DNA of 64,000 nt from Paenibacillus sp. YYML68 (GTDB lineage: Bacteria; Bacillota; Bacilli; Paenibacillales; NBRC-103111), in NCBI RefSeq assembly GCF_027923405.1, contig NZ_BQYI01000001.1, positions 3,636,501 to 3,700,500 of the forward strand. The letters are read 5' to 3'. Made by a program: the position numbers and the translations under genes. The stretch's first letter is position 1, and every line of letters begins with the position of its first letter. Below the pieces are notes generated by a model. That model had not been told where the DNA came from. It did no database searches and saw nothing but the letters and a program-made list of their open reading frames with translations. Shown here in pieces: positions 1-64,000 of this stretch.

Positions 1-1091
1 TACGGCAGCGTCAGCTGCGCCTTGCCGCCCTGGAACTTCGAGATTTCACCTGACTCCGACGAGACGGTGAAGTCATAGAGCGGTCGCCCGGCCAGCTGCT
101 CCCGGATCGCCGCTTGCTTCTCCGCAGGCATACGGCCTACAACATCCTCAACCTGCGGCTGCTCTACGGTTACGGAGATGTTATCACCCGCTTGCCGTGT
201 TATAGCCTGGAGCGCCTTGCTGTCGAATACGATACGGCCGAGCGGCGTCGTCAAGGCTACCCCTGTTTCCTTCAGCTTCGCCACATCGGCGAGCGCCGCC
301 TTCGGCAGACTGACCTGCGCCTTCGTCACCGCTTCGCCCGGCTTCACCTCAGACTTGATCTCCAGCAGCTGCAGCTTCGGCTTCCCTGTGCCTGTTGATG
401 CCGTCTTGCCTAGCTGCTCGACGAGCTTCTTCACCGCATCATGCGTAATGACCGCTGACGCTGTTCCGTTCGTCACGACCGCTTGCTGGGTTAATGTTGT
501 GCCGTTCTGAACGCCACCCGCGCCTGAATTGCTGCCCGGAGGCTGATCCGTCGGCTGGTCCGTTGATCCTTGTCCGTCACCAGGAGGCGGTGTGCTTGGA
601 GTTGTCTCAATCGTTACCGCACCAGCCGTGTGCTGCAGTCCAGCCGGAATCGACACCTCGTAGTAGCCGTTCAGATGCTCGACCGTGATCGGTGTCGTGC
701 CGATCTCGGCACCTTGCTTGATCGTGAATTTCAACGTCGCAATGTGCTTGGAGGCATGATCATGGAAGCCTTCCGTACTTACGGCCACCACATTCACTCG
801 GCCCACCTCCTGCTCCACATGGCTGACATACATCCAGCCGCTATTGAAGCCTTCGCCCTTGATTACATCAGCTTGATCCAGACTCAGCTTAGACGGGTCA
901 TACTTCAGCTTCACATTCAAGGTCTTGAGCTTGTTCGCCTCCTGGAGGACGATCTGTACAGCCGCCTCACTTCCGATGACGCCAGAAGCAGCCTGCACCT
1001 TCAGCATAGGTGGCTGCTGTGCATTCGCAGAGACGGGAAGCAAGCCCGCTCCCAAGAGCAGCGTTAGAAGCCACGCGATATATTTGTTCAT
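1..1091 (-). CDS. Secreted cohesin-domain protein, probable SLH-anchored surface anchor (3' end outside window)
   Basis: I translated this by hand on the minus strand from ATG at 1091, which has a GAGGTG ribosome site just upstream. The first 25 residues are a classical signal peptide ending in SANAQ. Residues about 28-165 form a cohesin-like beta domain (LNVKLKYDPSKLSL, then IATLKFTIK). A Pro/Gly/Ser/Thr linker follows at about 167-195. The rest resembles the pre-SLH segment of Paenibacillus surface proteins, and a similar segment precedes the SLH repeats of the 1,891-residue protein in this window. The reading frame is open at position 1, so the C-terminus is missing. SLH repeats beyond the edge are therefore a prediction, not an observation. 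It lies directly downstream of two dockerin-bearing agarases, which suggests it could receive them on the cell surface. It could instead be a free secreted cohesin protein. Confidence 0.8.
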   Translation of the reverse strand, partial: MNKYIAWLLTLLLGAGLLPVSANAQQPPMLKVQAASGVIGSEAAVQIVLQEANKLKTLNVKLKYDPSKLSLDQADVIKGEGFNSGWMYVSHVEQEVGRVNVVAVSTEGFHDHASKHIATLKFTIKQGAEIGTTPITVEHLNGYYEVSIPAGLQHTAGAVTIETTPSTPPPGDGQGSTDQPTDQPPGSNSGAGGVQNGTTLTQQAVVTNGTASAVITHDAVKKLVEQLGKTASTGTGKPKLQLLEIKSEVKPGEAVTKAQVSLPKAALADVAKLKETGVALTTPLGRIVFDSKALQAITRQAGDNISVTVEQPQVEDVVGRMPAEKQAAIREQLAGRPLYDFTVSSESGEISKFQGGKAQLTLP

Positions 1092-1115
1092 TGTGCACCT
1101 CACTTCTCATGTCTG

Positions 1116-1157
1116 GACAAACGCCTCGCACTGCGGCATGCACAGCGCGAAGCGCCT
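1116..1157 (-). terminator. Rho-independent terminator after the GH50 gene
   Basis: On the minus strand a GC-rich hairpin (GGCGCTTCGCG pairing with CGCAGTGCGAGGCG) is followed by GTTTG. It sits just past the stop codon of the GH50 gene and is almost identical to the hairpin after the GH86 gene at 4813-4853. Confidence 0.7.
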
Positions 1158-1165
1158 CTACTCGA

Positions 1166-4100
1166 TTATTGGATTAAGCCTACACTCTTCTTCAGCATAC
1201 GGAGGGCGTCCGATGTCGTTAGCTGTCCGTCACCGTCATAATCGGCCGTCTGAGTCTGCTTCTCGTTCAGCAGCTCCATATTAGCCAGATGCTTCATCAG
1301 CTTCAGGGCGTCCAGTCCGTCGACCTTGCCGTCATCGTTCACATCTCCGGCCACCACCAGCTTCTCAATCGTAATCGTTGTCGGCTGAGCGGTGAACGCA
1401 TACGGTGCTTCCGATATGAGGTTCCCCTCCAGATTCGCGAAGCTGATTGAAGCTGGAGTGGACTCCGTTATACCTGCCTTAGCCGTAAACTCTAGCGTCG
1501 CGACCGTCGTGCTGGTACCCGTAATGCCAGACTCCTTCACACCGTCGAAGACAATGGTGCCTGGAGTCGACGTGTTGCGCTCGACGAGCGAGAACGCATC
1601 TGTGAACGTCACCTGCTTCAACGTCAGCAAGCTGTGATCGTATTGGATCGTCGCCTTCAGACGGCCGAGATCCTTCACATCGCGGACCGTGACCGGCACG
1701 CTGAACGTAGCACCGGACGCTACCGACTGATTCGCTGCTGCAATAGACGGCTTCGTCGGATTTGGATTTGGATTCGGATTCGCTACAAGATGGGAGAGCG
1801 TCAGCTTATCGATGATGAAGCTGTCGCCACTCTCTGGCGCGTCCTCCCACAAGTAGAAGCTCAACGACGTAATGTTGCCGAAATCAAGACCCGACTCCGC
1901 TCCCCAGAAGCCTTCCGTCGCTCCCCAGTCTGCAGGAGAAGCCTTAAACTTATCCAACACAATTGCTCGCGATTGATTCGCATCGACGACGAAGTAGAAC
2001 GTACGCAACGCGCCGCTTGCATCAGTCACATTGACCCGTACCTGATTCGGCTTCGCCGTCGGATTCGTCACATCTGCTGTTATGGAAGGCGTCTTGCCTA
2101 GATTCCAAGGAGCAGATGGACTGATCGTTACACCTGCGTAGTCGGTATCCAGCGTCCCTACGTTGACCTTCATCGCACGCTCACCGTCTGTTGCGCCTTG
2201 TGCCTGATACTCCACCACCGCGCCCTTATAGCCGGAGACGATCGACAGATCCTCCGAAGCCTCGAAGGAGATCGTCAGCGGAGTACCCGTCTCACCGGGA
2301 CCTTCGTTATCATCGAGTCCAAGGAACTTCACATCATAAGCCTTGGCGTGCAGCTCCTTCGCCGCAGCGACCATCGCCGGGTATGGCACATCGGTTACAT
2401 CGACGAAGCCGAGGTTGTAGTTCTCGCCATCCCAAGCGCGTCCGAGTAGCGGCTGGTCGACGTATTGGAACCAGTGCGCGCCCACGAAGTAAGGGCTCTT
2501 CAGCACCGTTTTCATATAATGGAGATACTTGTCTGCGCGGTCCTGCTGATTAGCTGAAGCGGTATCGGCAACCGGACCTGTACCGAACATCCCTCTGTCA
2601 TTCGAGGCGAAGGCATACTCCCCGATAATGGTCGGCATATCGAGGGCTTCCAGATGCATCCAGTTCTCACCGTCCACATCTTCCTTATAAATGTTGAAGC
2701 TGATCACATCGACGTACTTCGCTGCAACCTCCTGCACCTCAAGGCTCGTCCCCCACTCGGCGAAGCGGGAGCCGAGGTACAGCGTATTCGGGAGTGCAGC
2801 CGTGAGCGCTGTGTCGACCGTGCTAAAATATTGCTCGGCCACAAGCTTCAGCATCGCCGAGAAGTCCGGCACCATCGCGTCTGTAATCGTACCGACCTGA
2901 TACGGCGCCTCCATCGCTGCGAACGAGGCGAAGCTTGTCCCCCACTTCGCGTTCAAGGAAGCGATGCTATCCTGGTACGTAGCCTTCAGGTGCGCGAGCA
3001 TCGCCTTCTTCGCATAGCTCGTGCTTAGCGTCGCATCTGTCTCCAGAATATGACTGATCAATGAATACTTGCTCTGTACGGCACGCGGATTGCCCCACTC
3101 CATCTCATTGTCGATATAGACGCCGAGCATCCACTCATCATTCGCAACGCCATAGGCGAGAATCTGGTCCTGAACCATCTTCTCCACGCTGTTCTTATAC
3201 TCTGGATCGAATACATCCGGGAACGGACCGATCTTCGCATGTGTGCCGACATGTGTCCAGCCGTTCGCCACATATGCGAGCTTCGTCTCATTACCCTTGC
3301 CGAAGTACAGCTCGGGGTCCGACCAGTTGCCCAGCGAGTTGAAGCCCCAATTCTTGAAACGAGCCACCGACGAAGCTCTCCACTCGTTCTTGTAATCATC
3401 GCCGTACTTGCGCTCGAGATTAGCTGCATAATGGTTGAACAGCCACCCTTCGGTCTGTCCCAGCGGTGCTCTCGCTACAAAGGTCGTGTAGTCGTAATGG
3501 TCACCGAGCGGACCGTCCTTCGCCGGAACGTCCTCGAACATGTTCTCTCTGCCGGAGATCCACGTCATCATGTCGGGAAGACGCGCGATGTCAAGTCCCG
3601 TGGAGAAGAACAAGTAGCCCTCCGGATCGACAAGCGTCCATTTCCCTTCATGCTTCGTCACCCGGAAGTGACCGGTTCCTTCCAGCTTCGGACCGTTCAG
3701 CCAGCCGCCATATTTGCTAGTCGCAAGCGGAGGCTGCGAGGATGCCAGCTGCTGAGCTTCCTGCAGCTTATAGTTCACGAGGTCTTGATCAGACTTGACC
3801 TTGCCCCCCCAGTCTATGCCTGTGTATTGCCCGTACTTATCCACCAGACCGTCCAGATAGCTCAGATCGGAGCTTGGGTCAGGAATAACCTTGATGTTAT
3901 CGAATATCAACGTCGACGGCTTCTTCGCGTACATTTGCCAAATTTGGAATTCAACGATGTTACTCGCATTCAGCGACTTCTCCCCCCAGCCATAGCCGAG
4001 CTGGTTGCCTGCTGGATTAGGCGGTAAGAAGCGCATCCCGAGATCAAGCGCGTTGGAGCCGAAGCTCATATAGAACTTAGACGTCGAGTTCGCCTTCACG

Positions 4101-4582
4101 GATGTGCCTGTACTGACCGTGGAATGCTTAACACCGTCCGCAGTCTTGTCGTCATCGACTCGCAGGAAGAAGACGACCGGCTCATTCGTCGGGTTCGTCA
4201 CCTCGAACGCCAGCGCACCGCCGCCGAAGCTCCATGGCGTCTCCGCTGTAAACTTAACCGTAGGGAAATCAGCCGCCTTATAATCGACCTTAAGCCCCTT
4301 GGACCCGTTCGTACTGTCAACGATCGATAGCGTCGCGTCTCCACCCTTAACGAACGATGGAATGACACCGCTCTCAAAATCAAGTCCTGGAAAGCTCCCC
4401 GCCGTCGTCTGCACGTTGGATACGCTCCCGCCAGTCGAGCCTGACTGCCCCTCCATCCCGTAGGCTGGAGCTGCTGCAAGTCCCATTACCATCGCCATGG
4501 AAAGCATAGCCGATGTCCATCGCTTCCCTGTTGTGCCTCTGCTAGTGCTCGTCTTGTTCTCCGTACTGCGTATAATCCTCAT
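1166..4582 (-). CDS. GH50-like beta-agarase with cohesin and dockerin domains
   Basis: Predicted secreted exo-type agarase of about 1,138 residues that would release disaccharides from agarose. I chose ATG 4582 over an upstream TTG (4612) because AGGAGG lies 12 bases before it. Domains: signal peptide 1-38 ending PAYG; galactose-binding-like module about 55-235; catalytic barrel about 295-745, starting at the family's characteristic WTLVDPEGYLFFSTG stretch; a second beta module about 765-900; an (NP)4 linker near 930; a cohesin about 940-1060; and a type I dockerin about 1075-1138 with two calcium loops (DVNDDGKVDGLD and DYDGDGQLTTSD). Likely catalytic glutamates are in YIDNEMEWG (about 490) and IIGEYAFAS (about 650). 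The family is assigned by remembered similarity to GH50; agar as substrate is supported by the neighbouring GH86 gene. A cohesin and a dockerin in one chain is unusual. Confidence 0.85.
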   Translation of the reverse strand: MRIIRSTENKTSTSRGTTGKRWTSAMLSMAMVMGLAAAPAYGMEGQSGSTGGSVSNVQTTAGSFPGLDFESGVIPSFVKGGDATLSIVDSTNGSKGLKVDYKAADFPTVKFTAETPWSFGGGALAFEVTNPTNEPVVFFLRVDDDKTADGVKHSTVSTGTSVKANSTSKFYMSFGSNALDLGMRFLPPNPAGNQLGYGWGEKSLNASNIVEFQIWQMYAKKPSTLIFDNIKVIPDPSSDLSYLDGLVDKYGQYTGIDWGGKVKSDQDLVNYKLQEAQQLASSQPPLATSKYGGWLNGPKLEGTGHFRVTKHEGKWTLVDPEGYLFFSTGLDIARLPDMMTWISGRENMFEDVPAKDGPLGDHYDYTTFVARAPLGQTEGWLFNHYAANLERKYGDDYKNEWRASSVARFKNWGFNSLGNWSDPELYFGKGNETKLAYVANGWTHVGTHAKIGPFPDVFDPEYKNSVEKMVQDQILAYGVANDEWMLGVYIDNEMEWGNPRAVQSKYSLISHILETDATLSTSYAKKAMLAHLKATYQDSIASLNAKWGTSFASFAAMEAPYQVGTITDAMVPDFSAMLKLVAEQYFSTVDTALTAALPNTLYLGSRFAEWGTSLEVQEVAAKYVDVISFNIYKEDVDGENWMHLEALDMPTIIGEYAFASNDRGMFGTGPVADTASANQQDRADKYLHYMKTVLKSPYFVGAHWFQYVDQPLLGRAWDGENYNLGFVDVTDVPYPAMVAAAKELHAKAYDVKFLGLDDNEGPGETGTPLTISFEASEDLSIVSGYKGAVVEYQAQGATDGERAMKVNVGTLDTDYAGVTISPSAPWNLGKTPSITADVTNPTAKPNQVRVNVTDASGALRTFYFVVDANQSRAIVLDKFKASPADWGATEGFWGAESGLDFGNITSLSFYLWEDAPESGDSFIIDKLTLSHLVANPNPNPNPTKPSIAAANQSVASGATFSVPVTVRDVKDLGRLKATIQYDHSLLTLKQVTFTDAFSLVERNTSTPGTIVFDGVKESGITGTSTTVATLEFTAKAGITESTPASISFANLEGNLISEAPYAFTAQPTTITIEKLVVAGDVNDDGKVDGLDALKLMKHLANMELLNEKQTQTADYDGDGQLTTSDALRMLKKSVGLIQ

Positions 4583-4812
4583 TGGGATAACCTGCCTCCT
4601 TCTAGTATTCAATAATGCTTGTGTACGAGCAGCCGGCGAACGTACTTCGCGCAGTCACTCGCCGTGGGAACGGTTACATCAGCATGTCCAAGAAATCGAA
4701 ACACCGTCCCATTAATTACAAGCCTAGTATACCTGTTATCGGGCGTTCGCCTGTACGAATATTTTAATTTCATATTGCTAAAATCTTAAGGTATTGCGCA
4801 TGTCCTTCCTAT

Positions 4813-4853
4813 TAAAAACGCTTCGCACTGCGACATGCACAGCGCGAAGCGCC
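4813..4853 (-). terminator. Rho-independent terminator after the GH86 gene
   Basis: Minus-strand hairpin GCGCTTCGCGCTG / CGCAGTGCGAAGC followed by GTTTTTAAT. It ends GH86 transcription before the GH50 gene, so GH50 probably has its own promoter in 4613-4812. That stretch is AT-rich near 4755-4800, but I saw no convincing -35/-10 pair. Confidence 0.8.
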
Positions 4854-4862
4854 CCTACTCGA

Positions 4863-7800
4863 TTATTGGATTAAGCCTACACTCTTCTTCAGCATCTTCA
4901 ACGCATCCGATGCCGTTAACACGCCATCGCCGTCATAGTCGGCAGCGGTTACTTGAGCCGTCGTTAACGTCGCGAGATTCGCCAGATGTCTCATCAGCTT
5001 CAGCGCATCCAGTCCGTCAACCTTGCCGTCATCGTTCACATCGCCCGGCGTCAGAGCTACAGTGACGGTAATCGTACCCGTCTGTGCTGTCATCGCATAA
5101 GGCACCTCGGTCTTCGTATTGGCCTCGATGCCTGTAATGGTGATGGCAGCCGTCACATCCTGCGTAATACCGGACTTCGCTGTGAATGTCAGCTCGGCAA
5201 TCGTTGCGTCGGCAGACGTAAGACCTGCTGCATTGACGCCGTCGAACGTCACCTTGCCTGGAACCGTATCGTTCGATTGAACGGTTGGCAGCTCGTTCGT
5301 GAACGTTACGCCCGCTAGTGTCAGTACATTCGAATCGTACTGTACGGTAGCCTTCAATCGGCCGAGGTCCTTCACATTCTTCAATGTAACAGGCACCTTG
5401 AACGTAGTCCCCGCCTTGACCGTCTGATTCGCCGTCCCCAGCACAGGCGTTACTGGTGGTGTTGTAGCTGCATTCGCAAGCGTAATCGCATCGAAGGCAA
5501 GTGTCGCCTTCGTCAGCGGTGCAGCATTCGGCGCGAATACATACAGCTTGACAGACTTGAGCTTCGTCGTATCGATCGCTGCTGATCTCGCGTAATATCC
5601 ATCCGTCTGCCAGCTTGCAGCCGTTACGCCGAACTCCGAGATCGAGATATTCCGCGACGCGTTCGGCGCGATGGCGAAATAATACGTGCCTTTATTGCCT
5701 GCGATATCGGCGATTTCAACGCGCAGCTGGGTGGCGACGTTTTCGAAGCTTTTCACATCGAGCTTGAATGGCTTGCCGCCCAGATTCCAGCCCTCGGCCG
5801 GAGCTGTAAAGTCAACATTGCCCGAATATTTACCGCTCGTATCCCAAGTGTAAGCCGTGAATTGGTTGAAATCGACCTTCAGTGCCTTCGAGCCGTGCGT
5901 AGCTCCCTCTGCACCTCTTGTTACCGTCATCGCCTGATTGTTATACGTATACTGAACCGCTTCCCCGTCCTCGAAGGACGTAATCGTACCCGGTGCTGGA
6001 TCAGGACCTGGCGCTGGACCTGTCTGAACGTTGCCAAGCATCACGTTGTCTAATGTAATCGTTGCCTTCGTCAGCGGAGCTGCCGTTGGCGCGAATACAT
6101 AGAAGCGAACTAATTTAATATTGGTCGTATCGATCGCCGCATTTCTCGGGAAATTCCCATCGGTCTGCCAGCTTGCCGCCGATACGCCAAACTCCGAGAT
6201 CGAGATATTGCGCGACGTGTTCGGTGCTACAGCGAAGTAATACGTGCCTTTGTTAGAGGAGCCGTCGACAATTTCGACACGTACCTGTGCAGCAGCATTT
6301 TCCATATTTTTCACATCGAACTTGATCGGCTTGCCTTCCAGATTCCAGCCCTCGTCCGTTGCGGCAAAGTCGAGGTTAGCCGAATACTTACCACTCGAAT
6401 CCCACGCATAGGAGGTGAATTGTGTGAACTCCGCCTTCAGCGCCTTCGAGCCCTTCGTTACACCGTCTGTGCCACGAGTTAACGTCAAGCCTGAACCGTT
6501 AGCGGCATAGCTGATCGGCTCTCCATCCTCGAAGGAGAAGAGGGCACCAGTAATACCGACCGACGAGCCTTTCGTCTTCGTATATTTATCGAAAATCGCC
6601 ACCGCTGTAGCCAAATTGCTCTGTACCAAAGCGATCTCATCTGCAGTTGCTAATGCATCGTTCTTCACGATATCCGCCTTCGTCAGCTCGATATTGAGCG
6701 TGTTGTGAATGTGCTTCATCACCCACTTCTGGCCGACCGACAGCTCTGCGCCTGTCTTCGACACGACCGCAGCCTGGAGCTTCGCCTTCGCATTCGCGAT
6801 CGGCTGTGCGAGCGATGTCGTTGCTGTGCCTGTCGGAGCTGCCTGCTCATAGTAATTGATGAGCTGCACGCTAGTTATATGTCCGCCATTCTCAGGAATC
6901 GTAATCTGAATCGTATTGTTCGACTGTACCTTGGCCGGATCGAGCTCGAACTCGGTGAACGTCAGAATGTCTCCTGACTTATTCGTGAACTCGAGATCCT
7001 TGGTGAAGCTTTGAGCGTCAGAGCCGCTGCCTGGGTTCACCTCGACAGCCATGTCTGTCGTAAAGCCGCTTCCATCCTTACCGAAGCCTACACGCAAGGT
7101 CGATTTCGCAAGGTTAGTCGTGGACGCTGCGACTGTGAACTCAAGCGGAGCTGCTTCGCTTGTCGGCACCAGCTCCTGCGGTGCGTAGTCAAACTTGCGC
7201 TCCCACGTCTTCGTGAATGACGGGTTGCTGTCAAGTGTAATTTCGAAGACGCTCATTTCTTGAACACGCATGTACACATTGTTCAAGTCCGCGACGTGTT
7301 CTTCCTCGTACGTCAGCTTCCCTTTTTCCAGATAGAAGTGCTTTCTCTTGACGTCTGCAATGTTAGCGTTTCCTGCAAGTACGTTAAGGTCGAGATTGAC
7401 GCGCTGCGCGTTCAGATTGTGCACGGCCACATAGACCTTATCATTGTAGCGGACCGCATTCGTGAATACGCGCTCGTTGTCCGCTTCAGACGGTAGGTAG
7501 GCACCGCGATAGTCCTTCCACATATCGACATACGCTTCGAGAGGCGTCATCTCTTCCATCAGACCATTCTTCGTCTCATTGTACTTATAGAAGGTCTGGT
7601 TCGAATTCGGTCTCCAGTTGATGATCGGATACAGATACGGTACGAGCATGCCGATCGAATCGGAATAGTTCATGAAGCGCTGCATGTAGCCATTGAAGGC
7701 AATCAGGTTCTGGTAATAGTCAATGTCCGTACCGCCTGTGTTGTACGTGCCTTCCTCCGTAATGTAGATCGGCTTCACATTGTTCGTATTCACCATATGC

Positions 7801-9380
7801 GCGTTAAGCAGGTCAAGCACGGCTTCCATTCTTCCGTTCAGGAAGCCCTTCGGATTGCTCTCTTGGTCGTGCATAATTAAGTTCGCATTCTCGTAGAAGT
7901 GGTGCGAGTACCAGTCGAGCGTATCCTTCGTATCGTCCATGAACTTCAACTGCGCTCTCGCTTCATCGAAGCCCTTCTTCTCGAAGTACATGAACGCGCT
8001 GCTCGGTCCTCCGACCAGAACATCCGGATTCTCCGCCTTGACAGCGGTTGCAACCTTATTGTGGAATTCGGACAAGTAGTCCCAAGCTTGATTCGGATGA
8101 GTCAAGAAGAACCACCATTCCTGCGGAATCGTCGATTCGTTCTTCACCTCCACATACTTCGGTCCTCTGCCGTCGAAGCGCGTGTCGATGCTCTTGATCA
8201 GCTTCGCTGCAGAATCGGCAGCCGCATCGAAGTTCGCATACGAGGGTGTTCCGAAGTGCTCCGACTCCTTCGAGTTCGGATCGGCCCACATCCATCTTGG
8301 CCATCCGTCCAAGGTCAGGACATAATCCTTGCCAACGGTAGCATACAGACTGTCGAACTTATCAATCGCTTCCTGGCTTCTCGCGTACACCTTGTTCGTC
8401 TCTGTGAAATCCGCATACCCCGGACGTGCAGCGTCCTCCTTCAAGCCGGCATTTTCCGTCATCAGCTTATAGTGGAACGCACCCCGTCCTGGTATGAAGC
8501 CCCAGTCGTTCGTCGCCTTATGATACGCTTCATCGAGAAGTGTGACGCTGCCGCTCGATTGCTCGACACCGATCGGACCACTGTTCACATGGTAGCGCTT
8601 GAATACATCCTCAGGCAGCTTGTGCACGCCATTCATGCTCAGATTCGTAAGCGCATACACATCAGCGGTGACGTTCAGAATGTCCCGGTCGCCGCCTAAT
8701 ACGGTCCAAGCCGCCGTATCGAATTGCAGCGGAACGCCTTGCTCTTCCCAGTGATAGATGCTTCGCAGCGTACCGTTGCCGACGATCTTCATCTTGTAGC
8801 CGTCATACCGTAAGTTACCGTTCTGATCCTTGACCAGCCATGGCTTCATAATGCTTTCCGTCGGATTCGATTCCTGGAAGCTCATCTTCGTGTAGTTCGT
8901 GTACAGACCTGTAATCCCGTCCTTCCAGCCGCCATTCTGGAATACGGTCCACTTCGTCTCGACACCATTCGGGTCGATGACATACAGCTCCATCGTTTGT
9001 GCAACAGAGCCCTCGAACCGCACATCGTTGAACAATCTCCAGATCCGAGCGTCGCGAGCCGGAATGTCGATGATCACTTCACCATTTACCTGCAAGTACT
9101 GTCCTTCCGGATATTGCAGGAAGTTAATTCGTTTAATCCGGCTCTCGCCATTGATACTGTTGAAATATTGAACTGCATCGTCTCCGAATTGCGACTTGTA
9201 ATAAGCCGCCGTCTCTGTGATCGTATCGAAATCAGCCTTGTCGATACGAATGTTCTCCGGTAATTCATCCTCCGAAGTCGCAGCATACCCCAAGCTGCCA
9301 GGCATGATGACAGAGGTAACGATCAACAGCATACATAACACGCTGGTCAGCGTTTGCTTCAGCTTCCTGCTCAATATCAT
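4863..9380 (-). CDS. GH86-like beta-agarase/porphyranase with FIVAR-like, cohesin and dockerin domains
   Basis: Very large secreted endo-acting galactan hydrolase of about 1,505 residues. ATG 9380 has GGGAG eight bases upstream; the TTG six bases earlier is too close to that site. Signal peptide 1-35 ends GYAA. The catalytic barrel and accessory beta domain cover about 40-780, with probable acid/base Glu in VKNEST (about 412) and nucleophile in ITEEGTYN (about 541), as in GH86. Then come a three-helix FIVAR-like stretch (about 870-945), two homologous carbohydrate-binding-like modules (about 945-1110 and 1130-1290, both starting FSFEDGE/SFEDGE), a cohesin (about 1310-1430) and a type I dockerin (1445-1505) ending LKKSVGLIQ, the same ending as the GH50 protein. 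Agarose versus porphyran cannot be decided from sequence. The upstream region holds a promoter and a cre-like site. Confidence 0.87.
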   Translation of the reverse strand: MILSRKLKQTLTSVLCMLLIVTSVIMPGSLGYAATSEDELPENIRIDKADFDTITETAAYYKSQFGDDAVQYFNSINGESRIKRINFLQYPEGQYLQVNGEVIIDIPARDARIWRLFNDVRFEGSVAQTMELYVIDPNGVETKWTVFQNGGWKDGITGLYTNYTKMSFQESNPTESIMKPWLVKDQNGNLRYDGYKMKIVGNGTLRSIYHWEEQGVPLQFDTAAWTVLGGDRDILNVTADVYALTNLSMNGVHKLPEDVFKRYHVNSGPIGVEQSSGSVTLLDEAYHKATNDWGFIPGRGAFHYKLMTENAGLKEDAARPGYADFTETNKVYARSQEAIDKFDSLYATVGKDYVLTLDGWPRWMWADPNSKESEHFGTPSYANFDAAADSAAKLIKSIDTRFDGRGPKYVEVKNESTIPQEWWFFLTHPNQAWDYLSEFHNKVATAVKAENPDVLVGGPSSAFMYFEKKGFDEARAQLKFMDDTKDTLDWYSHHFYENANLIMHDQESNPKGFLNGRMEAVLDLLNAHMVNTNNVKPIYITEEGTYNTGGTDIDYYQNLIAFNGYMQRFMNYSDSIGMLVPYLYPIINWRPNSNQTFYKYNETKNGLMEEMTPLEAYVDMWKDYRGAYLPSEADNERVFTNAVRYNDKVYVAVHNLNAQRVNLDLNVLAGNANIADVKRKHFYLEKGKLTYEEEHVADLNNVYMRVQEMSVFEITLDSNPSFTKTWERKFDYAPQELVPTSEAAPLEFTVAASTTNLAKSTLRVGFGKDGSGFTTDMAVEVNPGSGSDAQSFTKDLEFTNKSGDILTFTEFELDPAKVQSNNTIQITIPENGGHITSVQLINYYEQAAPTGTATTSLAQPIANAKAKLQAAVVSKTGAELSVGQKWVMKHIHNTLNIELTKADIVKNDALATADEIALVQSNLATAVAIFDKYTKTKGSSVGITGALFSFEDGEPISYAANGSGLTLTRGTDGVTKGSKALKAEFTQFTSYAWDSSGKYSANLDFAATDEGWNLEGKPIKFDVKNMENAAAQVRVEIVDGSSNKGTYYFAVAPNTSRNISISEFGVSAASWQTDGNFPRNAAIDTTNIKLVRFYVFAPTAAPLTKATITLDNVMLGNVQTGPAPGPDPAPGTITSFEDGEAVQYTYNNQAMTVTRGAEGATHGSKALKVDFNQFTAYTWDTSGKYSGNVDFTAPAEGWNLGGKPFKLDVKSFENVATQLRVEIADIAGNKGTYYFAIAPNASRNISISEFGVTAASWQTDGYYARSAAIDTTKLKSVKLYVFAPNAAPLTKATLAFDAITLANAATTPPVTPVLGTANQTVKAGTTFKVPVTLKNVKDLGRLKATVQYDSNVLTLAGVTFTNELPTVQSNDTVPGKVTFDGVNAAGLTSADATIAELTFTAKSGITQDVTAAITITGIEANTKTEVPYAMTAQTGTITVTVALTPGDVNDDGKVDGLDALKLMRHLANLATLTTAQVTAADYDGDGVLTASDALKMLKKSVGLIQ

Positions 9381-9490
9381 GTTCAACTCTCCCTTATTAT
9401 GAATTGCATTCCTACTGCTTAAGTACGACCTTGTATCAGAACTACATCAAGCCCCCCTCCATAACGCTCAATTGTCACTCCCGATTATGA

Positions 9491-9549
9491 GTTAAGCGTT
9501 TTCAAACTTGGAATTGAGTTTATTTTATCACAAGAATCCAAATTATCAA
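9491..9549 (-). promoter_or_regulatory. Promoter with cre-like site upstream of the GH86 gene
   Basis: Minus-strand -35 TTGATA (9544-9549) and -10 TAAAAT (9522-9527) are separated by 16 bases. Just downstream of the expected start point, 9491-9504 reads TGAAAACGCTTAAC, which fits the CcpA cre consensus except at the last two positions. This placement would suit roadblock-type catabolite repression of the agarase. Confidence 0.5.
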
Positions 9550-9568
9550 TACATAATTCCTATAATAA

Positions 9569-10267
<699 letters not shown>

Positions 10268-10288
10268 GTTGAGGTCGGGGTGATATAC

Positions 10289-10326
10289 AAGGTCGTGATC
10301 ACAAGTTGTGATCCGGCCTCTTTTTC
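10289..10326 (+). terminator. Rho-independent terminator after the lyxose isomerase gene
   Basis: Hairpin AGGTCGTGATCAC / GTGATCCGGCCT followed by CTTTTT on the plus strand, 22 bases past the stop codon. Confidence 0.8.
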
Positions 10327-10383
10327 ATTTTCCGAACGTTCAGACTAGTCACATGTAAACCGAATGCCCAAGCTATAGCGATC

Positions 10384-10452
10384 AATGTAAAAGAAACTTG
10401 ACATTCTATATGGTTTACTTTACATTGTATATAGTAATCTTTACATTACATG
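10384..10452 (+). promoter_or_regulatory. Promoter with repeated TTTAC/GTAAA elements before the XRE unit
   Basis: TTGACA (10398-10403) and TACATT (10421-10426) are spaced by 17 bases. The surrounding stretch is full of GTAAA and TTTAC half-sites (GTAAAAG, TTTACTTTACAT, CTTTACATTACATG), some in inverted orientation. Such an arrangement is typical of an operator for the small XRE regulator encoded two genes downstream. The regulator assignment is inference. Confidence 0.55.
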
Positions 10453-10471
10453 CAGGAGGTGGTAGGTAAGC

Positions 10472-10903
10472 ATGACCTATCAGGAGAAAAAAAGCATTGT
10501 TTCGTTAGTGAGCTCCATTTTTATTTTCATTACTTACTGCATGATCAAGTACAGACAATTTCCCGAAGGTGAACCACTTGAATATTGGGGATCGTTTGTG
10601 CTTGTGCTGACTGTTGTTTCGATCGGTGCGCATATTGTCATCAGCATCGTGTTTACTATCTTTTTTCGAGTCACAACAGGGGAGAAGGAACCCCATTTTG
10701 CAGATGAGATGGATAAACATATTGAATTAAAAGCTTTTCGAAATTCTTTCTTTATTTTTATTCTTGGTTTTCTCATTTCGATGGGTTCGCTTGTTATGCA
10801 GGAAAATATCAATTTGATGTTCATGATTCTTATCGTTTCTGGATTCATCTCTGACATAGCAGGCTCTTTATCCAGACTTTATCACTACAGGAGTGGAGTT
10901 TAA
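10472..10903 (+). CDS. Four-helix membrane protein of unknown function
   Basis: A 143-residue integral membrane protein with four hydrophobic segments at about 8-25, 40-65, 88-105 and 112-130. A charged stretch ([21 protein letters not shown]) connects the second and third. GCAGGAGGTGG precedes the ATG. Small membrane proteins of this layout often sit just upstream of a short XRE regulator and are co-transcribed with it, as here: the regulator start is one base past this stop codon. I do not recognise a specific family or activity; its partner is probably the regulator or the next membrane protein. AT-rich codon use sets this three-gene unit apart from the surrounding GC-rich genes. Confidence 0.75.
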
Positions 10904-10904
10904 T

Positions 10905-11135
10905 ATGAGCAAGATACTTGTTGGCAACCACATCCGAACATTGCGATTTAATCACAACGAAATGACACAACAGCAATTGGCCGACAAGGTAGGTGTAACA
11001 AGACAAACCATTTTGGCGCTAGAGAAGGGGAACTACTCTCCTTCATTAGAACTGGCTTTTCGCATTGCCCATGCATTTAATTTATCGATAGAAGAGGTTT
11101 TCTACTATGGGAGTCATAACGAGGAGGAGAGTTAA
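10905..11135 (+). CDS. Small XRE-family helix-turn-helix regulator
   Basis: A 76-residue DNA-binding protein made almost entirely of one Cro/CI-type [20 protein letters not shown] is the helix-turn-helix and [19 protein letters not shown] the following helices. It belongs to the short regulators that start with a stretch like NHIRTLR and end in an acidic tail (HNEEES). I chose ATG 10905, six bases after GGAG, rather than the GTG at 10893, which overlaps the upstream stop. The next gene starts two bases after the stop codon. It probably represses its own promoter at 10398-10426, where repeated TTTAC elements lie. Confidence 0.88.
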
Positions 11136-11136
11136 T

Positions 11137-11820
11137 ATGTTTTCCATTCGAGCAACGTCTACAATTACAGGAGTTTTATTTTTGCTTGCTGCTGTTTCCG
11201 CTATTTTGGGGCTTCTTCTATACGATCCTGTACTGAACAACCCGAACTACCTCATAGATGGCGTGAAGTATAAGGACCAAATCGTTCTCGGAGCTCTATT
11301 CGAACTGATTTTGGTTGTTTCAGCAATAGGTACTGCGTCTACGATGTTTCCTGTTCTACAAAAGTACAATGTGACGATCGCTCTTTGGCATCTTTGTTTT
11401 CGATTTATGGAAGCAGTCGTCATTATTATAGGCATTGTTAGCGTCCTGTCTTTACTTTCGCTGAGTCAGCACTTAACGAGCTCACCATCTGTGGATGTCG
11501 CTTCTATAGAAGCAACTGGAGCGATGCTAAAAGGAGCTCATGACTGGACATTTATGCTCGGACCCAATTTCTTTCTTGGCATCAACACATTCATGTACAG
11601 CTATCTATTTTACAAAACGAAGATTGTCCCTCGCTCCATCTCCATCTTAGGTTTAATTGGATCTATTTCCATTTTCATAGCATCATTGCTTGAAATGTTT
11701 GGGGTTATTTCACAGCTTTCGGTTTGGGGCGGACTATTAGCCTTACCCGTATTCGCGACTGAGATGATACTCGCAGTTTGGTTAATCGTTAGAGGGTTCA
11801 GAGTTACAAAAGAGGGATAA
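11137..11820 (+). CDS. DUF4386-family membrane protein
   Basis: A 227-residue integral membrane protein with about six transmembrane helices. It has the layout of the DUF4386 family: a first helix followed by an extracytoplasmic loop with LLYDPVLNNPNYL, the segment GALFELILVVSAIGTASTMFPVL, then HDWTFMLGPNFFLGIN. The ATG at 11137 follows GAGGAGGAG and comes one base after the stop codon of the regulator gene, so the two genes are co-translated. The biochemical role of DUF4386 proteins is unknown to me; genomic pairing with small XRE regulators suggests a regulated membrane function. The unit is AT-rich compared with its neighbours and may be horizontally acquired. Confidence 0.82.
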   Translation: MFSIRATSTITGVLFLLAAVSAILGLLLYDPVLNNPNYLIDGVKYKDQIVLGALFELILVVSAIGTASTMFPVLQKYNVTIALWHLCFRFMEAVVIIIGIVSVLSLLSLSQHLTSSPSVDVASIEATGAMLKGAHDWTFMLGPNFFLGINTFMYSYLFYKTKIVPRSISILGLIGSISIFIASLLEMFGVISQLSVWGGLLALPVFATEMILAVWLIVRGFRVTKEG

Positions 11821-11848
11821 CAAGCTTAGGCCTAGCCCCCCCTCCGTT

Positions 11849-11893
11849 AAAACAATAAAGAAGAGCAGGCTATCTTCAGCATAGCTTGCTCTT
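11849..11893 (-). terminator. Terminator between the DUF4386 and sulfatase genes
   Basis: AAGAGCA...TGCTCTT stem with inner GGCTAT/ATAGC pairing. On the minus strand it is followed by CTTTATTGTTTT, so it mainly ends sulfatase transcription; it may also slow transcription from the left. Confidence 0.7.
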
Positions 11894-11904
11894 GCTCGTT
11901 AAAT

Positions 11905-13362
11905 CTAGCTCTGCTTCTTCCAATCGTTATAGAATACATTCTGCCCAGCTCCGACCAATCCGCCCTGCCCCTTACCGGTAACAGGCTCCTTCGTACCATC
12001 CTTCTGCGGATCGGTGTGACGAAGAAACCATTCGGATAATGATCTCCGCATCTCTGCCACCTTCTCTTGCAGCTCAGGAGCATCGATCAGATTATGTGTC
12101 TCGCCGGGGTCAAGCGCTAGATGGTACAGCTCATGCGGACCGTACGGATACCGGTGGACATACTTCCATTCGCGATTACGAATCATTCGAACGGGTCCGT
12201 ATTCGTCGCACACGACCACTTGCTCACTACCTGCCAGTCTCTCTCCCCGCAGCAGCGGTGCAAAGCTGGTCCCCGGAGCGGAAGCTTCCATCCTGTGACC
12301 AATCCCCACATAATCAAGCAATGTCGGCATCACATCATAATGGCTCAATAGCTCGTCACTTACGATACCCTCCGGCACGGTGCCGGGGCGACTCACAAGG
12401 AAGGGAACCTTCACCGACGTATCGTACATATTCTGGGGGAATGTTCCGTTACCCTTGCCCCAGATTCCGTGATGCCCCGTATTCATCCCATTATCGCTTG
12501 TAAAAATGACGAGCGTATGGTCTCGAAGTCCCTGCTTCTCCAGTGCATCCATAAGTCGACCAACATCCTCGTCCATTGCGGTAATGGCGGCACAGTAACC
12601 CTTGAGCAGCTCGCGCCTTGCCTCTCCGGTTCCGAAGCTGCACGAATTGATTTGATCAGGATGAATCGGCTCATCGGGAAAATGCTCGAACTTACAATCC
12701 TCATACATACGAAAATACGGTGCAGGATGCTGATTACGTTCCCACGGCGTATGCGGTGCCGTATAGTGAACACTTAAGTAGAACGGCCTCCCGTCCGATG
12801 CTCGTTCATGTACAAATTGCAGCGCATCCTCTGTAATGACGTTCGTAACATACCGATCCTCCGTTACGATATCCCCATTCCTCACAAAGTCCGCCTCATA
12901 ATAGCCGCACCCGCCGCGCCCGAGAGCAGACCAATGGGAGAATCCTTTGCTCGGTCGGAAGTTATCACCCAAGTGCCACTTGCCGCTCAGACCGCATACA
13001 TACCCGTTGTCCGCCAGCACCTCAGGGAAGGTAAGCTGTCCTGCCAAATAGTCAATGGCTCTGTCCTCCTCGGCATATGCCTTGAGGTCGCGCATCGAAT
13101 CAGGCAGAAGCTCCCGATCGATATTGCCAGACCGTATCCAATCATGAACCCCATGCCGGGATGGCATATTCCCTGTCCATATAGATGCGCGTGCCGGCGA
13201 ACAGACCGGGGATGCGCAGAAGAAGTTGGTGAACCGGATGCCTCTGTCTGCCAACCGGTCCAGATGAGGCGTATGTATATCCCGATTACCCGCACAGCCC
13301 ATCGCCCATGCTCCTTGATCATCCGTCAGAATGAACACAATATTCGGCTTCCTGTTCGACAC
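11905..13362 (-). CDS. Type I (formylglycine) sulfatase
   Basis: Sulfatase of 485 residues that would remove sulfate esters from a glycan. The active-site signature CSPAR (Cys54) is the Cys-type substrate of a formylglycine-generating enzyme. Metal ligands are visible at Asp14-Asp15 near the N-terminus and in FTSDNGMNTGHHG. No signal peptide is present, so it should act in the cytosol on imported oligosaccharides. The start is GTG at 13362, immediately after the TAG of the upstream glycosidase, whose last codons carry the GGAGGAGGAG ribosome site; the two are translationally coupled. Next to agarase genes, a sulfated galactose or porphyran oligosaccharide is the likely substrate, but position specificity cannot be read from the sequence. 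Confidence 0.93.
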   Translation of the reverse strand: MSNRKPNIVFILTDDQGAWAMGCAGNRDIHTPHLDRLADRGIRFTNFFCASPVCSPARASIWTGNMPSRHGVHDWIRSGNIDRELLPDSMRDLKAYAEEDRAIDYLAGQLTFPEVLADNGYVCGLSGKWHLGDNFRPSKGFSHWSALGRGGCGYYEADFVRNGDIVTEDRYVTNVITEDALQFVHERASDGRPFYLSVHYTAPHTPWERNQHPAPYFRMYEDCKFEHFPDEPIHPDQINSCSFGTGEARRELLKGYCAAITAMDEDVGRLMDALEKQGLRDHTLVIFTSDNGMNTGHHGIWGKGNGTFPQNMYDTSVKVPFLVSRPGTVPEGIVSDELLSHYDVMPTLLDYVGIGHRMEASAPGTSFAPLLRGERLAGSEQVVVCDEYGPVRMIRNREWKYVHRYPYGPHELYHLALDPGETHNLIDAPELQEKVAEMRRSLSEWFLRHTDPQKDGTKEPVTGKGQGGLVGAGQNVFYNDWKKQS

Positions 13363-14313
13363 CTATCTCTCCTCCTCCACAATCTTCAATATGGCCCCAC
13401 TAGATGTCCCATACCTCCCTCCCATCAGCGCAAGAAAGAGATAAGCCGGCTTCCCGTCCCGTACCAGCACTTGAGGACGTTCGAATCGCTCGATCGGTCC
13501 AGCGAAGTAACGATTGCTCGCATGATACCCTAGCATGGGGCTGGACCAGTGAATGCCGTCCTCCGACCGCAAGTACAATCCAGTTCGATCTGAGATCACT
13601 CCCATATCGCGCATCACCATATGATACTGCCCGTCCTCGATAAATACATAAGCATCCTCAACCTGAGACCCACATGAGGAGAAATCGACGATCGGATTGT
13701 ACGCCACCCTCGTATACGGACCTTCAATGTGGTCCGCGATCGCGAGCCCCATTTTTCGCATATGGTCATTGTACGTGTCCCACGCCTTGTAATACAACCA
13801 GAATTGCCCGTTCGGATGAAGCAGCAGCGCTGGATTCGTCGTCAAATAGCTGTCCCAATCCGTTCGCACCGGACTCACATCGAGAATCGGTTCATCCCCG
13901 ACCCTCTCCCAGGGCCCCTCTATCGTATCGGCCATAGCCAGTCCAATGCGCTGAGTGGCAGCGGTTCCGTCACGATTGCCTATATATAGCATCGCATAGC
14001 GGCCCCCAACCTGATGCACCGTTGGATTATGAATCGTAGCCGCATCCCAATGCCGACCTCCCCTGCCCTTCAGCACTGTACCGGTCACTTCATACGGGCC
14101 TTCGGGATGCTCCGCAACCGCGTGGGCGATCTCACTATGGGTCAGCCATCCATCATGCTCCGTCGCAAGTGGCCACCGGGAGAAGAACACATGTATCTTC
14201 CCATCCGGAGTCTCGATCGGGGAGCAGCACCATACGTGCCACCCTTCGAGCTCCAGTATTCGCCCAACGGACTGTAGCCGGTTGCAGAAGGATGATGGTT
14301 CATAATGGTCCAT
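13363..14313 (-). CDS. Beta-propeller glycoside hydrolase (GH43/GH117-like)
   Basis: A 316-residue protein with the repeated pattern of a five-bladed propeller glycosidase: blades carry motifs such as SEIAHAVAEHPEGPYE, GLAMADTIEGPWERVGD and GLAIADHIEGPYTRV, and HNPTVHQVGGRYAMLYIGN and NPALLLHPNGQFWLYYKA form strand pairs. The opening GWHVWCCSPIETPDGKIHVFFSRWP is like proteins annotated near GH43 and GH117 in marine galactan loci. No signal peptide, so it is intracellular. ATG 14313 has AAGGAG eight bases upstream. It is coupled to the sulfatase gene, suggesting both act on the same short sulfated galactan oligosaccharide, perhaps removing a terminal anhydrogalactose or galactose. The exact family and substrate are uncertain. 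Confidence 0.75.
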   Translation of the reverse strand: MDHYEPSSFCNRLQSVGRILELEGWHVWCCSPIETPDGKIHVFFSRWPLATEHDGWLTHSEIAHAVAEHPEGPYEVTGTVLKGRGGRHWDAATIHNPTVHQVGGRYAMLYIGNRDGTAATQRIGLAMADTIEGPWERVGDEPILDVSPVRTDWDSYLTTNPALLLHPNGQFWLYYKAWDTYNDHMRKMGLAIADHIEGPYTRVAYNPIVDFSSCGSQVEDAYVFIEDGQYHMVMRDMGVISDRTGLYLRSEDGIHWSSPMLGYHASNRYFAGPIERFERPQVLVRDGKPAYLFLALMGGRYGTSSGAILKIVEEER

Positions 14314-14392
14314 GCCTCAGACTCCTTCCCGTCTCTGTTAAGCTATTGATGTCGTGTTGCTAGCTCCACCATATAACAGATACGCTTGGAAC

Positions 14393-14477
14393 GCATTATG
14401 CAATCAACGCAGCAGTATTCATTTCGCTGAGAATGCATTATGCAATCGATGCAGGCAGTATTCATTTCGCTGAGAAC
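14393..14477. repeat. Two 42-bp direct repeats upstream of the glycosidase-sulfatase operon
   Basis: Two consecutive copies begin at 14393 and 14435. Each starts with the dyad GCATTATGC, continues AATC..., and ends CAGTATTCATTTCGCTGAGAA. The 42-bp period equals four helical turns, so two proteins could bind the same face. They lie 80-165 bp upstream of ATG 14313 and are candidate activator sites. Confidence 0.7.
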
Positions 14478-14585
14478 GCTCTGAATTGCCCGTCTATACG
14501 GTTATACAGACAAATTGTCACACACAGATTGGGTGCCCCGGCGCATACACTGTGATTCAGCATACACTGCAATTCGTCATAATTC

Positions 14586-14618
14586 GATAATAATTTACAT
14601 TATATGTAAATTATTATC
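14586..14618. repeat. Perfect 33-bp AT-rich palindrome
   Basis: 15-base arms (GATAATAATTTACAT and its complement) around a 3-base centre TAT. There is no T-run on either side and no gene overlaps it, so an operator or cruciform-forming site is more likely than a terminator. The GATAAT ends recall metal-regulator boxes, but the core does not match a Fur consensus. Confidence 0.75.
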
Positions 14619-14737
14619 CGATACTTAGTCTACGGATTAATCATTTACGCTATGACCGGAAGCTCGGTTATCCCAAGCTCACCGCGCTGCCGTTGGGGCT
14701 CGCCTACTCATTGGAGACCATCCGGTAGGGCTGATCA

Positions 14738-14792
14738 GCTTCTGCTATGACCTCACCTGCAAGGAGCCGCCTGGCGAGTTCATAGCAGAAGC
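14738..14792. repeat. 13-bp inverted repeat in a gene-free GC-rich stretch
   Basis: GCTTCTGCTATGA at 14738-14750 pairs with its exact complement at 14780-14792 around a 29-base loop. Apart from this repeat I see only the SLH-gene terminator in 14630-14975; no credible gene is present in either strand. Confidence 0.55.
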
Positions 14793-14911
14793 GGTCGACC
14801 TAGCCCTTCGTCGCCGCCGCCAAGCGCAAGCGCGGCAACATCTGCTCGGTAGAGCGCCCCTACTTGCTGCGACCAGGCGAGCGGGTGTGTACTTGCTTGC
14901 CGTAGCGCAAG

Positions 14912-14967
14912 ACAAAAAACAAGGGCCTGCTGTCACCGCTCCATCGCGGTAATAGCAAGGCCCTTGC
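14912..14967 (-). terminator. Rho-independent terminator after the SLH adhesin gene
   Basis: Minus-strand stem AAGGGCCTTGCTATTACCGC / GCGGTGACAGCAGGCCCTT followed by GTTTTTTGTC. It closes the MBOAT-SGNH-SLH operon. Confidence 0.85.
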
Positions 14968-14975
14968 TTATGGTA

Positions 14976-17900
14976 TTAAATCAGCTCTGACTTCTGCAGC
15001 AGTCGCTGTACGATCGCCGCGACCTCAGCTCGAGTCATCGTTGCCTGCGGAGCCAACTCTGTGCTGCTGCGTCCGGAGACAAGCCCTGCCTGCAAGCAAT
15101 CGGCAATGGCTGCGAGCGCCCAAGCCGATGCAGACTCGCTATCAGCGTACGGCTTCAGAAGGTCATCCGCCGTCTTCGTGCCAAGCTTGGACTGCAGCTT
15201 CGTCATGCTCATCGCCTTCGCCAGCATCGTCATCGCTTGCTCGCGTGTTACCAAGTCTGCCGGACGGAAGGTGCCGTCCTCATAGCCGCTGATCAATCCC
15301 GAGCTATGAGCCGTCTTCACCGCGCTGTGGAACCAGTCACTGTCGGCCACGTCCGTGAACGGAGCTGAGCCGGTCTCGAGCTTCAAGCCGAGGCTCCGCA
15401 CCAGAATGGCTGCCAGCTCTGCACGTGTAATGGACTGATCTGGCGCGAACGCACCTTCACTTACGCCATTGATCACGAGTCGGGAGCCCATGTCATTGAC
15501 CGCGGACTTCGCCCAGTGCTTCTCTACGTCACTGAACTGCTTCGGATTCCAGATCACGGAGTACGTGCTGTTCGAGAAGCTGTTCACGACAGCGTAGTAT
15601 GCTCCATCCACCTTCGTAACCTTCGTCGGCACATGACGCACCGTTCCATCTGCTTCTACCACAATACTTGTTGTTACCTTCGCTGGATCTACGCCCTGCG
15701 GCAACACAATGGAGCGCTCCACGTAGCTATTGAATGTATCAACCTCTATAGACTGGTTGCCTACAACGCCGCGCACATGGAAGTCAACAGGAGGAGCTAC
15801 AAGGGTGAACGGTCCCTCCGCTGCTGATTGTTCTACCCGCTTCGTTGTCGTTGCGGGAGAGGCTGCAATCTCAATCTGGATCTTGATGTCCTGCAGAGCA
15901 AGTGTACGACCTAACTTCTGGGACAAGGAGTTAATGTTAATCTGCTGAGCAGGAAGCTTATACGTCGCATGGCTCGTCTTCAGCTCTACAACCGCCTGCT
16001 TCTGCTCCAACGCCTTCACCGTCTGGCCGTTCAGCTCGCCGATTGTGACATCGGACTTCTCCAGCACGGGAATCGTAATGACGGCCTGCTGTCCTTCAGC
16101 GGCGAGTCGGTCCTCCAGCTTCTTCTGGTCAAGCACAACCGTCGTAACCACTTGATCCTTTTGCTTCGTCGTCGTCATGATCCCTGCCGACTCTTCCTTG
16201 CCGTTGACCAGCACCTTCGCTACAGTCGCTTCATTCTTCTCTGGAGCCGTAATAGGTGCCGGGCCTGATGAAACATATTCGTCCAGCAGGACGGTGTTCG
16301 AGGCTAGCGACCCACTGCTCGTTCCCTCACTGTTCAACGCCTTGACAGTAAAGGTATACGTACCGTATGGCAAATCTGTCAACGTGAGCGGACTTGCGGC
16401 TCCGGTCACTTCCTTATTCCCTGGTGATGCCGTCACTACATAGCTCGTGATCGCACTTCCTCCGTCACCTGCCGGCGTGAAGGAGATGGTTACACTTCTC
16501 TCCCCTGCGCGTACAGCGCTGACCCCTGTCGGAGCGGCCGGAACGGTTTTCGGCGTCGCGCTTACCTGATTCGATAACCCGCTCTCACCGCCCGGGTTGA
16601 CCGCTGTCACGACGAAGTAATAGGTTGTACCGTTCGTCAAGCCAGATACGGTAGCCGAGTACACCGATGCTCCGACGGTAAGTGCCTGAGTCCCGTATGT
16701 AGCGGAGCTCACGCTGGTGTATATCGCATATCCCGTTGATCCTGCGACGGGACTCCAAGTGAGCGATACCTCGGCATCGCCATGAACTGCCGTCTGCAGC
16801 ACAGGCGCACCAGGTGCAGGCACCTGCGGCGTGGCGCTCAGCTCGTTAGATAGATTGCTGGAGCCCGCGGCGTGATTCGCTACAATGCTATAGTAATACG
16901 TCGTTCCGTTCGTTAAGCCCGTCGCTTGATACATATACACACTGCCGCTCACGGTTGCGGTTGGGAGCAGTGGAAGCTGTCCGGAGACTGTGCTTTGGTA
17001 AATATCATAGCTGGTAGCATGAGCCACTGGATTCCAGCTAAACGTTACGACCGTATCTCCCGAGTTGATCGATTGCAAGGATGGCAGCAACAGAGGGAGA
17101 ACCGTCCACTTAACATACAGTGTTGTAGTGCCGAGTATCGGCATCGTCGTGAACTGATGCGGTATGGTCAAGGACGAATCCGTATACCAGCCATCGAAGC
17201 TATAGCCTGCCTTCACAGGGGCCGTTGGCATCATAGCATACGCATTATGCGTCACCGTCTGACTCGCTACCGCCGAGCCGCCTTGCGAGTCGAAGCTGAC
17301 CGTGTAGCTGTTCAACGTCCACTTCGCGTACAGCGTCGACACGCCCAGAATCGCTGTAGTCGAGAACTGGTGCGGTGTGGTCAAGGACGAATCCGTATAC
17401 CAACCATCGAAGCTGTACCCTGCCTTCACAGGGGGCGTTGGCATCGTCGCATACCCGCCATGCGACACCGTCTGACTCGCTACTGCCGAGCCGCCTTGTG
17501 AGTCGAAGCTGACCGCGTAGCTGTTCAGCGTCCACTTCGCGTACAGCGTCGACACGCCCAGGATCGTCGTAGTCGAGAACTGGTGCGGTGTGGTCAAGGA
17601 CGAATCCGTATACCAACCGTCGAAGCTATAGCCTGCCTTCACAGGGGCTGCTGGCATCGTCGCATACCCACCATGCATCACCGTCTGACTCGCTACCGCC
17701 GAGCCGCCTTGCGAATCGAAGCTCACCGTGTAGCTGTTCAGCGTCCACTTGGCGTACAGCGTCGACACACCCAGGATCGTTGTAGTCGAGAACTGATGCG
17801 ATGTGGTCAAGGACGAATCCGTATACCAACCGTCGAAGCTATAGCCTGCCTTCACAGGGGCTGCTGGCATCGTCGCATACCCGCCATGCGTCACCGTCTG

Positions 17901-20651
17901 ACTCGCTACCGTCGAGCCGCCTTGCGAGTCGAAGCTGACCGTGTAGCTGTTGAGCGCCCACTTGGCATACAGCGTCGACACGCCCAGAATCGCCGTAGTC
18001 GAGAACTGGTGCGGTATGGTCAAGGACGAATCCGTATACCAACCATCGAAGCTGTACCATGCCTTCACTGGGGCCGTTGGCATCGTCGCATACCCGCCAT
18101 GCGTCACCGTCTGACTCGCTACCGTCGAGCCGCCTTGCGAGTCAAAGCTGACCGCGTAGCTGTTCAGCGTCCACTTCGCGTACAGCGTGGACACGCCCAG
18201 AATCGTCGTAGTCGAGAACTGGTGCGGTGTGGTCAAGGACGAATCCGTATACCAACCATCGAAGCTATAGCCTGCCTTCACAGGGGCTGCTGGCATCGTC
18301 GCATACCCGCCATGCGACACCGTCTGACTCGCTACCGCCGAGCCGCCTTGCGAGTCGAAGCTGACCGCGTAGCTGTTGAGCGCCCACTTGGCATACAGCG
18401 TCGACACGCCCAGAATCGCCGTAGTCGAGAACTGGTGCGGTGTGGTCAAGGACGAATCCGTATACCAACCATCGAAGCTGTACCCTGTCCTCTCAGGGGC
18501 CGTTGGCATCGTCGCATACCCGCCATGCGACACCGTCTGACTCGCTACTGCCGAGCCGCCTTGCGAGTCGAAGCTGACCGTGTAGCTGTTCAGCGCCCAC
18601 TTGGCGTACAGCGTCGACACGCCCAGAATCGCCGTAGTCGAGAACTGGTGCGGTGTGGTCAAGGACGAATCCGTATACCAACCGTCGAAGCTATAGCCTG
18701 CCTTCACAGGGGCCGTTGGCATCGTCGCATACCCGCCATGCGTCACCGTCTGACTCGCTACCGTCGAGCCGCCTTGCGAATCGAAGCTGACCGTGTAGCT
18801 GTTCAGCGTCCACTTCGCGTACAGCGTGGACACGCCTAGAATCGCTGTAGTCGAGAACTGGTGCGGTGTGGTCAAGGACGAATCCGTATACCAACCATCG
18901 AAGCTGTAGCCTGCCTTCACAGGGGGCGTTGGCATCGTCGCATACCCACCATGCGTCACCGTCTGACTCGCTACTGCCGAGCCGCCTTGCGAATCGAAGC
19001 TGACCGTGTAGCTGTTCAGCGTCCACTTCGCGTACAGCGTGGACACGCCCAGAATCGCCGTAGTCGAGAACTGATGCGGTGTGGTCAAGGACGAATCCGT
19101 ATACCAACCATCGAAGCTGTACCCTGCCTTCACAGGGACCGTTGGCATCGTCGCATACCCACCATGCGTCACCGTCTGACTCGCTACCGTCGAGCCGCCT
19201 TGCGAGTCGAAGCTCACCGTGTAGCTGTTCAGCGTCCACTGAGCGTACAGTGTAATGTGGCCCGTTAGTACAAACTGATTGCCCTCGGAATACGAAGTAC
19301 CGCTGCCATCTGAGGCTGTATTCCAGCCTGCGAACGTGTAGTTCGCTCTATCCAACAGTCCAGAGTTACCCGGTACGGTAATGCTGGTATTCTCATTATA
19401 GCTTGTCGGACTCGCAGGCACACTGCCTCCACTATGACCGTTGCCATCATAGATGATATGATATTGCGGCACGCTCCCTACGAGGATTCCAGCAGTGCTG
19501 CCGACTCCATTCAGAGTGAGGTCCGCATCTTTGCCGTACACGTCCCTTAAGGTTCCTAGATTCATAGCTAGTGTAGGAGCTATTGCAATCCCATCCGTAT
19601 CCAAATCGCTGCTTTGCACCGAATAGCCGAACAACAGTGTGTCTGAGTTTGAACCGGATTGGTAATAAGCATGTCTCGATTGCGAGCCTATTGTCAGCTG
19701 TATACTTGGGTTGCTTGTCACCGTGACGACCTCAGTGAACCTCACTGAAAAGGATATACTGGATCCAGTCAGATATGTACTGCTTGAAGGTATCGTAACG
19801 GCTGCAACACTCGGACGCAGCTGCTCGTAGGCATTCTCTGGATAAATAGCGCCTACATTCGCAACGTCGTGCGCATTAAAGTAAAAGGTATTAAGTATAT
19901 GCCTGCCAGGGTTATAGTAGTATTTATTATGCGAAGCGCTAAAGCCGGCATATACTGTGTTAGAAGGAAGCAATTGATCTGAGCTTATGGGATAACTCAA
20001 ATCAGGTGTCGTAGGCCGAACCGTAGAGCCACTGATATATACATTCAGAGAAGACCCGTCATAATCTACCCACAGATGCTTCTGCACATCCGACTGAGTC
20101 GAATAGGAGCTCGCAAACTGTGTGATCGGTGCGGAGGCGGCATCGGTGGTAGAGCCATCCTTACGGATGCGGAGCATATTCGCACTCGCATCTACGATTA
20201 CAGCGATGCTATTGCCGATTCCATCTGCACCGAAGCCGTTATTGTTGCTTCCGAGCGATGAAACACCATTAGTTTGAAGCACGAAGGCATAGCCCGTGTC
20301 TAAATAATACGGACTTCCTCCAAACGAACCACCGATCGAATTAACAACAGCGTACATATTGAAGCGTTTATCGTTCGACATCGTTACTGGCTGCTTCGTA
20401 AAGACAGATCCACGACCATTGTTACCAGACATAATGATCGCGCCATTCCCTGCTCCACTTCCCGTTAATAGAGATGCATTTCCATTTACAACCATATTGT
20501 TCGCTGTGAAGGTAGTCGAATCGATTTTCTTCGTAATCGCAGTCTGTAAGACAGCCGCACCAGCATACTGAGCCGGACTGACGAGCGCGAGCAGCATGCT
20601 TCCCGCGATGAGACCGCTAACTTTCCTGCGCAACCAAGCTCCTTTACTCAT
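14976..20651 (-). CDS. Giant SLH-anchored surface adhesin with lectin-like, InlB-type and Fn3 repeats
   Basis: Cell-surface protein of 1,891 residues. ATG 20651 has AAGGAG seven bases upstream. Order of parts: signal peptide 1-33; L-type lectin-like beta domain about 34-285; Ig-like segment about 290-400; one divergent InlB-type repeat about 403-472; ten near-identical 71-residue InlB (Listeria-Bacteroides) repeats about 472-1183, each with SFDSQGGS, GYSFDGWYTDSSLT and STLYAKW; three fibronectin type III domains about 1184-1460; a pre-SLH region; and three SLH repeats from about 1700 to the end (HWAKSAVNDMG, DWFHSAVKTAHSSGL, SAWALAAIADCLQAGL). SLH repeats bind the pyruvylated secondary wall polymer. 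It is 43 bases after the SGNH gene, so probably the last gene of an acylation operon. Likely role: binding of a glycan or surface; the ligand is unknown. Confidence 0.93.
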   Translation of the reverse strand: MSKGAWLRRKVSGLIAGSMLLALVSPAQYAGAAVLQTAITKKIDSTTFTANNMVVNGNASLLTGSGAGNGAIIMSGNNGRGSVFTKQPVTMSNDKRFNMYAVVNSIGGSFGGSPYYLDTGYAFVLQTNGVSSLGSNNNGFGADGIGNSIAVIVDASANMLRIRKDGSTTDAASAPITQFASSYSTQSDVQKHLWVDYDGSSLNVYISGSTVRPTTPDLSYPISSDQLLPSNTVYAGFSASHNKYYYNPGRHILNTFYFNAHDVANVGAIYPENAYEQLRPSVAAVTIPSSSTYLTGSSISFSVRFTEVVTVTSNPSIQLTIGSQSRHAYYQSGSNSDTLLFGYSVQSSDLDTDGIAIAPTLAMNLGTLRDVYGKDADLTLNGVGSTAGILVGSVPQYHIIYDGNGHSGGSVPASPTSYNENTSITVPGNSGLLDRANYTFAGWNTASDGSGTSYSEGNQFVLTGHITLYAQWTLNSYTVSFDSQGGSTVASQTVTHGGYATMPTVPVKAGYSFDGWYTDSSLTTPHQFSTTAILGVSTLYAKWTLNSYTVSFDSQGGSAVASQTVTHGGYATMPTPPVKAGYSFDGWYTDSSLTTPHQFSTTAILGVSTLYAKWTLNSYTVSFDSQGGSTVASQTVTHGGYATMPTAPVKAGYSFDGWYTDSSLTTPHQFSTTAILGVSTLYAKWALNSYTVSFDSQGGSAVASQTVSHGGYATMPTAPERTGYSFDGWYTDSSLTTPHQFSTTAILGVSTLYAKWALNSYAVSFDSQGGSAVASQTVSHGGYATMPAAPVKAGYSFDGWYTDSSLTTPHQFSTTTILGVSTLYAKWTLNSYAVSFDSQGGSTVASQTVTHGGYATMPTAPVKAWYSFDGWYTDSSLTIPHQFSTTAILGVSTLYAKWALNSYTVSFDSQGGSTVASQTVTHGGYATMPAAPVKAGYSFDGWYTDSSLTTSHQFSTTTILGVSTLYAKWTLNSYTVSFDSQGGSAVASQTVMHGGYATMPAAPVKAGYSFDGWYTDSSLTTPHQFSTTTILGVSTLYAKWTLNSYAVSFDSQGGSAVASQTVSHGGYATMPTPPVKAGYSFDGWYTDSSLTTPHQFSTTAILGVSTLYAKWTLNSYTVSFDSQGGSAVASQTVTHNAYAMMPTAPVKAGYSFDGWYTDSSLTIPHQFTTMPILGTTTLYVKWTVLPLLLPSLQSINSGDTVVTFSWNPVAHATSYDIYQSTVSGQLPLLPTATVSGSVYMYQATGLTNGTTYYYSIVANHAAGSSNLSNELSATPQVPAPGAPVLQTAVHGDAEVSLTWSPVAGSTGYAIYTSVSSATYGTQALTVGASVYSATVSGLTNGTTYYFVVTAVNPGGESGLSNQVSATPKTVPAAPTGVSAVRAGERSVTISFTPAGDGGSAITSYVVTASPGNKEVTGAASPLTLTDLPYGTYTFTVKALNSEGTSSGSLASNTVLLDEYVSSGPAPITAPEKNEATVAKVLVNGKEESAGIMTTTKQKDQVVTTVVLDQKKLEDRLAAEGQQAVITIPVLEKSDVTIGELNGQTVKALEQKQAVVELKTSHATYKLPAQQININSLSQKLGRTLALQDIKIQIEIAASPATTTKRVEQSAAEGPFTLVAPPVDFHVRGVVGNQSIEVDTFNSYVERSIVLPQGVDPAKVTTSIVVEADGTVRHVPTKVTKVDGAYYAVVNSFSNSTYSVIWNPKQFSDVEKHWAKSAVNDMGSRLVINGVSEGAFAPDQSITRAELAAILVRSLGLKLETGSAPFTDVADSDWFHSAVKTAHSSGLISGYEDGTFRPADLVTREQAMTMLAKAMSMTKLQSKLGTKTADDLLKPYADSESASAWALAAIADCLQAGLVSGRSSTELAPQATMTRAEVAAIVQRLLQKSELI
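17104..19237 (-). repeat. Ten tandem 213-bp repeats inside the SLH adhesin gene
   Basis: About 2.13 kb of direct repeats with period 213 bp, each encoding one 71-residue InlB-type unit. Differences are scattered single bases (for example T/A at the Ser-Thr/Ala-Val position and PTAP/PAAP/PTPP variants); only the last unit in the protein diverges clearly. Such sameness indicates recent expansion or gene conversion. Confidence 0.95.
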
Positions 20652-20694
20652 GTGAGCACTCCTTAGAACGTAATTGGGTACAGCTAAGCTTCCG

Positions 20695-21645
20695 TCATTT
20701 GGGTGCCGTTATCCCCTCCTGCTGCAGCAGCTGACTCAGCCTCCTCGCACCCTCGGCATTCAAGTGCAGGTCATCCTGAAAGTGCTCCACCGTGAAGCGG
20801 TCGTCCTGGAAATAATCAAAGGTCCGAACCTTATACTCCTCGCGAAGCGATGTCAGCAGCGCCTTCGTATTCCGGTAAGAATCAGTATATAAATCCGCAT
20901 AGAGCGGCATCACCGGCGTGATGAGGAACACAACCTCCACGTTGCGGTCTTGCAGGGCTTGCATGGCAGTCTTCAGCCTGCGTGCGTTGCGCTCCCGATG
21001 GTCGGGATTCACATAGGGCTCGAGTAGATCGGCTACCCTCTGCATTCTTAAGGAAGCATCTTCGCTCGTTGAGACGACCCCCTGACTCTCCTTCAGGAAA
21101 AATCCAGAATCATTCAACGCAAGCTCTTCCTGCTGCTCAGACGGGAACCCGCGGAATAAATAATCGAGGCTCGTTCCGTAGCCATGCAGCGCTATTCGAC
21201 TGAACGCGCGGAGATCCAGCCAATCGCTCCACTGCTCGAAGCCTGTGCCATATTCCAGATGGTATTCGTAGGCAAGCCGCTCCAGATCGGTCCCTTCTCC
21301 TCCCATATCCAGCAGAGGCGGAATGACGTTGAATACAACTCTCTGCAGTCGGGGCATTCGATCGACCCATTCGTGCACAATTGCGGTATCCTGCTCCAGT
21401 AGCTGATAATAGTTGCCCATGTTCAGCACGCCGCTGTCCATGTACGCAGGATTCACTCCATACAAGGTAGGCGATGCTCCAAGAATCAATGTCTCGGTCT
21501 CCCCTGCTCGTTGCTTCAGCAGCTTGGCCTTGACCGAGTAGGTGCTCGTCATTTGGGATAGCCCATACTCAAGGTACCCGGCGAACAGCAGCAGCGGCAT
21601 GGCAGCGAGCACCAGCTTCATGCCTAATCGAAAGCTTGACTTCAT
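20695..21645 (-). CDS. SGNH/AlgX-DltD-like membrane-anchored acyltransferase partner
   Basis: A protein of about 316 residues with one N-terminal membrane helix (LVLAAMPLLLFAGYLEYGL) and an extracytoplasmic SGNH-hydrolase-like domain. The nucleophile block is LILGASPTLYG (Ser in GAS) and the C-terminal block DDLHLNAEGA supplies the Asp and His. Proteins of this type (DltD, AlgX/AlgJ, PatB) work with MBOAT proteins to transfer acetyl or other acyl groups to wall polymers. Three in-frame starts lie close together (GTG 21654, ATG 21651, ATG 21645); 21645 best fits the GAGGTG site. It follows the second MBOAT gene by 16 bases and precedes the SLH adhesin by 43. The polymer acylated is inferred to be the SLH-binding wall polysaccharide. 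Confidence 0.82.
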   Translation of the reverse strand: MKSSFRLGMKLVLAAMPLLLFAGYLEYGLSQMTSTYSVKAKLLKQRAGETETLILGASPTLYGVNPAYMDSGVLNMGNYYQLLEQDTAIVHEWVDRMPRLQRVVFNVIPPLLDMGGEGTDLERLAYEYHLEYGTGFEQWSDWLDLRAFSRIALHGYGTSLDYLFRGFPSEQQEELALNDSGFFLKESQGVVSTSEDASLRMQRVADLLEPYVNPDHRERNARRLKTAMQALQDRNVEVVFLITPVMPLYADLYTDSYRNTKALLTSLREEYKVRTFDYFQDDRFTVEHFQDDLHLNAEGARRLSQLLQQEGITAPK

Positions 21646-21661
21646 CTCCATCACCTCACCA

Positions 21662-23137
21662 TCAAAATCCGAACAAGAACGGTGTCGTCTTGTACACGCC
21701 CATCACGAGCGCAAGCAGCAGCATCACGTAGCCAGCAACCCATCGCTTCCATCGAGGTACATGCGCTGCATGCAGCAACTGATACGGATACGGATAGCGA
21801 TCATGCAAGCCAAGCTTCCCGTAGCCGGTCAAGGCCGCTACCAGCAAGGCGACGAGAGCCAGATTGAAATCCGTCCATGAGACACCTAGACTGCTCACAA
21901 TACGCTGACCGGAGAAGTCGTCGAGCCGCCTGCTTATCAATGTCACATACGGCACGACCCGATCGACCCCAGGAAAAGCCAGCCAGACGGATGCAAGGCA
22001 CGCACTGAGCCACACGAGCCAACGACTCGCGAACGGCACCTGCAGCTGCCGCGTCCGAAGCGCCGCGGGACTTCTGCGACTCACGGTGCTGACAAGCCAC
22101 ACAACGCCGAGCAGCAGGAAGCCCCAGCTCCCCGAAGCGAGCAGCAGCCCCGTGCATAGGACCGGAACCGCGATCGAACGCACAAGCTGCTCCCGCTCGA
22201 TTCGATCCCCATGACTGCGAATGAATCGTCTCTGTATCAGCCACCGCAGAGGCTGCTCCATGTAATCCTCGACCCAAGAGCGCAAGGAGCACATCCACCG
22301 CTCCCAGTATAGGAAGGGGCGATCCGCCTTCCATGGAAGCTGGAAGTGATGCCCGAGGCGATACCCCATCAAGTGTGCCGCCCCTACGGACATGTCGGTA
22401 TAGGCGCACAGGTCGAAATACAGCTGCAGCGCGAAGCAGACGGTTCCTATTATAAGCCCCCAGCCGAGGCTGCCTTGAGGATCATCCAGTGCGGCATGGG
22501 AGATCACGGCCAACCGGTCGGCAATGACAAGCTTTTGGAATATTCCCCAGCCCATGAGGAGCAGTCCTTCCTTGAGTCGCTTGCGGTCAAGCAGCCTCTC
22601 GACTCTAGGCGGTTCCATCATCGCTTGCGGCTTCTCAATGGGACCGGCAAGCAGCTTCGGGAAGAAGAACAAGTAATGAGCGAGGTTGAAGGCAGCACCT
22701 GGACCTCGTGACAAGCGCCCGCGATAGAGCTCCATTAGATAGCTGATCGCTTGCAGCGTCAGGAATACAGAGCCCACATGAAGCACCGTCAGCGACATCG
22801 TGGAGACGCTACCTGCTGCCTCTGCAGTGGGGAGCAGCTCAGCTACCCACCCGTGCAATAGCGTCGATTGTTGCAAGCCAAGCAGAAGAATGTTGCTGGC
22901 GATCCCCGCTGCAAGGACGTAGCTCTTAGACAGGATAGATGAATCCAGCATTCGTCCAAATCCCAGATTGACCACCAAGAGCAGGATCAGAAACGGAAGC
23001 GCATGCGGCAAAAAGACGACGGCGAAAACGATACCAGCGAGTAGAGCGGTCAGCTTACGGAATTTCTCCGGTACAACCATACACACGAGCGATGCCGCCA
23101 CCAAGTAAGCAATATAGCTCCATGAAAATAACACCAT
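21662..23137 (-). CDS. MBOAT-like membrane protein lacking both catalytic-region histidines
   Basis: A 491-residue polytopic membrane protein clearly homologous to MBOAT acyltransferases: FPKLLAGPIEKP, GIFQKLVIADRLA and LQLYFDLCAYTDMSVGAAHLMGY line up with the intact MBOAT upstream. But where the intact protein has WSRWHITL, this one has WERWMCSL, and where it has SGLWHG, this one has SGSWGF. Both histidines normally invariant in the family are thus gone, while the fold segments and full length remain. ATG 23137 has GGAGGG seven bases upstream. It sits 24 bases after the canonical MBOAT gene and 16 before the SGNH gene. A non-catalytic subunit or acyl-handover channel is possible; loss of function is the alternative. 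Confidence 0.85.
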   Translation of the reverse strand: MVLFSWSYIAYLVAASLVCMVVPEKFRKLTALLAGIVFAVVFLPHALPFLILLLVVNLGFGRMLDSSILSKSYVLAAGIASNILLLGLQQSTLLHGWVAELLPTAEAAGSVSTMSLTVLHVGSVFLTLQAISYLMELYRGRLSRGPGAAFNLAHYLFFFPKLLAGPIEKPQAMMEPPRVERLLDRKRLKEGLLLMGWGIFQKLVIADRLAVISHAALDDPQGSLGWGLIIGTVCFALQLYFDLCAYTDMSVGAAHLMGYRLGHHFQLPWKADRPFLYWERWMCSLRSWVEDYMEQPLRWLIQRRFIRSHGDRIEREQLVRSIAVPVLCTGLLLASGSWGFLLLGVVWLVSTVSRRSPAALRTRQLQVPFASRWLVWLSACLASVWLAFPGVDRVVPYVTLISRRLDDFSGQRIVSSLGVSWTDFNLALVALLVAALTGYGKLGLHDRYPYPYQLLHAAHVPRWKRWVAGYVMLLLALVMGVYKTTPFLFGF

Positions 23138-23161
23138 GCTGCGACCCTCCGTGTTGTCCAG

Positions 23162-24586
23162 TTAAAATTGCAAGTAAAGAAACGGCCTTTCCTCGAACAC
23201 ACCTAGCAGCAAAATGCCTGTTAAAACGGCATAATAGAGCGTCCAGCGCTGCCAAGACTTCAGACGGTCCGGCAAGCGGACAAGCTCAGCATAAGAGAGG
23301 TCTCGAGCAGCACTGACCATCTGCAACGCCAGCATCATGACGGCCAAGGCTAGACTGAGCCACAGGTCGGACTCGATTCCTTGCCAGCGCTCGATCGATA
23401 ACGACAAGCCGCCAGGCTGGAACCAGCCATCCAGCAGCCTAGCATGAACCTGCCACGCGACCTCGAGCGACGGAGCTCTAAACAAGACGCAGAGGAAGCT
23501 GACGACCGCTAGATTACCCACCATCTGCAGCAGCTTCGGCATCAGCTGTAGAGGGGCCTTCCACCTCCGCTCCATCAGATACACCCCAGCATTGGCTAGT
23601 CCCCATACGACGAAGGTCAGGCTAGAGCCATGCCACAAGCCGCTGAACAGGAACATGCAGACGATGTAGCCTGTCGCCCTCGTACCGAATATTCGCTTCC
23701 GTGTCATCGGGGTGAGCAGATACGCTCGAATCCAGTCCGTCAGCGTGATGTGCCAGCGAGACCAGAAATCCTGCAGCGACACCGCCCCCAGAGGATGATT
23801 GAAATTCAAGGACAGCTCGTAGCCCATCAGCCTAGCGCTGCCGCGAGCCATATCACTGTAGCCGGAAAAGTCGCAATAAATTTGCACCATAAATAGCACC
23901 GCTGCCATCCATACCTCAAGTGTGCTGAAGGCGCTTGGGTTGTCATACACCCGATCGACTACGAGCGCAAGCCGGTCGGCAACTACGAGCTTTTGGAACA
24001 GTCCCCATAAGAGCAACCGTCCTCCCTCCACCATGTTCTGCTGAGAGAACACCTGCTGCTTATGAAGCTGAGGCAGCATCCGCGCAGCCCGCTCAATCGG
24101 ACCAGCGATCATCTGAGGATAGAACATCACGAACAAGGCAAAATGCATCAGACTTCGTTCCGGCTTAATCTTACGCCGATATACATCCACCACATAAGCC
24201 ACACTTTGCAGCGTATGGAAGGACAGTCCGATCGGAATGGCCCATTGGGACAGCACCGAATGACCGCCTTCATAGCTTGTGGAGTCAAATAAGAGGGCGA
24301 TGACACCTGTATATTTAAATCCGATCAGTAGAAATGCATTTCCGAATATACTTACAGCCAAGGCAGTTCGCCTCGCGCGACCTGCAGAAGCATCGATCCA
24401 CCGCGCCGCATAGAAGTCTAACAGGATCATCGTCATAATAATGAGGATATACCAAGGCACCGCATACATGTAAAAGAAACAGCTCGCCGCCAGCAGCCAA
24501 GCCACTCGCCCCTTGCCTGGCAGCAGCCAGTAGATGATTGTAACGATCGGCAGGAATATCATAAACGCTGTTGAATGAAAAACCAT
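23162..24586 (-). CDS. MBOAT-family membrane O-acyltransferase (AlgI/DltB/PatA-like)
   Basis: A 474-residue polytopic acyltransferase that moves an acyl group across the membrane for O-acylation of an exported polymer. Family marks are IYCDFSGYSDMARGSARLMGY, FWSRWHITLTDWIRAYL and FLFSGLWHGSSLTFVVWG, with both conserved histidines present. ATG 24586 lies six bases after GGGGGAG; the GTG at 24601 is too far upstream. It is the first gene of a minus-strand operon continuing with the His-less MBOAT homologue, the SGNH protein and the SLH adhesin. Known systems of this type acetylate alginate, teichoic acid (D-alanyl) or secondary cell-wall polysaccharide; the SLH neighbour favours the last. A strong terminator-like hairpin lies about 90 bases upstream. 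Confidence 0.92.
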   Translation of the reverse strand: MVFHSTAFMIFLPIVTIIYWLLPGKGRVAWLLAASCFFYMYAVPWYILIIMTMILLDFYAARWIDASAGRARRTALAVSIFGNAFLLIGFKYTGVIALLFDSTSYEGGHSVLSQWAIPIGLSFHTLQSVAYVVDVYRRKIKPERSLMHFALFVMFYPQMIAGPIERAARMLPQLHKQQVFSQQNMVEGGRLLLWGLFQKLVVADRLALVVDRVYDNPSAFSTLEVWMAAVLFMVQIYCDFSGYSDMARGSARLMGYELSLNFNHPLGAVSLQDFWSRWHITLTDWIRAYLLTPMTRKRIFGTRATGYIVCMFLFSGLWHGSSLTFVVWGLANAGVYLMERRWKAPLQLMPKLLQMVGNLAVVSFLCVLFRAPSLEVAWQVHARLLDGWFQPGGLSLSIERWQGIESDLWLSLALAVMMLALQMVSAARDLSYAELVRLPDRLKSWQRWTLYYAVLTGILLLGVFEERPFLYLQF

Positions 24587-24669
24587 GCTATGCTCCCCCA
24601 CCTGTCATTCCCCGCATTACCCACTTCATCGGCAATTATTAAGTCAGAGTTGACTGACAATTGGTGGAT

Positions 24670-24716
24670 ACAAAAAACGATACACGATGACGATCCTATC
24701 GTACGTGTATCGTTTA
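24670..24716 (-). terminator. Terminator-like hairpin upstream of the acylation operon
   Basis: Perfect 12-base arms AAACGATACACG (24675-24686) and CGTGTATCGTTT (24704-24715), followed on the minus strand by TTTTTTG. It either insulates the operon from readthrough or, if the promoter lies further right, acts as a leader attenuator. Confidence 0.65.
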
Positions 24717-24766
24717 CTAGTATAGCTTGAAGTTCGACAAATTTCGAGTTATTTTTTTCACAATGA

Positions 24767-25205
24767 TTGCGGAGGATATTAACTTACAGATTAGGTTCTT
24801 ACAGCTACGCTAGACAAAAAGGATGGCGGTCTATTCGTTGCAAACATTTATTGCGTTCGAGCACTCACCCCCGTTCCGACAGTCCGTTTGATACGGAAAT
24901 TAACAGTCAAACTCTATGTAGCTATGAAGAGGCTGCTGAGAAATTAGCTGATCTTGAAATATCTTGAATAATTATGACGCAATTGACATAATGGAGGAAG
25001 GTGTTCAAGTCGTTGCTGTAAATTCTATTACAGGTGAAACGACAACGGATCTAGATTCAATTATTGAATCTCATAACGCAGCAAAATCAGGCTCTTCTCT
25101 ACTTAAGCAGTAGTCTCCACAAGAAGCTACAGCTATTCCTTCGACTATTCAAGTTGAAGAAGCAGCCTCTGTATCTCCAAGAAGACATTGAACTTGCTAT
25201 TCCAG
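24767..25205 (+). pseudogene. Decayed coding remnants, unidentified
   Basis: Short open stretches in shifting plus-strand frames read like decayed coding sequence: a piece ending CSYEEAAEKLADLEIS near 24967, one from about 24977 to 25112 ending KSGSSLLKQ, and one ending EEAASVSPRRH near 25190. None has a credible start with a ribosome site, and each is cut by stops. I cannot name the parent gene. The stretch also contains the left copy of the 22-bp direct repeat (24818-24839). The rest of 24602-25329 shows only the hairpin at 24670-24716. Confidence 0.4.
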
Positions 25206-25329
25206 TATGATTAAGGGTTGCATTGGACGAACCCCCTGCTAACTTGCTTGTAAACCAGCAAACGAGAAACAATAACAATACCTATAGACTTGGTTGGTTG
25301 AATTACTACTAAGCAATGGAGCGATATTC

Positions 25330-25849
25330 ATGACGGTTAACAAAATTCAAGCTACTCTAAACGAGCTTAAGCGAAGGCTGTCTCAATCCAAGAACGGAAC
25401 ATTGGAGGTGAAGGTTGATGACGATCGGGTTTTTATTAAATCATTTTCCTTCAATTCCCCAGAAGATGAAAAGTCGTTACTCAGTTTCTTTGGAAGCAAC
25501 AATTGGACTTTGCCAGAAGATTATAAAAAATTTCTTCTAAATCCATAATGGGGCGAAATTATTTGATGACGCTGTGTATGGCGGTGGTGGAATGGATTTA
25601 TTATCAACGGAGACTATTCCCATGGTAGTAAATGAGTATGAGTACATGTTCCCTCATTACTGTTATCCAGTAGGATTTTATAATTCAGCCATCATCTACA
25701 TTGATTCTGAGCTAAGTAAATCTTCAACGGAGTATTTGTTCTGGCAAAGTTGTATTGACTCATTCGAGGCGAAAGTTAACCTATGCATGAACTTCGAAAC
25801 ATGGCTTGAGAAGTTTATTGAATCTGATGGAAATGAATTTTGGCTGTGA
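25330..25849 (+). pseudogene. SMI1/KNR4 (SUKH) family gene broken by a frameshift
   Basis: The first part (25330-25548) encodes MTVNKIQATL... ending in LPEDYKKFLLNP, which is the SUKH N-terminal signature. The second part (to 25849) continues as GAKLFDDAVYGGGGMDLLS, a central SUKH motif, and ends with NFETWLEKFIESDGNEFWL. The frame changes around 25540-25560: reading HNGAKLF in the other frame restores the family pattern, so one indel separates two otherwise good halves. SUKH proteins are often immunity proteins against toxins delivered between bacteria; no toxin gene is seen nearby. A sequencing error in the underlying assembly is the alternative explanation. Confidence 0.75.
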
Positions 25850-25976
25850 CGAAATTACTGTATCCTTAAAGTTAACATTTTTAGCATAAATTAACTCGAA
25901 TACATGTCCAAGTTTCATGTGAAGTTTTTGCAGCGCTACTGAAATTAAATCTAAAAATACTAAAGCGAGGTCTGCT

Positions 25977-26432
25977 ATGAACAGAAAGTACGTTTCGGTC
26001 ATTGTAGTTTTCATCTTATATGTTATGACACTGATATACTTAACAGTGCTCTCTAATCATGTCCTTTCTAATTACAGAGGAGAACCCATATTTAAGCTTA
26101 CCGTATCCATAATCGGGATTATGCAGACGCAAAGTGTAGAATACGTGATAAAAAATGTATTTGGAAATGTCCTTTTATTCATACCATACGGATTCCTGCT
26201 TCCGATCTTACTGATACCTTATATCAAGAAAACGCTAATGAATATTGGGACTACGGCATTACTTGCTCTTATTACTACCATTACGATTGAATTCATCCAA
26301 GTGTATTACGCCCATCGTGTTTTTGACATCGATGATATGATTTTGAATGAAATCGGCTTTCTCATAGGCGCTTTCTTCTTCTGGTTATTGGAGCCTAGTA
26401 TTCGTAAGTCTATACTGGACAGCAGCAAGTAG
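25977..26432 (+). CDS. VanZ-family membrane protein
   Basis: A 151-residue membrane protein with four hydrophobic segments. The VanZ signature is clear: NVFGNVLLFIPYGFLLP, followed by the polar block IEFIQVYYAHRVFDIDDMILNEIGFLIGA. VanZ proteins are membrane proteins linked to low-level teicoplanin resistance in enterococci, but most homologues have no known role. ATG 25977 follows GCGAGG at a good distance. It lies alone within the AT-rich island, 50 bases before a lipoprotein gene in the same direction, so these two may be co-transcribed. Confidence 0.88.
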   Translation: MNRKYVSVIVVFILYVMTLIYLTVLSNHVLSNYRGEPIFKLTVSIIGIMQTQSVEYVIKNVFGNVLLFIPYGFLLPILLIPYIKKTLMNIGTTALLALITTITIEFIQVYYAHRVFDIDDMILNEIGFLIGAFFFWLLEPSIRKSILDSSK

Positions 26433-26483
26433 ATATGGAACTGCATCATATTCTGCATTCTATGTAAGCAGGGGGGCGGGTAC

Positions 26484-26894
26484 ATGAAAAAAATGATCAT
26501 TATGCTGCTAGTTGTCTCAACCATGCTTATAAGCTGTAGTATTAGAGAAATCCCAATACCGACTGTTAAGGTAGAAAATCCGGAAATTACTATCCCCGTG
26601 GAAATTATATCCTACAGTTGGTTAGCTAAAGATGAGTATGGTGGTGCGTGGGATGATATGCAAGATAAAGAGGCTGTAGTCGTGCCAAAAAAATCGAAAA
26701 TCAACATCTCTTTTGAATACAAGCCTAAAAACATACAGATTCGTCACCACATCAGCAAGACCGAGTGGGAAAACTTCGAAAAAAATGTATACGAAATCAA
26801 TGTTCCGGATAAAGAAGGAATACATATATACTCGATGCTTACGAACTGGTCAGAAGGAATTGTGGATTACGCTTTGAAAATAGAAGTAAAGTGA
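26484..26894 (+). CDS. Small lipoprotein of unknown function
   Basis: A 136-residue protein with a lipoprotein signal peptide: MKKMIIMLLVVSTMLISC, with the lipobox LISC placing the lipidated cysteine at residue 18. The remaining part is a small charged beta-rich domain without a recognised motif (contains YSWLAKDEYGGAWDDMQDKE and RHHISKTEWENFE). A purine-rich GGGGGGCGGG precedes the ATG. It would be anchored on the outer face of the membrane. It follows VanZ within the AT-rich island. Family not recognised. Confidence 0.75.
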   Translation: MKKMIIMLLVVSTMLISCSIREIPIPTVKVENPEITIPVEIISYSWLAKDEYGGAWDDMQDKEAVVVPKKSKINISFEYKPKNIQIRHHISKTEWENFEKNVYEINVPDKEGIHIYSMLTNWSEGIVDYALKIEVK

Positions 26895-26898
26895 TAAA

Positions 26899-26997
26899 AA
26901 AGGGTCCCATCAAACAACCATTTGAGCAGCACAAAGACGATCAACGCGGAGAACAGTTGGCCATATACGGCATTTTCTGTCGTGCCAAGCTCATCAA
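26899..26997 (-). pseudogene. IS4-type transposase C-terminal remnant
   Basis: On the minus strand one short frame reads LGTTENAVYGQLFSALIVFV then LLKWLFDGTLF, which resembles the C-terminal end of IS4-type DDE transposases (ENAV...QI..ALIA..LL). A stop directly precedes it, and no catalytic part, terminal repeats or start is visible. The rest of 26895-27329 holds the right copy of the 22-bp repeat and nothing else that I recognise. Confidence 0.45.
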
Positions 26998-27329
26998 GTC
27001 AGTAACGTCTTGAATCTCTATTCCTTCGATTGAAAGCTTTGTCTACAGTACGGCTCTTTTACTACCATTTAGTGGTTAATCCACAGGCCTGCTATGATTA
27101 CTTACTTCCATTGCTTGTAAAACGGAATGATATGAAGCAATTCAAAAAAATCGTAAGCGAAAATAGACCTCACCCTAGTTAAAGGATGGCGGTCTATTCG
27201 TTTGCAAGCCCTCTTAGACAAGCGTACAATGCTCGCTCTAGAAAGAGCATACAATAGGATTAATGAAACGTTTGAACACCAGTTAATTTCTACGACTTCC
27301 TTATTATGGTATCATAGAGGTAGGGGCAA

Positions 27330-27599
27330 GTGATATATAATTTTAGATATAGGAAGGAGTGGATACTTATTACAATAAGAAAAGTACTCTATCTTTTTAT
27401 TAGCTGCGTTGGCGTATTAATCGTCCTATACAGTCCAGAACTAGCAATCAATGAGGCTGATCATGTTGTGCGTAGGGGAGGGTCTGCTAACATAGATCAA
27501 TTGTTAAAGAGACAAGAGATGGTGGCAGCATCTTACCGATGCATAGGTGGAATTTTTATGGGAATTAGTCTGTTTTTTGTGTTATCCAAAGAAAAATAG
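27330..27599 (+). CDS. Small two-helix membrane protein, unknown
   Basis: An 89-residue reading frame with two hydrophobic helices (VLYLFISCVGVLIVLYS and CIGGIFMGISLFFVL) separated by a charged loop. The GTG at 27330 is preceded by AGGGG at a short distance. A much better ribosome site, AGGAAGGAG at about 27350, has no ATG, GTG or TTG after it, only an ATT codon at a suitable spacing, so the true start is uncertain. A terminator follows at 27619. No family recognised. Confidence 0.5.
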   Translation: MIYNFRYRKEWILITIRKVLYLFISCVGVLIVLYSPELAINEADHVVRRGGSANIDQLLKRQEMVAASYRCIGGIFMGISLFFVLSKEK

Positions 27600-27618
27600 A
27601 ACATACGAATCTGGCAAG

Positions 27619-27662
27619 TAAACAAGAGCAGGCTATCTCCTCGATAACCTGCTCTTGTTATT
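27619..27662. terminator. Bidirectional terminator between convergent genes
   Basis: AACAAGAGCAGG / CCTGCTCTTGTT stem with a short loop, flanked by A-rich sequence on the left and TTATTATGG on the right. It separates the small membrane gene (plus) from the ArsR/SRPBCC operon (minus). Confidence 0.75.
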
Positions 27663-27706
27663 ATGGAATAAAAGTAGCGTTATAGCAGTCAATAGCGTGC
27701 AATCCA

Positions 27707-28174
27707 TCAATCATACTCTCCCTTAATCACGAAAAACGACCCTCGGATCGTCCCGGCCAGCACCGACTTCTGTCTGGCGAACTTGAACCTCGGCGCGAGC
27801 TCGCTCGGCACCTCCATCCCTTCCGAAAGCTTGAAGCCGACGGCCCTCTTCTTCGGATCATCCACCGTGTACATGACGTTGACGCCAAGACCGTCCTCGT
27901 AGAAGACGTAGGCCCAACGGATGTTCACTACCTGAAAGCGCGACGTCTGCAGCGGCCTAGCCGCAAAGTCAATATTCCGCTCCTCCATCAAGATCTGGTT
28001 TACATAAGCGAGCGTATCCTCGCTCTCACTAGCGGGCATAACCGTAAATTCATGCTTGTACTTGTTCATGAAATACCGGGCTTCATGCGCCCGCAAGCCT
28101 GCCAGCGCTTCGGCTACCGGGGATGACTCCAGCCCAGCCGTAGACACCTTCTTGTAATCCACGATATCAGACAT
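27707..28174 (-). CDS. Uncharacterised cytosolic protein of the ArsR-SRPBCC operon
   Basis: A 155-residue soluble protein, third gene of the operon. ATG 28174 (MSDIVDYKK) is six bases after GGAGGG and overlaps the end of the SRPBCC gene by a few bases, indicating translational coupling; the longer frame from 28213 lacks a ribosome site. Visible segments are RAHEARYFMNKYKHEF, ILMEERNIDFAARPLQ and RWAYVFYEDGLGVNVMY. No signal peptide or membrane helix. I do not recognise the family. Confidence 0.75.
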   Translation of the reverse strand: MSDIVDYKKVSTAGLESSPVAEALAGLRAHEARYFMNKYKHEFTVMPASESEDTLAYVNQILMEERNIDFAARPLQTSRFQVVNIRWAYVFYEDGLGVNVMYTVDDPKKRAVGFKLSEGMEVPSELAPRFKFARQKSVLAGTIRGSFFVIKGEYD

Positions 28175-28580
28175 GCTCGTCCCTCCATGCCAGCACCCCG
28201 GCAAGCCGTTCACCCATGAGCGTCCAGCCGTACCTCGCGCCGCCTAGCGCTTGAGGCTTGCTGAAGCCGATATGCTCCAGATGCAGCAGCACCGAGCCGT
28301 CCTGCCCATCCGCCAAGGTCCACGTCACGATTGTGTCCTCTCCACCACTCACCCAGGTATAGGATAACCGCCGCGGCGCGTCCACCTCCAGAACCTCGCA
28401 GTGAATGACACCGTCCCAAGCCCCCTGAGGCTGCTGACGGAACTGGAATCGATGCCCGACTATCGGCTTGAAGTCGTTGTCCATCACCCACTTGGCAAGC
28501 GTAGCCGAATCGGTAAGCGCTGCCCACACTTTATCGATGGTACTGCTGAAGCGATAATCTAACGATACATTTGAGCCCAT
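28167..28580 (-). CDS. SRPBCC (AHSA1-like) domain protein
   Basis: A 137-residue START/Bet v1-fold protein with a hydrophobic ligand cavity. Typical marks are the N-terminal SSTIDKVWAALTDSATLAKWV, the central RRLSYTWVSGG..TIVTWTLAD and the C-terminal helix GWTLMGERLAGVLAW. Proteins of this AHSA1-like type are very commonly encoded next to an ArsR regulator in Gram-positive bacteria; ligands are unknown. The ATG overlaps the ArsR stop codon by one base (TAATG), so the genes are co-translated. Confidence 0.93.
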   Translation of the reverse strand: MGSNVSLDYRFSSTIDKVWAALTDSATLAKWVMDNDFKPIVGHRFQFRQQPQGAWDGVIHCEVLEVDAPRRLSYTWVSGGEDTIVTWTLADGQDGSVLLHLEHIGFSKPQALGGARYGWTLMGERLAGVLAWRDEHV

Positions 28581-28912
28581 TACGAATCCTCCTTCTCCTT
28601 CAAAATATAGTCCAGCTTCTGCAAATTCGTCGTCCAGAATCGCTCGTAGTACGACAGCCAGTCCTGAATCTCTCTCAGTGGTGCCGGATTCAGACGATTC
28701 CGCGTCTCCCGCCCGACCTTGCGATCCGTCACGATGCCCGCCTCCTTCAAGATCGTCAGATGCTTCGCTACGGCGGTACGCCCAATGTCAAAATGCGGCG
28801 TCAGACGGTTCAGCGGCAGCTCCTCCGCATCGGCCAGCAGCCGAATCAGCTTACGGCGCGTCGGGTCCGCGATCGCCTGGTACACGTCATGTGAGGGTGC
28901 GCTTGCGTTCAT
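28580..28912 (-). CDS. ArsR-family winged-helix repressor
   Basis: A 110-residue regulator with the winged-helix layout: ADPTRRKLIRLLADAEELPL, LTPHFDIGRTAVAKHLTIL (recognition helix) and the wing KVGRETRNRLNPAPLREI. No metal-binding CxC motif is present, so it is not a metal sensor of the ArsR/SmtB kind; it belongs to the group paired with SRPBCC proteins. ATG 28912 follows GGAGGAG. Its promoter, with two GACAC-N6-GTGTC operators, is at 28939-28988 and implies autoregulation. Confidence 0.93.
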   Translation of the reverse strand: MNASAPSHDVYQAIADPTRRKLIRLLADAEELPLNRLTPHFDIGRTAVAKHLTILKEAGIVTDRKVGRETRNRLNPAPLREIQDWLSYYERFWTTNLQKLDYILKEKEDS

Positions 28913-28938
28913 TGTTGGTCTCTCCTCCTCGTATGATT

Positions 28939-28988
28939 GGACACCAAGTAGTGTCCTAAATATAAGACACCTAAGGGTGTCATGTCAA
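28939..28988 (-). promoter_or_regulatory. Autoregulated promoter of the ArsR operon
   Basis: Minus-strand -35 TTGACA (28983-28988) and -10 TATATT (28959-28964), spacer 18. One operator, GACAC-N6-GTGTC (28966-28981), fills the spacer; a second, GGACAC-N6-GTGTCC (28939-28956), covers the expected start point. Bound dimers would directly block RNA polymerase. Confidence 0.78.
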
Positions 28989-29046
28989 GTGGATGAGGAG
29001 ACGTGGTGTTCCGCTCGTCCTTCCTCCTGCGGCACATCGGCCGCTC

Positions 29047-29210
29047 TAACGATGTATATCATCGCTACAACCACTCACCAGCACACTACCTACGCCCCGC
29101 CTCACGCTCTAGCGATGTATATCATCGCTACAGCAACTCCTCAGCACACTACCTACGCCTCGCCGCACGCTCTAGCGATGTATATCATCGCTACATCAAC
29201 TCCCCAGCCC
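29047..29210. repeat. Three 63-bp direct repeats each carrying a palindrome
   Basis: Copies begin at 29047, 29110 and 29173. Each opens with TAGCGATG-TATAT-CATCGCTA (first copy TAACGATG), 8-base arms with a 5-base centre, followed by ACC/AGC/ATC and CAGCACACTACCTACGCC in the first two copies. They lie between the 3' end of the dehydrogenase operon and the ArsR promoter. This explains most of the otherwise gene-free 28989-29243. Confidence 0.85.
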
Positions 29211-29243
29211 CCTCTGACCCACTGCTCTCCCGCGCCCCACGCC

Positions 29244-29270
29244 AAAAAGGGACTCTCATCGAGTCCCTCC
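29244..29270 (-). terminator. Terminator of the seven-gene sugar operon
   Basis: Minus-strand GGGACTC-GATGA-GAGTCCC stem followed by TTTTTGG, 15-40 bases past the stop codon of the zinc-type dehydrogenase gene. Confidence 0.85.
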
Positions 29271-29284
29271 TCACCAACACCCCG

Positions 29285-30316
29285 CTACCCTCGCTCACAA
29301 TCGATCATCACATGGATCGTATCGCCCTTATGCTCGTTCCGCAGCTGGAACGCCCGGTCCACTTCGGCCAGAGGCACGACGTGCGTAATCATCTCCTCCG
29401 TATTGACCAGACCGTCCATCACGAGGCGCAGCCCCTCCTCGAAGAACCGCCGATTATCTATATCCCGCTTCGGCTCTGTCGAGAGAATGTCGAGACGCTT
29501 CTTATGCACCTTGAAAAAATCAACCGGCTTATGGCACGTGCCGATACAGCCGTACATAACGATGCGGCCATTCTGCGCCGCCGCGTTAATCGCGTCGACC
29601 ATCCCTTCGCCCTCCAGCAGGCAAGGGATGACGACATCGAAGCCGTCGGGGAAGTCGCTTCCCACGACGTCCATCGTGCTCGCATGCTCATGCGGCAGCT
29701 TATACGTATGCGTCGCTCCGTATTTACGCGCGAGCGCCAGCTTCTCGTCGAACAGGTCGGTAACGACCAGGTTGCGCGGACTGAACAGCTTGACGACCTG
29801 CGTCATGACGAGTCCGCTGACGCCTTGCCCGGTGATCAGCACATTCTTGTGCGGGGAGATGTCAGCGAGCTCAGCGGCATGCAGGATGCCCGGCAGCACC
29901 TCAATGAGTGAGCCCTCGATCAGGGGCAGGTCCTTCGGCAGCACCTTCACCGAGAACGGACTGCAGCAGACGTACTCCGCGAAGGCGCCCCACACGTAGC
30001 GCAGCGCTACGTGGTCGCCCTCCTTCACCCCGATGACGTTCGGGCCGACCTTGTCGATCACACCTGCGACCTCATGACCGAGTCGGGTCGGGTAGCTGAT
30101 GAACTCCGGCTCGCGTGCGCCGCGGAACACCTCGATATCGCTGCCGCATATGCCGACCCACTTCACCTTCACGCGCACCTCGCCCTCCTTGGGCTCGGGA
30201 ATCATCGCACGCTTCACGCTAATTTCACCAATTGCGTCCATAACGGCGCACATCTGCGTACCTGGGCCGTCGCTGTCGACGAGCTCCATCGGCGGAACTG
30301 CCATCTTCGTCACCAT
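29285..30316 (-). CDS. Medium-chain zinc-type alcohol/polyol dehydrogenase
   Basis: A 343-residue NAD(P)-dependent MDR-family dehydrogenase. Catalytic zinc ligands are in GICGSD (Cys) and LGHEVAG (His, Glu), and the nucleotide-binding turn is ITGQGVSGLV. The usual four-cysteine structural-zinc loop is absent: after HVALRYVWGAFAEYV there is no spaced Cys cluster. ATG 30316 has AGGAGGT eight bases upstream. Last gene of the operon that starts with the epimerase at 37056; it would oxidise a sugar or polyol imported by the operon's transporter. Specific substrate unknown. Confidence 0.9.
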   Translation of the reverse strand: MVTKMAVPPMELVDSDGPGTQMCAVMDAIGEISVKRAMIPEPKEGEVRVKVKWVGICGSDIEVFRGAREPEFISYPTRLGHEVAGVIDKVGPNVIGVKEGDHVALRYVWGAFAEYVCCSPFSVKVLPKDLPLIEGSLIEVLPGILHAAELADISPHKNVLITGQGVSGLVMTQVVKLFSPRNLVVTDLFDEKLALARKYGATHTYKLPHEHASTMDVVGSDFPDGFDVVIPCLLEGEGMVDAINAAAQNGRIVMYGCIGTCHKPVDFFKVHKKRLDILSTEPKRDIDNRRFFEEGLRLVMDGLVNTEEMITHVVPLAEVDRAFQLRNEHKGDTIHVMIDCERG

Positions 30317-30348
30317 TGTCCATGACCTCCTATAGGATCCAAATGAAT

Positions 30349-31395
30349 TTACACGCTAGTGTTGCGAGTGAGCGACACGACCTGCCCGGTACGCATCGAT
30401 TCGAAGCAGGCGTCGATCACCTGCATCACCCGCAATATCTCCTGACCGGATGCGAGCGGCTGTCGACCGTCGCGGATCGCCTCGGCGAATTCACGCAGCT
30501 GCCAGGTGAAGTTAGCGTTCGACCGCTCGCAGGCGGCGACCTGCTCTCCGTTCAGCGCCAGCTCGTATTCGTCGTTCAGCTGCAGCATCCCGTTCTGCCC
30601 GATCACATAGCGCTGGTAGATGCTGTTCTGCGTCGACCAGATGCGCTTGCCGGTCAGCCCCTCCGCATCCGCAGGTCGGCAGCCCGCATTGAACGACATG
30701 ACCACCGTAGCCATCTGCCCCGTGCCATAATTTAACGAGATCGTCACCTCATCCTCGCCGCCCCAGTTCGGATTGTTCGACAGACCCTGCGCATATACCG
30801 ACTCCGGCAGCCGATCATACGCCCAGACGATATAGTCGAGAATATGGCTCCCCCACAGTGGAATAATGAAGCCGCCGATCTTCGCCTCGTCCTTCCACCA
30901 GTCTGTCGCCGGCTTATCCATATGCGCGAGCAGCAGTGCGTGAATATGAATCAATCCGCCGATCTCGTTCGCACGAATGCGCTCAATCGACTCCATCACT
31001 GGTCCGAAGAAGCGGCGACTCTGCCCGACCATCAGCCTCGCGCCGTGCTGCTCAGCTGCATCAAGCATGCTCCGCGCCTCTGTAACGTTCATCGCCATCG
31101 GCTTCTCCACGAGCACATGCTTCCCCCGCTGCAGGGCGCGGATCGCGTAATCCGCGTGCAGGTCGTGCGGCAGCAGCAGCAGGAACGCGTCAATCGTCGG
31201 GTCATTAAGCGCCTCCTCATAGGACGTATACGTCCTGACGCTGTCCCACTCGGCCGCCTCCTGCTCCAGCTTCGCCGGGTCGCGGGATACGAGCGCCACC
31301 AGCTCAATATGCTCATGAAGCTCCCGAATCGCGGGTAAATGTGATTTGGACACACGTCCTAGGCCGACGACGGCCAAGCGCAGTCTATGCTGCAT
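30349..31395 (-). CDS. Gfo/Idh/MocA-family sugar oxidoreductase
   Basis: A 348-residue NAD(P)-dependent oxidoreductase. The Rossmann motif is VVGLGRVSKSHLP, and the family's catalytic motif is EKPMA (Lys). A later WWKDEAKIGG and WGSHILDYIVWAYD represent the substrate-binding half. ATG 31395 follows AAGGAGGG. Members oxidise or reduce cyclic sugars and inositols, typically at C3. It is 15 bases downstream of the hydroxyacid dehydrogenase gene, within the seven-gene operon. Confidence 0.92.
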   Translation of the reverse strand: MQHRLRLAVVGLGRVSKSHLPAIRELHEHIELVALVSRDPAKLEQEAAEWDSVRTYTSYEEALNDPTIDAFLLLLPHDLHADYAIRALQRGKHVLVEKPMAMNVTEARSMLDAAEQHGARLMVGQSRRFFGPVMESIERIRANEIGGLIHIHALLLAHMDKPATDWWKDEAKIGGFIIPLWGSHILDYIVWAYDRLPESVYAQGLSNNPNWGGEDEVTISLNYGTGQMATVVMSFNAGCRPADAEGLTGKRIWSTQNSIYQRYVIGQNGMLQLNDEYELALNGEQVAACERSNANFTWQLREFAEAIRDGRQPLASGQEILRVMQVIDACFESMRTGQVVSLTRNTSV

Positions 31396-31410
31396 CGCAA
31401 TCCCTCCTTC

Positions 31411-32409
31411 TTAAGTCATTATCGCGAGATGCTCCCGCTTCACCTCGAATGTCAGCGGCTCCCCCGCATAGAAGCGAGCCATCTCCTCCACCATCATCTT
31501 GCCGACCCGCAGCCTCGAGTCTGGATTGACCCCTGCCAGGTGCGGCCTTGCAATGACGTTCGGCAGCCGTCTGAACTCGCTGTCCGCAGCGAGCGGCTCC
31601 TCGACGAACACATCCAAGCCGGCGACGAATCGGTTCGTCCGCAGCTCCGCCAGCAGCGCCTCCTCGTCGATCAGGTCGCCCCGCGCCGTATTGATCAGCA
31701 TCGAGCCGTCGCGCAGCAGCGCCAGCTCCTGCTTGCCGATCATCTGATACGTCGTCGGCACCTTCGGCGCATGCAGCGACACAATATCTGAGGCGGCCAT
31801 CAGCTCCTGCAGCGACGTCAGCCGAACGCCGAGCTCGGCCGCCTTCTCCTTCGGCATGAACGGGTCGTAGCCTAGAATCGTCACGCCGAACGGCTGCAGC
31901 AGCTTGATCACCTCGCGGGCGACCATGCCGAGACCGACGAGGCCGACCGTCTTGCCGCGAAGCTCATACGTCTCCATCGCTGGAATCTTCGCATTGCCGC
32001 CAGTCGATACGATGCCGTGGACCGGGACGATCCGATGGCCGAGCGCGAGAATGAGCGCCAGCACCGACTCGCTGACCGAGATCGCTATCGCGTAGTTGCT
32101 GTTCAGCACCCGAATGCCCTTGTCATAGACGAGCGTCGTCGGCAGCACCGGGCGAATCGAGCCCGCCATATGCGCCACCAGCTCCAGCTGATCGGCCTGC
32201 TCCAGCACCTCGTCATCAAGCGCACACGTTCTCCATGACGTGATGACGGCATGAACGCCCTTCACCTTCTCCGCCAGCTCCTCCTTATGGAACGGGCGGT
32301 CGTGCGGGTTCCACTCCACATGACCAAGCGATTGCAGCTGACGCTTCGTCTCCTCAGTCATGAATGCGCTTACGATATGGTTCGGAATTTGCACAAGTAT
32401 CGTTCTCAT
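31411..32409 (-). CDS. D-2-hydroxyacid dehydrogenase family protein
   Basis: A 332-residue NAD-dependent dehydrogenase. The nucleotide motif is GLVGLGMVAREVI; catalytic residues lie in INTARGDLIDEEAL (Arg), the acidic GLDVFVEEPL and PHLAG (His). It probably acts on a sugar acid or keto acid intermediate generated by the other dehydrogenases of this operon. The start at 32409 is preceded by AAGGAG, but at a long 13-base spacing. The gene lies 47 bases after the solute-binding protein gene. Confidence 0.9.
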   Translation of the reverse strand: MRTILVQIPNHIVSAFMTEETKRQLQSLGHVEWNPHDRPFHKEELAEKVKGVHAVITSWRTCALDDEVLEQADQLELVAHMAGSIRPVLPTTLVYDKGIRVLNSNYAIAISVSESVLALILALGHRIVPVHGIVSTGGNAKIPAMETYELRGKTVGLVGLGMVAREVIKLLQPFGVTILGYDPFMPKEKAAELGVRLTSLQELMAASDIVSLHAPKVPTTYQMIGKQELALLRDGSMLINTARGDLIDEEALLAELRTNRFVAGLDVFVEEPLAADSEFRRLPNVIARPHLAGVNPDSRLRVGKMMVEEMARFYAGEPLTFEVKREHLAIMT

Positions 32410-32456
32410 CGCTCTGAATCATCTCCTTCGGACAGTATGAATCGTTTATGTCGTAC

Positions 32457-34118
32457 CTATTTCTTCTGCTTGGCCTCATACGCCTTCTGATAGATCTCAA
32501 GATAGGTCTTCAGGTTCATCTTCTCCAGCGTGCTCAAGTAGCTGCTCCATTCCTTCTCAATATCCGCATCTCCGGTGATGAAACGGGCGATCATCGTCTT
32601 CACATAATCGTTGATCGTCTTATCCAGCTCGGCGAGCGCCTGCGAATCGGACGGCGCGAAGAACAGCGGCGGGACGATGGACTTGATGTCCGGTCGATAC
32701 GGCTCGTAGTTCTTCTTCGTCACCTCGTAATACATCTTCTCCTTATCCGGCAGCTTCAGCACCGCCTGACCGGCATACCAGTCCTTATCCGTCCGGTAAT
32801 TGACGCCGTATTGCGCCCAGCTCTCGTTCTGCACCCGTCCATACGGAATGAGCAGACGATACTTCGCAGGCTGACCATCGCGACCGACATCGCCCGGCTG
32901 CGCCCACTTCCACGAGGAGTTCTCCACCCCGAAGTTCGAGTACAGATTCGCCTCAAACTCATACATCGCATCGGCCCATCGCATCGTCGCCTCCGGGTAC
33001 TTGTTGGCGTTCGTCATGATGAAGTGCCCAGCCCGAATCTTGTCATACGGATTCCAGAACGACGTCTGCTTGCCGCTAGGCCCCTTGAGCGGTGCGATCG
33101 GCTGATAGTCGAGCCATCGTCCGCTCGGTCCTTCGACGATCGTAATCGTCGACGGCGAGTGTGCCGGCATCGCCCCAGCAATCGCGACATCCGGGTTCTC
33201 GGCGACCTTTTTCAGACTCGCATCATCCTGCGTGAACGACTGCGGCGCGATCAACCCCTCCTTATACAGCTTACGCAAGTACAGGAGCCCTTCCTTCCAC
33301 TCCGGCTTGTTGTACACGACGTCGATCTTGCCATCCTTCACGATCATCCGCTTCAGCCCGTCATCGTAGATGAACGAGTTCATGATGAACGGATCGATCA
33401 GCGTTCGCGTCCCGGTAGCTCCGACGAGCGCGATCTCGTCCGGCTTGCCGTTCCCATTCGGGTCCTTCTCCTTAAACGCCTTCAGCATCTGGTAAAACTC
33501 ATCCAGCGTCGACGGCTCCTTCAGTCCGAGCTTCTCCAGCCACGGCTTATATACGTACAGCTTGAAGTTCATCGAGCAATGGTAGCACTCGTTCACGTAC
33601 GGCAGGCTATAGATCTTATTCCCTGGGGCCGTAATCGCTTCCTTCACCTCAGGCATTTCCTTGAAAATGTTCTGCGTGTTCGGGCCGTACTTCTCAATTA
33701 GCTCCGTCCACGAGACGAACACTCCCTGCTCTCCGTACACCATCTGCTGCTCGGGCGATATGCCCATGTTCATGATCACATCCGGCAAGTCTCCACCAGA
33801 CAGTGCGAGATTGAGCTGCTCCAAGTAATTTTTCTCGTCGGCGACGATCCATTCGACCTGAATGTTCGTCTTATTCTCGAGCCACTTCGTGTAGCCGTTC
33901 GTGTTGAAGTTTTCGACAAGCGCATTGCCGCGTACGAGCACCTTCAGCTTGATTTTCTCATTAACAATCGGGAATTGACCTGGCGGGTTGACGATCGCTG
34001 CATTCGGACTATCCTTCGTCCCCTCCTTGTCGGTATCCCCTGTGTCCGTTGAACAGGCAGTTAACAGTACCGACAGACAGAAGCCGATGGTCCACAGCTT
34101 GACGAGCCGCTTATGCAT
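32457..34118 (-). CDS. Sugar ABC transporter solute-binding lipoprotein (LplA/YtcQ-type)
   Basis: A 553-residue extracytoplasmic binding protein. The lipoprotein signal ends at LLTAC (lipidated Cys22), followed by an acidic linker. The large size and motifs such as TKWLENKTNIQVEW, DPNGNGKPDEIALVG and the C-terminal INDYVKTMIARFITGDADIEKEW are typical of the Paenibacillus LplA/YtcQ class that captures oligosaccharides or uronides. ATG 34118 has GAGGAGGT seven bases upstream. It lies downstream of both permease genes, the reverse of the usual Lpl order. No ATPase gene is present, as expected for this class, which uses a shared MsmX-type ATPase. Confidence 0.95.
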   Translation of the reverse strand: MHKRLVKLWTIGFCLSVLLTACSTDTGDTDKEGTKDSPNAAIVNPPGQFPIVNEKIKLKVLVRGNALVENFNTNGYTKWLENKTNIQVEWIVADEKNYLEQLNLALSGGDLPDVIMNMGISPEQQMVYGEQGVFVSWTELIEKYGPNTQNIFKEMPEVKEAITAPGNKIYSLPYVNECYHCSMNFKLYVYKPWLEKLGLKEPSTLDEFYQMLKAFKEKDPNGNGKPDEIALVGATGTRTLIDPFIMNSFIYDDGLKRMIVKDGKIDVVYNKPEWKEGLLYLRKLYKEGLIAPQSFTQDDASLKKVAENPDVAIAGAMPAHSPSTITIVEGPSGRWLDYQPIAPLKGPSGKQTSFWNPYDKIRAGHFIMTNANKYPEATMRWADAMYEFEANLYSNFGVENSSWKWAQPGDVGRDGQPAKYRLLIPYGRVQNESWAQYGVNYRTDKDWYAGQAVLKLPDKEKMYYEVTKKNYEPYRPDIKSIVPPLFFAPSDSQALAELDKTINDYVKTMIARFITGDADIEKEWSSYLSTLEKMNLKTYLEIYQKAYEAKQKK

Positions 34119-34216
34119 AGTCTTGACCTCCTCATGGAGAAATCTACTTACCTTACCCCCTGTAATACATTCCGCCCACTAAGCCAGTATAGACACCTTA
34201 GCCACTTCAACAGCAC

Positions 34217-35110
34217 CTAGCCCTTGATCGAGCCGATCATCACCCCTTTCACGAAGTGCTTCTGCACGAGCGGATAGATGAGCAGCACGGGAACGGTAGC
34301 GACGACGATCAGTGAATATTTCAGCAAATCCCCAAGTCCCTGCCTCGCAACCAAGTCCTCCTCACTCATCACCATGCTCGGGTCAATCTGATTCTGGATC
34401 AGAATGCTGCGCAGAATGAGCTGGAGCGGATATAGATCGCGGTCCTTCAGGAACAGCAAGGCGTTGAAGTACGTGTTCCAATGCTGCACCGCATAGAAGA
34501 GTGCGATGACGGCCAAGATCGGCCCCGATAGGGGCAGCACAATTTTACCAAGAAATTGCCAATCTGTAGCTCCGTCAACCTGCGCCGCCTCGAGCATCTC
34601 CTGCGGAATGTTCGCCTGGAAGTACGTTCGCGTAATGATGACATTGAACACGCTGAGCGCCGTAGGAATGATCATCGCCCATCTCGTATCGAGCAGGCCG
34701 AGGTCCTTGACGAGCATATAGTTCGGGATTAAGCCGCCGGAGAACATGATGGTGAACACGAACAGGAACATAATCGCATTGCGGCCGATGAAATCTTTCC
34801 GAGCCAGCGGATAAGCAGCCATCACCGTCAGCACGACATTCAGGACTGTACCCACAATGGTGTAAAATAATGAATTGGCGAAGCCGCTCCATACCGCCTT
34901 GTTGCTGAATACGGCCTCATAGCCCTGCAGCCCCGGATCGACGGGCCACAGCCACACTCGACCGGAGATCACCGCCTCCGTTGAGCTAAAGGAAGCGCTA
35001 ACAATATACAGTAGCGGATAGAGCACAGCGAGGAAAAAGACGGATAACACCGTATAATTGACCGCGTTAAAGACGCGATCGCCTGCCGACTCCTTGACGT
35101 TCGTATGCAT
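34217..35110 (-). CDS. Sugar ABC transporter permease (LplC/YtcP-type)
   Basis: A 297-residue inner-membrane permease with six helices. The cytoplasmic EAA loop that contacts the ATPase is visible as EMLEAAQVDGATDWQFLGKIVLPLSGP, and the conserved end is VQKHFVKGVMIGSIKG, typical of LplC. ATG 35110 lies after GGGGGAG. Paired with the LplB-type permease gene directly upstream; together with the lipoprotein they form one importer. Confidence 0.95.
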   Translation of the reverse strand: MHTNVKESAGDRVFNAVNYTVLSVFFLAVLYPLLYIVSASFSSTEAVISGRVWLWPVDPGLQGYEAVFSNKAVWSGFANSLFYTIVGTVLNVVLTVMAAYPLARKDFIGRNAIMFLFVFTIMFSGGLIPNYMLVKDLGLLDTRWAMIIPTALSVFNVIITRTYFQANIPQEMLEAAQVDGATDWQFLGKIVLPLSGPILAVIALFYAVQHWNTYFNALLFLKDRDLYPLQLILRSILIQNQIDPSMVMSEEDLVARQGLGDLLKYSLIVVATVPVLLIYPLVQKHFVKGVMIGSIKG

Positions 35111-35125
35111 GCATCTACTCCCCCT

Positions 35126-36088
35126 CTACCATAGGCTGCTTTGGCCGATTTTTTTTGCGAGCCGGTTTACGGAGATGAGCAGAATCAGGTTGATGACGTT
35201 CTTGAATAAACCGATGGCGCTGGAATACGAGAAATTAACGATGTTCGAGGCTAAGCCGACCTTGTACACGTACGTGTCGATAATTTCGGACGTGCGCAGG
35301 TTGAGCGGATTTTGCATGAGAAACGATTTCTCGAAGCCGATCTCGAGCATGCGCCCTACGTCTAGGATGAGGAGAATGATCGCGATCGGCAATATGCCGG
35401 GAAGGTCGATGTGCCACATACGGCGCAGCTTGGAGGCTCCGTCGACGACAGCGGCCTCATGGAGCGACGGGTCGATGCTGGCGAGCGCTGCCAAGTAGAT
35501 GATGCAGCTGAAGCCGACGTTCTGCCATACGCCCGACCATACGTAGATGCTGCGGAAGTAGGACGCCTCGCCCATCCAGTTGATCGGCTCAAGACCGAAC
35601 AAGGCGATGAGGTGGTTAACGAGGCCGATCCGTGGATCGAGCACCTGGAAGATGATACCGACCATGACGACGACAGAGATGAAGTGCGGCGCATACGTGA
35701 CCATCTGCACCATCTTCTTGAATTTGTCATGCATGACATAATTCAAGCTTAGCGCGAGCAGAATCGGGAACGGAAAGCCCGCGACGAGCTGGTATACACT
35801 AAGTGAGATCGTGTTCCACATAATGGTCCAGAACTCGTACGATTCGAAGAAGCGTACGAAGTGGTCGAAGCCGACCCAGCTGCTGCCCCAGATGCCCTTG
35901 TTCGCCACGAAGTTTTTGAAGGCGATTTGCGCACCGTACATCGGTACATATTTGAATATAATAATGTAAGCTAACGGAAGGAGCATCAGCACATACAGCT
36001 GCCAAACCTTCCGCATATCCCGCAGCAGTCTGCGAGGCTTGCTCAGTCGAGCAGCCTCGGTCTGCGGCTTCGCGCTTGCGATCTCCAT
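35126..36088 (-). CDS. Sugar ABC transporter permease (LplB/YteP-type)
   Basis: A 320-residue permease with six membrane helices. The EAA loop reads SLHEAAVVDGASKLRRMWHIDLPGI, and the end VNRLAKKIGQSSLW is the LplB-type terminus. ATG 36088 is seven bases after AGGAGGT; the annotated frame could start at GTG 36097, but that overlaps the ribosome site. It shares an almost identical EAA region with the second importer's permease at 62215-63123, so the two systems are paralogous. The 176 bases between it and the epimerase gene contain G/T-rich imperfect repeats but no gene. Confidence 0.95.
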   Translation of the reverse strand: MEIASAKPQTEAARLSKPRRLLRDMRKVWQLYVLMLLPLAYIIIFKYVPMYGAQIAFKNFVANKGIWGSSWVGFDHFVRFFESYEFWTIMWNTISLSVYQLVAGFPFPILLALSLNYVMHDKFKKMVQMVTYAPHFISVVVMVGIIFQVLDPRIGLVNHLIALFGLEPINWMGEASYFRSIYVWSGVWQNVGFSCIIYLAALASIDPSLHEAAVVDGASKLRRMWHIDLPGILPIAIILLILDVGRMLEIGFEKSFLMQNPLNLRTSEIIDTYVYKVGLASNIVNFSYSSAIGLFKNVINLILLISVNRLAKKIGQSSLW

Positions 36089-36264
36089 GACCACCACCTC
36101 CTAAGGTGTGTATGTCGGATGTGTGCCTCCGGTGCGTACGGTCGGTACGTTCGACGGATATGTACGCCCGGTGCATTCGTCCTGTGTGTTCGTCGGGAGC
36201 ACGCGCCGTGCATCGACGGCGATTCCAGCGTCTTCAGATGCGATGGGCGGCTCCCGTTGCGCCA

Positions 36265-37056
36265 TTACTGGAACAAGGACTTGGCGTAGATCAGATCTTC
36301 CCGGATCAAGCGGTCTACGTCGTGCTCATTCGTATATTCGGCCGTCAGACAGACGACGCCTTGGTAGCTGCGCTGCGCCAAGTAATCGGCTACACGAGGC
36401 CACGAGGCGAGTCCTTGGCGACCGGAGGTGAAATATCGCTTCCACTCCGCGCTCTCCGCCTCAGGTCCGTTGATCCGGTTATAGAAGACGTTCTTCAGAT
36501 TGACCATGGCGAGGTATGGCCACACGATGTCGAGTCCGAATTCTGGCTGCTGTCCAGCCAAGGCGTCATGGGCACAATCCCATACGGCACCGACGCATGA
36601 CGGCGGCAGCCCATCGAGCAGGTGCAGCAGCCCCATCGAATCGGTGACGTGGTTGCCGTAGTGCAGCTGCAGCCCGACCTTCACCCCGTACTGCTCGCAG
36701 AGCGGGATAAGCGCTTCCAATTTCGCGCGCTCGCGTTTCTCCGATTCCATGTACCCGAGCTCCGGCGAGATGACCGGCATAATGCGGATCAATGGAATGC
36801 CTGCCTCCGCACACCCAGCGAACACGCGCTCCTCGGTGCTGCTCGCTACGCTGTAGATGCTCACGCCGTAATCGGCGAGCTTCTCTGCCAGCTTCGGCAG
36901 CTGATGCGCGTTGTCCGGCTCGAGCTGATACCCTTCACGGAGCGGGAACTCGATCCCGTCGAAGCCCATTTCCTTGACAAATTTGCCGAGCTCCGCAACC
37001 GAGACGTTCTTCCAAGGCTTCGTGAATACGGAGAACTTAACCGATGATTGAGACAT
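36265..37056 (-). CDS. Sugar phosphate isomerase/epimerase (xylose isomerase-like TIM barrel)
   Basis: A 263-residue AP-endonuclease-2-type TIM-barrel protein. Segments fitting the family are MGFDGIEFPLREGYQ, VGLQLHYGNHVTDSMG (metal His), GAVWDCAHDALAGQQ (Asp/His) and the late Glu in GVVCLTAEYTNEHD. ATG 37056 lies eight bases after AAGGGTG; the upstream GTG at 37065 overlaps that site. First gene of the operon, divergent from the ROK regulator at 37360. It would isomerise or epimerise the imported sugar or its keto form before or after the dehydrogenases. Confidence 0.9.
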   Translation of the reverse strand: MSQSSVKFSVFTKPWKNVSVAELGKFVKEMGFDGIEFPLREGYQLEPDNAHQLPKLAEKLADYGVSIYSVASSTEERVFAGCAEAGIPLIRIMPVISPELGYMESEKRERAKLEALIPLCEQYGVKVGLQLHYGNHVTDSMGLLHLLDGLPPSCVGAVWDCAHDALAGQQPEFGLDIVWPYLAMVNLKNVFYNRINGPEAESAEWKRYFTSGRQGLASWPRVADYLAQRSYQGVVCLTAEYTNEHDVDRLIREDLIYAKSLFQ

Positions 37057-37239
37057 AGTCTGCACACCCTTTTCTTTTTATTTAGGATTAAACTTGCCAA
37101 TACATCCACACACCTTGCGTCAACACATCTTACGCCTGATTCGATTCACGCACCGATATTGGGTATACTTTGAAGTAGGTGTTGGAATATCGAGGAAGCT
37201 CCTCGGCTACAAAACCGATTCTACACGGAAAATAATGTT

Positions 37240-37266
37240 TTGTAAAGATTTAAATTATGATATACT
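37240..37266 (+). promoter_or_regulatory. Possible sigma-A promoter of the ROK gene
   Basis: TTGTAA (37240-37245) and TATACT (37261-37266) in an AT-rich setting, spacer 15, or TTTTGT with spacer 17. It lies in the divergent 37057-37359 interval, in which I see no gene and no clear promoter for the minus-strand operon. Confidence 0.4.
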
Positions 37267-37359
37267 GATGTCGTAGTGTTCGAGTACTAATTCAGCATCA
37301 AATGACGTTATATAACGATGATTAATACTAAAAACTAACTAACTTCAAGGGTGATGAAT

Positions 37360-38589
37360 ATGATACCTAATGATTGGAAGGACCAGAAGGGCAGCAAGCT
37401 GGCTCTCATCCAAGCGCTGCGCGTTCACGGCAAGATGTCGCGCATCGATCTGACCCGATTAACCGGACTGAGCCGCGCCACCATATCGTTAACGATCGCC
37501 GAGCTGATCGAGGGCGGTCTCGTGTACGAAACGGACAATCGACTGACGACGAAGGGACGTCCCGCTACGTCCGTCGAGCTCGTGCCACATTCCACAGTGA
37601 TGATAGGAGCGGACTTGGATAACAAGACGTGGACACTCGGAGCGTTCGACCTGCTTGGCAATCCGGTGAAGACGGTGAAGATCCCCGTACATTCGTTCGA
37701 GCCGGAGATCACGTTCCGTACGCTGGCAGAGGAGATCGCAACGTTCAAGCAGAGCCTGGACGTGCAGCCCGTTCCGCTGCTCGGACTCGGCGTGCCGGGT
37801 CTTGTCGATGGGAGGCATCGCATGATCCGCAGCGCGGCCGATCTGAACTGGCACCAGTTCGAGGTCGCGGAGTTCATGGAGGAGGCGACCGGCTGGCCGA
37901 CGGTCGTCGTCAACAGGCATCGCGCGAGGGGACTATCCGAATGCCGCTACGGCGCGGGGCAATCGTACTCGAATATGATCTATATCGGGGTCGGTATGGG
38001 CATCGCCGCGGGCTTGTACCTCGACCGTCAGCTGCTGTCCGGGGCACTCGGCGGCGCTGGCGAGATCGGACATACGACAATCGAGCCCGATGGACCGCTC
38101 TGCTCATGCGGCAACCACGGATGTCTGCAGGCTCTATCCGCAGGTCAGGCCATCGAGCAGGAGTTCCGCAGATTGGTGCGCACCTGTGAGCATACGTCGA
38201 TGTATGCAGATGCGTCGATAGACCTGCAGCTCGTGCGGGCGCAAGACGTATGCGCAGCAGCGGAGGCTGGCGACACGTTCGCTGTACAGGTCGTGCGGAA
38301 GGCGGCCAACTATGTCGGTATTGCGATGGCTAACTTGCTCAATACGTTTAATCCGGAGACGATCATTCTAGGGGGAACGATCCCGAACGCCAGCCCCCTG
38401 TTCGTCGAGACGGCGACGCGCACGATGCGTCAGCGGGCGATGCGTCCGCTATCGGCCGACACCGTCGTCAGCACGTCGCAGCTGATGGAGCTCGGCGGTG
38501 CGCTCGGAGCGGCTAATTTCGCCTTCGACCGGAACATTTCGCTGTCGTTCTTCCAGCTCGATAAGGGAACGACTGAGTATTCATCCTAA
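37360..38589 (+). CDS. ROK-family transcriptional repressor (XylR/NagC-like)
   Basis: A 409-residue regulator. An N-terminal winged helix (about 15-70: GKMSRIDLTRLTGLSRATISL) precedes a ROK sugar-sensing domain. The ROK signature is AGEIGHTTIEPDGPLCSCGN, with the zinc cysteines in CSCGNHGC. The glycine-rich phosphate loop and catalytic residues of active kinases look imperfect (VPGLVDGRHRMIRSA present; later Asp motif replaced by VVVNRHRARG, where kinases have ND), which fits a repressor without kinase activity. ATG 37360 is nine bases after AAGG. It faces the seven-gene sugar operon and most likely represses it in the absence of the sugar. Confidence 0.9.
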   Translation: MIPNDWKDQKGSKLALIQALRVHGKMSRIDLTRLTGLSRATISLTIAELIEGGLVYETDNRLTTKGRPATSVELVPHSTVMIGADLDNKTWTLGAFDLLGNPVKTVKIPVHSFEPEITFRTLAEEIATFKQSLDVQPVPLLGLGVPGLVDGRHRMIRSAADLNWHQFEVAEFMEEATGWPTVVVNRHRARGLSECRYGAGQSYSNMIYIGVGMGIAAGLYLDRQLLSGALGGAGEIGHTTIEPDGPLCSCGNHGCLQALSAGQAIEQEFRRLVRTCEHTSMYADASIDLQLVRAQDVCAAAEAGDTFAVQVVRKAANYVGIAMANLLNTFNPETIILGGTIPNASPLFVETATRTMRQRAMRPLSADTVVSTSQLMELGGALGAANFAFDRNISLSFFQLDKGTTEYSS

Positions 38590-38650
38590 CCCCCGTCCCC
38601 TGTCTGAGAGGGGCATCAGCGTTGAGCTTAGTTTATATTTCGACAAAAGA

Positions 38651-38695
38651 ATCCAAAAAGCCTCCACCATCTGACATGGCGGAGGCTTCTTATTA
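38651..38695. terminator. Bidirectional terminator between ROK and phyH genes
   Basis: AAGCCTCCACCAT / ATGGCGGAGGCTT hairpin. On the minus strand it is followed by TTTTTGGAT, ending phyH transcription; it also follows the ROK gene. The same hairpin recurs at 55248-55288, where a group II intron is inserted right after the GGAT. Confidence 0.85.
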
Positions 38696-38712
38696 GCTAT
38701 AGCTGCAATGGC

Positions 38713-39537
38713 TTACTTCTTATACACGAGCGGGTTCAGCGGACTTGCTGCGACATCACCCGGCGCAAGACCTGGCAGCCAGCGCGCTAGGTCGCTCTTG
38801 CGTGCATTCGTATCCGGCTCGATGACCTTCGCACCGTCCGCGTAATAAATAATGGTCATCACCTCGCGCATCGTCGAGGTCGGATTGCCCGGAGCACTGT
38901 GCAGCGTCCAGCCGTAATGCCACGTCGCATCGCCCGCTTCAAGTGCGCCGTAATTCTCCACTTCCATTTCTTTGGCTTCAATATATTGCGCGAGTGTCTT
39001 CTGTGACTCATCCGAGATCGCCAGCTTGCTGATGTAGCCATGCTTGTGTGAGCCGCTGGCGAAGTTCATGGAGCCCACTTCCTCGGACACGGGCACGAGC
39101 GGCATCCACATCGTGACGAACTGATCCGTATCTACCGGCCAGTAGATCTGGTCCTGGTGCCACGGTGTAATGCCACCGCCCGGCTCCTTGAACAGCGCCT
39201 GATCGTGATAGATGCGAACGCCGTCTACTCCGAGCAGCTCGGCCGCAATCTTGGCGAAGCGCTGCGCGAACACGAACCGTCTCACTTCCTCCGACTTCTC
39301 CCAGATGTTCGAGATCTGAATGAACGCCTTGCCGTACGTATCGCGTTCCTCGAGCGGCTTACTCTGGTAGTTGAGCTCCTTGACCTTCTCCCCGATAATG
39401 GTACGGTACACCGCGACCTCGTCGGCTGTCGCCACTTGGTTCAGCTTGATATGCCCCTTCTCCTGAAACTGCTGAACCTGCTCCTGACTCAACGCATAGT
39501 CACTGGACAGCTCTGGCAATCTGTTCAAATCCGACAT
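38713..39537 (-). CDS. Phytanoyl-CoA dioxygenase (PhyH)-family Fe(II)/2-oxoglutarate oxygenase
   Basis: A 274-residue oxygenase. Iron ligands are in TPWHQDQIYWP (His-x-Asp) and the distal His in the DATWHYGWTLHSAPGN segment; MREVMTIIYYADG follows with the 2-oxoglutarate Arg. ATG 39537 has AAGGAG nine bases upstream; a GTG six bases earlier is too near. It is divergent from an AraC regulator that probably controls it. A truncated second copy is at 55305-55666. The substrate is unknown; PhyH proteins in sugar loci may hydroxylate or dealkylate small molecules, and methylated galactose is one possibility, but there is no direct evidence. Confidence 0.92.
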   Translation of the reverse strand: MSDLNRLPELSSDYALSQEQVQQFQEKGHIKLNQVATADEVAVYRTIIGEKVKELNYQSKPLEERDTYGKAFIQISNIWEKSEEVRRFVFAQRFAKIAAELLGVDGVRIYHDQALFKEPGGGITPWHQDQIYWPVDTDQFVTMWMPLVPVSEEVGSMNFASGSHKHGYISKLAISDESQKTLAQYIEAKEMEVENYGALEAGDATWHYGWTLHSAPGNPTSTMREVMTIIYYADGAKVIEPDTNARKSDLARWLPGLAPGDVAASPLNPLVYKK

Positions 39538-39671
39538 ATTCACTCGCTCCTTAATAGTGTGTTTTCTTCTTGATGTACCTTATGTTATCATGGAGCGAGC
39601 GATATGTATTTGAACATAAGAGATACTTTTTTGTACTTTTCCGACTTCCTATAGACGAGGAGGATCGATCT

Positions 39672-40550
39672 ATGCAGCCAGCAACGCCGCAGCTGTATCC
39701 GGTCGTCCATTGGGCTCAGCAGCATAAGCAAATGCGCGAGCGCATCATTCACCGCCGTATCCGCGACTTCGAAATATTGCTGCTGGAGCAGGGAACGGTC
39801 GAGGTTCAGATCGAAGCGAGGGCGCCCTTTCAGGTGCAGCCCGGTCAATTTTTCATACTGCCGTCAAGGCTCAAGCACCGCGTACAGGTCACCTGTGATA
39901 CGTATGCGCTGTTCCTCGGGGTACACTTCGACTTCTACAACGAGCTGCATATTGCCAAGGACGAAGACATTATCGTGTACGAGGACAAAGCGGACGACGA
40001 TTCGTTCTGCAGCCTTCCGGACCAATCGGAGTTCAGCGATTGGCTCCAGGCCGCGAGCGTGCACGCTTCACCTGACGTCTACAGTCTGCTGGAGCGCATC
40101 ATTCACGAATTCACCCATCGTCCAGCCGGGTATATGATGTGCTGCCAAGGTCTGCTGCTCCAGCTGTTCGTTCAGATCACAAGAGCGATCCACCAGCACC
40201 ATCGGGAGCAGGCAAGCGCAGGCACGCAGCAAGCGATCTCGGACCTCGCCCGCACCATCGAGGCTTCGCCGGGAGACGACTGGTCGAACGAGAGGCTTGC
40301 CGCCATTCTCAGCGTCAACGTCGATTACATGGGGCGGCTATTCAAGAAGTGTATCGGCGCAAGCCCGAACAAGTTCGTCCAGCACATTCGCCATTCGAAA
40401 GCGAAGCGACTGCTCCGCGACACGAATGACACGATCGAGCATATCGGGCGAACGATCGGCTATACGGATGTGCATTACTTCGCTCGTATTTTTCACAAGT
40501 GGGAGGGGATGCCGCCGGGGGAGTACCGGAAGCTGTGCCGATTGCTGTAG
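39672..40550 (+). CDS. AraC-family regulator with cupin sensor (copy 1)
   Basis: A 292-residue regulator. An N-terminal cupin domain (about 15-115: GTVEVQIEARAPFQVQPGQF, PSRLKHRVQ) senses a ligand and a C-terminal AraC HTH pair follows (about 195-292: NERLAAILSVNVDYMGRLF and IEHIGRTIGYTDVHYFARIF, ending KWEGMPPGEYRKL). I chose ATG 39672 because GAGGAGG is eight bases upstream; the open frame before it looks non-coding. It is divergent from phyH. A nearly identical copy is at 55743-56621. Confidence 0.92.
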   Translation: MQPATPQLYPVVHWAQQHKQMRERIIHRRIRDFEILLLEQGTVEVQIEARAPFQVQPGQFFILPSRLKHRVQVTCDTYALFLGVHFDFYNELHIAKDEDIIVYEDKADDDSFCSLPDQSEFSDWLQAASVHASPDVYSLLERIIHEFTHRPAGYMMCCQGLLLQLFVQITRAIHQHHREQASAGTQQAISDLARTIEASPGDDWSNERLAAILSVNVDYMGRLFKKCIGASPNKFVQHIRHSKAKRLLRDTNDTIEHIGRTIGYTDVHYFARIFHKWEGMPPGEYRKLCRLL

Positions 40551-40574
40551 GGCCTCCTCCCCAGCAGGACCGTC

Positions 40575-43500
40575 TCACCCACGAAAGTAGTCAGCAATTA
40601 ACTGCTCCAATCTGCGATTAATCAACCTGCCAACGGATTCCAAAGAATACTTAGGGAAGATGCTCTTCCTTCCAGTGATCGCTCGCTGCTTCGCCGAAGC
40701 ATAATCGGAGTGGACTTGACGCATGATCTGCACCAAGTGCTCCATGCTCGGCTCTGCCCAAAGATGACCGTGAAAATGTGCGGGCATCGAATCTGTAATC
40801 TCGACCATACGCTCAACCTCGATCAAAAAGCTGTTGTCCTCATTCATAAATTCAAGCTGAGCACTCCAATTCGTGCCGATCACAGGCACCTCAAAGGCAA
40901 GGGCTTCCATGAAAGGTCTTCCCCAACCTTCGCCGCGCGTCGGCAGAACGAAAGCGCTGCAGGAGGCATACAGCTCGCGCATTTGTTGCTCGGTCAACCG
41001 TGTGTCGATAATGTGCAGATGAGGTGGATTTTTGATTTGAAGCTGCTTGATCATTTCTTCAACTATAGATGTAATTTGAGCTCTCGGCTCATTCAATCGA
41101 CTGACCTTCAGCACAAGTGATACATCATCCTCGTCTGTGAAGCTAGTCAAGTATGACAACAGCAGAATGTCCCAGCCCTTACGAATGCTCCAATCGAATA
41201 CAGACAAGAAGGTGAAGCTCCTCGCTCCGTCTATTGATCCTCGGGCACTCGATGTGACCCGGTATAGCCGCTCATCCAGCGCACCGGGAATGATCTGAAT
41301 ATGGTCTGCATGTACTCCTGAACGAACGAACGTCTCCACGTTGAATTGAGAGGGAACCCAGACCTCCGTCAGCTCATTCAGAATCGGCACCCACTCACTG
41401 GGAATTCGATCCGTCTCAAACATCGTTCTCCCGATCTGAATCGGAGCTTGGGCCGTCTTAAACCAGTGAGCAGGCGAGGCTTGATAATGGATAAGCGCAG
41501 GATGCTTCAAGCTCGCATGTGCATTCTCAACCCGTTCATGAGACTGCTCGGTTTGAGATAGCTGCGAATCAATCGGCCTCACCTGAATACAGTATGGATA
41601 CGGCTGAAGACTCTTCACGAAGTGACGCTGCTCCGAGGCATATCCGGACGCATTATAGTATGGAGACTCCCAGATGATCCCTACTTCATCCAGCTGGAAC
41701 ACGCTGTATCCATATTCCTCATCCTCTTCACTCGGGATTGACCCTCGGCCCTTCATGGTCCATGGACCACTGTCGAGCAAGGAGCAGAGCGCTTCATATT
41801 CCTCCTCCACTCCATCTACGCCACAGATGATCAAGGTGCTTCCAGGAGGGCACTGGGCTAAGCACCATCGACACCAGCTCTTCAGGTGATCGGCACCTAG
41901 ACCTGCACGAAGCAGTAGAACGATTTGCGCTGCTGCAAGGCTAGGAGCTGGATGCATGTCCGGATGACTAACCTCCAGCATATATGCCTCTTGACCTCTA
42001 TTGAACCATGAAGATAAGGCTGACTGGAGCTGTACCAGCATTGATGAAGAAAGGTAAGCATGAAGCAGCACATGCCATTGAATTGGTGACTCTGACTGCT
42101 CATAGGAGTCCATTGCTTGAGCGTGTGCTTCCAGCACTGGAGCAGCCCTCCTACGTGCGGCTTCCTTGCGAAGCTCCAGCTCAATAAGCTTCTGCGAAGC
42201 TTCTTCTGCATCTGGATCTAATTCGAGCGCCTGCGTATAGATGAGCTTCGCCTTGCCGTCCACATTCAAGGCGAAGTAGGTGTCACCTAGCTCCTGATGC
42301 AAGGCACCTAGCAACAGCTTAAGCGTACCGATTGCGTATTGAAAATACGAGATCTGAAGTGCATGAATCGGTGTCTTCAGCTCATTAGCCTTATGGAATG
42401 CCTCTATGGCCAATGCCCACGATTGCAATTCACAGTAACAAACTGCCACGAGTGTCCAAGCTCTACCCAAGAGAGCATCTGTAACATCCGAATACTTAGA
42501 CTCTTGATCCTCTGTAATAGATTTCAGTATAGATAATGCCTGAAGAAATTTCCGGTCAGCAATTAGCATCCAAGCCTTCTGAAGCTGCAGGTCCGCTCGG
42601 TCAGAATAATGAAGAGTCAGGGCTGCCATAGTTCCTGCCGCACGTTGGTTACGTTTCTGATGATTATAGGCAGCAACTAGCTCTAGCTCTTGTTCGATCT
42701 TCTGCTCCTCGTCCAATGCGGGCATAGGCTCTCGTGAACAGAGCTCGAGCACATACTGCGCGGCTAGCAATGCACTATCGTCCCACGAATAGCGAGATCT
42801 TATCTTGTCGCTCGCACGCTCTCCAATTTCCTTCAATCGATGTCCATGTTGATACGCATATCTAAGCTGCTGCTGCAGCGCTTGCTTATCTACTTCAATC
42901 CAGCTCGGAGCATCGACAGTCTCCATCGCTCCAACCTTCATTTCAGGATGAACATAAACGGATGACTTCACGAACAATGCTTCCGTTGCGTCCAGCCATT
43001 CCGTCACTGGCCCTGCATCGGGCACAATCACCGCTGTACCGCATGCTGCTGCTTCTGCGATCGGAAGCCCGAAGCCCTCGCCGCGAAACGGAAACACAGC
43101 GCAATCACAGCTTTGATACAGCTTGACTAACTCCTTCTCCTTTACGTGTACATCTGTATAGGAAATCGAGGGGCTCTTTGAATCTTTTTGGGCCTCCAGC
43201 ACTCGGTCTTGAAGCGTAATCCCATTGTAATGTGAGGTAGTTCCATGATCCTTGACAATTAAGCACACCTTGTCTTCTGAACTGAATTCTGTCAAGTACG
43301 CATCGAGCAATATATCGAAACCTTTGCGAACGATCGTACCTCCAACATATAAAAATCGAAAAGGCCCTCCTGGATTCGCTCCTTCCATCCTTACGCTCCC
43401 GGGGTAAAATACGTTCGGGTCTACTCCAAGAGGTAGAACTCGAATCTTGTCTGCAGGAATTCCAGAATCAACGTACTGAGTCTTATTTAGCTCGCTGTAT

Positions 43501-43793
43501 ACCCAGATCTCATCCATCTCATACTTCATGGGCATATACCATGCAACAGGCACGGCTCCGAACTCCCATGGAAGAATATGAATCCAATATGAGGCCTGTG
43601 CTGGTCTTGTCAATCTCGGCGGCCACTGATGAGTGATATGTACATCCACTTGCTCTGAAGCTGCGATCGGGTAGCGAAGTAATTCAAATCTCTCATTCGT
43701 TTGAAGCCTTTCATACAAGCGAGCGTTCACTAGTGACAGGCTATTCGTTTCGGAGAAATCTCCCTCCCAAGTCATTCTTATCTTTTTACTCAC
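40575..43793 (-). CDS. Giant glycosyltransferase: two GT4 domains around a TPR-like middle
   Basis: A 1,073-residue cytosolic protein. GTG 43793 is eight bases after AGGTG. Residues about 1-350 form one GT4-type transferase (LPLGVDPNVFYPG, GTIVRKGFDILLDAY, RGEGFGLPIAEAAACGTAVI). Residues about 375-560 are helical and TPR-like (ALELDPDAEEASQKLIEL). Residues about 700-1,070 form a second GT4 transferase (FSVFDWSIRKGWDILL, RGEGWGRPFMEALAFEVPVI). Each half carries the E-x7-E motif. It is divergent from a second, GT2-type glycosyltransferase gene and lies beside the spore-surface-type proteins and gmd/manC, so it probably builds a surface glycan on those proteins using GDP-mannose-derived sugars. 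Confidence 0.9.
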   Translation of the reverse strand: MSKKIRMTWEGDFSETNSLSLVNARLYERLQTNERFELLRYPIAASEQVDVHITHQWPPRLTRPAQASYWIHILPWEFGAVPVAWYMPMKYEMDEIWVYSELNKTQYVDSGIPADKIRVLPLGVDPNVFYPGSVRMEGANPGGPFRFLYVGGTIVRKGFDILLDAYLTEFSSEDKVCLIVKDHGTTSHYNGITLQDRVLEAQKDSKSPSISYTDVHVKEKELVKLYQSCDCAVFPFRGEGFGLPIAEAAACGTAVIVPDAGPVTEWLDATEALFVKSSVYVHPEMKVGAMETVDAPSWIEVDKQALQQQLRYAYQHGHRLKEIGERASDKIRSRYSWDDSALLAAQYVLELCSREPMPALDEEQKIEQELELVAAYNHQKRNQRAAGTMAALTLHYSDRADLQLQKAWMLIADRKFLQALSILKSITEDQESKYSDVTDALLGRAWTLVAVCYCELQSWALAIEAFHKANELKTPIHALQISYFQYAIGTLKLLLGALHQELGDTYFALNVDGKAKLIYTQALELDPDAEEASQKLIELELRKEAARRRAAPVLEAHAQAMDSYEQSESPIQWHVLLHAYLSSSMLVQLQSALSSWFNRGQEAYMLEVSHPDMHPAPSLAAAQIVLLLRAGLGADHLKSWCRWCLAQCPPGSTLIICGVDGVEEEYEALCSLLDSGPWTMKGRGSIPSEEDEEYGYSVFQLDEVGIIWESPYYNASGYASEQRHFVKSLQPYPYCIQVRPIDSQLSQTEQSHERVENAHASLKHPALIHYQASPAHWFKTAQAPIQIGRTMFETDRIPSEWVPILNELTEVWVPSQFNVETFVRSGVHADHIQIIPGALDERLYRVTSSARGSIDGARSFTFLSVFDWSIRKGWDILLLSYLTSFTDEDDVSLVLKVSRLNEPRAQITSIVEEMIKQLQIKNPPHLHIIDTRLTEQQMRELYASCSAFVLPTRGEGWGRPFMEALAFEVPVIGTNWSAQLEFMNEDNSFLIEVERMVEITDSMPAHFHGHLWAEPSMEHLVQIMRQVHSDYASAKQRAITGRKSIFPKYSLESVGRLINRRLEQLIADYFRG

Positions 43794-43925
43794 AAGCACT
43801 TCACCTGCATTTCTATGAATTTGGATATAACCGATATACCTTCAATACCTTAATATCCCTCTAGGCTACACTTTATGGATATTCATTACATACGATAAAT
43901 AATACTACCGGGAGGAGTGAATAAC

Positions 43926-45050
43926 TTGAGTAAACCATTGATCTCACTATGTATGATTGTTAAAAATGAGGCGAATTGCATCGCCCGTTGTCTAACCAGT
44001 GTCAAGCCCTATGTAGACGAGATGATTATTGTCGACACAGGCTCCACTGACGGTACGGCTGACATCTGCAGGGACATTGGCGCTACGGTCTATGATTATG
44101 TGTGGAACGATCATTTTGCCGAGGCGAGGAATTATGGGTTAGTGCATGCAAATGGTGAATGGATTCTGTGGCTGGATGCCGACGAGGAGCTAGGAGAGAA
44201 TGGTGAACAGCTCCGTGATCTGGCCTTGAGTGATGAATATGATCTGTACTCGTTTCAGTTAAATAATTATTACGGACCTCGGGTAGATCCGAATAACGTG
44301 ATTCGAATCGCCCACCCGAGACTATTCCGCAATGGGATTGGCTTGAAGTTTCGTAATCAGATCCATGAAGCACTTAACGTGGACGAGATCTTCTATCAGC
44401 ATGATCGTGTCCATCGAATCACTCATACTCCTGTGATCCTGTGGCATTATGGCTATTTGGATGAATTCGTACAAGACAAGAACAAATCGAAGCGCAACAT
44501 CCAATTATTAGAAAAGGCGCTGTCGAGCAACAAGGAGGACCCGTGGCTGCACTATCACATGGCCTCCGAATATTATCGTCTTAAAGATTACGCTCCTTCC
44601 TTCCATCATGCGAATCGATCTATCCTCCTGTTTATGTTGAACCAGCTCACACCGCCGTCGTTGCTCTATAAGCTGAAATATTCCATTCTCATCAGTACAG
44701 GCAGCTATGAAGGCGGATATCCTGCCATCGAGAAAGCCATTATGCTGTATCCCGATTATGTAGACTTAATCTTCTATAAGGGCATCCTCTTGTACATGTC
44801 CAGCAAGTATGAGGAGGCGATCGAGGCATTCGAGCAATGTCTGGAGATCGGAGAGTCGAATATGAAGCACTTGACCCAGAATGGGCTTGGGAGCTTTCAT
44901 GCTTGGCACTATAAGGGCCTTTGCAAGGAGAAGCTGGGTGATCCCAAGGAGGCCGAGCATTGCTACAACCAGGCATTGGCCCTTCATCCAGGTCATATCG
45001 ACTCCTTAGAGGCGCTTAGGGAGTTAGGCAATCAAGAACATACGGGCTAA
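43926..45050 (+). CDS. GT2-family glycosyltransferase with C-terminal TPR repeats
   Basis: A 374-residue enzyme. TTG 43926 lies eight bases after GGGAGGAG and gives the expected N-terminus SKPLISLCMIVKNEAN; a GTG at 43917 overlaps the ribosome site. GT-A marks are VDTGSTDGTADI and LWLDADEEL (DxD metal site). From about residue 200 the protein is helical with TPR units (EEAIEAFEQCLEIGES, KEAEHCYNQALALHPGH). This architecture is common in SunS/HI-type protein glycosyltransferases of spore formers. Co-oriented with the three surface-type genes that follow, which may be its acceptors. Confidence 0.92.
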   Translation: MSKPLISLCMIVKNEANCIARCLTSVKPYVDEMIIVDTGSTDGTADICRDIGATVYDYVWNDHFAEARNYGLVHANGEWILWLDADEELGENGEQLRDLALSDEYDLYSFQLNNYYGPRVDPNNVIRIAHPRLFRNGIGLKFRNQIHEALNVDEIFYQHDRVHRITHTPVILWHYGYLDEFVQDKNKSKRNIQLLEKALSSNKEDPWLHYHMASEYYRLKDYAPSFHHANRSILLFMLNQLTPPSLLYKLKYSILISTGSYEGGYPAIEKAIMLYPDYVDLIFYKGILLYMSSKYEEAIEAFEQCLEIGESNMKHLTQNGLGSFHAWHYKGLCKEKLGDPKEAEHCYNQALALHPGHIDSLEALRELGNQEHTG

Positions 45051-45152
45051 TGACCCTCCGCATTCGCCAAGTCACGCTCTGGACTTCAGAATACGATGTA
45101 CTGTAGTACCCACACAGCAGGATGAAGCCAGCTCCAGAAAGCGAGGTGAACC

Positions 45153-45878
45153 ATGTCGCAAGCCAGCATACCGAATATTACGCCGACCATTAACGTACCT
45201 GTCAACAGTACTGTTCCGCTTCTTCTATCTTCCATCGCACTCGAGGAGCTTGCATTAGCGCACATCGTGAATACCGAGGCCGAGAAGCTGCAGTATGTGC
45301 TCGGTACACTGACGCCCTCGATGGCTCCGGTCACTCCCGGCGTCGTAACCTTATCAAGTCTGATGAATGTGAATCGGAGCATACGCAGTACACTGCAGGA
45401 TGTGATCAAGCACGAGATGCTGCTCCAGTTCAAGCTGGGAAATACTCTCGATCTAATTCAAAGTATCCCTCCGCCTCCTCCTGTTCTCACCATTCAAAAC
45501 TCGGATAACCCAGATCCGGTTATTGTGCTTGGACCTACCGTGCTGACATACACAATTACGGTGGAGAACACTGGCCCCACCACAGCTACCGGAGTCGTCA
45601 TGACGGATACGCTGCCGCCAAGCGGGGGAGTGAATGGACCAGCATTTAACTTGAACACGTTGTCGTTGCCTCCAGAATGTGTTCTGGAGGGACCTGTTGT
45701 CGGCGGAAATGTCGTCTGTAACCTAGGTACACTTCTGCCAAACGAGGTGAGAGTCCTCTCATTTGACGGGCTCGTCACTTCGCTTGTAAGCGGAACATTG
45801 ACCAATACAATATCCGTAAATGCGATGGAAACCTTGCCCACAATAGCGACAGAGGATACGGATATCATCGTGCCATAG
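45153..45878 (+). CDS. Spore-surface-type protein: ALEE domain plus DUF11 repeat
   Basis: A 241-residue protein. Residues 1-105 form the domain shared by five genes here: SIPNITPTINV lead, SIALEELALAHIVNTEAEKL helix, and HEMLLQFKLGNTLDLIQ end. After a poly-proline hinge (IPPPPPVL), residues about 115-241 form one DUF11 beta domain (LTYTITVENTGPTTATGVVMTDTLPPSG). No signal peptide, as for mother-cell-assembled spore-surface proteins. GAGGTG precedes ATG 45153. Spore localisation is inferred from family resemblance. Confidence 0.8.
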   Translation: MSQASIPNITPTINVPVNSTVPLLLSSIALEELALAHIVNTEAEKLQYVLGTLTPSMAPVTPGVVTLSSLMNVNRSIRSTLQDVIKHEMLLQFKLGNTLDLIQSIPPPPPVLTIQNSDNPDPVIVLGPTVLTYTITVENTGPTTATGVVMTDTLPPSGGVNGPAFNLNTLSLPPECVLEGPVVGGNVVCNLGTLLPNEVRVLSFDGLVTSLVSGTLTNTISVNAMETLPTIATEDTDIIVP

Positions 45879-45979
45879 CGACCTAATGTATACATGTAAT
45901 GGGCATATATGGTGAGCAAATTGTGGATGGATGCGTATTGTGTAGTGAAATACCCTAAAACTATAATGAGGTGAAGAAC

Positions 45980-46321
45980 ATGTCTCAAGCGAATATTCCG
46001 AATATTACCCCGAGCATTAGCATCACGATCGGTCAGACTGTCCCATTGCTGCTGACATCCATTGCACTTGAAGAGCTGGCACTTGCTCACATCATGAATG
46101 CAGAGGCCGAGAAGCTCCAATTCGTCCTCGGCACATTAACACCCACCTCGTCTACCTTGACGCCTCCAGACGTCACAATCTCTAACCTGTTGCTCGTTTC
46201 ATCCAGTGTGCGTCGCACGCTGCAGGATGTAATCAAGAAAGAGATGCTGCTTCAGTTCAAGTTTGAGAATATTCTGGACTTGATCCAGGTATCGCCGGAT
46301 TACCCAGTAGTCGGAACGTAA
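45980..46321 (+). CDS. Small ALEE-domain protein, paralogue 1
   Basis: A 113-residue protein made only of the shared domain: NIPNITPSISITIGQTVPLL lead, SIALEELALAHIMNAEAEKL helix, Pro/Thr-rich TLTPTSSTLTPPDVT stretch, and KEMLLQFKFENILDLIQ end. GAGGTG lies six bases before ATG 45980, giving exactly the same length as paralogue 2 at 46444. The two differ at few residues and also share upstream sequence, so they are a recent tandem duplication. Function unknown; probably a spore-surface structural or anchoring component. Confidence 0.85.
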   Translation: MSQANIPNITPSISITIGQTVPLLLTSIALEELALAHIMNAEAEKLQFVLGTLTPTSSTLTPPDVTISNLLLVSSSVRRTLQDVIKKEMLLQFKFENILDLIQVSPDYPVVGT

Positions 46322-46396
46322 CAAACAGAAGACCACATTAAACGTGTAAACCTTTCTGAAAACAGGCAAGTGTAGTGAGCGCCTTTTAGATGGATG

Positions 46397-46405
46397 CATA
46401 TGGTA
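46397..46405 (+). promoter_or_regulatory. Sigma-K-like -10 element
   Basis: CATATGGTA fits the CATANNNTA -10 consensus of the mother-cell sigma factors exactly, 39 bases before ATG 46444. A similar CATAAGATA (minus, 51780-51788) lies before the DUF11 gene. No clear -35 AC element was confirmed. Confidence 0.35.
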
Positions 46406-46443
46406 AAGAGAAGTACCCCATAAACTTGATGAGGTGATGAAAC

Positions 46444-46785
46444 ATGTCCCAAGCGAATATCCCGAATATTACGCCAAGCATCAGCATTACGATCGGTCAG
46501 ACTGTTCCGTTGCTGCTGACTTCGATTGCACTTGAAGAGCTGGCACTTGCTCACATTGTGAACGCCGAAGCCGAAAAGCTTCAATTCGTTCTCGGCACAT
46601 TAACACCGACTACGTCCACATTGACGCCTCCAGACGTCACAATCTCTAATCTGCTTCTTGTTACATCCAGTGTACGCCGCACACTTCAGGATACCATTAA
46701 AAAAGATATGCTGCTCCAGTTCAAGTTCGAGAACGTGCTGGACCTCATACAGGTATCCCCAGATCACCCTGTAGTCGGAACGTAA
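46444..46785 (+). CDS. Small ALEE-domain protein, paralogue 2
   Basis: A 113-residue near-twin of the preceding gene. It carries SIALEELALAHIVNAEAEKL and ends FENVLDLIQVSPDHPVVGT. Differences from paralogue 1 are mostly conservative (MN/VN, SS/TT, VI/TI, KE/KD). GATGAGGTGATG stands before the ATG. It is followed by a good terminator at 46813, so the 43926-46785 genes can end here. Confidence 0.85.
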   Translation: MSQANIPNITPSISITIGQTVPLLLTSIALEELALAHIVNAEAEKLQFVLGTLTPTTSTLTPPDVTISNLLLVTSSVRRTLQDTIKKDMLLQFKFENVLDLIQVSPDHPVVGT

Positions 46786-46812
46786 CGAACAGAAGGTCCA
46801 CCAACGTAATTA

Positions 46813-46850
46813 ACCGAGCCAATGTCCATCATTGTCTCGGTTTTTCTTTG
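46813..46850 (+). terminator. Terminator after the tandem ALEE genes
   Basis: CCGAGCCAATG / CATTGTCTCGG stem followed by TTTTTCTTTG on the plus strand. Confidence 0.85.
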
Positions 46851-46867
46851 TGAGATCGTGTGGAGTA

Positions 46868-46922
46868 ATAAAAATATACAACCAGCTTTCCTCCAATTTG
46901 ATGGAGTCAAGCCGGTTGTATG
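46868..46922 (-). terminator. Terminator of the minus-strand pair at 46937-47770
   Basis: ATACAACCGGCTTGACTCCA pairs with TGGAGGAAAGCTGGTTGTAT on the minus strand, followed by ATTTTTATT. It stands back to back with the plus-strand terminator before it. Confidence 0.75.
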
Positions 46923-46936
46923 CTAAGGTTTCCTAA

Positions 46937-47416
46937 TCAAACTCGGTTTTGCTTCTTGGGATCAAAGGTATTATTGAACCAGGGGCGGTCCGGAATGGTT
47001 CTTACCGTATGGTTCGTCAATATATTCATCCTCTTGTTTTTATAGCTATTAATTTTTTTTAGAAGCACATATAAGCTCGAAGAGGAAGAGGTCCCGTACA
47101 TGTGCAGATGCATGGGAGAGATGTCGATTTGTTGCTGGATGTCGCTAAACAAGTGCTCCTCGAGTATCGTTTCCGAAAGTACACTGGACTCCCGAACGAT
47201 GGTATATTTCTTCAACAAGAGCTGCTGAAGATTCAGTAACGCTCTTAAGTTGCGAACAGTACCGAATCGCAACTGCTTAAGCTGCTGCTTATCCTTTAAC
47301 TGTCCGCTTACATACAAATATTGAAGACTCTGATTGATTGTGATGAGACCAGCCAGCACTCGGTATATGGCAGCCTCATTTTCCGCTAGCGCCTTTACAT
47401 ACTTTTTTCCCCGCAT
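46937..47416 (-). CDS. Basic helical protein of the spore-surface-type cluster
   Basis: A 159-residue, strongly basic, mostly helical protein without signal peptide or membrane segment. Visible blocks are AENEAAIYRVLAGLITINQS, KQLRFGTVRNLRALLNLQQL and KINSYKNKRMNILTNHTVR. ATG 47416 is preceded by AAGGGGGGTG. It lies 33 bases downstream of an ALEE-domain gene and is probably co-transcribed with it. The first third has a faint resemblance to the helical ALEE domain, but not enough to assign it. Family not recognised. Confidence 0.72.
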   Translation of the reverse strand: MRGKKYVKALAENEAAIYRVLAGLITINQSLQYLYVSGQLKDKQQLKQLRFGTVRNLRALLNLQQLLLKKYTIVRESSVLSETILEEHLFSDIQQQIDISPMHLHMYGTSSSSSLYVLLKKINSYKNKRMNILTNHTVRTIPDRPWFNNTFDPKKQNRV

Positions 47417-47449
47417 GCGTTCACCCCCCTTACCAGAAGGTGCTCTGCA

Positions 47450-47770
47450 TTACTCGCAGTCGTGGTGATCGCAGTCTTCCTGTTCCTTCAGAAGCATCAC
47501 ATCATCCAGCTTGCGTAATAAGAGCCACTCCTTCATCACGATTACTTCCAGAAACTTACTTACCTGTCGATTGAAACGAATAATCTGTTCAGTCGTGGGA
47601 CACGTTGGAAAGTTCCCTTTGCTCCCGACAAAGGCTTGAATCTTCTCAGCCTCAGCATTCATCAAGTGAGATATTGCAATCTCTTCAAGAGCAATTGACT
47701 CGAACAAATCGACTATCGTTTCATCCATCGAAGGCCTGAACTTCCCTTCAGGTATAGACGGCATACTCAT
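47450..47770 (-). CDS. Small ALEE-domain protein, divergent member
   Basis: A 106-residue member of the shared-domain family: SIALEEIAISHLMNAEAEKI near residue 28 and MKEWLLLRKLDDVMLLKEQ near the end, where the others have KEMLLQFKFEN. The tail is acidic and metal-binding-like (CDHHDCE). ATG 47770 (MSMPSIPEG) has AAGGAGGG seven bases upstream; the longer frame from 47863 has no such site. Divergent from gmd, so expression may be coordinated with nucleotide-sugar synthesis. Confidence 0.82.
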   Translation of the reverse strand: MSMPSIPEGKFRPSMDETIVDLFESIALEEIAISHLMNAEAEKIQAFVGSKGNFPTCPTTEQIIRFNRQVSKFLEVIVMKEWLLLRKLDDVMLLKEQEDCDHHDCE

Positions 47771-47927
47771 GATTATTCCCTCCTTCGTGATCGTGTAGGC
47801 CATCGTCACGACTTCTACGGTATTATATGCACCCAAACCAAGAGTGTTCTGCACGGTAATCATTCAGACCGCATAACTTGTAAGGAGTTCGTATTCATTA
47901 CAGATGCACACCTTGCATGCGTAATAA

Positions 47928-49975
<2,048 letters not shown>

Positions 49976-50006
49976 CGACAGCTTGCTTGTGATATCGGTT
50001 ACGAAC

Positions 50007-50040
50007 ACCGCCGCCCTCCTTGTCCAGAGTTAGCGGCGGT
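50007..50040. terminator. GC hairpin between convergent genes
   Basis: ACCGCCGC / GCGGCGGT arms, without a clear T-run on either side. It lies between manC (plus) and the DUF11 gene (minus) and may end transcription from either side, though weakly supported. Confidence 0.4.
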
Positions 50041-50081
50041 ATCTCCATAAGCGTATAGGTGCGTAAGTGTGAATACTCGAA

Positions 50082-51752
50082 TCAGCATTCATTCGGTGAT
50101 GCAGAGATGAACTCTAATATTTCATCGAAGCAATCGAGGAGCAGCATTTCTTTCCGATTGATTTTCTTTAACGTTTTGGACACGGCTGAGTTGACCTCTA
50201 GAAGCTGCGAGACAGTCACATGCATTGGCGACGCATTCGGATGCAAGGTCCCTACGGCCGCCTGCACCATCTCCGCGCTAGAGTTTATCAGATGAGCCAT
50301 AGCCACCTCCTGGAGACCGATGGCAGCCAGCTGAGCACCAATAATTTTTCTGAAGTTCTGAATCACGAGCTCATTCGAGGAGCCATACCCCTGTGACACA
50401 GGACTCTCTGGAGACATCTGGTATTCAAACTCGAACAGGGCCTGATTCACGTATTGTCCAGATGCCGGATTGCAGGTCACGAGCAGCTGATATTCAACAA
50501 CAACGGTCTGCTCGGGTTCGATTGTACCCAGGCTTAGGTTCGACGGGTCTGCACCCGGCTGCGGAACCCCGTCAATTGTGACGCTGTTCGGAACCAGCGT
50601 TGTCCCTACAGGAGCGGCATCGAACATGAAGACAACATTCGCTTCGGTCGATCCTGTATTCGTAATTTCGATTTGGTACGTAATGACATCTCCAGGCTTC
50701 GCAAATGTAACATCTGCACTCTTGACCGCCTCAAATTGTGGAGCATTGACATCGATCTGTAAGCCAATTCCGTTAATCAAGTAAGCATCACCACTCGTGG
50801 TACCCTGAATGGCAGCACTATTCTGCGAATTGATCATCTGGGAGGAGACGTCAATATTGGTGATGTCGTAGCCTTGACGTCTACCGTCCGCATTAGTGCC
50901 AAGAGGTTGGTTTAAGCTCCCAAAGGTACCTGTCGTGTTTAGCGTCCCATCGTTGCCATTAATCTGAGAAGCAAAGAAGTTGTCGATCGGATTGTTTGGA
51001 CCCGAGGATGGAGTCATCGTTCCAACCGTGGGTCCGAATAATAGCTGGTCCCCGGTCCTGTTGGAGTCCCCTTCAAGGGCGCTGACCTGTAATCTCCCGC
51101 TCACTGGACCGCTGGCCGGGGTAACGAAGCCGGATATTGTTACAGGAGTACTACCCGAGCCACTGCTAACGAATTCACTTGTAACGAAGATCGACAAGTC
51201 TCGAACGGGCAAGGTCGGATTCCCATAGGCGACCATCAAGGTCCACCCGCCTGCATTGGTCGTATTGCTTGAAGCGGAGGTAGTCGCGACGAGTTGGCCG
51301 ACTGTATACGCACCCGCACCTGCGCCTTGAACAATTGCCGTCACATCGGCAGACCGTACGTAGAAAGTGTTAACTAAGGTCGCTGCAGTAGCAGGGTCAA
51401 AGGCTATGGAGAACACTCCGGATGGAGTCGTGAACTCAACATTATCATCGATAAATGCGGACAGATCCTCTCCAGAGACACTATAGCTTCCAGACCATAC
51501 CAATTCGGCATAAAGCACGGTGCTCTGCGCTGGTAATTCCAGTATCGCACTAGCAGCATTCTCCGTGTAATTTAATGTAGTCCCTGGCGGAAAATCGTTG
51601 ACCTGACTTGCCAGATTCGGGGTCGCCATGGCACCTATCGAATCCTGGTCCCCTTGATTATTCGTATTCGCTTGCTTACTTAGTCCTATTGTATTACCCG
51701 TAAAAGTAATGGCTCCGTTCGTCACCGTGTTAAATCGTTGAACAACTGTCAA
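50082..51752 (-). CDS. Large surface protein: DUF11-type beta domains with C-terminal ALEE domain
   Basis: A 556-residue protein. TTG 51752 has GGGGTG seven bases upstream. The N-terminus (VQRFNTVTNGAITFTGNTIG) is typical of a Bacillus/Paenibacillus family of DUF11 surface proteins. Residues about 30-330 are beta-rich with many Ser/Thr/Gly. A DUF11 module lies at about 340-455 (PGDVITYQIEITNTGSTEANVVFMFDAAP). The ALEE domain is at the C-terminus (about 475-556: AIGLQEVAMAHLINSSAEMV, EMLLLDCFDEILEFI), the reverse order from the 241-residue protein. No signal peptide. A CATAAGATA element upstream suggests late sporulation expression. Confidence 0.82.
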   Translation of the reverse strand: MTVVQRFNTVTNGAITFTGNTIGLSKQANTNNQGDQDSIGAMATPNLASQVNDFPPGTTLNYTENAASAILELPAQSTVLYAELVWSGSYSVSGEDLSAFIDDNVEFTTPSGVFSIAFDPATAATLVNTFYVRSADVTAIVQGAGAGAYTVGQLVATTSASSNTTNAGGWTLMVAYGNPTLPVRDLSIFVTSEFVSSGSGSTPVTISGFVTPASGPVSGRLQVSALEGDSNRTGDQLLFGPTVGTMTPSSGPNNPIDNFFASQINGNDGTLNTTGTFGSLNQPLGTNADGRRQGYDITNIDVSSQMINSQNSAAIQGTTSGDAYLINGIGLQIDVNAPQFEAVKSADVTFAKPGDVITYQIEITNTGSTEANVVFMFDAAPVGTTLVPNSVTIDGVPQPGADPSNLSLGTIEPEQTVVVEYQLLVTCNPASGQYVNQALFEFEYQMSPESPVSQGYGSSNELVIQNFRKIIGAQLAAIGLQEVAMAHLINSSAEMVQAAVGTLHPNASPMHVTVSQLLEVNSAVSKTLKKINRKEMLLLDCFDEILEFISASPNEC

Positions 51753-51857
51753 TTGACTTCACCCCTTCCCTGTATGATATATCTTATGTAAGCATGTACC
51801 TGCTTGATCGTTTGTTTGTCCATAGGCATGAGATGAATTTGGTTGGAATCATGCACA

Positions 51858-51895
51858 AAGAAGCCTCCGCGAATCTTCATCGCGAAGGCTTCTCC
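51858..51895 (-). terminator. Terminator after the sulfatase remnant
   Basis: Minus-strand AGAAGCCTTCGCGA / TCGCGGAGGCTTCT hairpin followed by TTGTGC. Confidence 0.65.
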
Positions 51896-51936
51896 TCCTT
51901 ACTTGTGTACAAGTTAGGCTGCGTCCATCCCAACTT

Positions 51937-53295
51937 CTAAGCGTGATATATTCTCGGCATCGCGAGCGGCTCCTTGCCGAGCTCCGCCCAGACGTACTTC
52001 AGCAGCAGCTCGGTCTTCAGTCCGGCGCAGGACGGATCGTCCCACCGATTGTGCAGCTCGCCCGGATCCTCCTGCAGATCGAACAGCTCGCCGTACGACT
52101 GGTTGTAGTACACCGTCAGCTTGTAGCGCTGATCGACATACGTGCGCTGATGAATCGTCGTCGGCTCGTGTCGGAATTCGCAGATAATATGATCTCTCGC
52201 GCTGCTCTTGCCCCCTGTCCATACCGCAGACTGATCAACACCCGTCATCCAGACCGGAATCGGCAGCCCTGCGAATGATAGGAACGTCGGTGCGAGGTCG
52301 ACGAGCGACACGAGTGCATCCGACTGAACATTCGCTGGCACCTTGCCCGGATAGCGAACGATGAACGGCAGCTTGATCAAGTCCTCGTACATGAAGCCGC
52401 CCTTCGCCTGCAGCCCGTGCTGCCCGAAGAAGTGACCGTGGTCCGTCGTGAACACAACGATCGTATCCTCTGCCAGACCGAGCTCCTCCAAGCGATCGAG
52501 AATGCGTCCGATGTACTTGTCCATCATGCTGACCATGCCGTAATACGTTGCGACGAGCTGCTTACGCTCCGACTCTGGCATGAGGTGGGAGTGGTAGCCG
52601 TGAATGCCATACCCCGTCTCCTTCCACGCCGAGAAGTCCGGACGCTCCTGCTGCGTCATGCCGAAGTGCGGCGGGTTGTTGTCATGCTCACCGGGAGTCA
52701 CCTCAGGAATTGTCAGCGATTCCGGATCATACATCGTATCCCACGGCTCAGACACGAGATACGGCGGATGCGGATCGAAGAAGCTCGCCCATAGGAAGAA
52801 GCTCTCGTCCTGATCCTTGTACTGCTCCAGCAGCGCGTTCGTTCGCTCCGCGATCCACGTATTGTAATGGTACTCCTCCGGCAACTCCCATCGGTGAAGC
52901 TGCTTCGGGTCCATCGTGCCCGTCGGCGCGAGGAAGTAGTCTCTCCAGTTCGTACAGCCCTTCTCCTCCATCCAGATCGCATAATGCTGCCCGACGTGCG
53001 CCTCGTTCGTATGGTTGCGGGCAAGCTCGACATGGTCGAAGCCGTAGAAGCTGTCACTGAACTGACGCCAGTAATCAAGATCCTGCAGCAGCGGGTACGA
53101 CTCCAGCGACGAATACGCCTCATTGCCCATTAGTGGTTGAAAATGCGCCTTGCCGACCAGCGCCGTCCGGTAGCCCGCCTCTTGGAAATCCGTCCCAACG
53201 ACGTGCCGATCCTCCAGCAGCTTCGTGCCGAGCGTCCATGCGCCGTGCTGGCTCGGATATTGTCCAGTAATGATCGATGCACGTGTCGGTGTGCA
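51937..53295 (-). pseudogene. Sulfatase missing its N-terminus, fused to a GH16 fragment
   Basis: The minus-strand frame begins exactly at the formylglycine signature: codons at 53295-53281 read CTPTR, followed by ASIITGQYPSQHGAWTLG and then the rest of a type I sulfatase (VVFTTDHGHFFGQHG metal site near the middle). The roughly 50-60 residues that should precede the cysteine, with the first Asp metal ligands, are absent: upstream the DNA belongs to a GH16 gene in another frame, and this frame hits a TGA 18 bases before the Cys codon. The first internal ATG is at 53130, after the active site. So it is a 5'-truncated gene that cannot make active enzyme, although the remaining 450 codons are undamaged, implying recent breakage. 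Confidence 0.9.
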
Positions 53296-54252
53296 TGTCG
53301 GATTCGGGCTTCAGCTTCGAGGCACCGACAATCTCGAATACATCGATCTCCGACTTGTCGCCATCGGACGCCTTCAGCCAGAAGGAGCTTGTGATCGAAG
53401 CCTTCGCCGCCTTGGCCTTGATCTCGAAGTAGCCATAGTGCGACTTGCGCGTAGACATGACGGCTGCCGTCGTATAATTCTCATATCGGGTTGTCCCCTC
53501 AGGCAGCTTGCTGTTCGCCTCATCCATCTCGGGGATATTCTCATACCTCGCAGTAAGGATCAGCTTGCCGTTCTCCATCCGAACGTTGTTCGCAGAGAAG
53601 AAGGAAGGCGCACGACCGCTCCAAAAAATATGATGGTCATGCCACTTCTCCGAGTTCAACTGCTGCGCGTCGAACTCATCGCTGAAGTCGAGGCTGTACT
53701 TCCACTTGCCCCTATTATCCGGATCTGAGAACGGGTAGATGCCGTTATCCGTCACTTGATCTGGATATTGCGGCTGCGGGTCTTGGGGAGAAGACGCTTC
53801 GACCATCAGCTGGAAGTGGTCGGCATACACCGTCCCCTGCACACCCCGATTGAACACGTACACCTTCGCTGAGGTGCTCGCTGCCCCGGTCGTGAAGGTG
53901 AGCTCTACCCGCTCGTACTCCGAACTCGTGATCACCTTGGATGCCGTCTCGGCGCCATTGTATTCCTTCACCCCGAGCGCCAGCTCCTTGCTCGTGCCGA
54001 CCTTGCCGTAGGCAGTCATCGTATACGTCGTAGCAGGCTTCAGACCGTTGACCACCTGCTCCAGTGAGCCTTGACCGTCATAGACGGCCGCTTGGCTCCC
54101 GCTTATGACATGGACAGGCTCTGACGTCGTGCTTGCCGTACCCGTACCCCACGTTTTATGCCACGGATCAAGACTGCTCGCCTCGAAGTCACCGTTACCT
54201 ACCGCATTCACATAGGCTGGCGCTTCCTGGGCGATCCCAATGTTCGCCGTCC
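53291..54252 (-). pseudogene. GH16 agarase-like fragment, truncated at both ends
   Basis: In the minus strand, about 320 codons encode a carbohydrate-binding-like domain (VNAVGNGDFEASSLDPWHKT, then SAKVYVFNRGVQG) and the first half of a GH16 catalytic domain. It reaches the active-site motif SEIDVFEIVG (E-x-D-x2-E, about 53333-53352) and stops 12 residues later at the sulfatase junction. The 5' end, including any signal peptide, is replaced by a group II intron fragment at about 54252. GH16 members with this look include beta-agarases and porphyranases. In the GH16 frame, translation runs into the sulfatase out of frame and ends at 53120. Confidence 0.85.
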
Positions 54253-54253
54253 A

Positions 54254-55242
54254 TGCAGCAGGAGCTCGTGATTCAACGTATCGAAGTATTTCGAGAGGTC
54301 AATTTCGACCGCGTGCCCGTATCCCTGCTCCGCGTAGGCTTTCACTTTTCGAATTGCTTGCTGTGCACTTCGTCCTGGGCGGTAGACGTAGCTCCCCTCC
54401 GAGAACAGCGGTTCAAACAACGGCTGTAGCTGCTGGGCGATCGCTTGTTGGATCACTCGATCTACCACGGTAGGAATACCGAGCTTTCGTACTCCGCTTC
54501 CATCTGGCTTGGGAATCTCCTTGCGTCGCACAGGGCTTGGCTTGTAACTTCCATCCCGGATGCTTTGCAAAAGTTCATCTCTATGTTCCCGCAACCACGG
54601 CAGTGCCGCCTCGACGGTCATCCCGTCGATTCCCGGCGCTCCATGGTTGCTCTTGACTCGCTTGTAGGCTCTGTTCAGGTTATCCCTGCTCAGTATCCTC
54701 TCCAGTAAGTCGCTTGCACCATCTCTTTCTCTGCTTTCCCGAGCTCCGGTGCTCCGCGCTCCTGCATACTCTTCGTGTTCCACACTATCCCTTTGCAGGC
54801 AGCCCTTTCGGTATTCTGCTTTCATCGCGCCGGTTCTCCTTCCTGCGTATACTCGAGACTTACGATTGTTCGACCCTTCCCGGAAAAAAATCTTTCCAGT
54901 AATATGGCCTCTGCTGACTTCTCAAAGCAAGCTTTACTCCGTCTTTCGAATGATCTACTTGACGTCTGTGAGACCTCTCCGGGTAAGAGCGATAACCTTC
55001 CCCTCATCTATCTGCCACATTTACATGATGAGATTCGGGCAGAATTGGACTTTGCTTTGTCATGCAAGCTCGTCCGTCTCACCATGCCTTATATGTGATT
55101 TCTGTTCGTCAGACCGAGGGTTTGCCTCCGGCTTCCTTCAGATTCCACCTCGCGGCGGACACCCTTGCCCTTGGCTAACAGTTCCTACTGCCAAGCCTGT
55201 AGCGGACTTTCACCGCCAAGTTATCGCCCATGCCGGGCGCAC
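54254..55242 (-). mobile_element. 5' part of a group II intron, probably class C
   Basis: The intron begins on the minus strand at 55242 with GTGCGCCCGGCATGGGCG, the GTGCG 5' end expected of group II introns. About 420 bases of structured RNA region follow, then the reverse-transcriptase gene. It is inserted directly after a terminator hairpin and GGAT, the target type used by class C introns. Only about 990 bases remain: the 3' half of the RT gene and ribozyme domains V-VI are missing, replaced by the GH16 fragment. The uninterrupted target site is preserved at 38651 in the first phyH copy. Confidence 0.82.
54256..54825 (-). pseudogene. Truncated group II intron reverse transcriptase/maturase
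   Basis: The first 190 codons of an LtrA-type protein: LLERILSRDNLNRAYKRVKS, APGIDGMTVEAAL, RKEIPKPDGSGVRKLGIPT, and VEIDLSKYFDTLNHELLL, containing the first catalytic Asp of the RT. The YADD active-site block, maturase domain and endonuclease region are gone. After NHELLL the sequence switches to the GH16 gene and the frame ends 15 codons later. It cannot be active. Confidence 0.9.
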
Positions 55243-55247
55243 ATCCA

Positions 55248-55288
55248 AAAAGCCTCCACCATCTGACATGGCGGAGGCTTCTTATTAG
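55248..55288 (-). terminator. Terminator of the truncated phyH copy
   Basis: Same AAGCCTCCGCCAT / ATGGTGGAGGCTT hairpin with TTTTTGGAT as at 38651. The intron's first base follows the GGAT. Confidence 0.85.
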
Positions 55289-55304
55289 CTGCAGCTACTA
55301 CAGC

Positions 55305-55666
55305 CTACTTCTTATACACGAGCGGGTTCAGCGGACTTGCCGCCACATCACCCGGCGCAAGACCCGGCAGCCAGCGCGCTAGGTCGCTCTTGCGTGCATT
55401 CGTATCCGGCTCGATGACCTTCGCACCGTCCGCGTAATAAATAATGGTCATCACCTCGCGCATCGTCGAGGTCGGATTGCCCGGAGCACTGTGCAGCGTC
55501 CAGCCGTAATGCCACGTCGCATCGCCCGCTTCTAATGCGCCGTAATTCTCTACTTCCATCTCTTTGGCTTCAATATATTGGGCGAGTGTCTTCTGTGACT
55601 CATTCGAGATCGCCAGCTTGCTGATGTAGCCATGCTTGTGTGAGCCGCTGGCGAAGTTCATGGAGC
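55305..55666 (-). pseudogene. PhyH dioxygenase copy 2, N-terminal half deleted
   Basis: The minus-strand frame from SMNFASGSHKHGYISKLAIS to the end matches the last ~115 residues of the intact PhyH at 38713-39537 with a few changes. Everything before, including the His-x-Asp iron site, start codon and promoter, was lost in the 522-bp deletion. The open frame continues upstream to 55919 only by running antisense through the araC leader. No activity is expected. Confidence 0.92.
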
Positions 55667-55742
55667 GATCGATATGTATTAGAACATAAGAGATACTTTT
55701 TTGTACTTTTCCGACTTTCAATCCAACGAGGAGGAACACGTT

Positions 55743-56621
55743 ATGCAGCCAGCATCGCCGCAGCTGAAGCCAGTCGTCCATTGGGCTCAGCAGCATAAGC
55801 AAATGCGCGAGCGCATTATTCACCGCCGTATTCGCGACTTCGAAATATTGCTGCTTGAGCAGGGGACGGTCGAGGTTCAGATCGAAGCGAGGGCGCCCTT
55901 TCAGGTGCAGCCCGGGCAATTTTTCATACTGCCGTCAAGGCTCAAGCACCGCGTACAGGTCACCTGTGATACGTATGCGCTGTTCCTCGGGGTACACTTC
56001 GACTTCTACAACGAGCTGCATATTGCCAAGGACGAAGACATTATCGTGTACGAGGACAAGGCGGACGACGATTCGTTCTGCAGCCTTCCGGACCAATCGG
56101 AGTTCAGCGATTGGCTCGAGGCAGCGAGCGTGCAGGCTACGCCTGACGTGTACAGTCTGCTGGAGCGCATCATTCACGAATTCACCCATCGTCCAGCCGG
56201 GTATATGATGTGCTGCCAAGGCCTGCTGCTCCAGCTGTTCGTTCAGATCACAAGAGCGATCCACCAGCACCATCGGGAGCAGGCAAGCGCAGGCACCCAG
56301 CAAGCGATCTCGGACCTCGCCCGCACCATCGAGGCTTCGCCGGGAGACGACTGGTCGAACGAGAGGCTTGCCGCCATTCTCAGCGTCAACGTCGATTACA
56401 TGGGACGGCTATTCAAGAAGTGTATCGGCGCAAGCCCGAATAAGTTCGTCCAGCACATTCGCCATTCGGAAGCGAAGCGTCTGCTCCGCGACACGAATGA
56501 CACGATCGAGCATATTGGGCGAACGATCGGCTATACGGATGTGCATTACTTCGCTCGTATTTTTCACAAGTGGGAGGGGATGCCGCCGGGGGAGTACCGG
56601 AAGCTGTGCCGCTTGCTGTAA
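55743..56621 (+). CDS. AraC-family regulator with cupin sensor (copy 2)
   Basis: A 292-residue near-identical duplicate of the regulator at 39672: MQPASPQLKPVVHWAQQHK versus MQPATPQLYPVV in copy 1, plus isolated changes such as WLEAASVQATPDV and HSEAKRLL. The cupin and both HTH motifs (SVNVDYMGRLF, IGYTDVHYF) are intact. ATG 55743 has GAGGAGG upstream. Its divergent partner, phyH, is destroyed and its upstream region partly deleted, so its own promoter may have changed. It could still act on the first phyH promoter. Confidence 0.92.
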   Translation: MQPASPQLKPVVHWAQQHKQMRERIIHRRIRDFEILLLEQGTVEVQIEARAPFQVQPGQFFILPSRLKHRVQVTCDTYALFLGVHFDFYNELHIAKDEDIIVYEDKADDDSFCSLPDQSEFSDWLEAASVQATPDVYSLLERIIHEFTHRPAGYMMCCQGLLLQLFVQITRAIHQHHREQASAGTQQAISDLARTIEASPGDDWSNERLAAILSVNVDYMGRLFKKCIGASPNKFVQHIRHSEAKRLLRDTNDTIEHIGRTIGYTDVHYFARIFHKWEGMPPGEYRKLCRLL

Positions 56622-56649
56622 GGCAGGCAGAAGGAATGAACACGTCTTA

Positions 56650-56973
56650 CTAATTATGGTGAAACCATTCCTCCATGCTCGCCCACCACTCGCCGGGTGC
56701 CCGAGTCTCCAGCGGCTCCTGGCAAGGCTTGCACAGGCTCCACCATTGCTGGGTCATCGGATCGGCTGCCATCGTCTCCATATCACGCTCATAGTTCTCG
56801 CCGACATATTCGAAGTAGCTGAACAGATATCCATCCTTATAATAGATGGAATAGTTGTGTATGCTGCATTGGTCGATTATAGCCAGCACCCCTGGCCACA
56901 CCGCCGCATGAAGCGCTCGGTATTCCTCCAACTTATCCGGGCGCAGTCGAATGACGCTGCCGTAACGCTTCAT
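56650..56973 (-). CDS. rhaM: L-rhamnose mutarotase family protein
   Basis: A 107-residue RhaM/YiiL-type protein interconverting sugar anomers. Marks are SVIRLRPDKLEEYRALHAAVWPG near the start, NYSIYYKDGYLFSYFEYVG in the middle, and MTQQWWSLCKPCQEPL. Normal family length. ATG 56973 follows GGAAGGAT, overlapping the end of the Gfo/Idh/MocA gene, so the two are probably translated together. It is last in the second transporter operon. Substrate may be rhamnose or another 6-deoxy or galactan-derived sugar. Confidence 0.93.
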   Translation of the reverse strand: MKRYGSVIRLRPDKLEEYRALHAAVWPGVLAIIDQCSIHNYSIYYKDGYLFSYFEYVGENYERDMETMAADPMTQQWWSLCKPCQEPLETRAPGEWWASMEEWFHHN

Positions 56974-56979
56974 ATCAAT

Positions 56980-58074
56980 CTATCCTTCCTCATTGACTTC
57001 AGTAAGTCGAACCGCCCTGCATTCGCGCATGGATCGATAAGCAGCGAACACGAGTCGCATCGTCTGCAGATTGTCGGCAACACTGTTCTCCGGCTGTCTC
57101 CCCTCTTCAATCGCACACATGAGCTCGCCCATCGTGCCCATGAAGGCATGTGGGAACCATTTCCCTTCCAGCTTAGGCATTATCCAGCAGTCGGGTGCGA
57201 GCTCCTTGGAGGTGAAGCTGAGCGTATCCTCTCGGCCCTGTGGGTAACTGTACAACGCTCCGTTCGTCCCCTTGATCACCCCTCGTGTTCCTTCAAAGCG
57301 GTACGTTGCGTACCAATCATCAGTCGTCGATATACTGTTATGATTGTCATGCACAAGTCCTCGGGCTTCGCCGGGGAAGATCAGATGAATCAAAGTACGG
57401 GTTTCCCCCTTGCACACCTGCCCGGGGAATTGGGCTCCATCTGCATACACCATCAGCGGGTCCCCGAACAAGAATCGAATTGAATCCAGATAATGAATGC
57501 TATGATACATCACCTCCAGCGTGTCGATCGTCCTCAAGAAAGGCCACTGCTCGAACTTCGTCTCGACATTGACCTGAATGGAAGCTTGCGTCAACTCTCC
57601 TAGCCATCCCCTCGAGATGATGTCGTGACTCGCTCGAATGCCTGGCGCCCATCGCATCTGCTGGTTGATCGCGCCGATGACATTCGCGGAAGCACATAGC
57701 TCGACGATGCGCTTCGCGTCCTTGAATGTAGCCCCGAGCGGCTTCTGACACAAGACATGCTTGCCGGCCAGTGTAGCCAGCCGGACCGCCTCCGGTTGCA
57801 GCTCGGCTGGCAAGGCGATGTCTACGATCTCGATATCCGGATCAGCCAGCAGCTCCTCGATCGATGTGTACACACGCGGAATCGAGAATAAGTTGGCTAC
57901 CTCCTCCGCCCGCTGCAAGCTTCGATTCGTAATGCCGACTACATGGAAGCCTGCCATTCGATACGCTGGAAGGTGCGCTTCCTGTACAATTTCTCCCGCA
58001 CCAATGATACCGATGCCTCTGCGCTTGTTGCGTGGCAGCTTCGGCTTATAATGGAGCTGTAACGGTTCATTCAC
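56980..58074 (-). CDS. Gfo/Idh/MocA-family oxidoreductase
   Basis: A 364-residue NAD(P)-dependent dehydrogenase. Rossmann motif IGIIGAGEIVQEAHLPAY; catalytic Lys in CQKPLGATFKDAK; substrate-side segments include NQQMRWAPGIRASHD and VMYHSIHYLDSIRFLFGD. GTG 58074 is ten bases after GGAGAGG. It lies in the second importer operon between maoC-like and rhaM-like genes; likely oxidises the imported sugar or its lactone. Confidence 0.92.
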   Translation of the reverse strand: MNEPLQLHYKPKLPRNKRRGIGIIGAGEIVQEAHLPAYRMAGFHVVGITNRSLQRAEEVANLFSIPRVYTSIEELLADPDIEIVDIALPAELQPEAVRLATLAGKHVLCQKPLGATFKDAKRIVELCASANVIGAINQQMRWAPGIRASHDIISRGWLGELTQASIQVNVETKFEQWPFLRTIDTLEVMYHSIHYLDSIRFLFGDPLMVYADGAQFPGQVCKGETRTLIHLIFPGEARGLVHDNHNSISTTDDWYATYRFEGTRGVIKGTNGALYSYPQGREDTLSFTSKELAPDCWIMPKLEGKWFPHAFMGTMGELMCAIEEGRQPENSVADNLQTMRLVFAAYRSMRECRAVRLTEVNEEG

Positions 58075-58080
58075 GTTGGT

Positions 58081-58524
58081 TCATCCTCTCCGCTTGTTCA
58101 CAAGCAGCACATGCTCGCAAGCCATGACCGTATTCCCATGCTGATTCATCACCAACACATCCTCGATGACAAATCCCATATCCGACCGCTTCGGATGCTC
58201 ATTCTTCTCCTTAATCGTAACCGTAGCATACAGTGTGTCTCCGATAAACACCGGCTTAATGAAGCGAAGCCGATTATAGCCGTAGGAGAATGCCTCGGGA
58301 TTCAATTCACCTGCGGTCAGTCCAATCCCGATGCTGAATGTGAGCGTTCCATGAGCAATCCGCTGTCCGAACGGCTGCGTCTTGCACCATTCAGCATCCA
58401 TGTGATGCGGGTAGAAATCTCCGGTCTGTCCGGCATGCAGCACGATGTCTGTCTCAGTGATCGTTCGCCCGCCTGTTTTTCGGTAAGCCTCCAGTTCATA
58501 ATCCTCATAATAGATACTCCTCAT
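58081..58524 (-). CDS. MaoC-like hot-dog dehydratase
   Basis: A 147-residue single hot-dog-fold protein. The MaoC/R-hydratase signature is clear: [20 protein letters not shown], then [19 protein letters not shown], and [18 protein letters not shown]. These enzymes hydrate or dehydrate enoyl-CoA or related intermediates. Presence within a sugar transport operon is unusual. AAGGAG precedes ATG 58524. Followed six bases later by the Gfo/Idh/MocA gene. Confidence 0.93.
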
Positions 58525-58556
58525 CCTCGATCCTCACTCCTTCTGTTCGTTGCTGA

Positions 58557-59507
58557 TCATGCGATCCCAGCCTTCCACGTCATCTGTCCTCGATGGAGAC
58601 ATCGATGTACGAGCTGCCGGTCACGTAAGTGCTGGCAGTGCGCATAGGTTGTTGCATGAATTTGAAGCCCCAGCTCATATTCAGGGTAATAAGTCATATG
58701 GAGACGCTGGGTGAGCTCCTTCAACGTTAACGGCTCGGCAGCCTCCTGCAGCATCTTCACGAGCCTGCTATTGTGAACACGTACAAAATCTCGGGATTTA
58801 CGAATCGCCTCGGAAATGTGCTCCCCCTCAAGTACGCCAAAGTGACTCGTAGCTGCCGTCTGCAGCTGCAGCGCTTCAAAACGATCCAGCGTCTGAACGT
58901 ATGACTCCACCTGCTGGTACAGTGGGAATACTCGCTTCCCAACAGGCCCCGTCCCCGCCTGCTGAAGCAGATCCCCGCAGATCGCAGCCTTCATCTCAGG
59001 CTGATATAGTAGGAGATGTCCTCGCGAATGTCCGGGCGCATGCATGCACGTGAACGCAACAGCGCCTGTGCAGACCAGCTCACCTTCCACTAGCGCATGG
59101 GTGATCGGGACATCTTCGCCGCAATGTCTGAGCACTTCAAGACGATAGCGATCATCCGGCTCCCATTGCCCAGGAAGTGCCTCATACAGCTCCATGAAGT
59201 GCCTTCTGCGATTCTCCGCCCACTCCAGGTCATCTCGATGTATATAGAAGTGAATGTCAGAGTTCGCTCTATAGAGAGCGCTATTACCACCGATGTGATC
59301 CACATGGGCATGCGTGATGACTACAGACTGTAATTGCGACATCGAACGACCCGTTCGCTGAAGGTAGGGGAGTATGTACTGCTCTGGTGTACGGGCCAAT
59401 CCGCTATCGACTAGCATCAGTCGCTCACCCTTCACCACATACAGATATAACGGAGACCCATCATCCATCGGGCACGACACCATCTCTATCCAATCCTGAA
59501 ATCTCAA
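58557..59507 (-). CDS. Metallo-beta-lactamase-fold hydrolase
   Basis: A 316-residue zinc hydrolase. Metal motif THAHVDHIGG, further ligands in MHAPGHSRGH (His) and ICGDLL (Asp), and SHFGV (His). The extra C-terminal ~80 residues carry a winged-helix-like segment (ISEAIRKSRDFV, LTLKELTQRLHM), as in LACTB2/hydrolase proteins. TTG 59507 is eight bases after AAGGAGGTG. It may cleave a thioester, lactone or other ester formed in the pathway. Confidence 0.92.
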   Translation of the reverse strand: MRFQDWIEMVSCPMDDGSPLYLYVVKGERLMLVDSGLARTPEQYILPYLQRTGRSMSQLQSVVITHAHVDHIGGNSALYRANSDIHFYIHRDDLEWAENRRRHFMELYEALPGQWEPDDRYRLEVLRHCGEDVPITHALVEGELVCTGAVAFTCMHAPGHSRGHLLLYQPEMKAAICGDLLQQAGTGPVGKRVFPLYQQVESYVQTLDRFEALQLQTAATSHFGVLEGEHISEAIRKSRDFVRVHNSRLVKMLQEAAEPLTLKELTQRLHMTYYPEYELGLQIHATTYAHCQHLRDRQLVHRCLHRGQMTWKAGIA

Positions 59508-59571
59508 TCACATCTCACCTCCTTAATGTCAACCCTCGTAATCTGCTTATGCGTTCGTCTATGACGCACCG

Positions 59572-61251
59572 CTACCGCTTATCGTACGCCTCCTGATAGA
59601 TCTCAACATACCGTTTCAGTTTCATCCCTTTCAATGTATCCAGATACGGTGTCCACTCTGTATTCAAGTCGGCGTCACCTGTTACGAAGCGTGCTACCAT
59701 CTGATCCACATATTCCAAAATCGTCTTCTGAAGCCCAGCCAGCTCCTCGCTTTGCTCTCGAGTTAGGAACAACGGAGGCAGGATTGTATTCACCTTCATC
59801 TGATGAGGCTCGTATAGCTTAGTCGCCTTATACAATCTAACCTCCGGGTTCTGGTCAGCCGTGGCCAGGTCGATCGCTTCAGACAATCGGAAGTCCGAGG
59901 AACGTACGGTCGGAGCGGTCTGTGACCAATGCACATTCTGATTCGTCGTCTCTGATGGTACGAGCACTTTATACTTGGCAGCCTGACCGTGAATGCCGAT
60001 CATACCTTCCTCCGCCTTCACCCAATCTCTGCCCGGTACCCCGTACAACGAGCGCATCATAATTTCGGTTGGATCGTCCCACTTGCCGTAAAATCCGTCC
60101 ACCCACCGCATCGCCACCTCTGGGTACTTTGCATTCTTCGTAATGAGGAACTTTCCGAACATACTGCCTCCATAAGGATTGTAGGCCGCGAGCTGCACAC
60201 CTCGGGGCCCCTTCAGCGGCGGTACAGGAGCGAACTCCATCCACTTGCCGCTCGCGCCGAACATCTTGGACATCGCTCCAGTCGCTCCACCTGGTGCGGA
60301 GCCGAGTAGATGTGCACCGACTTGCTCGCCCATCTGCTGCAGCTGCATACCATCCTGCGTGAACGACTCAGTCGCCAACAGCCCCTCCTTATGCATCCTG
60401 TGCAAGTATTCCAGACCTTGCTTCCACTCCGGCTTGTCGAACGCCACCTCCACCTTACCGCCATTTAGGAACATATGCTTCGTTGAAGTCAGTGTATTAT
60501 TCGGAATGAACGCATTCATGAGCACGTCGTTGACTCTAGTGTTCCAGCCCTTAGGCGAGCCGGCCAGCGGAATTTCATCTTGAAGACCGTTGCCATTCGG
60601 GTCTTGTTCCTTGAACGCCTTCAGCACCTCATAATAGGCTTCTGTCGTGGTCGGCATATCGAGCTTCAGCTTATCAAGCCACGGCTTGTAGATCCATAGC
60701 TTCTGCGACAACGTGCAGTGGTAGCATTGCTCGATCTGCGGCAGAGCATAGATACTGCCGTTCGGTGCGGTGAGCACCTCCTTCATGCCAGCAAGCTCAG
60801 CGAGCCGCTGCTGCACATTCGGAGCGTGCTTCTCAATCAGTCCGTTCAACGGAAGAAACACGCCATCCTTGCCATAGACCATCTGCTGCTCATTGGATAC
60901 AGCCATATTCAGCACGACATCCGGGTAATCGCCGCTCGCCAGCATCAGATTCAGCTTCTCTGGAATGCTCTTGGATGGTACGACCTCCCAATCGATATGA
61001 ACATTCGTCAGCTCCTCATACCACTTCGTAAATTGATTAGTCTCGTAATTCTCAACGAAGTCGCGAGCGCCGACCATTACCTTCAACGTCACCTTCTCCT
61101 GCACAAGCGGGTATACCCCTTGCTCTGAGAGAATAACCTGCGTACTCTCAAGCTCAGAAGCTTGATCATTTGAATTTTCTGTGCATGCAGCCAAGAGCAT
61201 GCTTGATGCAGCCATCATCGCTATGACGGCCATTTTTTTGTTATTGACCAT
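59572..61251 (-). CDS. Sugar ABC transporter solute-binding lipoprotein (second system)
   Basis: A 559-residue LplA-type lipoprotein paralogous to that at 32457. ATG 61251 has GGAGGGG six bases upstream; the TTG at 61266 is less likely. Lipobox LLAAC at about residue 24. Shared marks include QCYHCTLSQKLWIYKPWLDKL and DPNGNGLQDEIPLAG. Captures an oligosaccharide outside the cell for the two permeases encoded just upstream; no ATPase gene in the operon. Confidence 0.95.
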   Translation of the reverse strand: MVNNKKMAVIAMMAASSMLLAACTENSNDQASELESTQVILSEQGVYPLVQEKVTLKVMVGARDFVENYETNQFTKWYEELTNVHIDWEVVPSKSIPEKLNLMLASGDYPDVVLNMAVSNEQQMVYGKDGVFLPLNGLIEKHAPNVQQRLAELAGMKEVLTAPNGSIYALPQIEQCYHCTLSQKLWIYKPWLDKLKLDMPTTTEAYYEVLKAFKEQDPNGNGLQDEIPLAGSPKGWNTRVNDVLMNAFIPNNTLTSTKHMFLNGGKVEVAFDKPEWKQGLEYLHRMHKEGLLATESFTQDGMQLQQMGEQVGAHLLGSAPGGATGAMSKMFGASGKWMEFAPVPPLKGPRGVQLAAYNPYGGSMFGKFLITKNAKYPEVAMRWVDGFYGKWDDPTEIMMRSLYGVPGRDWVKAEEGMIGIHGQAAKYKVLVPSETTNQNVHWSQTAPTVRSSDFRLSEAIDLATADQNPEVRLYKATKLYEPHQMKVNTILPPLFLTREQSEELAGLQKTILEYVDQMVARFVTGDADLNTEWTPYLDTLKGMKLKRYVEIYQEAYDKR

Positions 61252-61302
61252 GTACAACCCCTCCAATGTGTAATCCGTGTATGACCGAATCGTAATTCAT
61301 CC

Positions 61303-62199
61303 CTACCCCTTCAATGAGCCGATCATCACCCCTTTCACGAAATATTTTTGAACGAACGGATAAATCGCCAGCACCGGCAAACTAGAGACGATTATCAGTG
61401 CATATTTCAACAACTCAGCAAGACCTGCCTTGGCTGCCGCTTCCCGTACGTCGTTAATCATCTCCAAGTCAATCTGGTTTTGTACTAATATTTCTCTCAT
61501 GACCAACTGCAGCGGGTACAGATTCGGGTCCTTCAGGAAAATTAGCGCAGAGAAGAACTGATTCCATTGACCGACCGCATAGAACAGCGTGATCACGGCG
61601 ATGATCGGAGCAGATAAGGGTACAACCAATTTCCATAAAAATGTAAAATCACTGCAGCCATCCATCTTCGCCGCCTCCAGCAATTCATCGGAAATGTTCA
61701 TCATGAAGTACGTTCGTGTAATGATCATATTCCAGACCGACAATGCAGACGGAATCAAGATGGCCCATCTCGTATCGAGCATGCCCAGCTCCTTCACGAG
61801 TAAATAGTTCGGGATGAGCCCGCCATTGAACAGCATCGTGAATACGAACAGAAACATAATGACATGCTTACCAATCAAATCCTTACGTGATAACGGATAC
61901 GCAGCGAGTATCGTCAGCACGACACTGATGATGGTGCCGAACACGGTGTAGTAGAAGGAGTTGACGAAGCCCGTCACAATTTTACGATAGCCGAATACAG
62001 CCTGATAGCCTTCGAGTGTCGGCTCAACCGGCCACAACCACACCCTACCGGACAGAATCGCATCCGACGAGCTGAATGAAGCGCTTACGATATACAATAA
62101 TGGATACAGAACAATAATTAGGAATAAGCTTAGTACCATATAGTTGATGACATTAAATAACTGATCACCAAACGGTTCTTTGATCTTACTAGTCTCCAT
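61303..62199 (-). CDS. Sugar ABC transporter permease (LplC-type, second system)
   Basis: A 298-residue permease with six helices. EAA loop: ELLEAAKMDGCSDFTFLWKLVVPLS. Ends FVQKYFVKGVMIGSLKG, almost the same as the first system's LplC. AGGAGGTG precedes ATG 62199. Fifteen bases after the LplB-type gene. Confidence 0.95.
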   Translation of the reverse strand: METSKIKEPFGDQLFNVINYMVLSLFLIIVLYPLLYIVSASFSSSDAILSGRVWLWPVEPTLEGYQAVFGYRKIVTGFVNSFYYTVFGTIISVVLTILAAYPLSRKDLIGKHVIMFLFVFTMLFNGGLIPNYLLVKELGMLDTRWAILIPSALSVWNMIITRTYFMMNISDELLEAAKMDGCSDFTFLWKLVVPLSAPIIAVITLFYAVGQWNQFFSALIFLKDPNLYPLQLVMREILVQNQIDLEMINDVREAAAKAGLAELLKYALIIVSSLPVLAIYPFVQKYFVKGVMIGSLKG

Positions 62200-62214
62200 T
62201 GCTCAAGTCACCTC

Positions 62215-63123
62215 CTACCATAGACTTGTTTGCTTCGCACGTCTTGCCAGTTGGTTGACCATGACAAGCAGCACCAGATTAACGACATTTTTGAATACGC
62301 CAATGGCCGCCGAGTACGAGAAGTTGGCGATCGGTGAGATTAAGCCGACCTTGTACACGTACGTATCAATAACCTCGGATGTGCGCAGGTTCAACGGATT
62401 TTGCATCAGCAGCACCTTCTCGAAGCCAATCTCCATCATATTGCCCACATTCAGGATGAGCAGAATGATGACAATCGGCAAGATCCCCGGCAAGTCAATG
62501 TGCCACATCCGCCTCAGCTTCGACGCTCCATCGACGACAGCCGCTTCATGCAGCGAAGGATCGATGCCTGCCAGCCCAGCCAAGTAGATGATGCAGGAGA
62601 AGCCGACATTTTGCCAGATGCCTGACCAAACGTAGATGGATTGGAAATAATCAGGGTTGCCCATCCAGTTGCCGATGCTTACACCGAAGAATGAAGCGAG
62701 ATTCGCGATCAGTCCTGTGCGCGGAGCGAGGAACTGCATCAGAATTCCGACCATTACCACGACAGATATAAAATGGGGCGCATACGAGATCATCTGAACC
62801 GTATTCTTGAACATCTTGTTCCGAGCATAGTTCAGACACAGCGCTAGGATAATCGGGAAGGGCGTGCCCGCGATTAATTGGTACAGGCTGAGACTAATCG
62901 TATTCCACATCATCGTCCAAAAATCGTGCGACACGAAAAATCGGGTAAAATGCTTCAAGCCTACCCACTCGCTGCCCATGATTCCCTTCACCGCCGAATA
63001 GTCCTTAAACGAGATGACAGCTCCGTACATGGGGTAATACTTGAAAATGAGCAGGTAAATGATCGGAAGAGCCAGCATGGCATATAGCTGCCATATATTG
63101 AATAGCTTCAGTTTATTAGTCAA
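62215..63123 (-). CDS. Sugar ABC transporter permease (LplB-type, second system)
   Basis: A 302-residue permease. Contains SLHEAAVVDGASKLRRMWHI, the same EAA block as in the first system, and ends ARRAKQTSLW. TTG 63123 has AAGGAG nine bases upstream; no ATG offers a better start. First gene of a seven-gene operon (two permeases, binding protein, MBL-fold, MaoC, oxidoreductase, mutarotase), divergent from an AraC gene 68 bases away, which is its probable activator. Confidence 0.95.
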   Translation of the reverse strand: MTNKLKLFNIWQLYAMLALPIIYLLIFKYYPMYGAVISFKDYSAVKGIMGSEWVGLKHFTRFFVSHDFWTMMWNTISLSLYQLIAGTPFPIILALCLNYARNKMFKNTVQMISYAPHFISVVVMVGILMQFLAPRTGLIANLASFFGVSIGNWMGNPDYFQSIYVWSGIWQNVGFSCIIYLAGLAGIDPSLHEAAVVDGASKLRRMWHIDLPGILPIVIILLILNVGNMMEIGFEKVLLMQNPLNLRTSEVIDTYVYKVGLISPIANFSYSAAIGVFKNVVNLVLLVMVNQLARRAKQTSLW

Positions 63124-63154
63124 ATTCCACTACTCCTTCAGACCGGATTTAGCG

Positions 63155-63160
63155 TATAAT
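63155..63160 (+). promoter_or_regulatory. Possible -10 box of the AraC gene
   Basis: A perfect TATAAT in the 68-bp divergent interval, 32 bases before ATG 63192, with no -35 at the right distance. It may depend on an activator. Confidence 0.35.
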
Positions 63161-63191
63161 TCGATTACTCCCCCTTCTAGGAGGCTTGCCT

Positions 63192-64000
63192 ATGAAAATG
63201 CTGGAGCTTGTCATACCTCCGCTGCCTCACTTCATCACAGTCGGTCATTCGTGGTGGAAGCGCGGACAAGTACATTTTAAGCGAAGCTGGAACATCTATG
63301 ATCTCATCATCGTGACGAACGGAGCTCTCTATATCACAGAGGATGATCAGCCGTATACGATCTCGGCGGGTCAAATGCTGCTGCTGGAGCCCTCGCGTAC
63401 CCATTGGGGTCATCAGTCCTGCGAGGAAGATACGGAGACGTATTTCGTACACTTCAGCCATCCGTATCCGCACCGTGAGCTGGACAGCAGCGGATTTCCG
63501 TGGACGAGCTCCCTCCAGCCTGGCTGCGATCTCGATCCGAGCCCCAGAGGCCATAGTATGTACATACCCAAGTATGCGGACGTTCAGGTGTCTGACCTCA
63601 TTCCCGTTCTGAACCATATGGTCGAAATTCGCGACCACAGTTTCGTTCAGAATGTACTGGAACTGCATAGCTTGGCCGTGAAGCTGTTCGTCGAGCTGCA
63701 ACATATTATCTATCGCCAGAAGGCGATGCCAAGATCGCTAGAGCTGTGCACCAAGGTGACCCGCTACATCGAAATGAACTTCAACGCGCCGATTAGCGCA
63801 CGTCAGCTCGAGACGGAGATTCATTTCAACATCGACTACATTACGCGCTGCATGAAGAAGCATACCGGTATGACGCCTCTTCAATATATGCAGCATATCC
63901 GCATCGAACATTCCAAGCGGAAGCTCGCCACTACGATGCTCAGCATTCAAGAAATTGCCGATCACATCGGCTTCGAGCGCAGCAGCTATTTCATTCGCAT
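63192..64000 (+). CDS. AraC-family regulator with cupin sensor (3' end outside window)
   Basis: Translated by hand from ATG 63192, which has AGGAGG seven bases upstream. A cupin-like sensor comes first (VTNGALYITEDDQPYTISAG, LLLEPSRTHWGH). The AraC domain begins near residue 195 (VTRYIEMNFNAPISARQLET, MQHIRIEHSKRKLA, IQEIADHIGFERSSYFIR) and is cut at the window end within the second HTH. It is not closely similar to the duplicated AraC pair. Divergent from the second sugar importer operon, its likely target. Confidence 0.9.
   Translation, partial: MKMLELVIPPLPHFITVGHSWWKRGQVHFKRSWNIYDLIIVTNGALYITEDDQPYTISAGQMLLLEPSRTHWGHQSCEEDTETYFVHFSHPYPHRELDSSGFPWTSSLQPGCDLDPSPRGHSMYIPKYADVQVSDLIPVLNHMVEIRDHSFVQNVLELHSLAVKLFVELQHIIYRQKAMPRSLELCTKVTRYIEMNFNAPISARQLETEIHFNIDYITRCMKKHTGMTPLQYMQHIRIEHSKRKLATTMLSIQEIADHIGFERSSYFIR

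Follow-up and report, generated by a model that had tools for sequence, protein, structure and literature searches.

Two putative agarases encoded side by side in this Paenibacillus genome each end in a cohesin followed by a dockerin, which raises the question of what these two modules hold on to. In this work we analysed a window of 64,000 nucleotides (G000:C1:3636501-3700500; the genome is one contig of 5.09 Mb), completed the gene cut by its left edge and compared the locus with related ones. The locus is quite probably a dedicated set that displays agar-degrading enzymes on the cell surface without a covalent link.

Agarase locus and completed anchor protein

The features of the locus are as follows.

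1..1091, minus strand, continuing left to about G000 3635804: anchor protein with signal peptide (by eye), cohesin (2.1e-8), linker, region without Pfam match and SLH, in an open frame
675..1004, minus strand: anchor cohesin (Pfam, aa 34-143), grouping with the anchor cohesin of genome G290 (support 100/91)
G000 3635834-3636337, minus strand: three SLH repeats of the anchor (SLH match in the genome left of the window)
1166..4612, minus strand: GH50 beta-agarase-like protein (Pfam Agarase_CBM; 4bq2 match) with C-terminal cohesin-dockerin tail
1448..1729, minus strand: GH50 tail cohesin (Pfam Cohesin, aa 962-1055)
1193..1351, minus strand: GH50 dockerin (Pfam Dockerin_1, aa 1088-1140), sharing 74% identity with its GH86 counterpart
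4863..9386, minus strand: GH86 agarase/porphyranase-like enzyme (Porphyrn_cat_1; 5ta1 match) with C-terminal cohesin-dockerin tail
5064..5426, minus strand: GH86 tail cohesin (Pfam Cohesin, aa 1321-1441)
4893..5048, minus strand: GH86 dockerin (Pfam Dockerin_1, aa 1447-1498)

All Pfam matches of the three proteins exceed the curated cut-offs, with E-values of 7e-25 (Agarase_CBM), 9e-11 (Cohesin) and 2e-10 (Dockerin_1) for the GH50 protein, and 4e-9 (Porphyrn_cat_1), 9e-13 (Cohesin) and 3e-11 (Dockerin_1) for the GH86 protein. The cohesin-then-dockerin ends named in the preliminary description were thus confirmed, as was the cohesin-like domain of the partial neighbouring protein (Pfam Cohesin 2e-8, aa 34-143); chance domain matches were rejected on the E-values and the recurrence of the modules. 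The catalytic part of the GH50 protein resembles the solved GH50 agarase 4bq2 (7e-136), with the Glu residues of IDNE and IIGE, which we take to be the catalytic ones, aligned; by this homology and these two residues it is classed as a putative GH50 agarase. The catalytic part of the other enzyme resembles the solved GH86 enzymes 5ta1 (7e-28) and 4aw7 (8e-15); homology to the solved catalytic module places it in GH86, as an agarase/porphyranase-like enzyme.

The gene order is GH86, GH50, directly thereafter the anchor gene, and then an adjoining GH117-like gene (1.7e-131 to 5ta7). Signal peptides of the locus proteins were assigned by eye only. Promoter-like sites (11 versus 8.0, sd 2.6, in shuffles) and terminator-like sites (8 versus 9.2) occur near the shuffle level and so lend no support to a single transcription unit.

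Within the window the anchor is a partial ORF (3-1103), its start at 1091 being picked by eye. Its 'pre-SLH-like region' had no Pfam match at E ≤ 1 within the scanned, in-window part. Completed from the genome, the frame runs for 600 codons without a stop, and the leftward extension yielded the three SLH repeats, so that the surface anchor anticipated beyond the left edge does exist. The complete layout is one cohesin, a linker and three SLH repeats. An SLH-anchoring scaffoldin is defined as at least one cohesin with SLH on one chain (PMC11557425), and the anchor is such a protein. The locus is an enzyme-anchor pair, having adjacent genes, cohesin-dockerin ends, and one cohesin with three SLH repeats. 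The whole genome has nine cohesin and four dockerin matches at E ≤ 0.001, with at most two cohesins per protein, and two weaker dockerins, in L018 (own profile; Pfam 0.0055, below cut-off) and L017 (own profile only), making six dockerins in all, beside three anchors.

Cohesin-SLH and dockerin genes in 18 genomes

The survey covered the window genome and 17 others of our choice, namely 15 of the family with moderate cohesin numbers and two with agarases (G290 and G244). Loci were seeded from the 150 strongest cohesin rows, weaker rows being omitted, and the regions around all 150 were taken. Profiles made from these loci served to call cohesins and dockerins (E up to 0.01) and SLH (E up to 0.001), and some of the cohesins and dockerins called in this way, e.g. 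in L127, fall below Pfam thresholds. Duplicate cut ORFs were removed before adjacency counting, and gaps were measured between stop-to-stop frames.

Comparative genomics strongly links small cohesin-SLH proteins to dockerin genes: such a gene lies within 400 bp in 48 of 49 cases, 46 of these 48 anchors adjoin a cohesin-dockerin gene, and the median stop-to-stop gap between the cohesin-SLH and dockerin ORFs is 14 bp. For the 17 other genomes, adjacency holds for 35 of 35 anchors with their own cohesin among the matches listed and for 12 of the 13 others. Dockerin-only ORFs adjoin a cohesin-SLH ORF in 15 cases out of 18, and in these the anchor cohesin is the obvious partner. Conversely, 34 of 87 cohesin-dockerin ORFs do not adjoin a cohesin-SLH ORF (for 18 of them the sampled DNA contains no such ORF up to 12 kb away), so the tail can occur without a local anchor. 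Dockerins flanking one anchor have a median similarity of 0.54 (n=13, three of these pairs being near-copies at 0.88-0.97) versus 0.38 for other same-genome dockerins (n=282; p 6e-5).

An enzyme with its private anchor gene is present in 16 of the 18 sampled genomes, and some relatives' genomes hold at least 50 dockerins. Phylum-wide, the anchor-cohesin profile, which also matches other cohesins, found matches in 76 of 398 genomes. Shared operon position could stem from a common substrate alone.

Cohesin-dockerin proteins beside anchors carry GH3, GH43, PL1, PL8, GH2, amidase and other modules. The design serves many enzymes and is therefore not agar-specific, and an agar-specific machine was rejected. 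The 'agarosome' that had been proposed earlier is partly supported: the SLH anchor gene after the agarases and the dockerin linkage favour docking to a surface protein.

Partners of the dockerin and the tail cohesin

In the proposed mechanism the GH86, GH50 and anchor proteins would be exported (as their signal peptides, seen by eye, suggest), the SLH repeats would bind cell-wall polymer, and the dockerin of each enzyme would plug into the anchor cohesin and so keep the agarase on the wall. Oligosaccharides would then be released beside importers and further processed by GH117. The tail cohesin of each enzyme may be a free socket accepting a further dockerin enzyme, an idea we regard as quite possible without favouring it.

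By their sequences, anchor and tail cohesins are mostly separate lineages, so that a dockerin suited to one kind would not necessarily suit the other. The agar anchor cohesin shares just 24% identity with the tail cohesins, and in general anchor and tail cohesins share 18.7% identity within an operon and 18.2% between operons. In the cohesin tree, whose bootstrap had not settled, the closest relatives of the agar-type cohesins are a neighbouring pair of G290, from another family (tail 100/99, anchor 100/91), and the agar tail cohesins fall outside the main tail clade. Against the PDB, the tail-cohesin profile matched the NagJ cohesin 2ozn_A (1.6e-16), one FIVAR-dockerin tail matched 2jnk/2ozn (5e-11), and the anchor-cohesin profile had its best matches among scaffoldin cohesins, ScaB 3l8q (4e-9) being one. 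The anchor cohesin as a single query found no solved structure in the PDB at E ≤ 0.1, and a profile built on both window tails (A1) matched dockerins there and no cohesin. With the dockerin profile, the first two of the 60 matches listed were cellulosomal dockerins, and calmodulins made up most of the others.

Enzymes could also form head-to-tail chains, as had been suggested earlier, the dockerin binding the tail cohesin of the next copy and the anchor holding the first, which would give scaffold-free mixed GH50/GH86 polymers. This is a serious contender, if somewhat short of probable. Cohesin-FIVAR-dockerin arrangements are common: a FIVAR-size spacer occurs in 45 of 88 tails, and Pfam FIVAR in 4 of 13 scanned cohesin-dockerin proteins (in L196 only upstream of its cohesin). 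Homologues of both partners of the solved complex 2ozn sit on one chain, two dockerin genes flank a one-cohesin anchor in 13 cases, and genome G070 has five cohesin-dockerin ORFs with the small anchor absent among the sampled regions. However, with tail and anchor cohesins mostly of different lineages, a dockerin fitting both kinds is hypothetical, and the agar tails, besides lying outside the main clade, have short cohesin-to-dockerin spacers (21 and 28 residues), neither of FIVAR size. Tentatively, each secreted enzyme might be its own scaffoldin in this family and its relatives, the cohesin-SLH anchor taking the first dockerin and the tail cohesin the next, in short wall-rooted chains; the agar case would mix GH86 and GH50 (an 'agarosome') in place of the orthologues' SLH.

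It is rather doubtful that the tail cohesin is a mere spacer or stabiliser of a dockerin bound by the anchor cohesin only, the role X modules have in cellulosomes. The dockerin-only ORFs beside cohesin-SLH ORFs (15/18) manage without a tail cohesin, and the agar tail cohesins have diverged more (45-50% identity) than the dockerins (70-78%), a weak point as the anchor cohesins are equally diverged (43%). Yet the main tail-cohesin family is close to the cohesin in 2ozn, which also contains a FIVAR-dockerin chain, the two presumably binding each other.

An intramolecular clasp, with the tail cohesin binding its own dockerin to give an end that is stable or resists proteases, or else a latch that the anchor would open, seems improbable. 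Spacers of at most 40 residues in 37 of 88 tails would suit it, and dockerin identity tracks the tail cohesin (r 0.70) slightly better than the anchor cohesin (r 0.60), but two modules on the same chain should show such a difference anyway. The distance between the profile ends ranges from 7 to 257 residues, and many spacers contain a helical insert, which suits independent modules. (Two of the 88 tails have 491 residues beyond the dockerin, as in L202 with an amidase after it.) A mirror-tree as binding proof was dropped: all three correlations are positive, that of anchor with tail cohesins being 0.67, and shared descent explains them; the 46 sequence triples are too few for residue coevolution.

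That cohesin and dockerin do not bind each other here, being unrelated surface modules brought together by shuffling and neighbours through a common substrate only, accords with the isolated tails (34/87) but is very improbable, as the 48/49 adjacency across several substrates, the 15/18 dockerin-only adjacency and the orthologues with SLH on their own chain are hard to explain so.

SLH in cis and known systems

The GH86 orthologues of the window enzyme (L123 of G290 and L105 of G244; 70% and 68% identity) have three SLH repeats and no cohesin or dockerin match. An N-terminal SLH is borne by the GH50 relatives L103 (G290) and L020 (MAG SZUA-474); the related-locus search with GH50 as query gave one relative only. 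These proteins would show the anchoring logic of the display set: a covalent SLH anchor has apparently been swapped here for a dockerin on the enzyme and a cohesin on the SLH protein. Aga1 of Paenibacillus sp. SSG-1, an active GH86 beta-agarase with three SLH and predicted wall location, is by description a distant GH86 agarase like the window enzyme but bears the SLH on its own chain; the available text of the paper nowhere uses the word 'cohesin' (PMC5069468).

As in cellulosomes, the enzymes carry dockerins (those of GH50 and GH86 above the Pfam cut-off); unlike them, this genome has no large primary scaffoldin with several cohesins among its nine cohesin matches (at most two per protein, one in the agar anchor), and the enzymes bear their own cohesin. 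OlpA is a single-cohesin SLH-anchoring scaffoldin of cellulosomes, and OlpA-like anchors have one cohesin and three SLH, as here. The Clostridium perfringens cohesin/FIVAR-dockerin system (2ozn, 2jnk) provides the nearest solved relatives of the main tail-cohesin profile and the FIVAR-dockerin tail; its partners are presumably on different enzymes, whereas here both modules share one chain and an SLH anchor is added. The Limousia mucinolysome is a cohesin-dockerin complex for a non-cellulose polymer, scaffoldin-based and from anaerobic gut bacteria; its main text, as available, does not use the term SLH and mentions a C. perfringens GH31 with cohesin and dockerin (PMC12997984).

Cohesin-dockerin enzymes with SLH anchors had already been described in the soil bacterium Paenibacillus guangzhouensis, with 28 proteins having one cohesin-dockerin pair ('monovalent adaptor'), many with GH, and five SLH-anchoring scaffoldins proposed as their docking sites (PMC11557425). 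That account, in its available text, concerns one genome and GH2, 20, 29, 31 and 43, and names no agarases, operon pairing or orthologues with SLH in cis. The P. guangzhouensis scheme (PMC11557425) precedes the present design, for which the preliminary description knew of no published agarosome. In our literature search neither the agar set nor the operon pairing nor the exchange of SLH in cis for SLH in trans turned up in print.

The operon pairing points to matching cohesin and dockerin candidates, and the several apparently distinct cohesin-dockerin specificities per genome could supply orthogonal clips for protein display. The orthologous agarases, some with SLH in cis and others linked to it via cohesin and dockerin, offer a clean comparison made by nature of an enzyme with and without a non-covalent clip, from which the benefit of the clip could be learned. 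Discussions of cellulosome-like assembly usually centre on anaerobes that have large scaffoldins; here a minimal version, an enzyme with a private anchor gene, serves several kinds of polysaccharide enzyme.

Agar-degrading gene set and its fused relatives

The window covers bases 3636501-3700500 within the single-contig genome of 5.09 Mb, and at its edge carries three genes, in the following order:

4863-9386, minus strand: GH86 protein, C-terminal Cohesin then Dockerin_1 (Pfam)
1166-4612, minus strand: GH50 protein, C-terminal Cohesin then Dockerin_1 (Pfam)
3-1103, minus strand: anchor protein, truncated at the window edge, Cohesin (Pfam)

The Pfam matches bear out the cohesin-then-dockerin ends of both enzymes and the cohesin in the neighbouring partial protein, as proposed in the preliminary description. 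The S-layer homology (SLH) repeats expected left of the window were found on extending the anchor frame, which gave a complete protein of 600 codons with three such repeats. According to ORF coordinates, 250 bp separate the GH86 and GH50 genes and 62 bp the GH50 and anchor genes. The next gene on the same strand is GH117-like (5ta7, 1.7e-131; 4ak5, an anhydro-alpha-L-galactosidase, 4e-128). Past one plus-strand ORF, the minus strand encodes an enolase-superfamily protein (Pfam), a zinc-dehydrogenase-like protein and, still farther, a protein similar to sugar-binding transport proteins, the latter two under the NCBIfam curated cut-off. At 14976-20651 (minus) lies the gene for a surface protein of 1891 aa that combines 11 stretches of Listeria-Bacteroides repeats with fn3 and three SLH repeats.

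The GH86 query matched in 4 of the 296 genomes of the order, own genome counted and one match being weak. Its close orthologues in genomes G290 (70%) and G244 (68%) both end in three SLH repeats, and neither cohesin nor dockerin was matched in them. GH50 relatives from G290 (L103, 67%) and the MAG SZUA-474 (L020, 44%) each bear at least one N-terminal SLH repeat, and Aga1, the published GH86 agarase of Paenibacillus sp. SSG-1, likewise has three (PMC5069468). Such a fused form is classic evidence that the modules, separated here, would function together. Second GH50 genes of the own genome (L106:7617-9962, minus) and of G290 (region L104) showed neither SLH nor cohesin or dockerin matches, therefore some agarases are unanchored; the former enzyme is perhaps freely secreted.

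Pairing of anchor and dockerin genes

Within the family, dockerins occur in 74 of 104 genomes and cohesins in 85. Pairing was surveyed in the surroundings of the best 150 cohesin matches from 17 chosen genomes, plus the own genome (18 in all), using cohesin, dockerin and SLH profiles derived from those same regions. Small anchors (cohesin-SLH ORFs no longer than 760 codons) number 49, of which 48 have a dockerin ORF within 400 bp; 47 of these lie on the same strand, with a median gap of 14 bp, and they are spread over 16 of the 18 genomes. The immediate neighbour is a cohesin-dockerin ORF for 46 and solely a dockerin-only ORF for 2. Since weak anchors are visible only near other cohesin genes, the 17 other genomes were split by whether the anchor's own cohesin was among the listed matches: adjacency held for 35/35 anchors when it was and for 12/13 when it was not. 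Counted against the rule are the figures from the enzyme side, where 53 of 87 cohesin-dockerin ORFs adjoin a cohesin-SLH ORF and 69 have one within 12 kb. Cohesin-SLH ORFs above 760 codons are dockerin-adjacent in 8/19 cases.

A Pfam scan of 13 of the 46 paired cohesin-dockerin proteins recognised a catalytic family in 10 (GH3 and GH43 and pectate lyase, two each; PL8, GH2, GH42-like and amidase), and binding or accessory domains only in the remaining 3. Five triads of a cohesin-dockerin protein, a one-cohesin anchor and a dockerin-only protein were also seen (L140 in G025, L203 in G092, L213 in G098, L219 in G101, L196 in G086); the dockerin-only protein could be a chain end. In G290 (L104:7693-17999, plus), a cohesin-dockerin protein of 1623 aa, which includes CBM9 and a stretch resembling dextranases, adjoins an anchor whose cohesin is the nearest relative of the window anchor's cohesin, beside a GH50 gene and an ORF judged by eye to be sulfatase-like. 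At E ≤ 0.001 dockerin matches number at least 55 in both G042 and G028, 48 in G036 and 23 in G050, versus 4 in the own genome.

Cohesin lineages and the other sets of the genome

Identity is 28% among anchor cohesins, 26% among those of the enzyme C-termini (tails), and 18.7% between anchor and tail of the same operon (46 pairs). Of 50 anchor cohesins placed in the tree, 42 form a cluster separate from the tails (support 89/88, unstarred). The agar anchor cohesin lies outside that cluster, with the G290 anchor (100/91) and close to multi-cohesin anchors, while the agar tail cohesins group with the G290 tail (100/99). Nearest to the anchor profile in the PDB are scaffoldin cohesins (3l8q, 4e-9), and to the main tail profile the NagJ cohesin (2jh2, 1.1e-16); the agar-tail profile matched dockerins and no other PDB entries. 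Because of this split, a single dockerin need not suit both cohesins.

At E ≤ 0.001 the own genome has 9 cohesin and 4 dockerin matches. Besides the agar anchor, it holds two cohesin-SLH proteins, both adjoining a dockerin gene:

L015, 5170-8637: two-cohesin SLH protein; neighbour, a 484-aa dockerin protein
L016, 7753-11883: two-cohesin SLH protein; neighbour, an SNase-dockerin protein

In the first pair (L015:5170-10097, minus) the dockerin is the sole Pfam match above cut-off in the 484-aa protein; similar pairs, with two or once three anchor cohesins, recur across other genomes (L107-L114, L118, L119). The second (L016:5017-11883, minus) joins an SNase-type nuclease to an anchor with LTD-like, Big_5, two cohesin, fn3 and SLH domains, and perhaps serves surface-held nucleic-acid scavenging. 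Two further proteins, L017 (with fn3) and L018 (with GH16), combine cohesin with a weak dockerin, and no anchor was found beside them in the surrounding DNA fetched. Dockerins of the non-agar sets are at most 29% identical to those of the agar set, and their cohesins at most 22% to the agar anchor cohesin, which suggests separate specificities.

Proposed display system

The feature is real, and its reading as a display system is well supported. The dockerin of each agarase would bind the anchor cohesin, and the SLH repeats would keep the agarase at the wall; this is the most likely mechanism, in which we have fairly high confidence. Dockerins flanking one anchor are alike (median similarity 0.54, n=13, versus 0.38 for other dockerins of the same genomes, n=282; p 6e-5), as expected with a common partner. 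Tandem duplication would also produce such likeness, and three of the 13 comparisons are near-copies.

As to the tail cohesin, that it receives another enzyme is a tentative reading, somewhat short of an even chance. Cohesin-dockerin spacers in 88 tails measure up to 40 residues in 37, the agar tails having short ones, 85-125 in 45 and longer in 6, and one FIVAR-dockerin example matches 2jnk/2ozn (5e-11). Homologues of both partners of a solved complex thus stand on one tail, which permits chains or, as a rival role, a clasp; the tail cohesin may otherwise be a passive spacer. Head-to-tail enzyme polymers are a good hypothesis.

An account of P. guangzhouensis (PMC11557425) describes, for one genome, a system identical in design, with 28 cohesin-dockerin adaptors, many bearing GHs, and five SLH anchors at which docking 'could' occur. 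Among the papers listed on cohesin/dockerin with agarase, S-layer homology and red-algal terms, titles and abstract openings showed no agar complex so designed. In the open literature searched, no description was found of the agar-degrading set itself, of the pairing within operons, of the split between cohesin lineages or of the exchange of SLH on the enzyme for a dockerin-cohesin link. What is new is the agar-degrading variant of the display system, together with the quantified operon rule.
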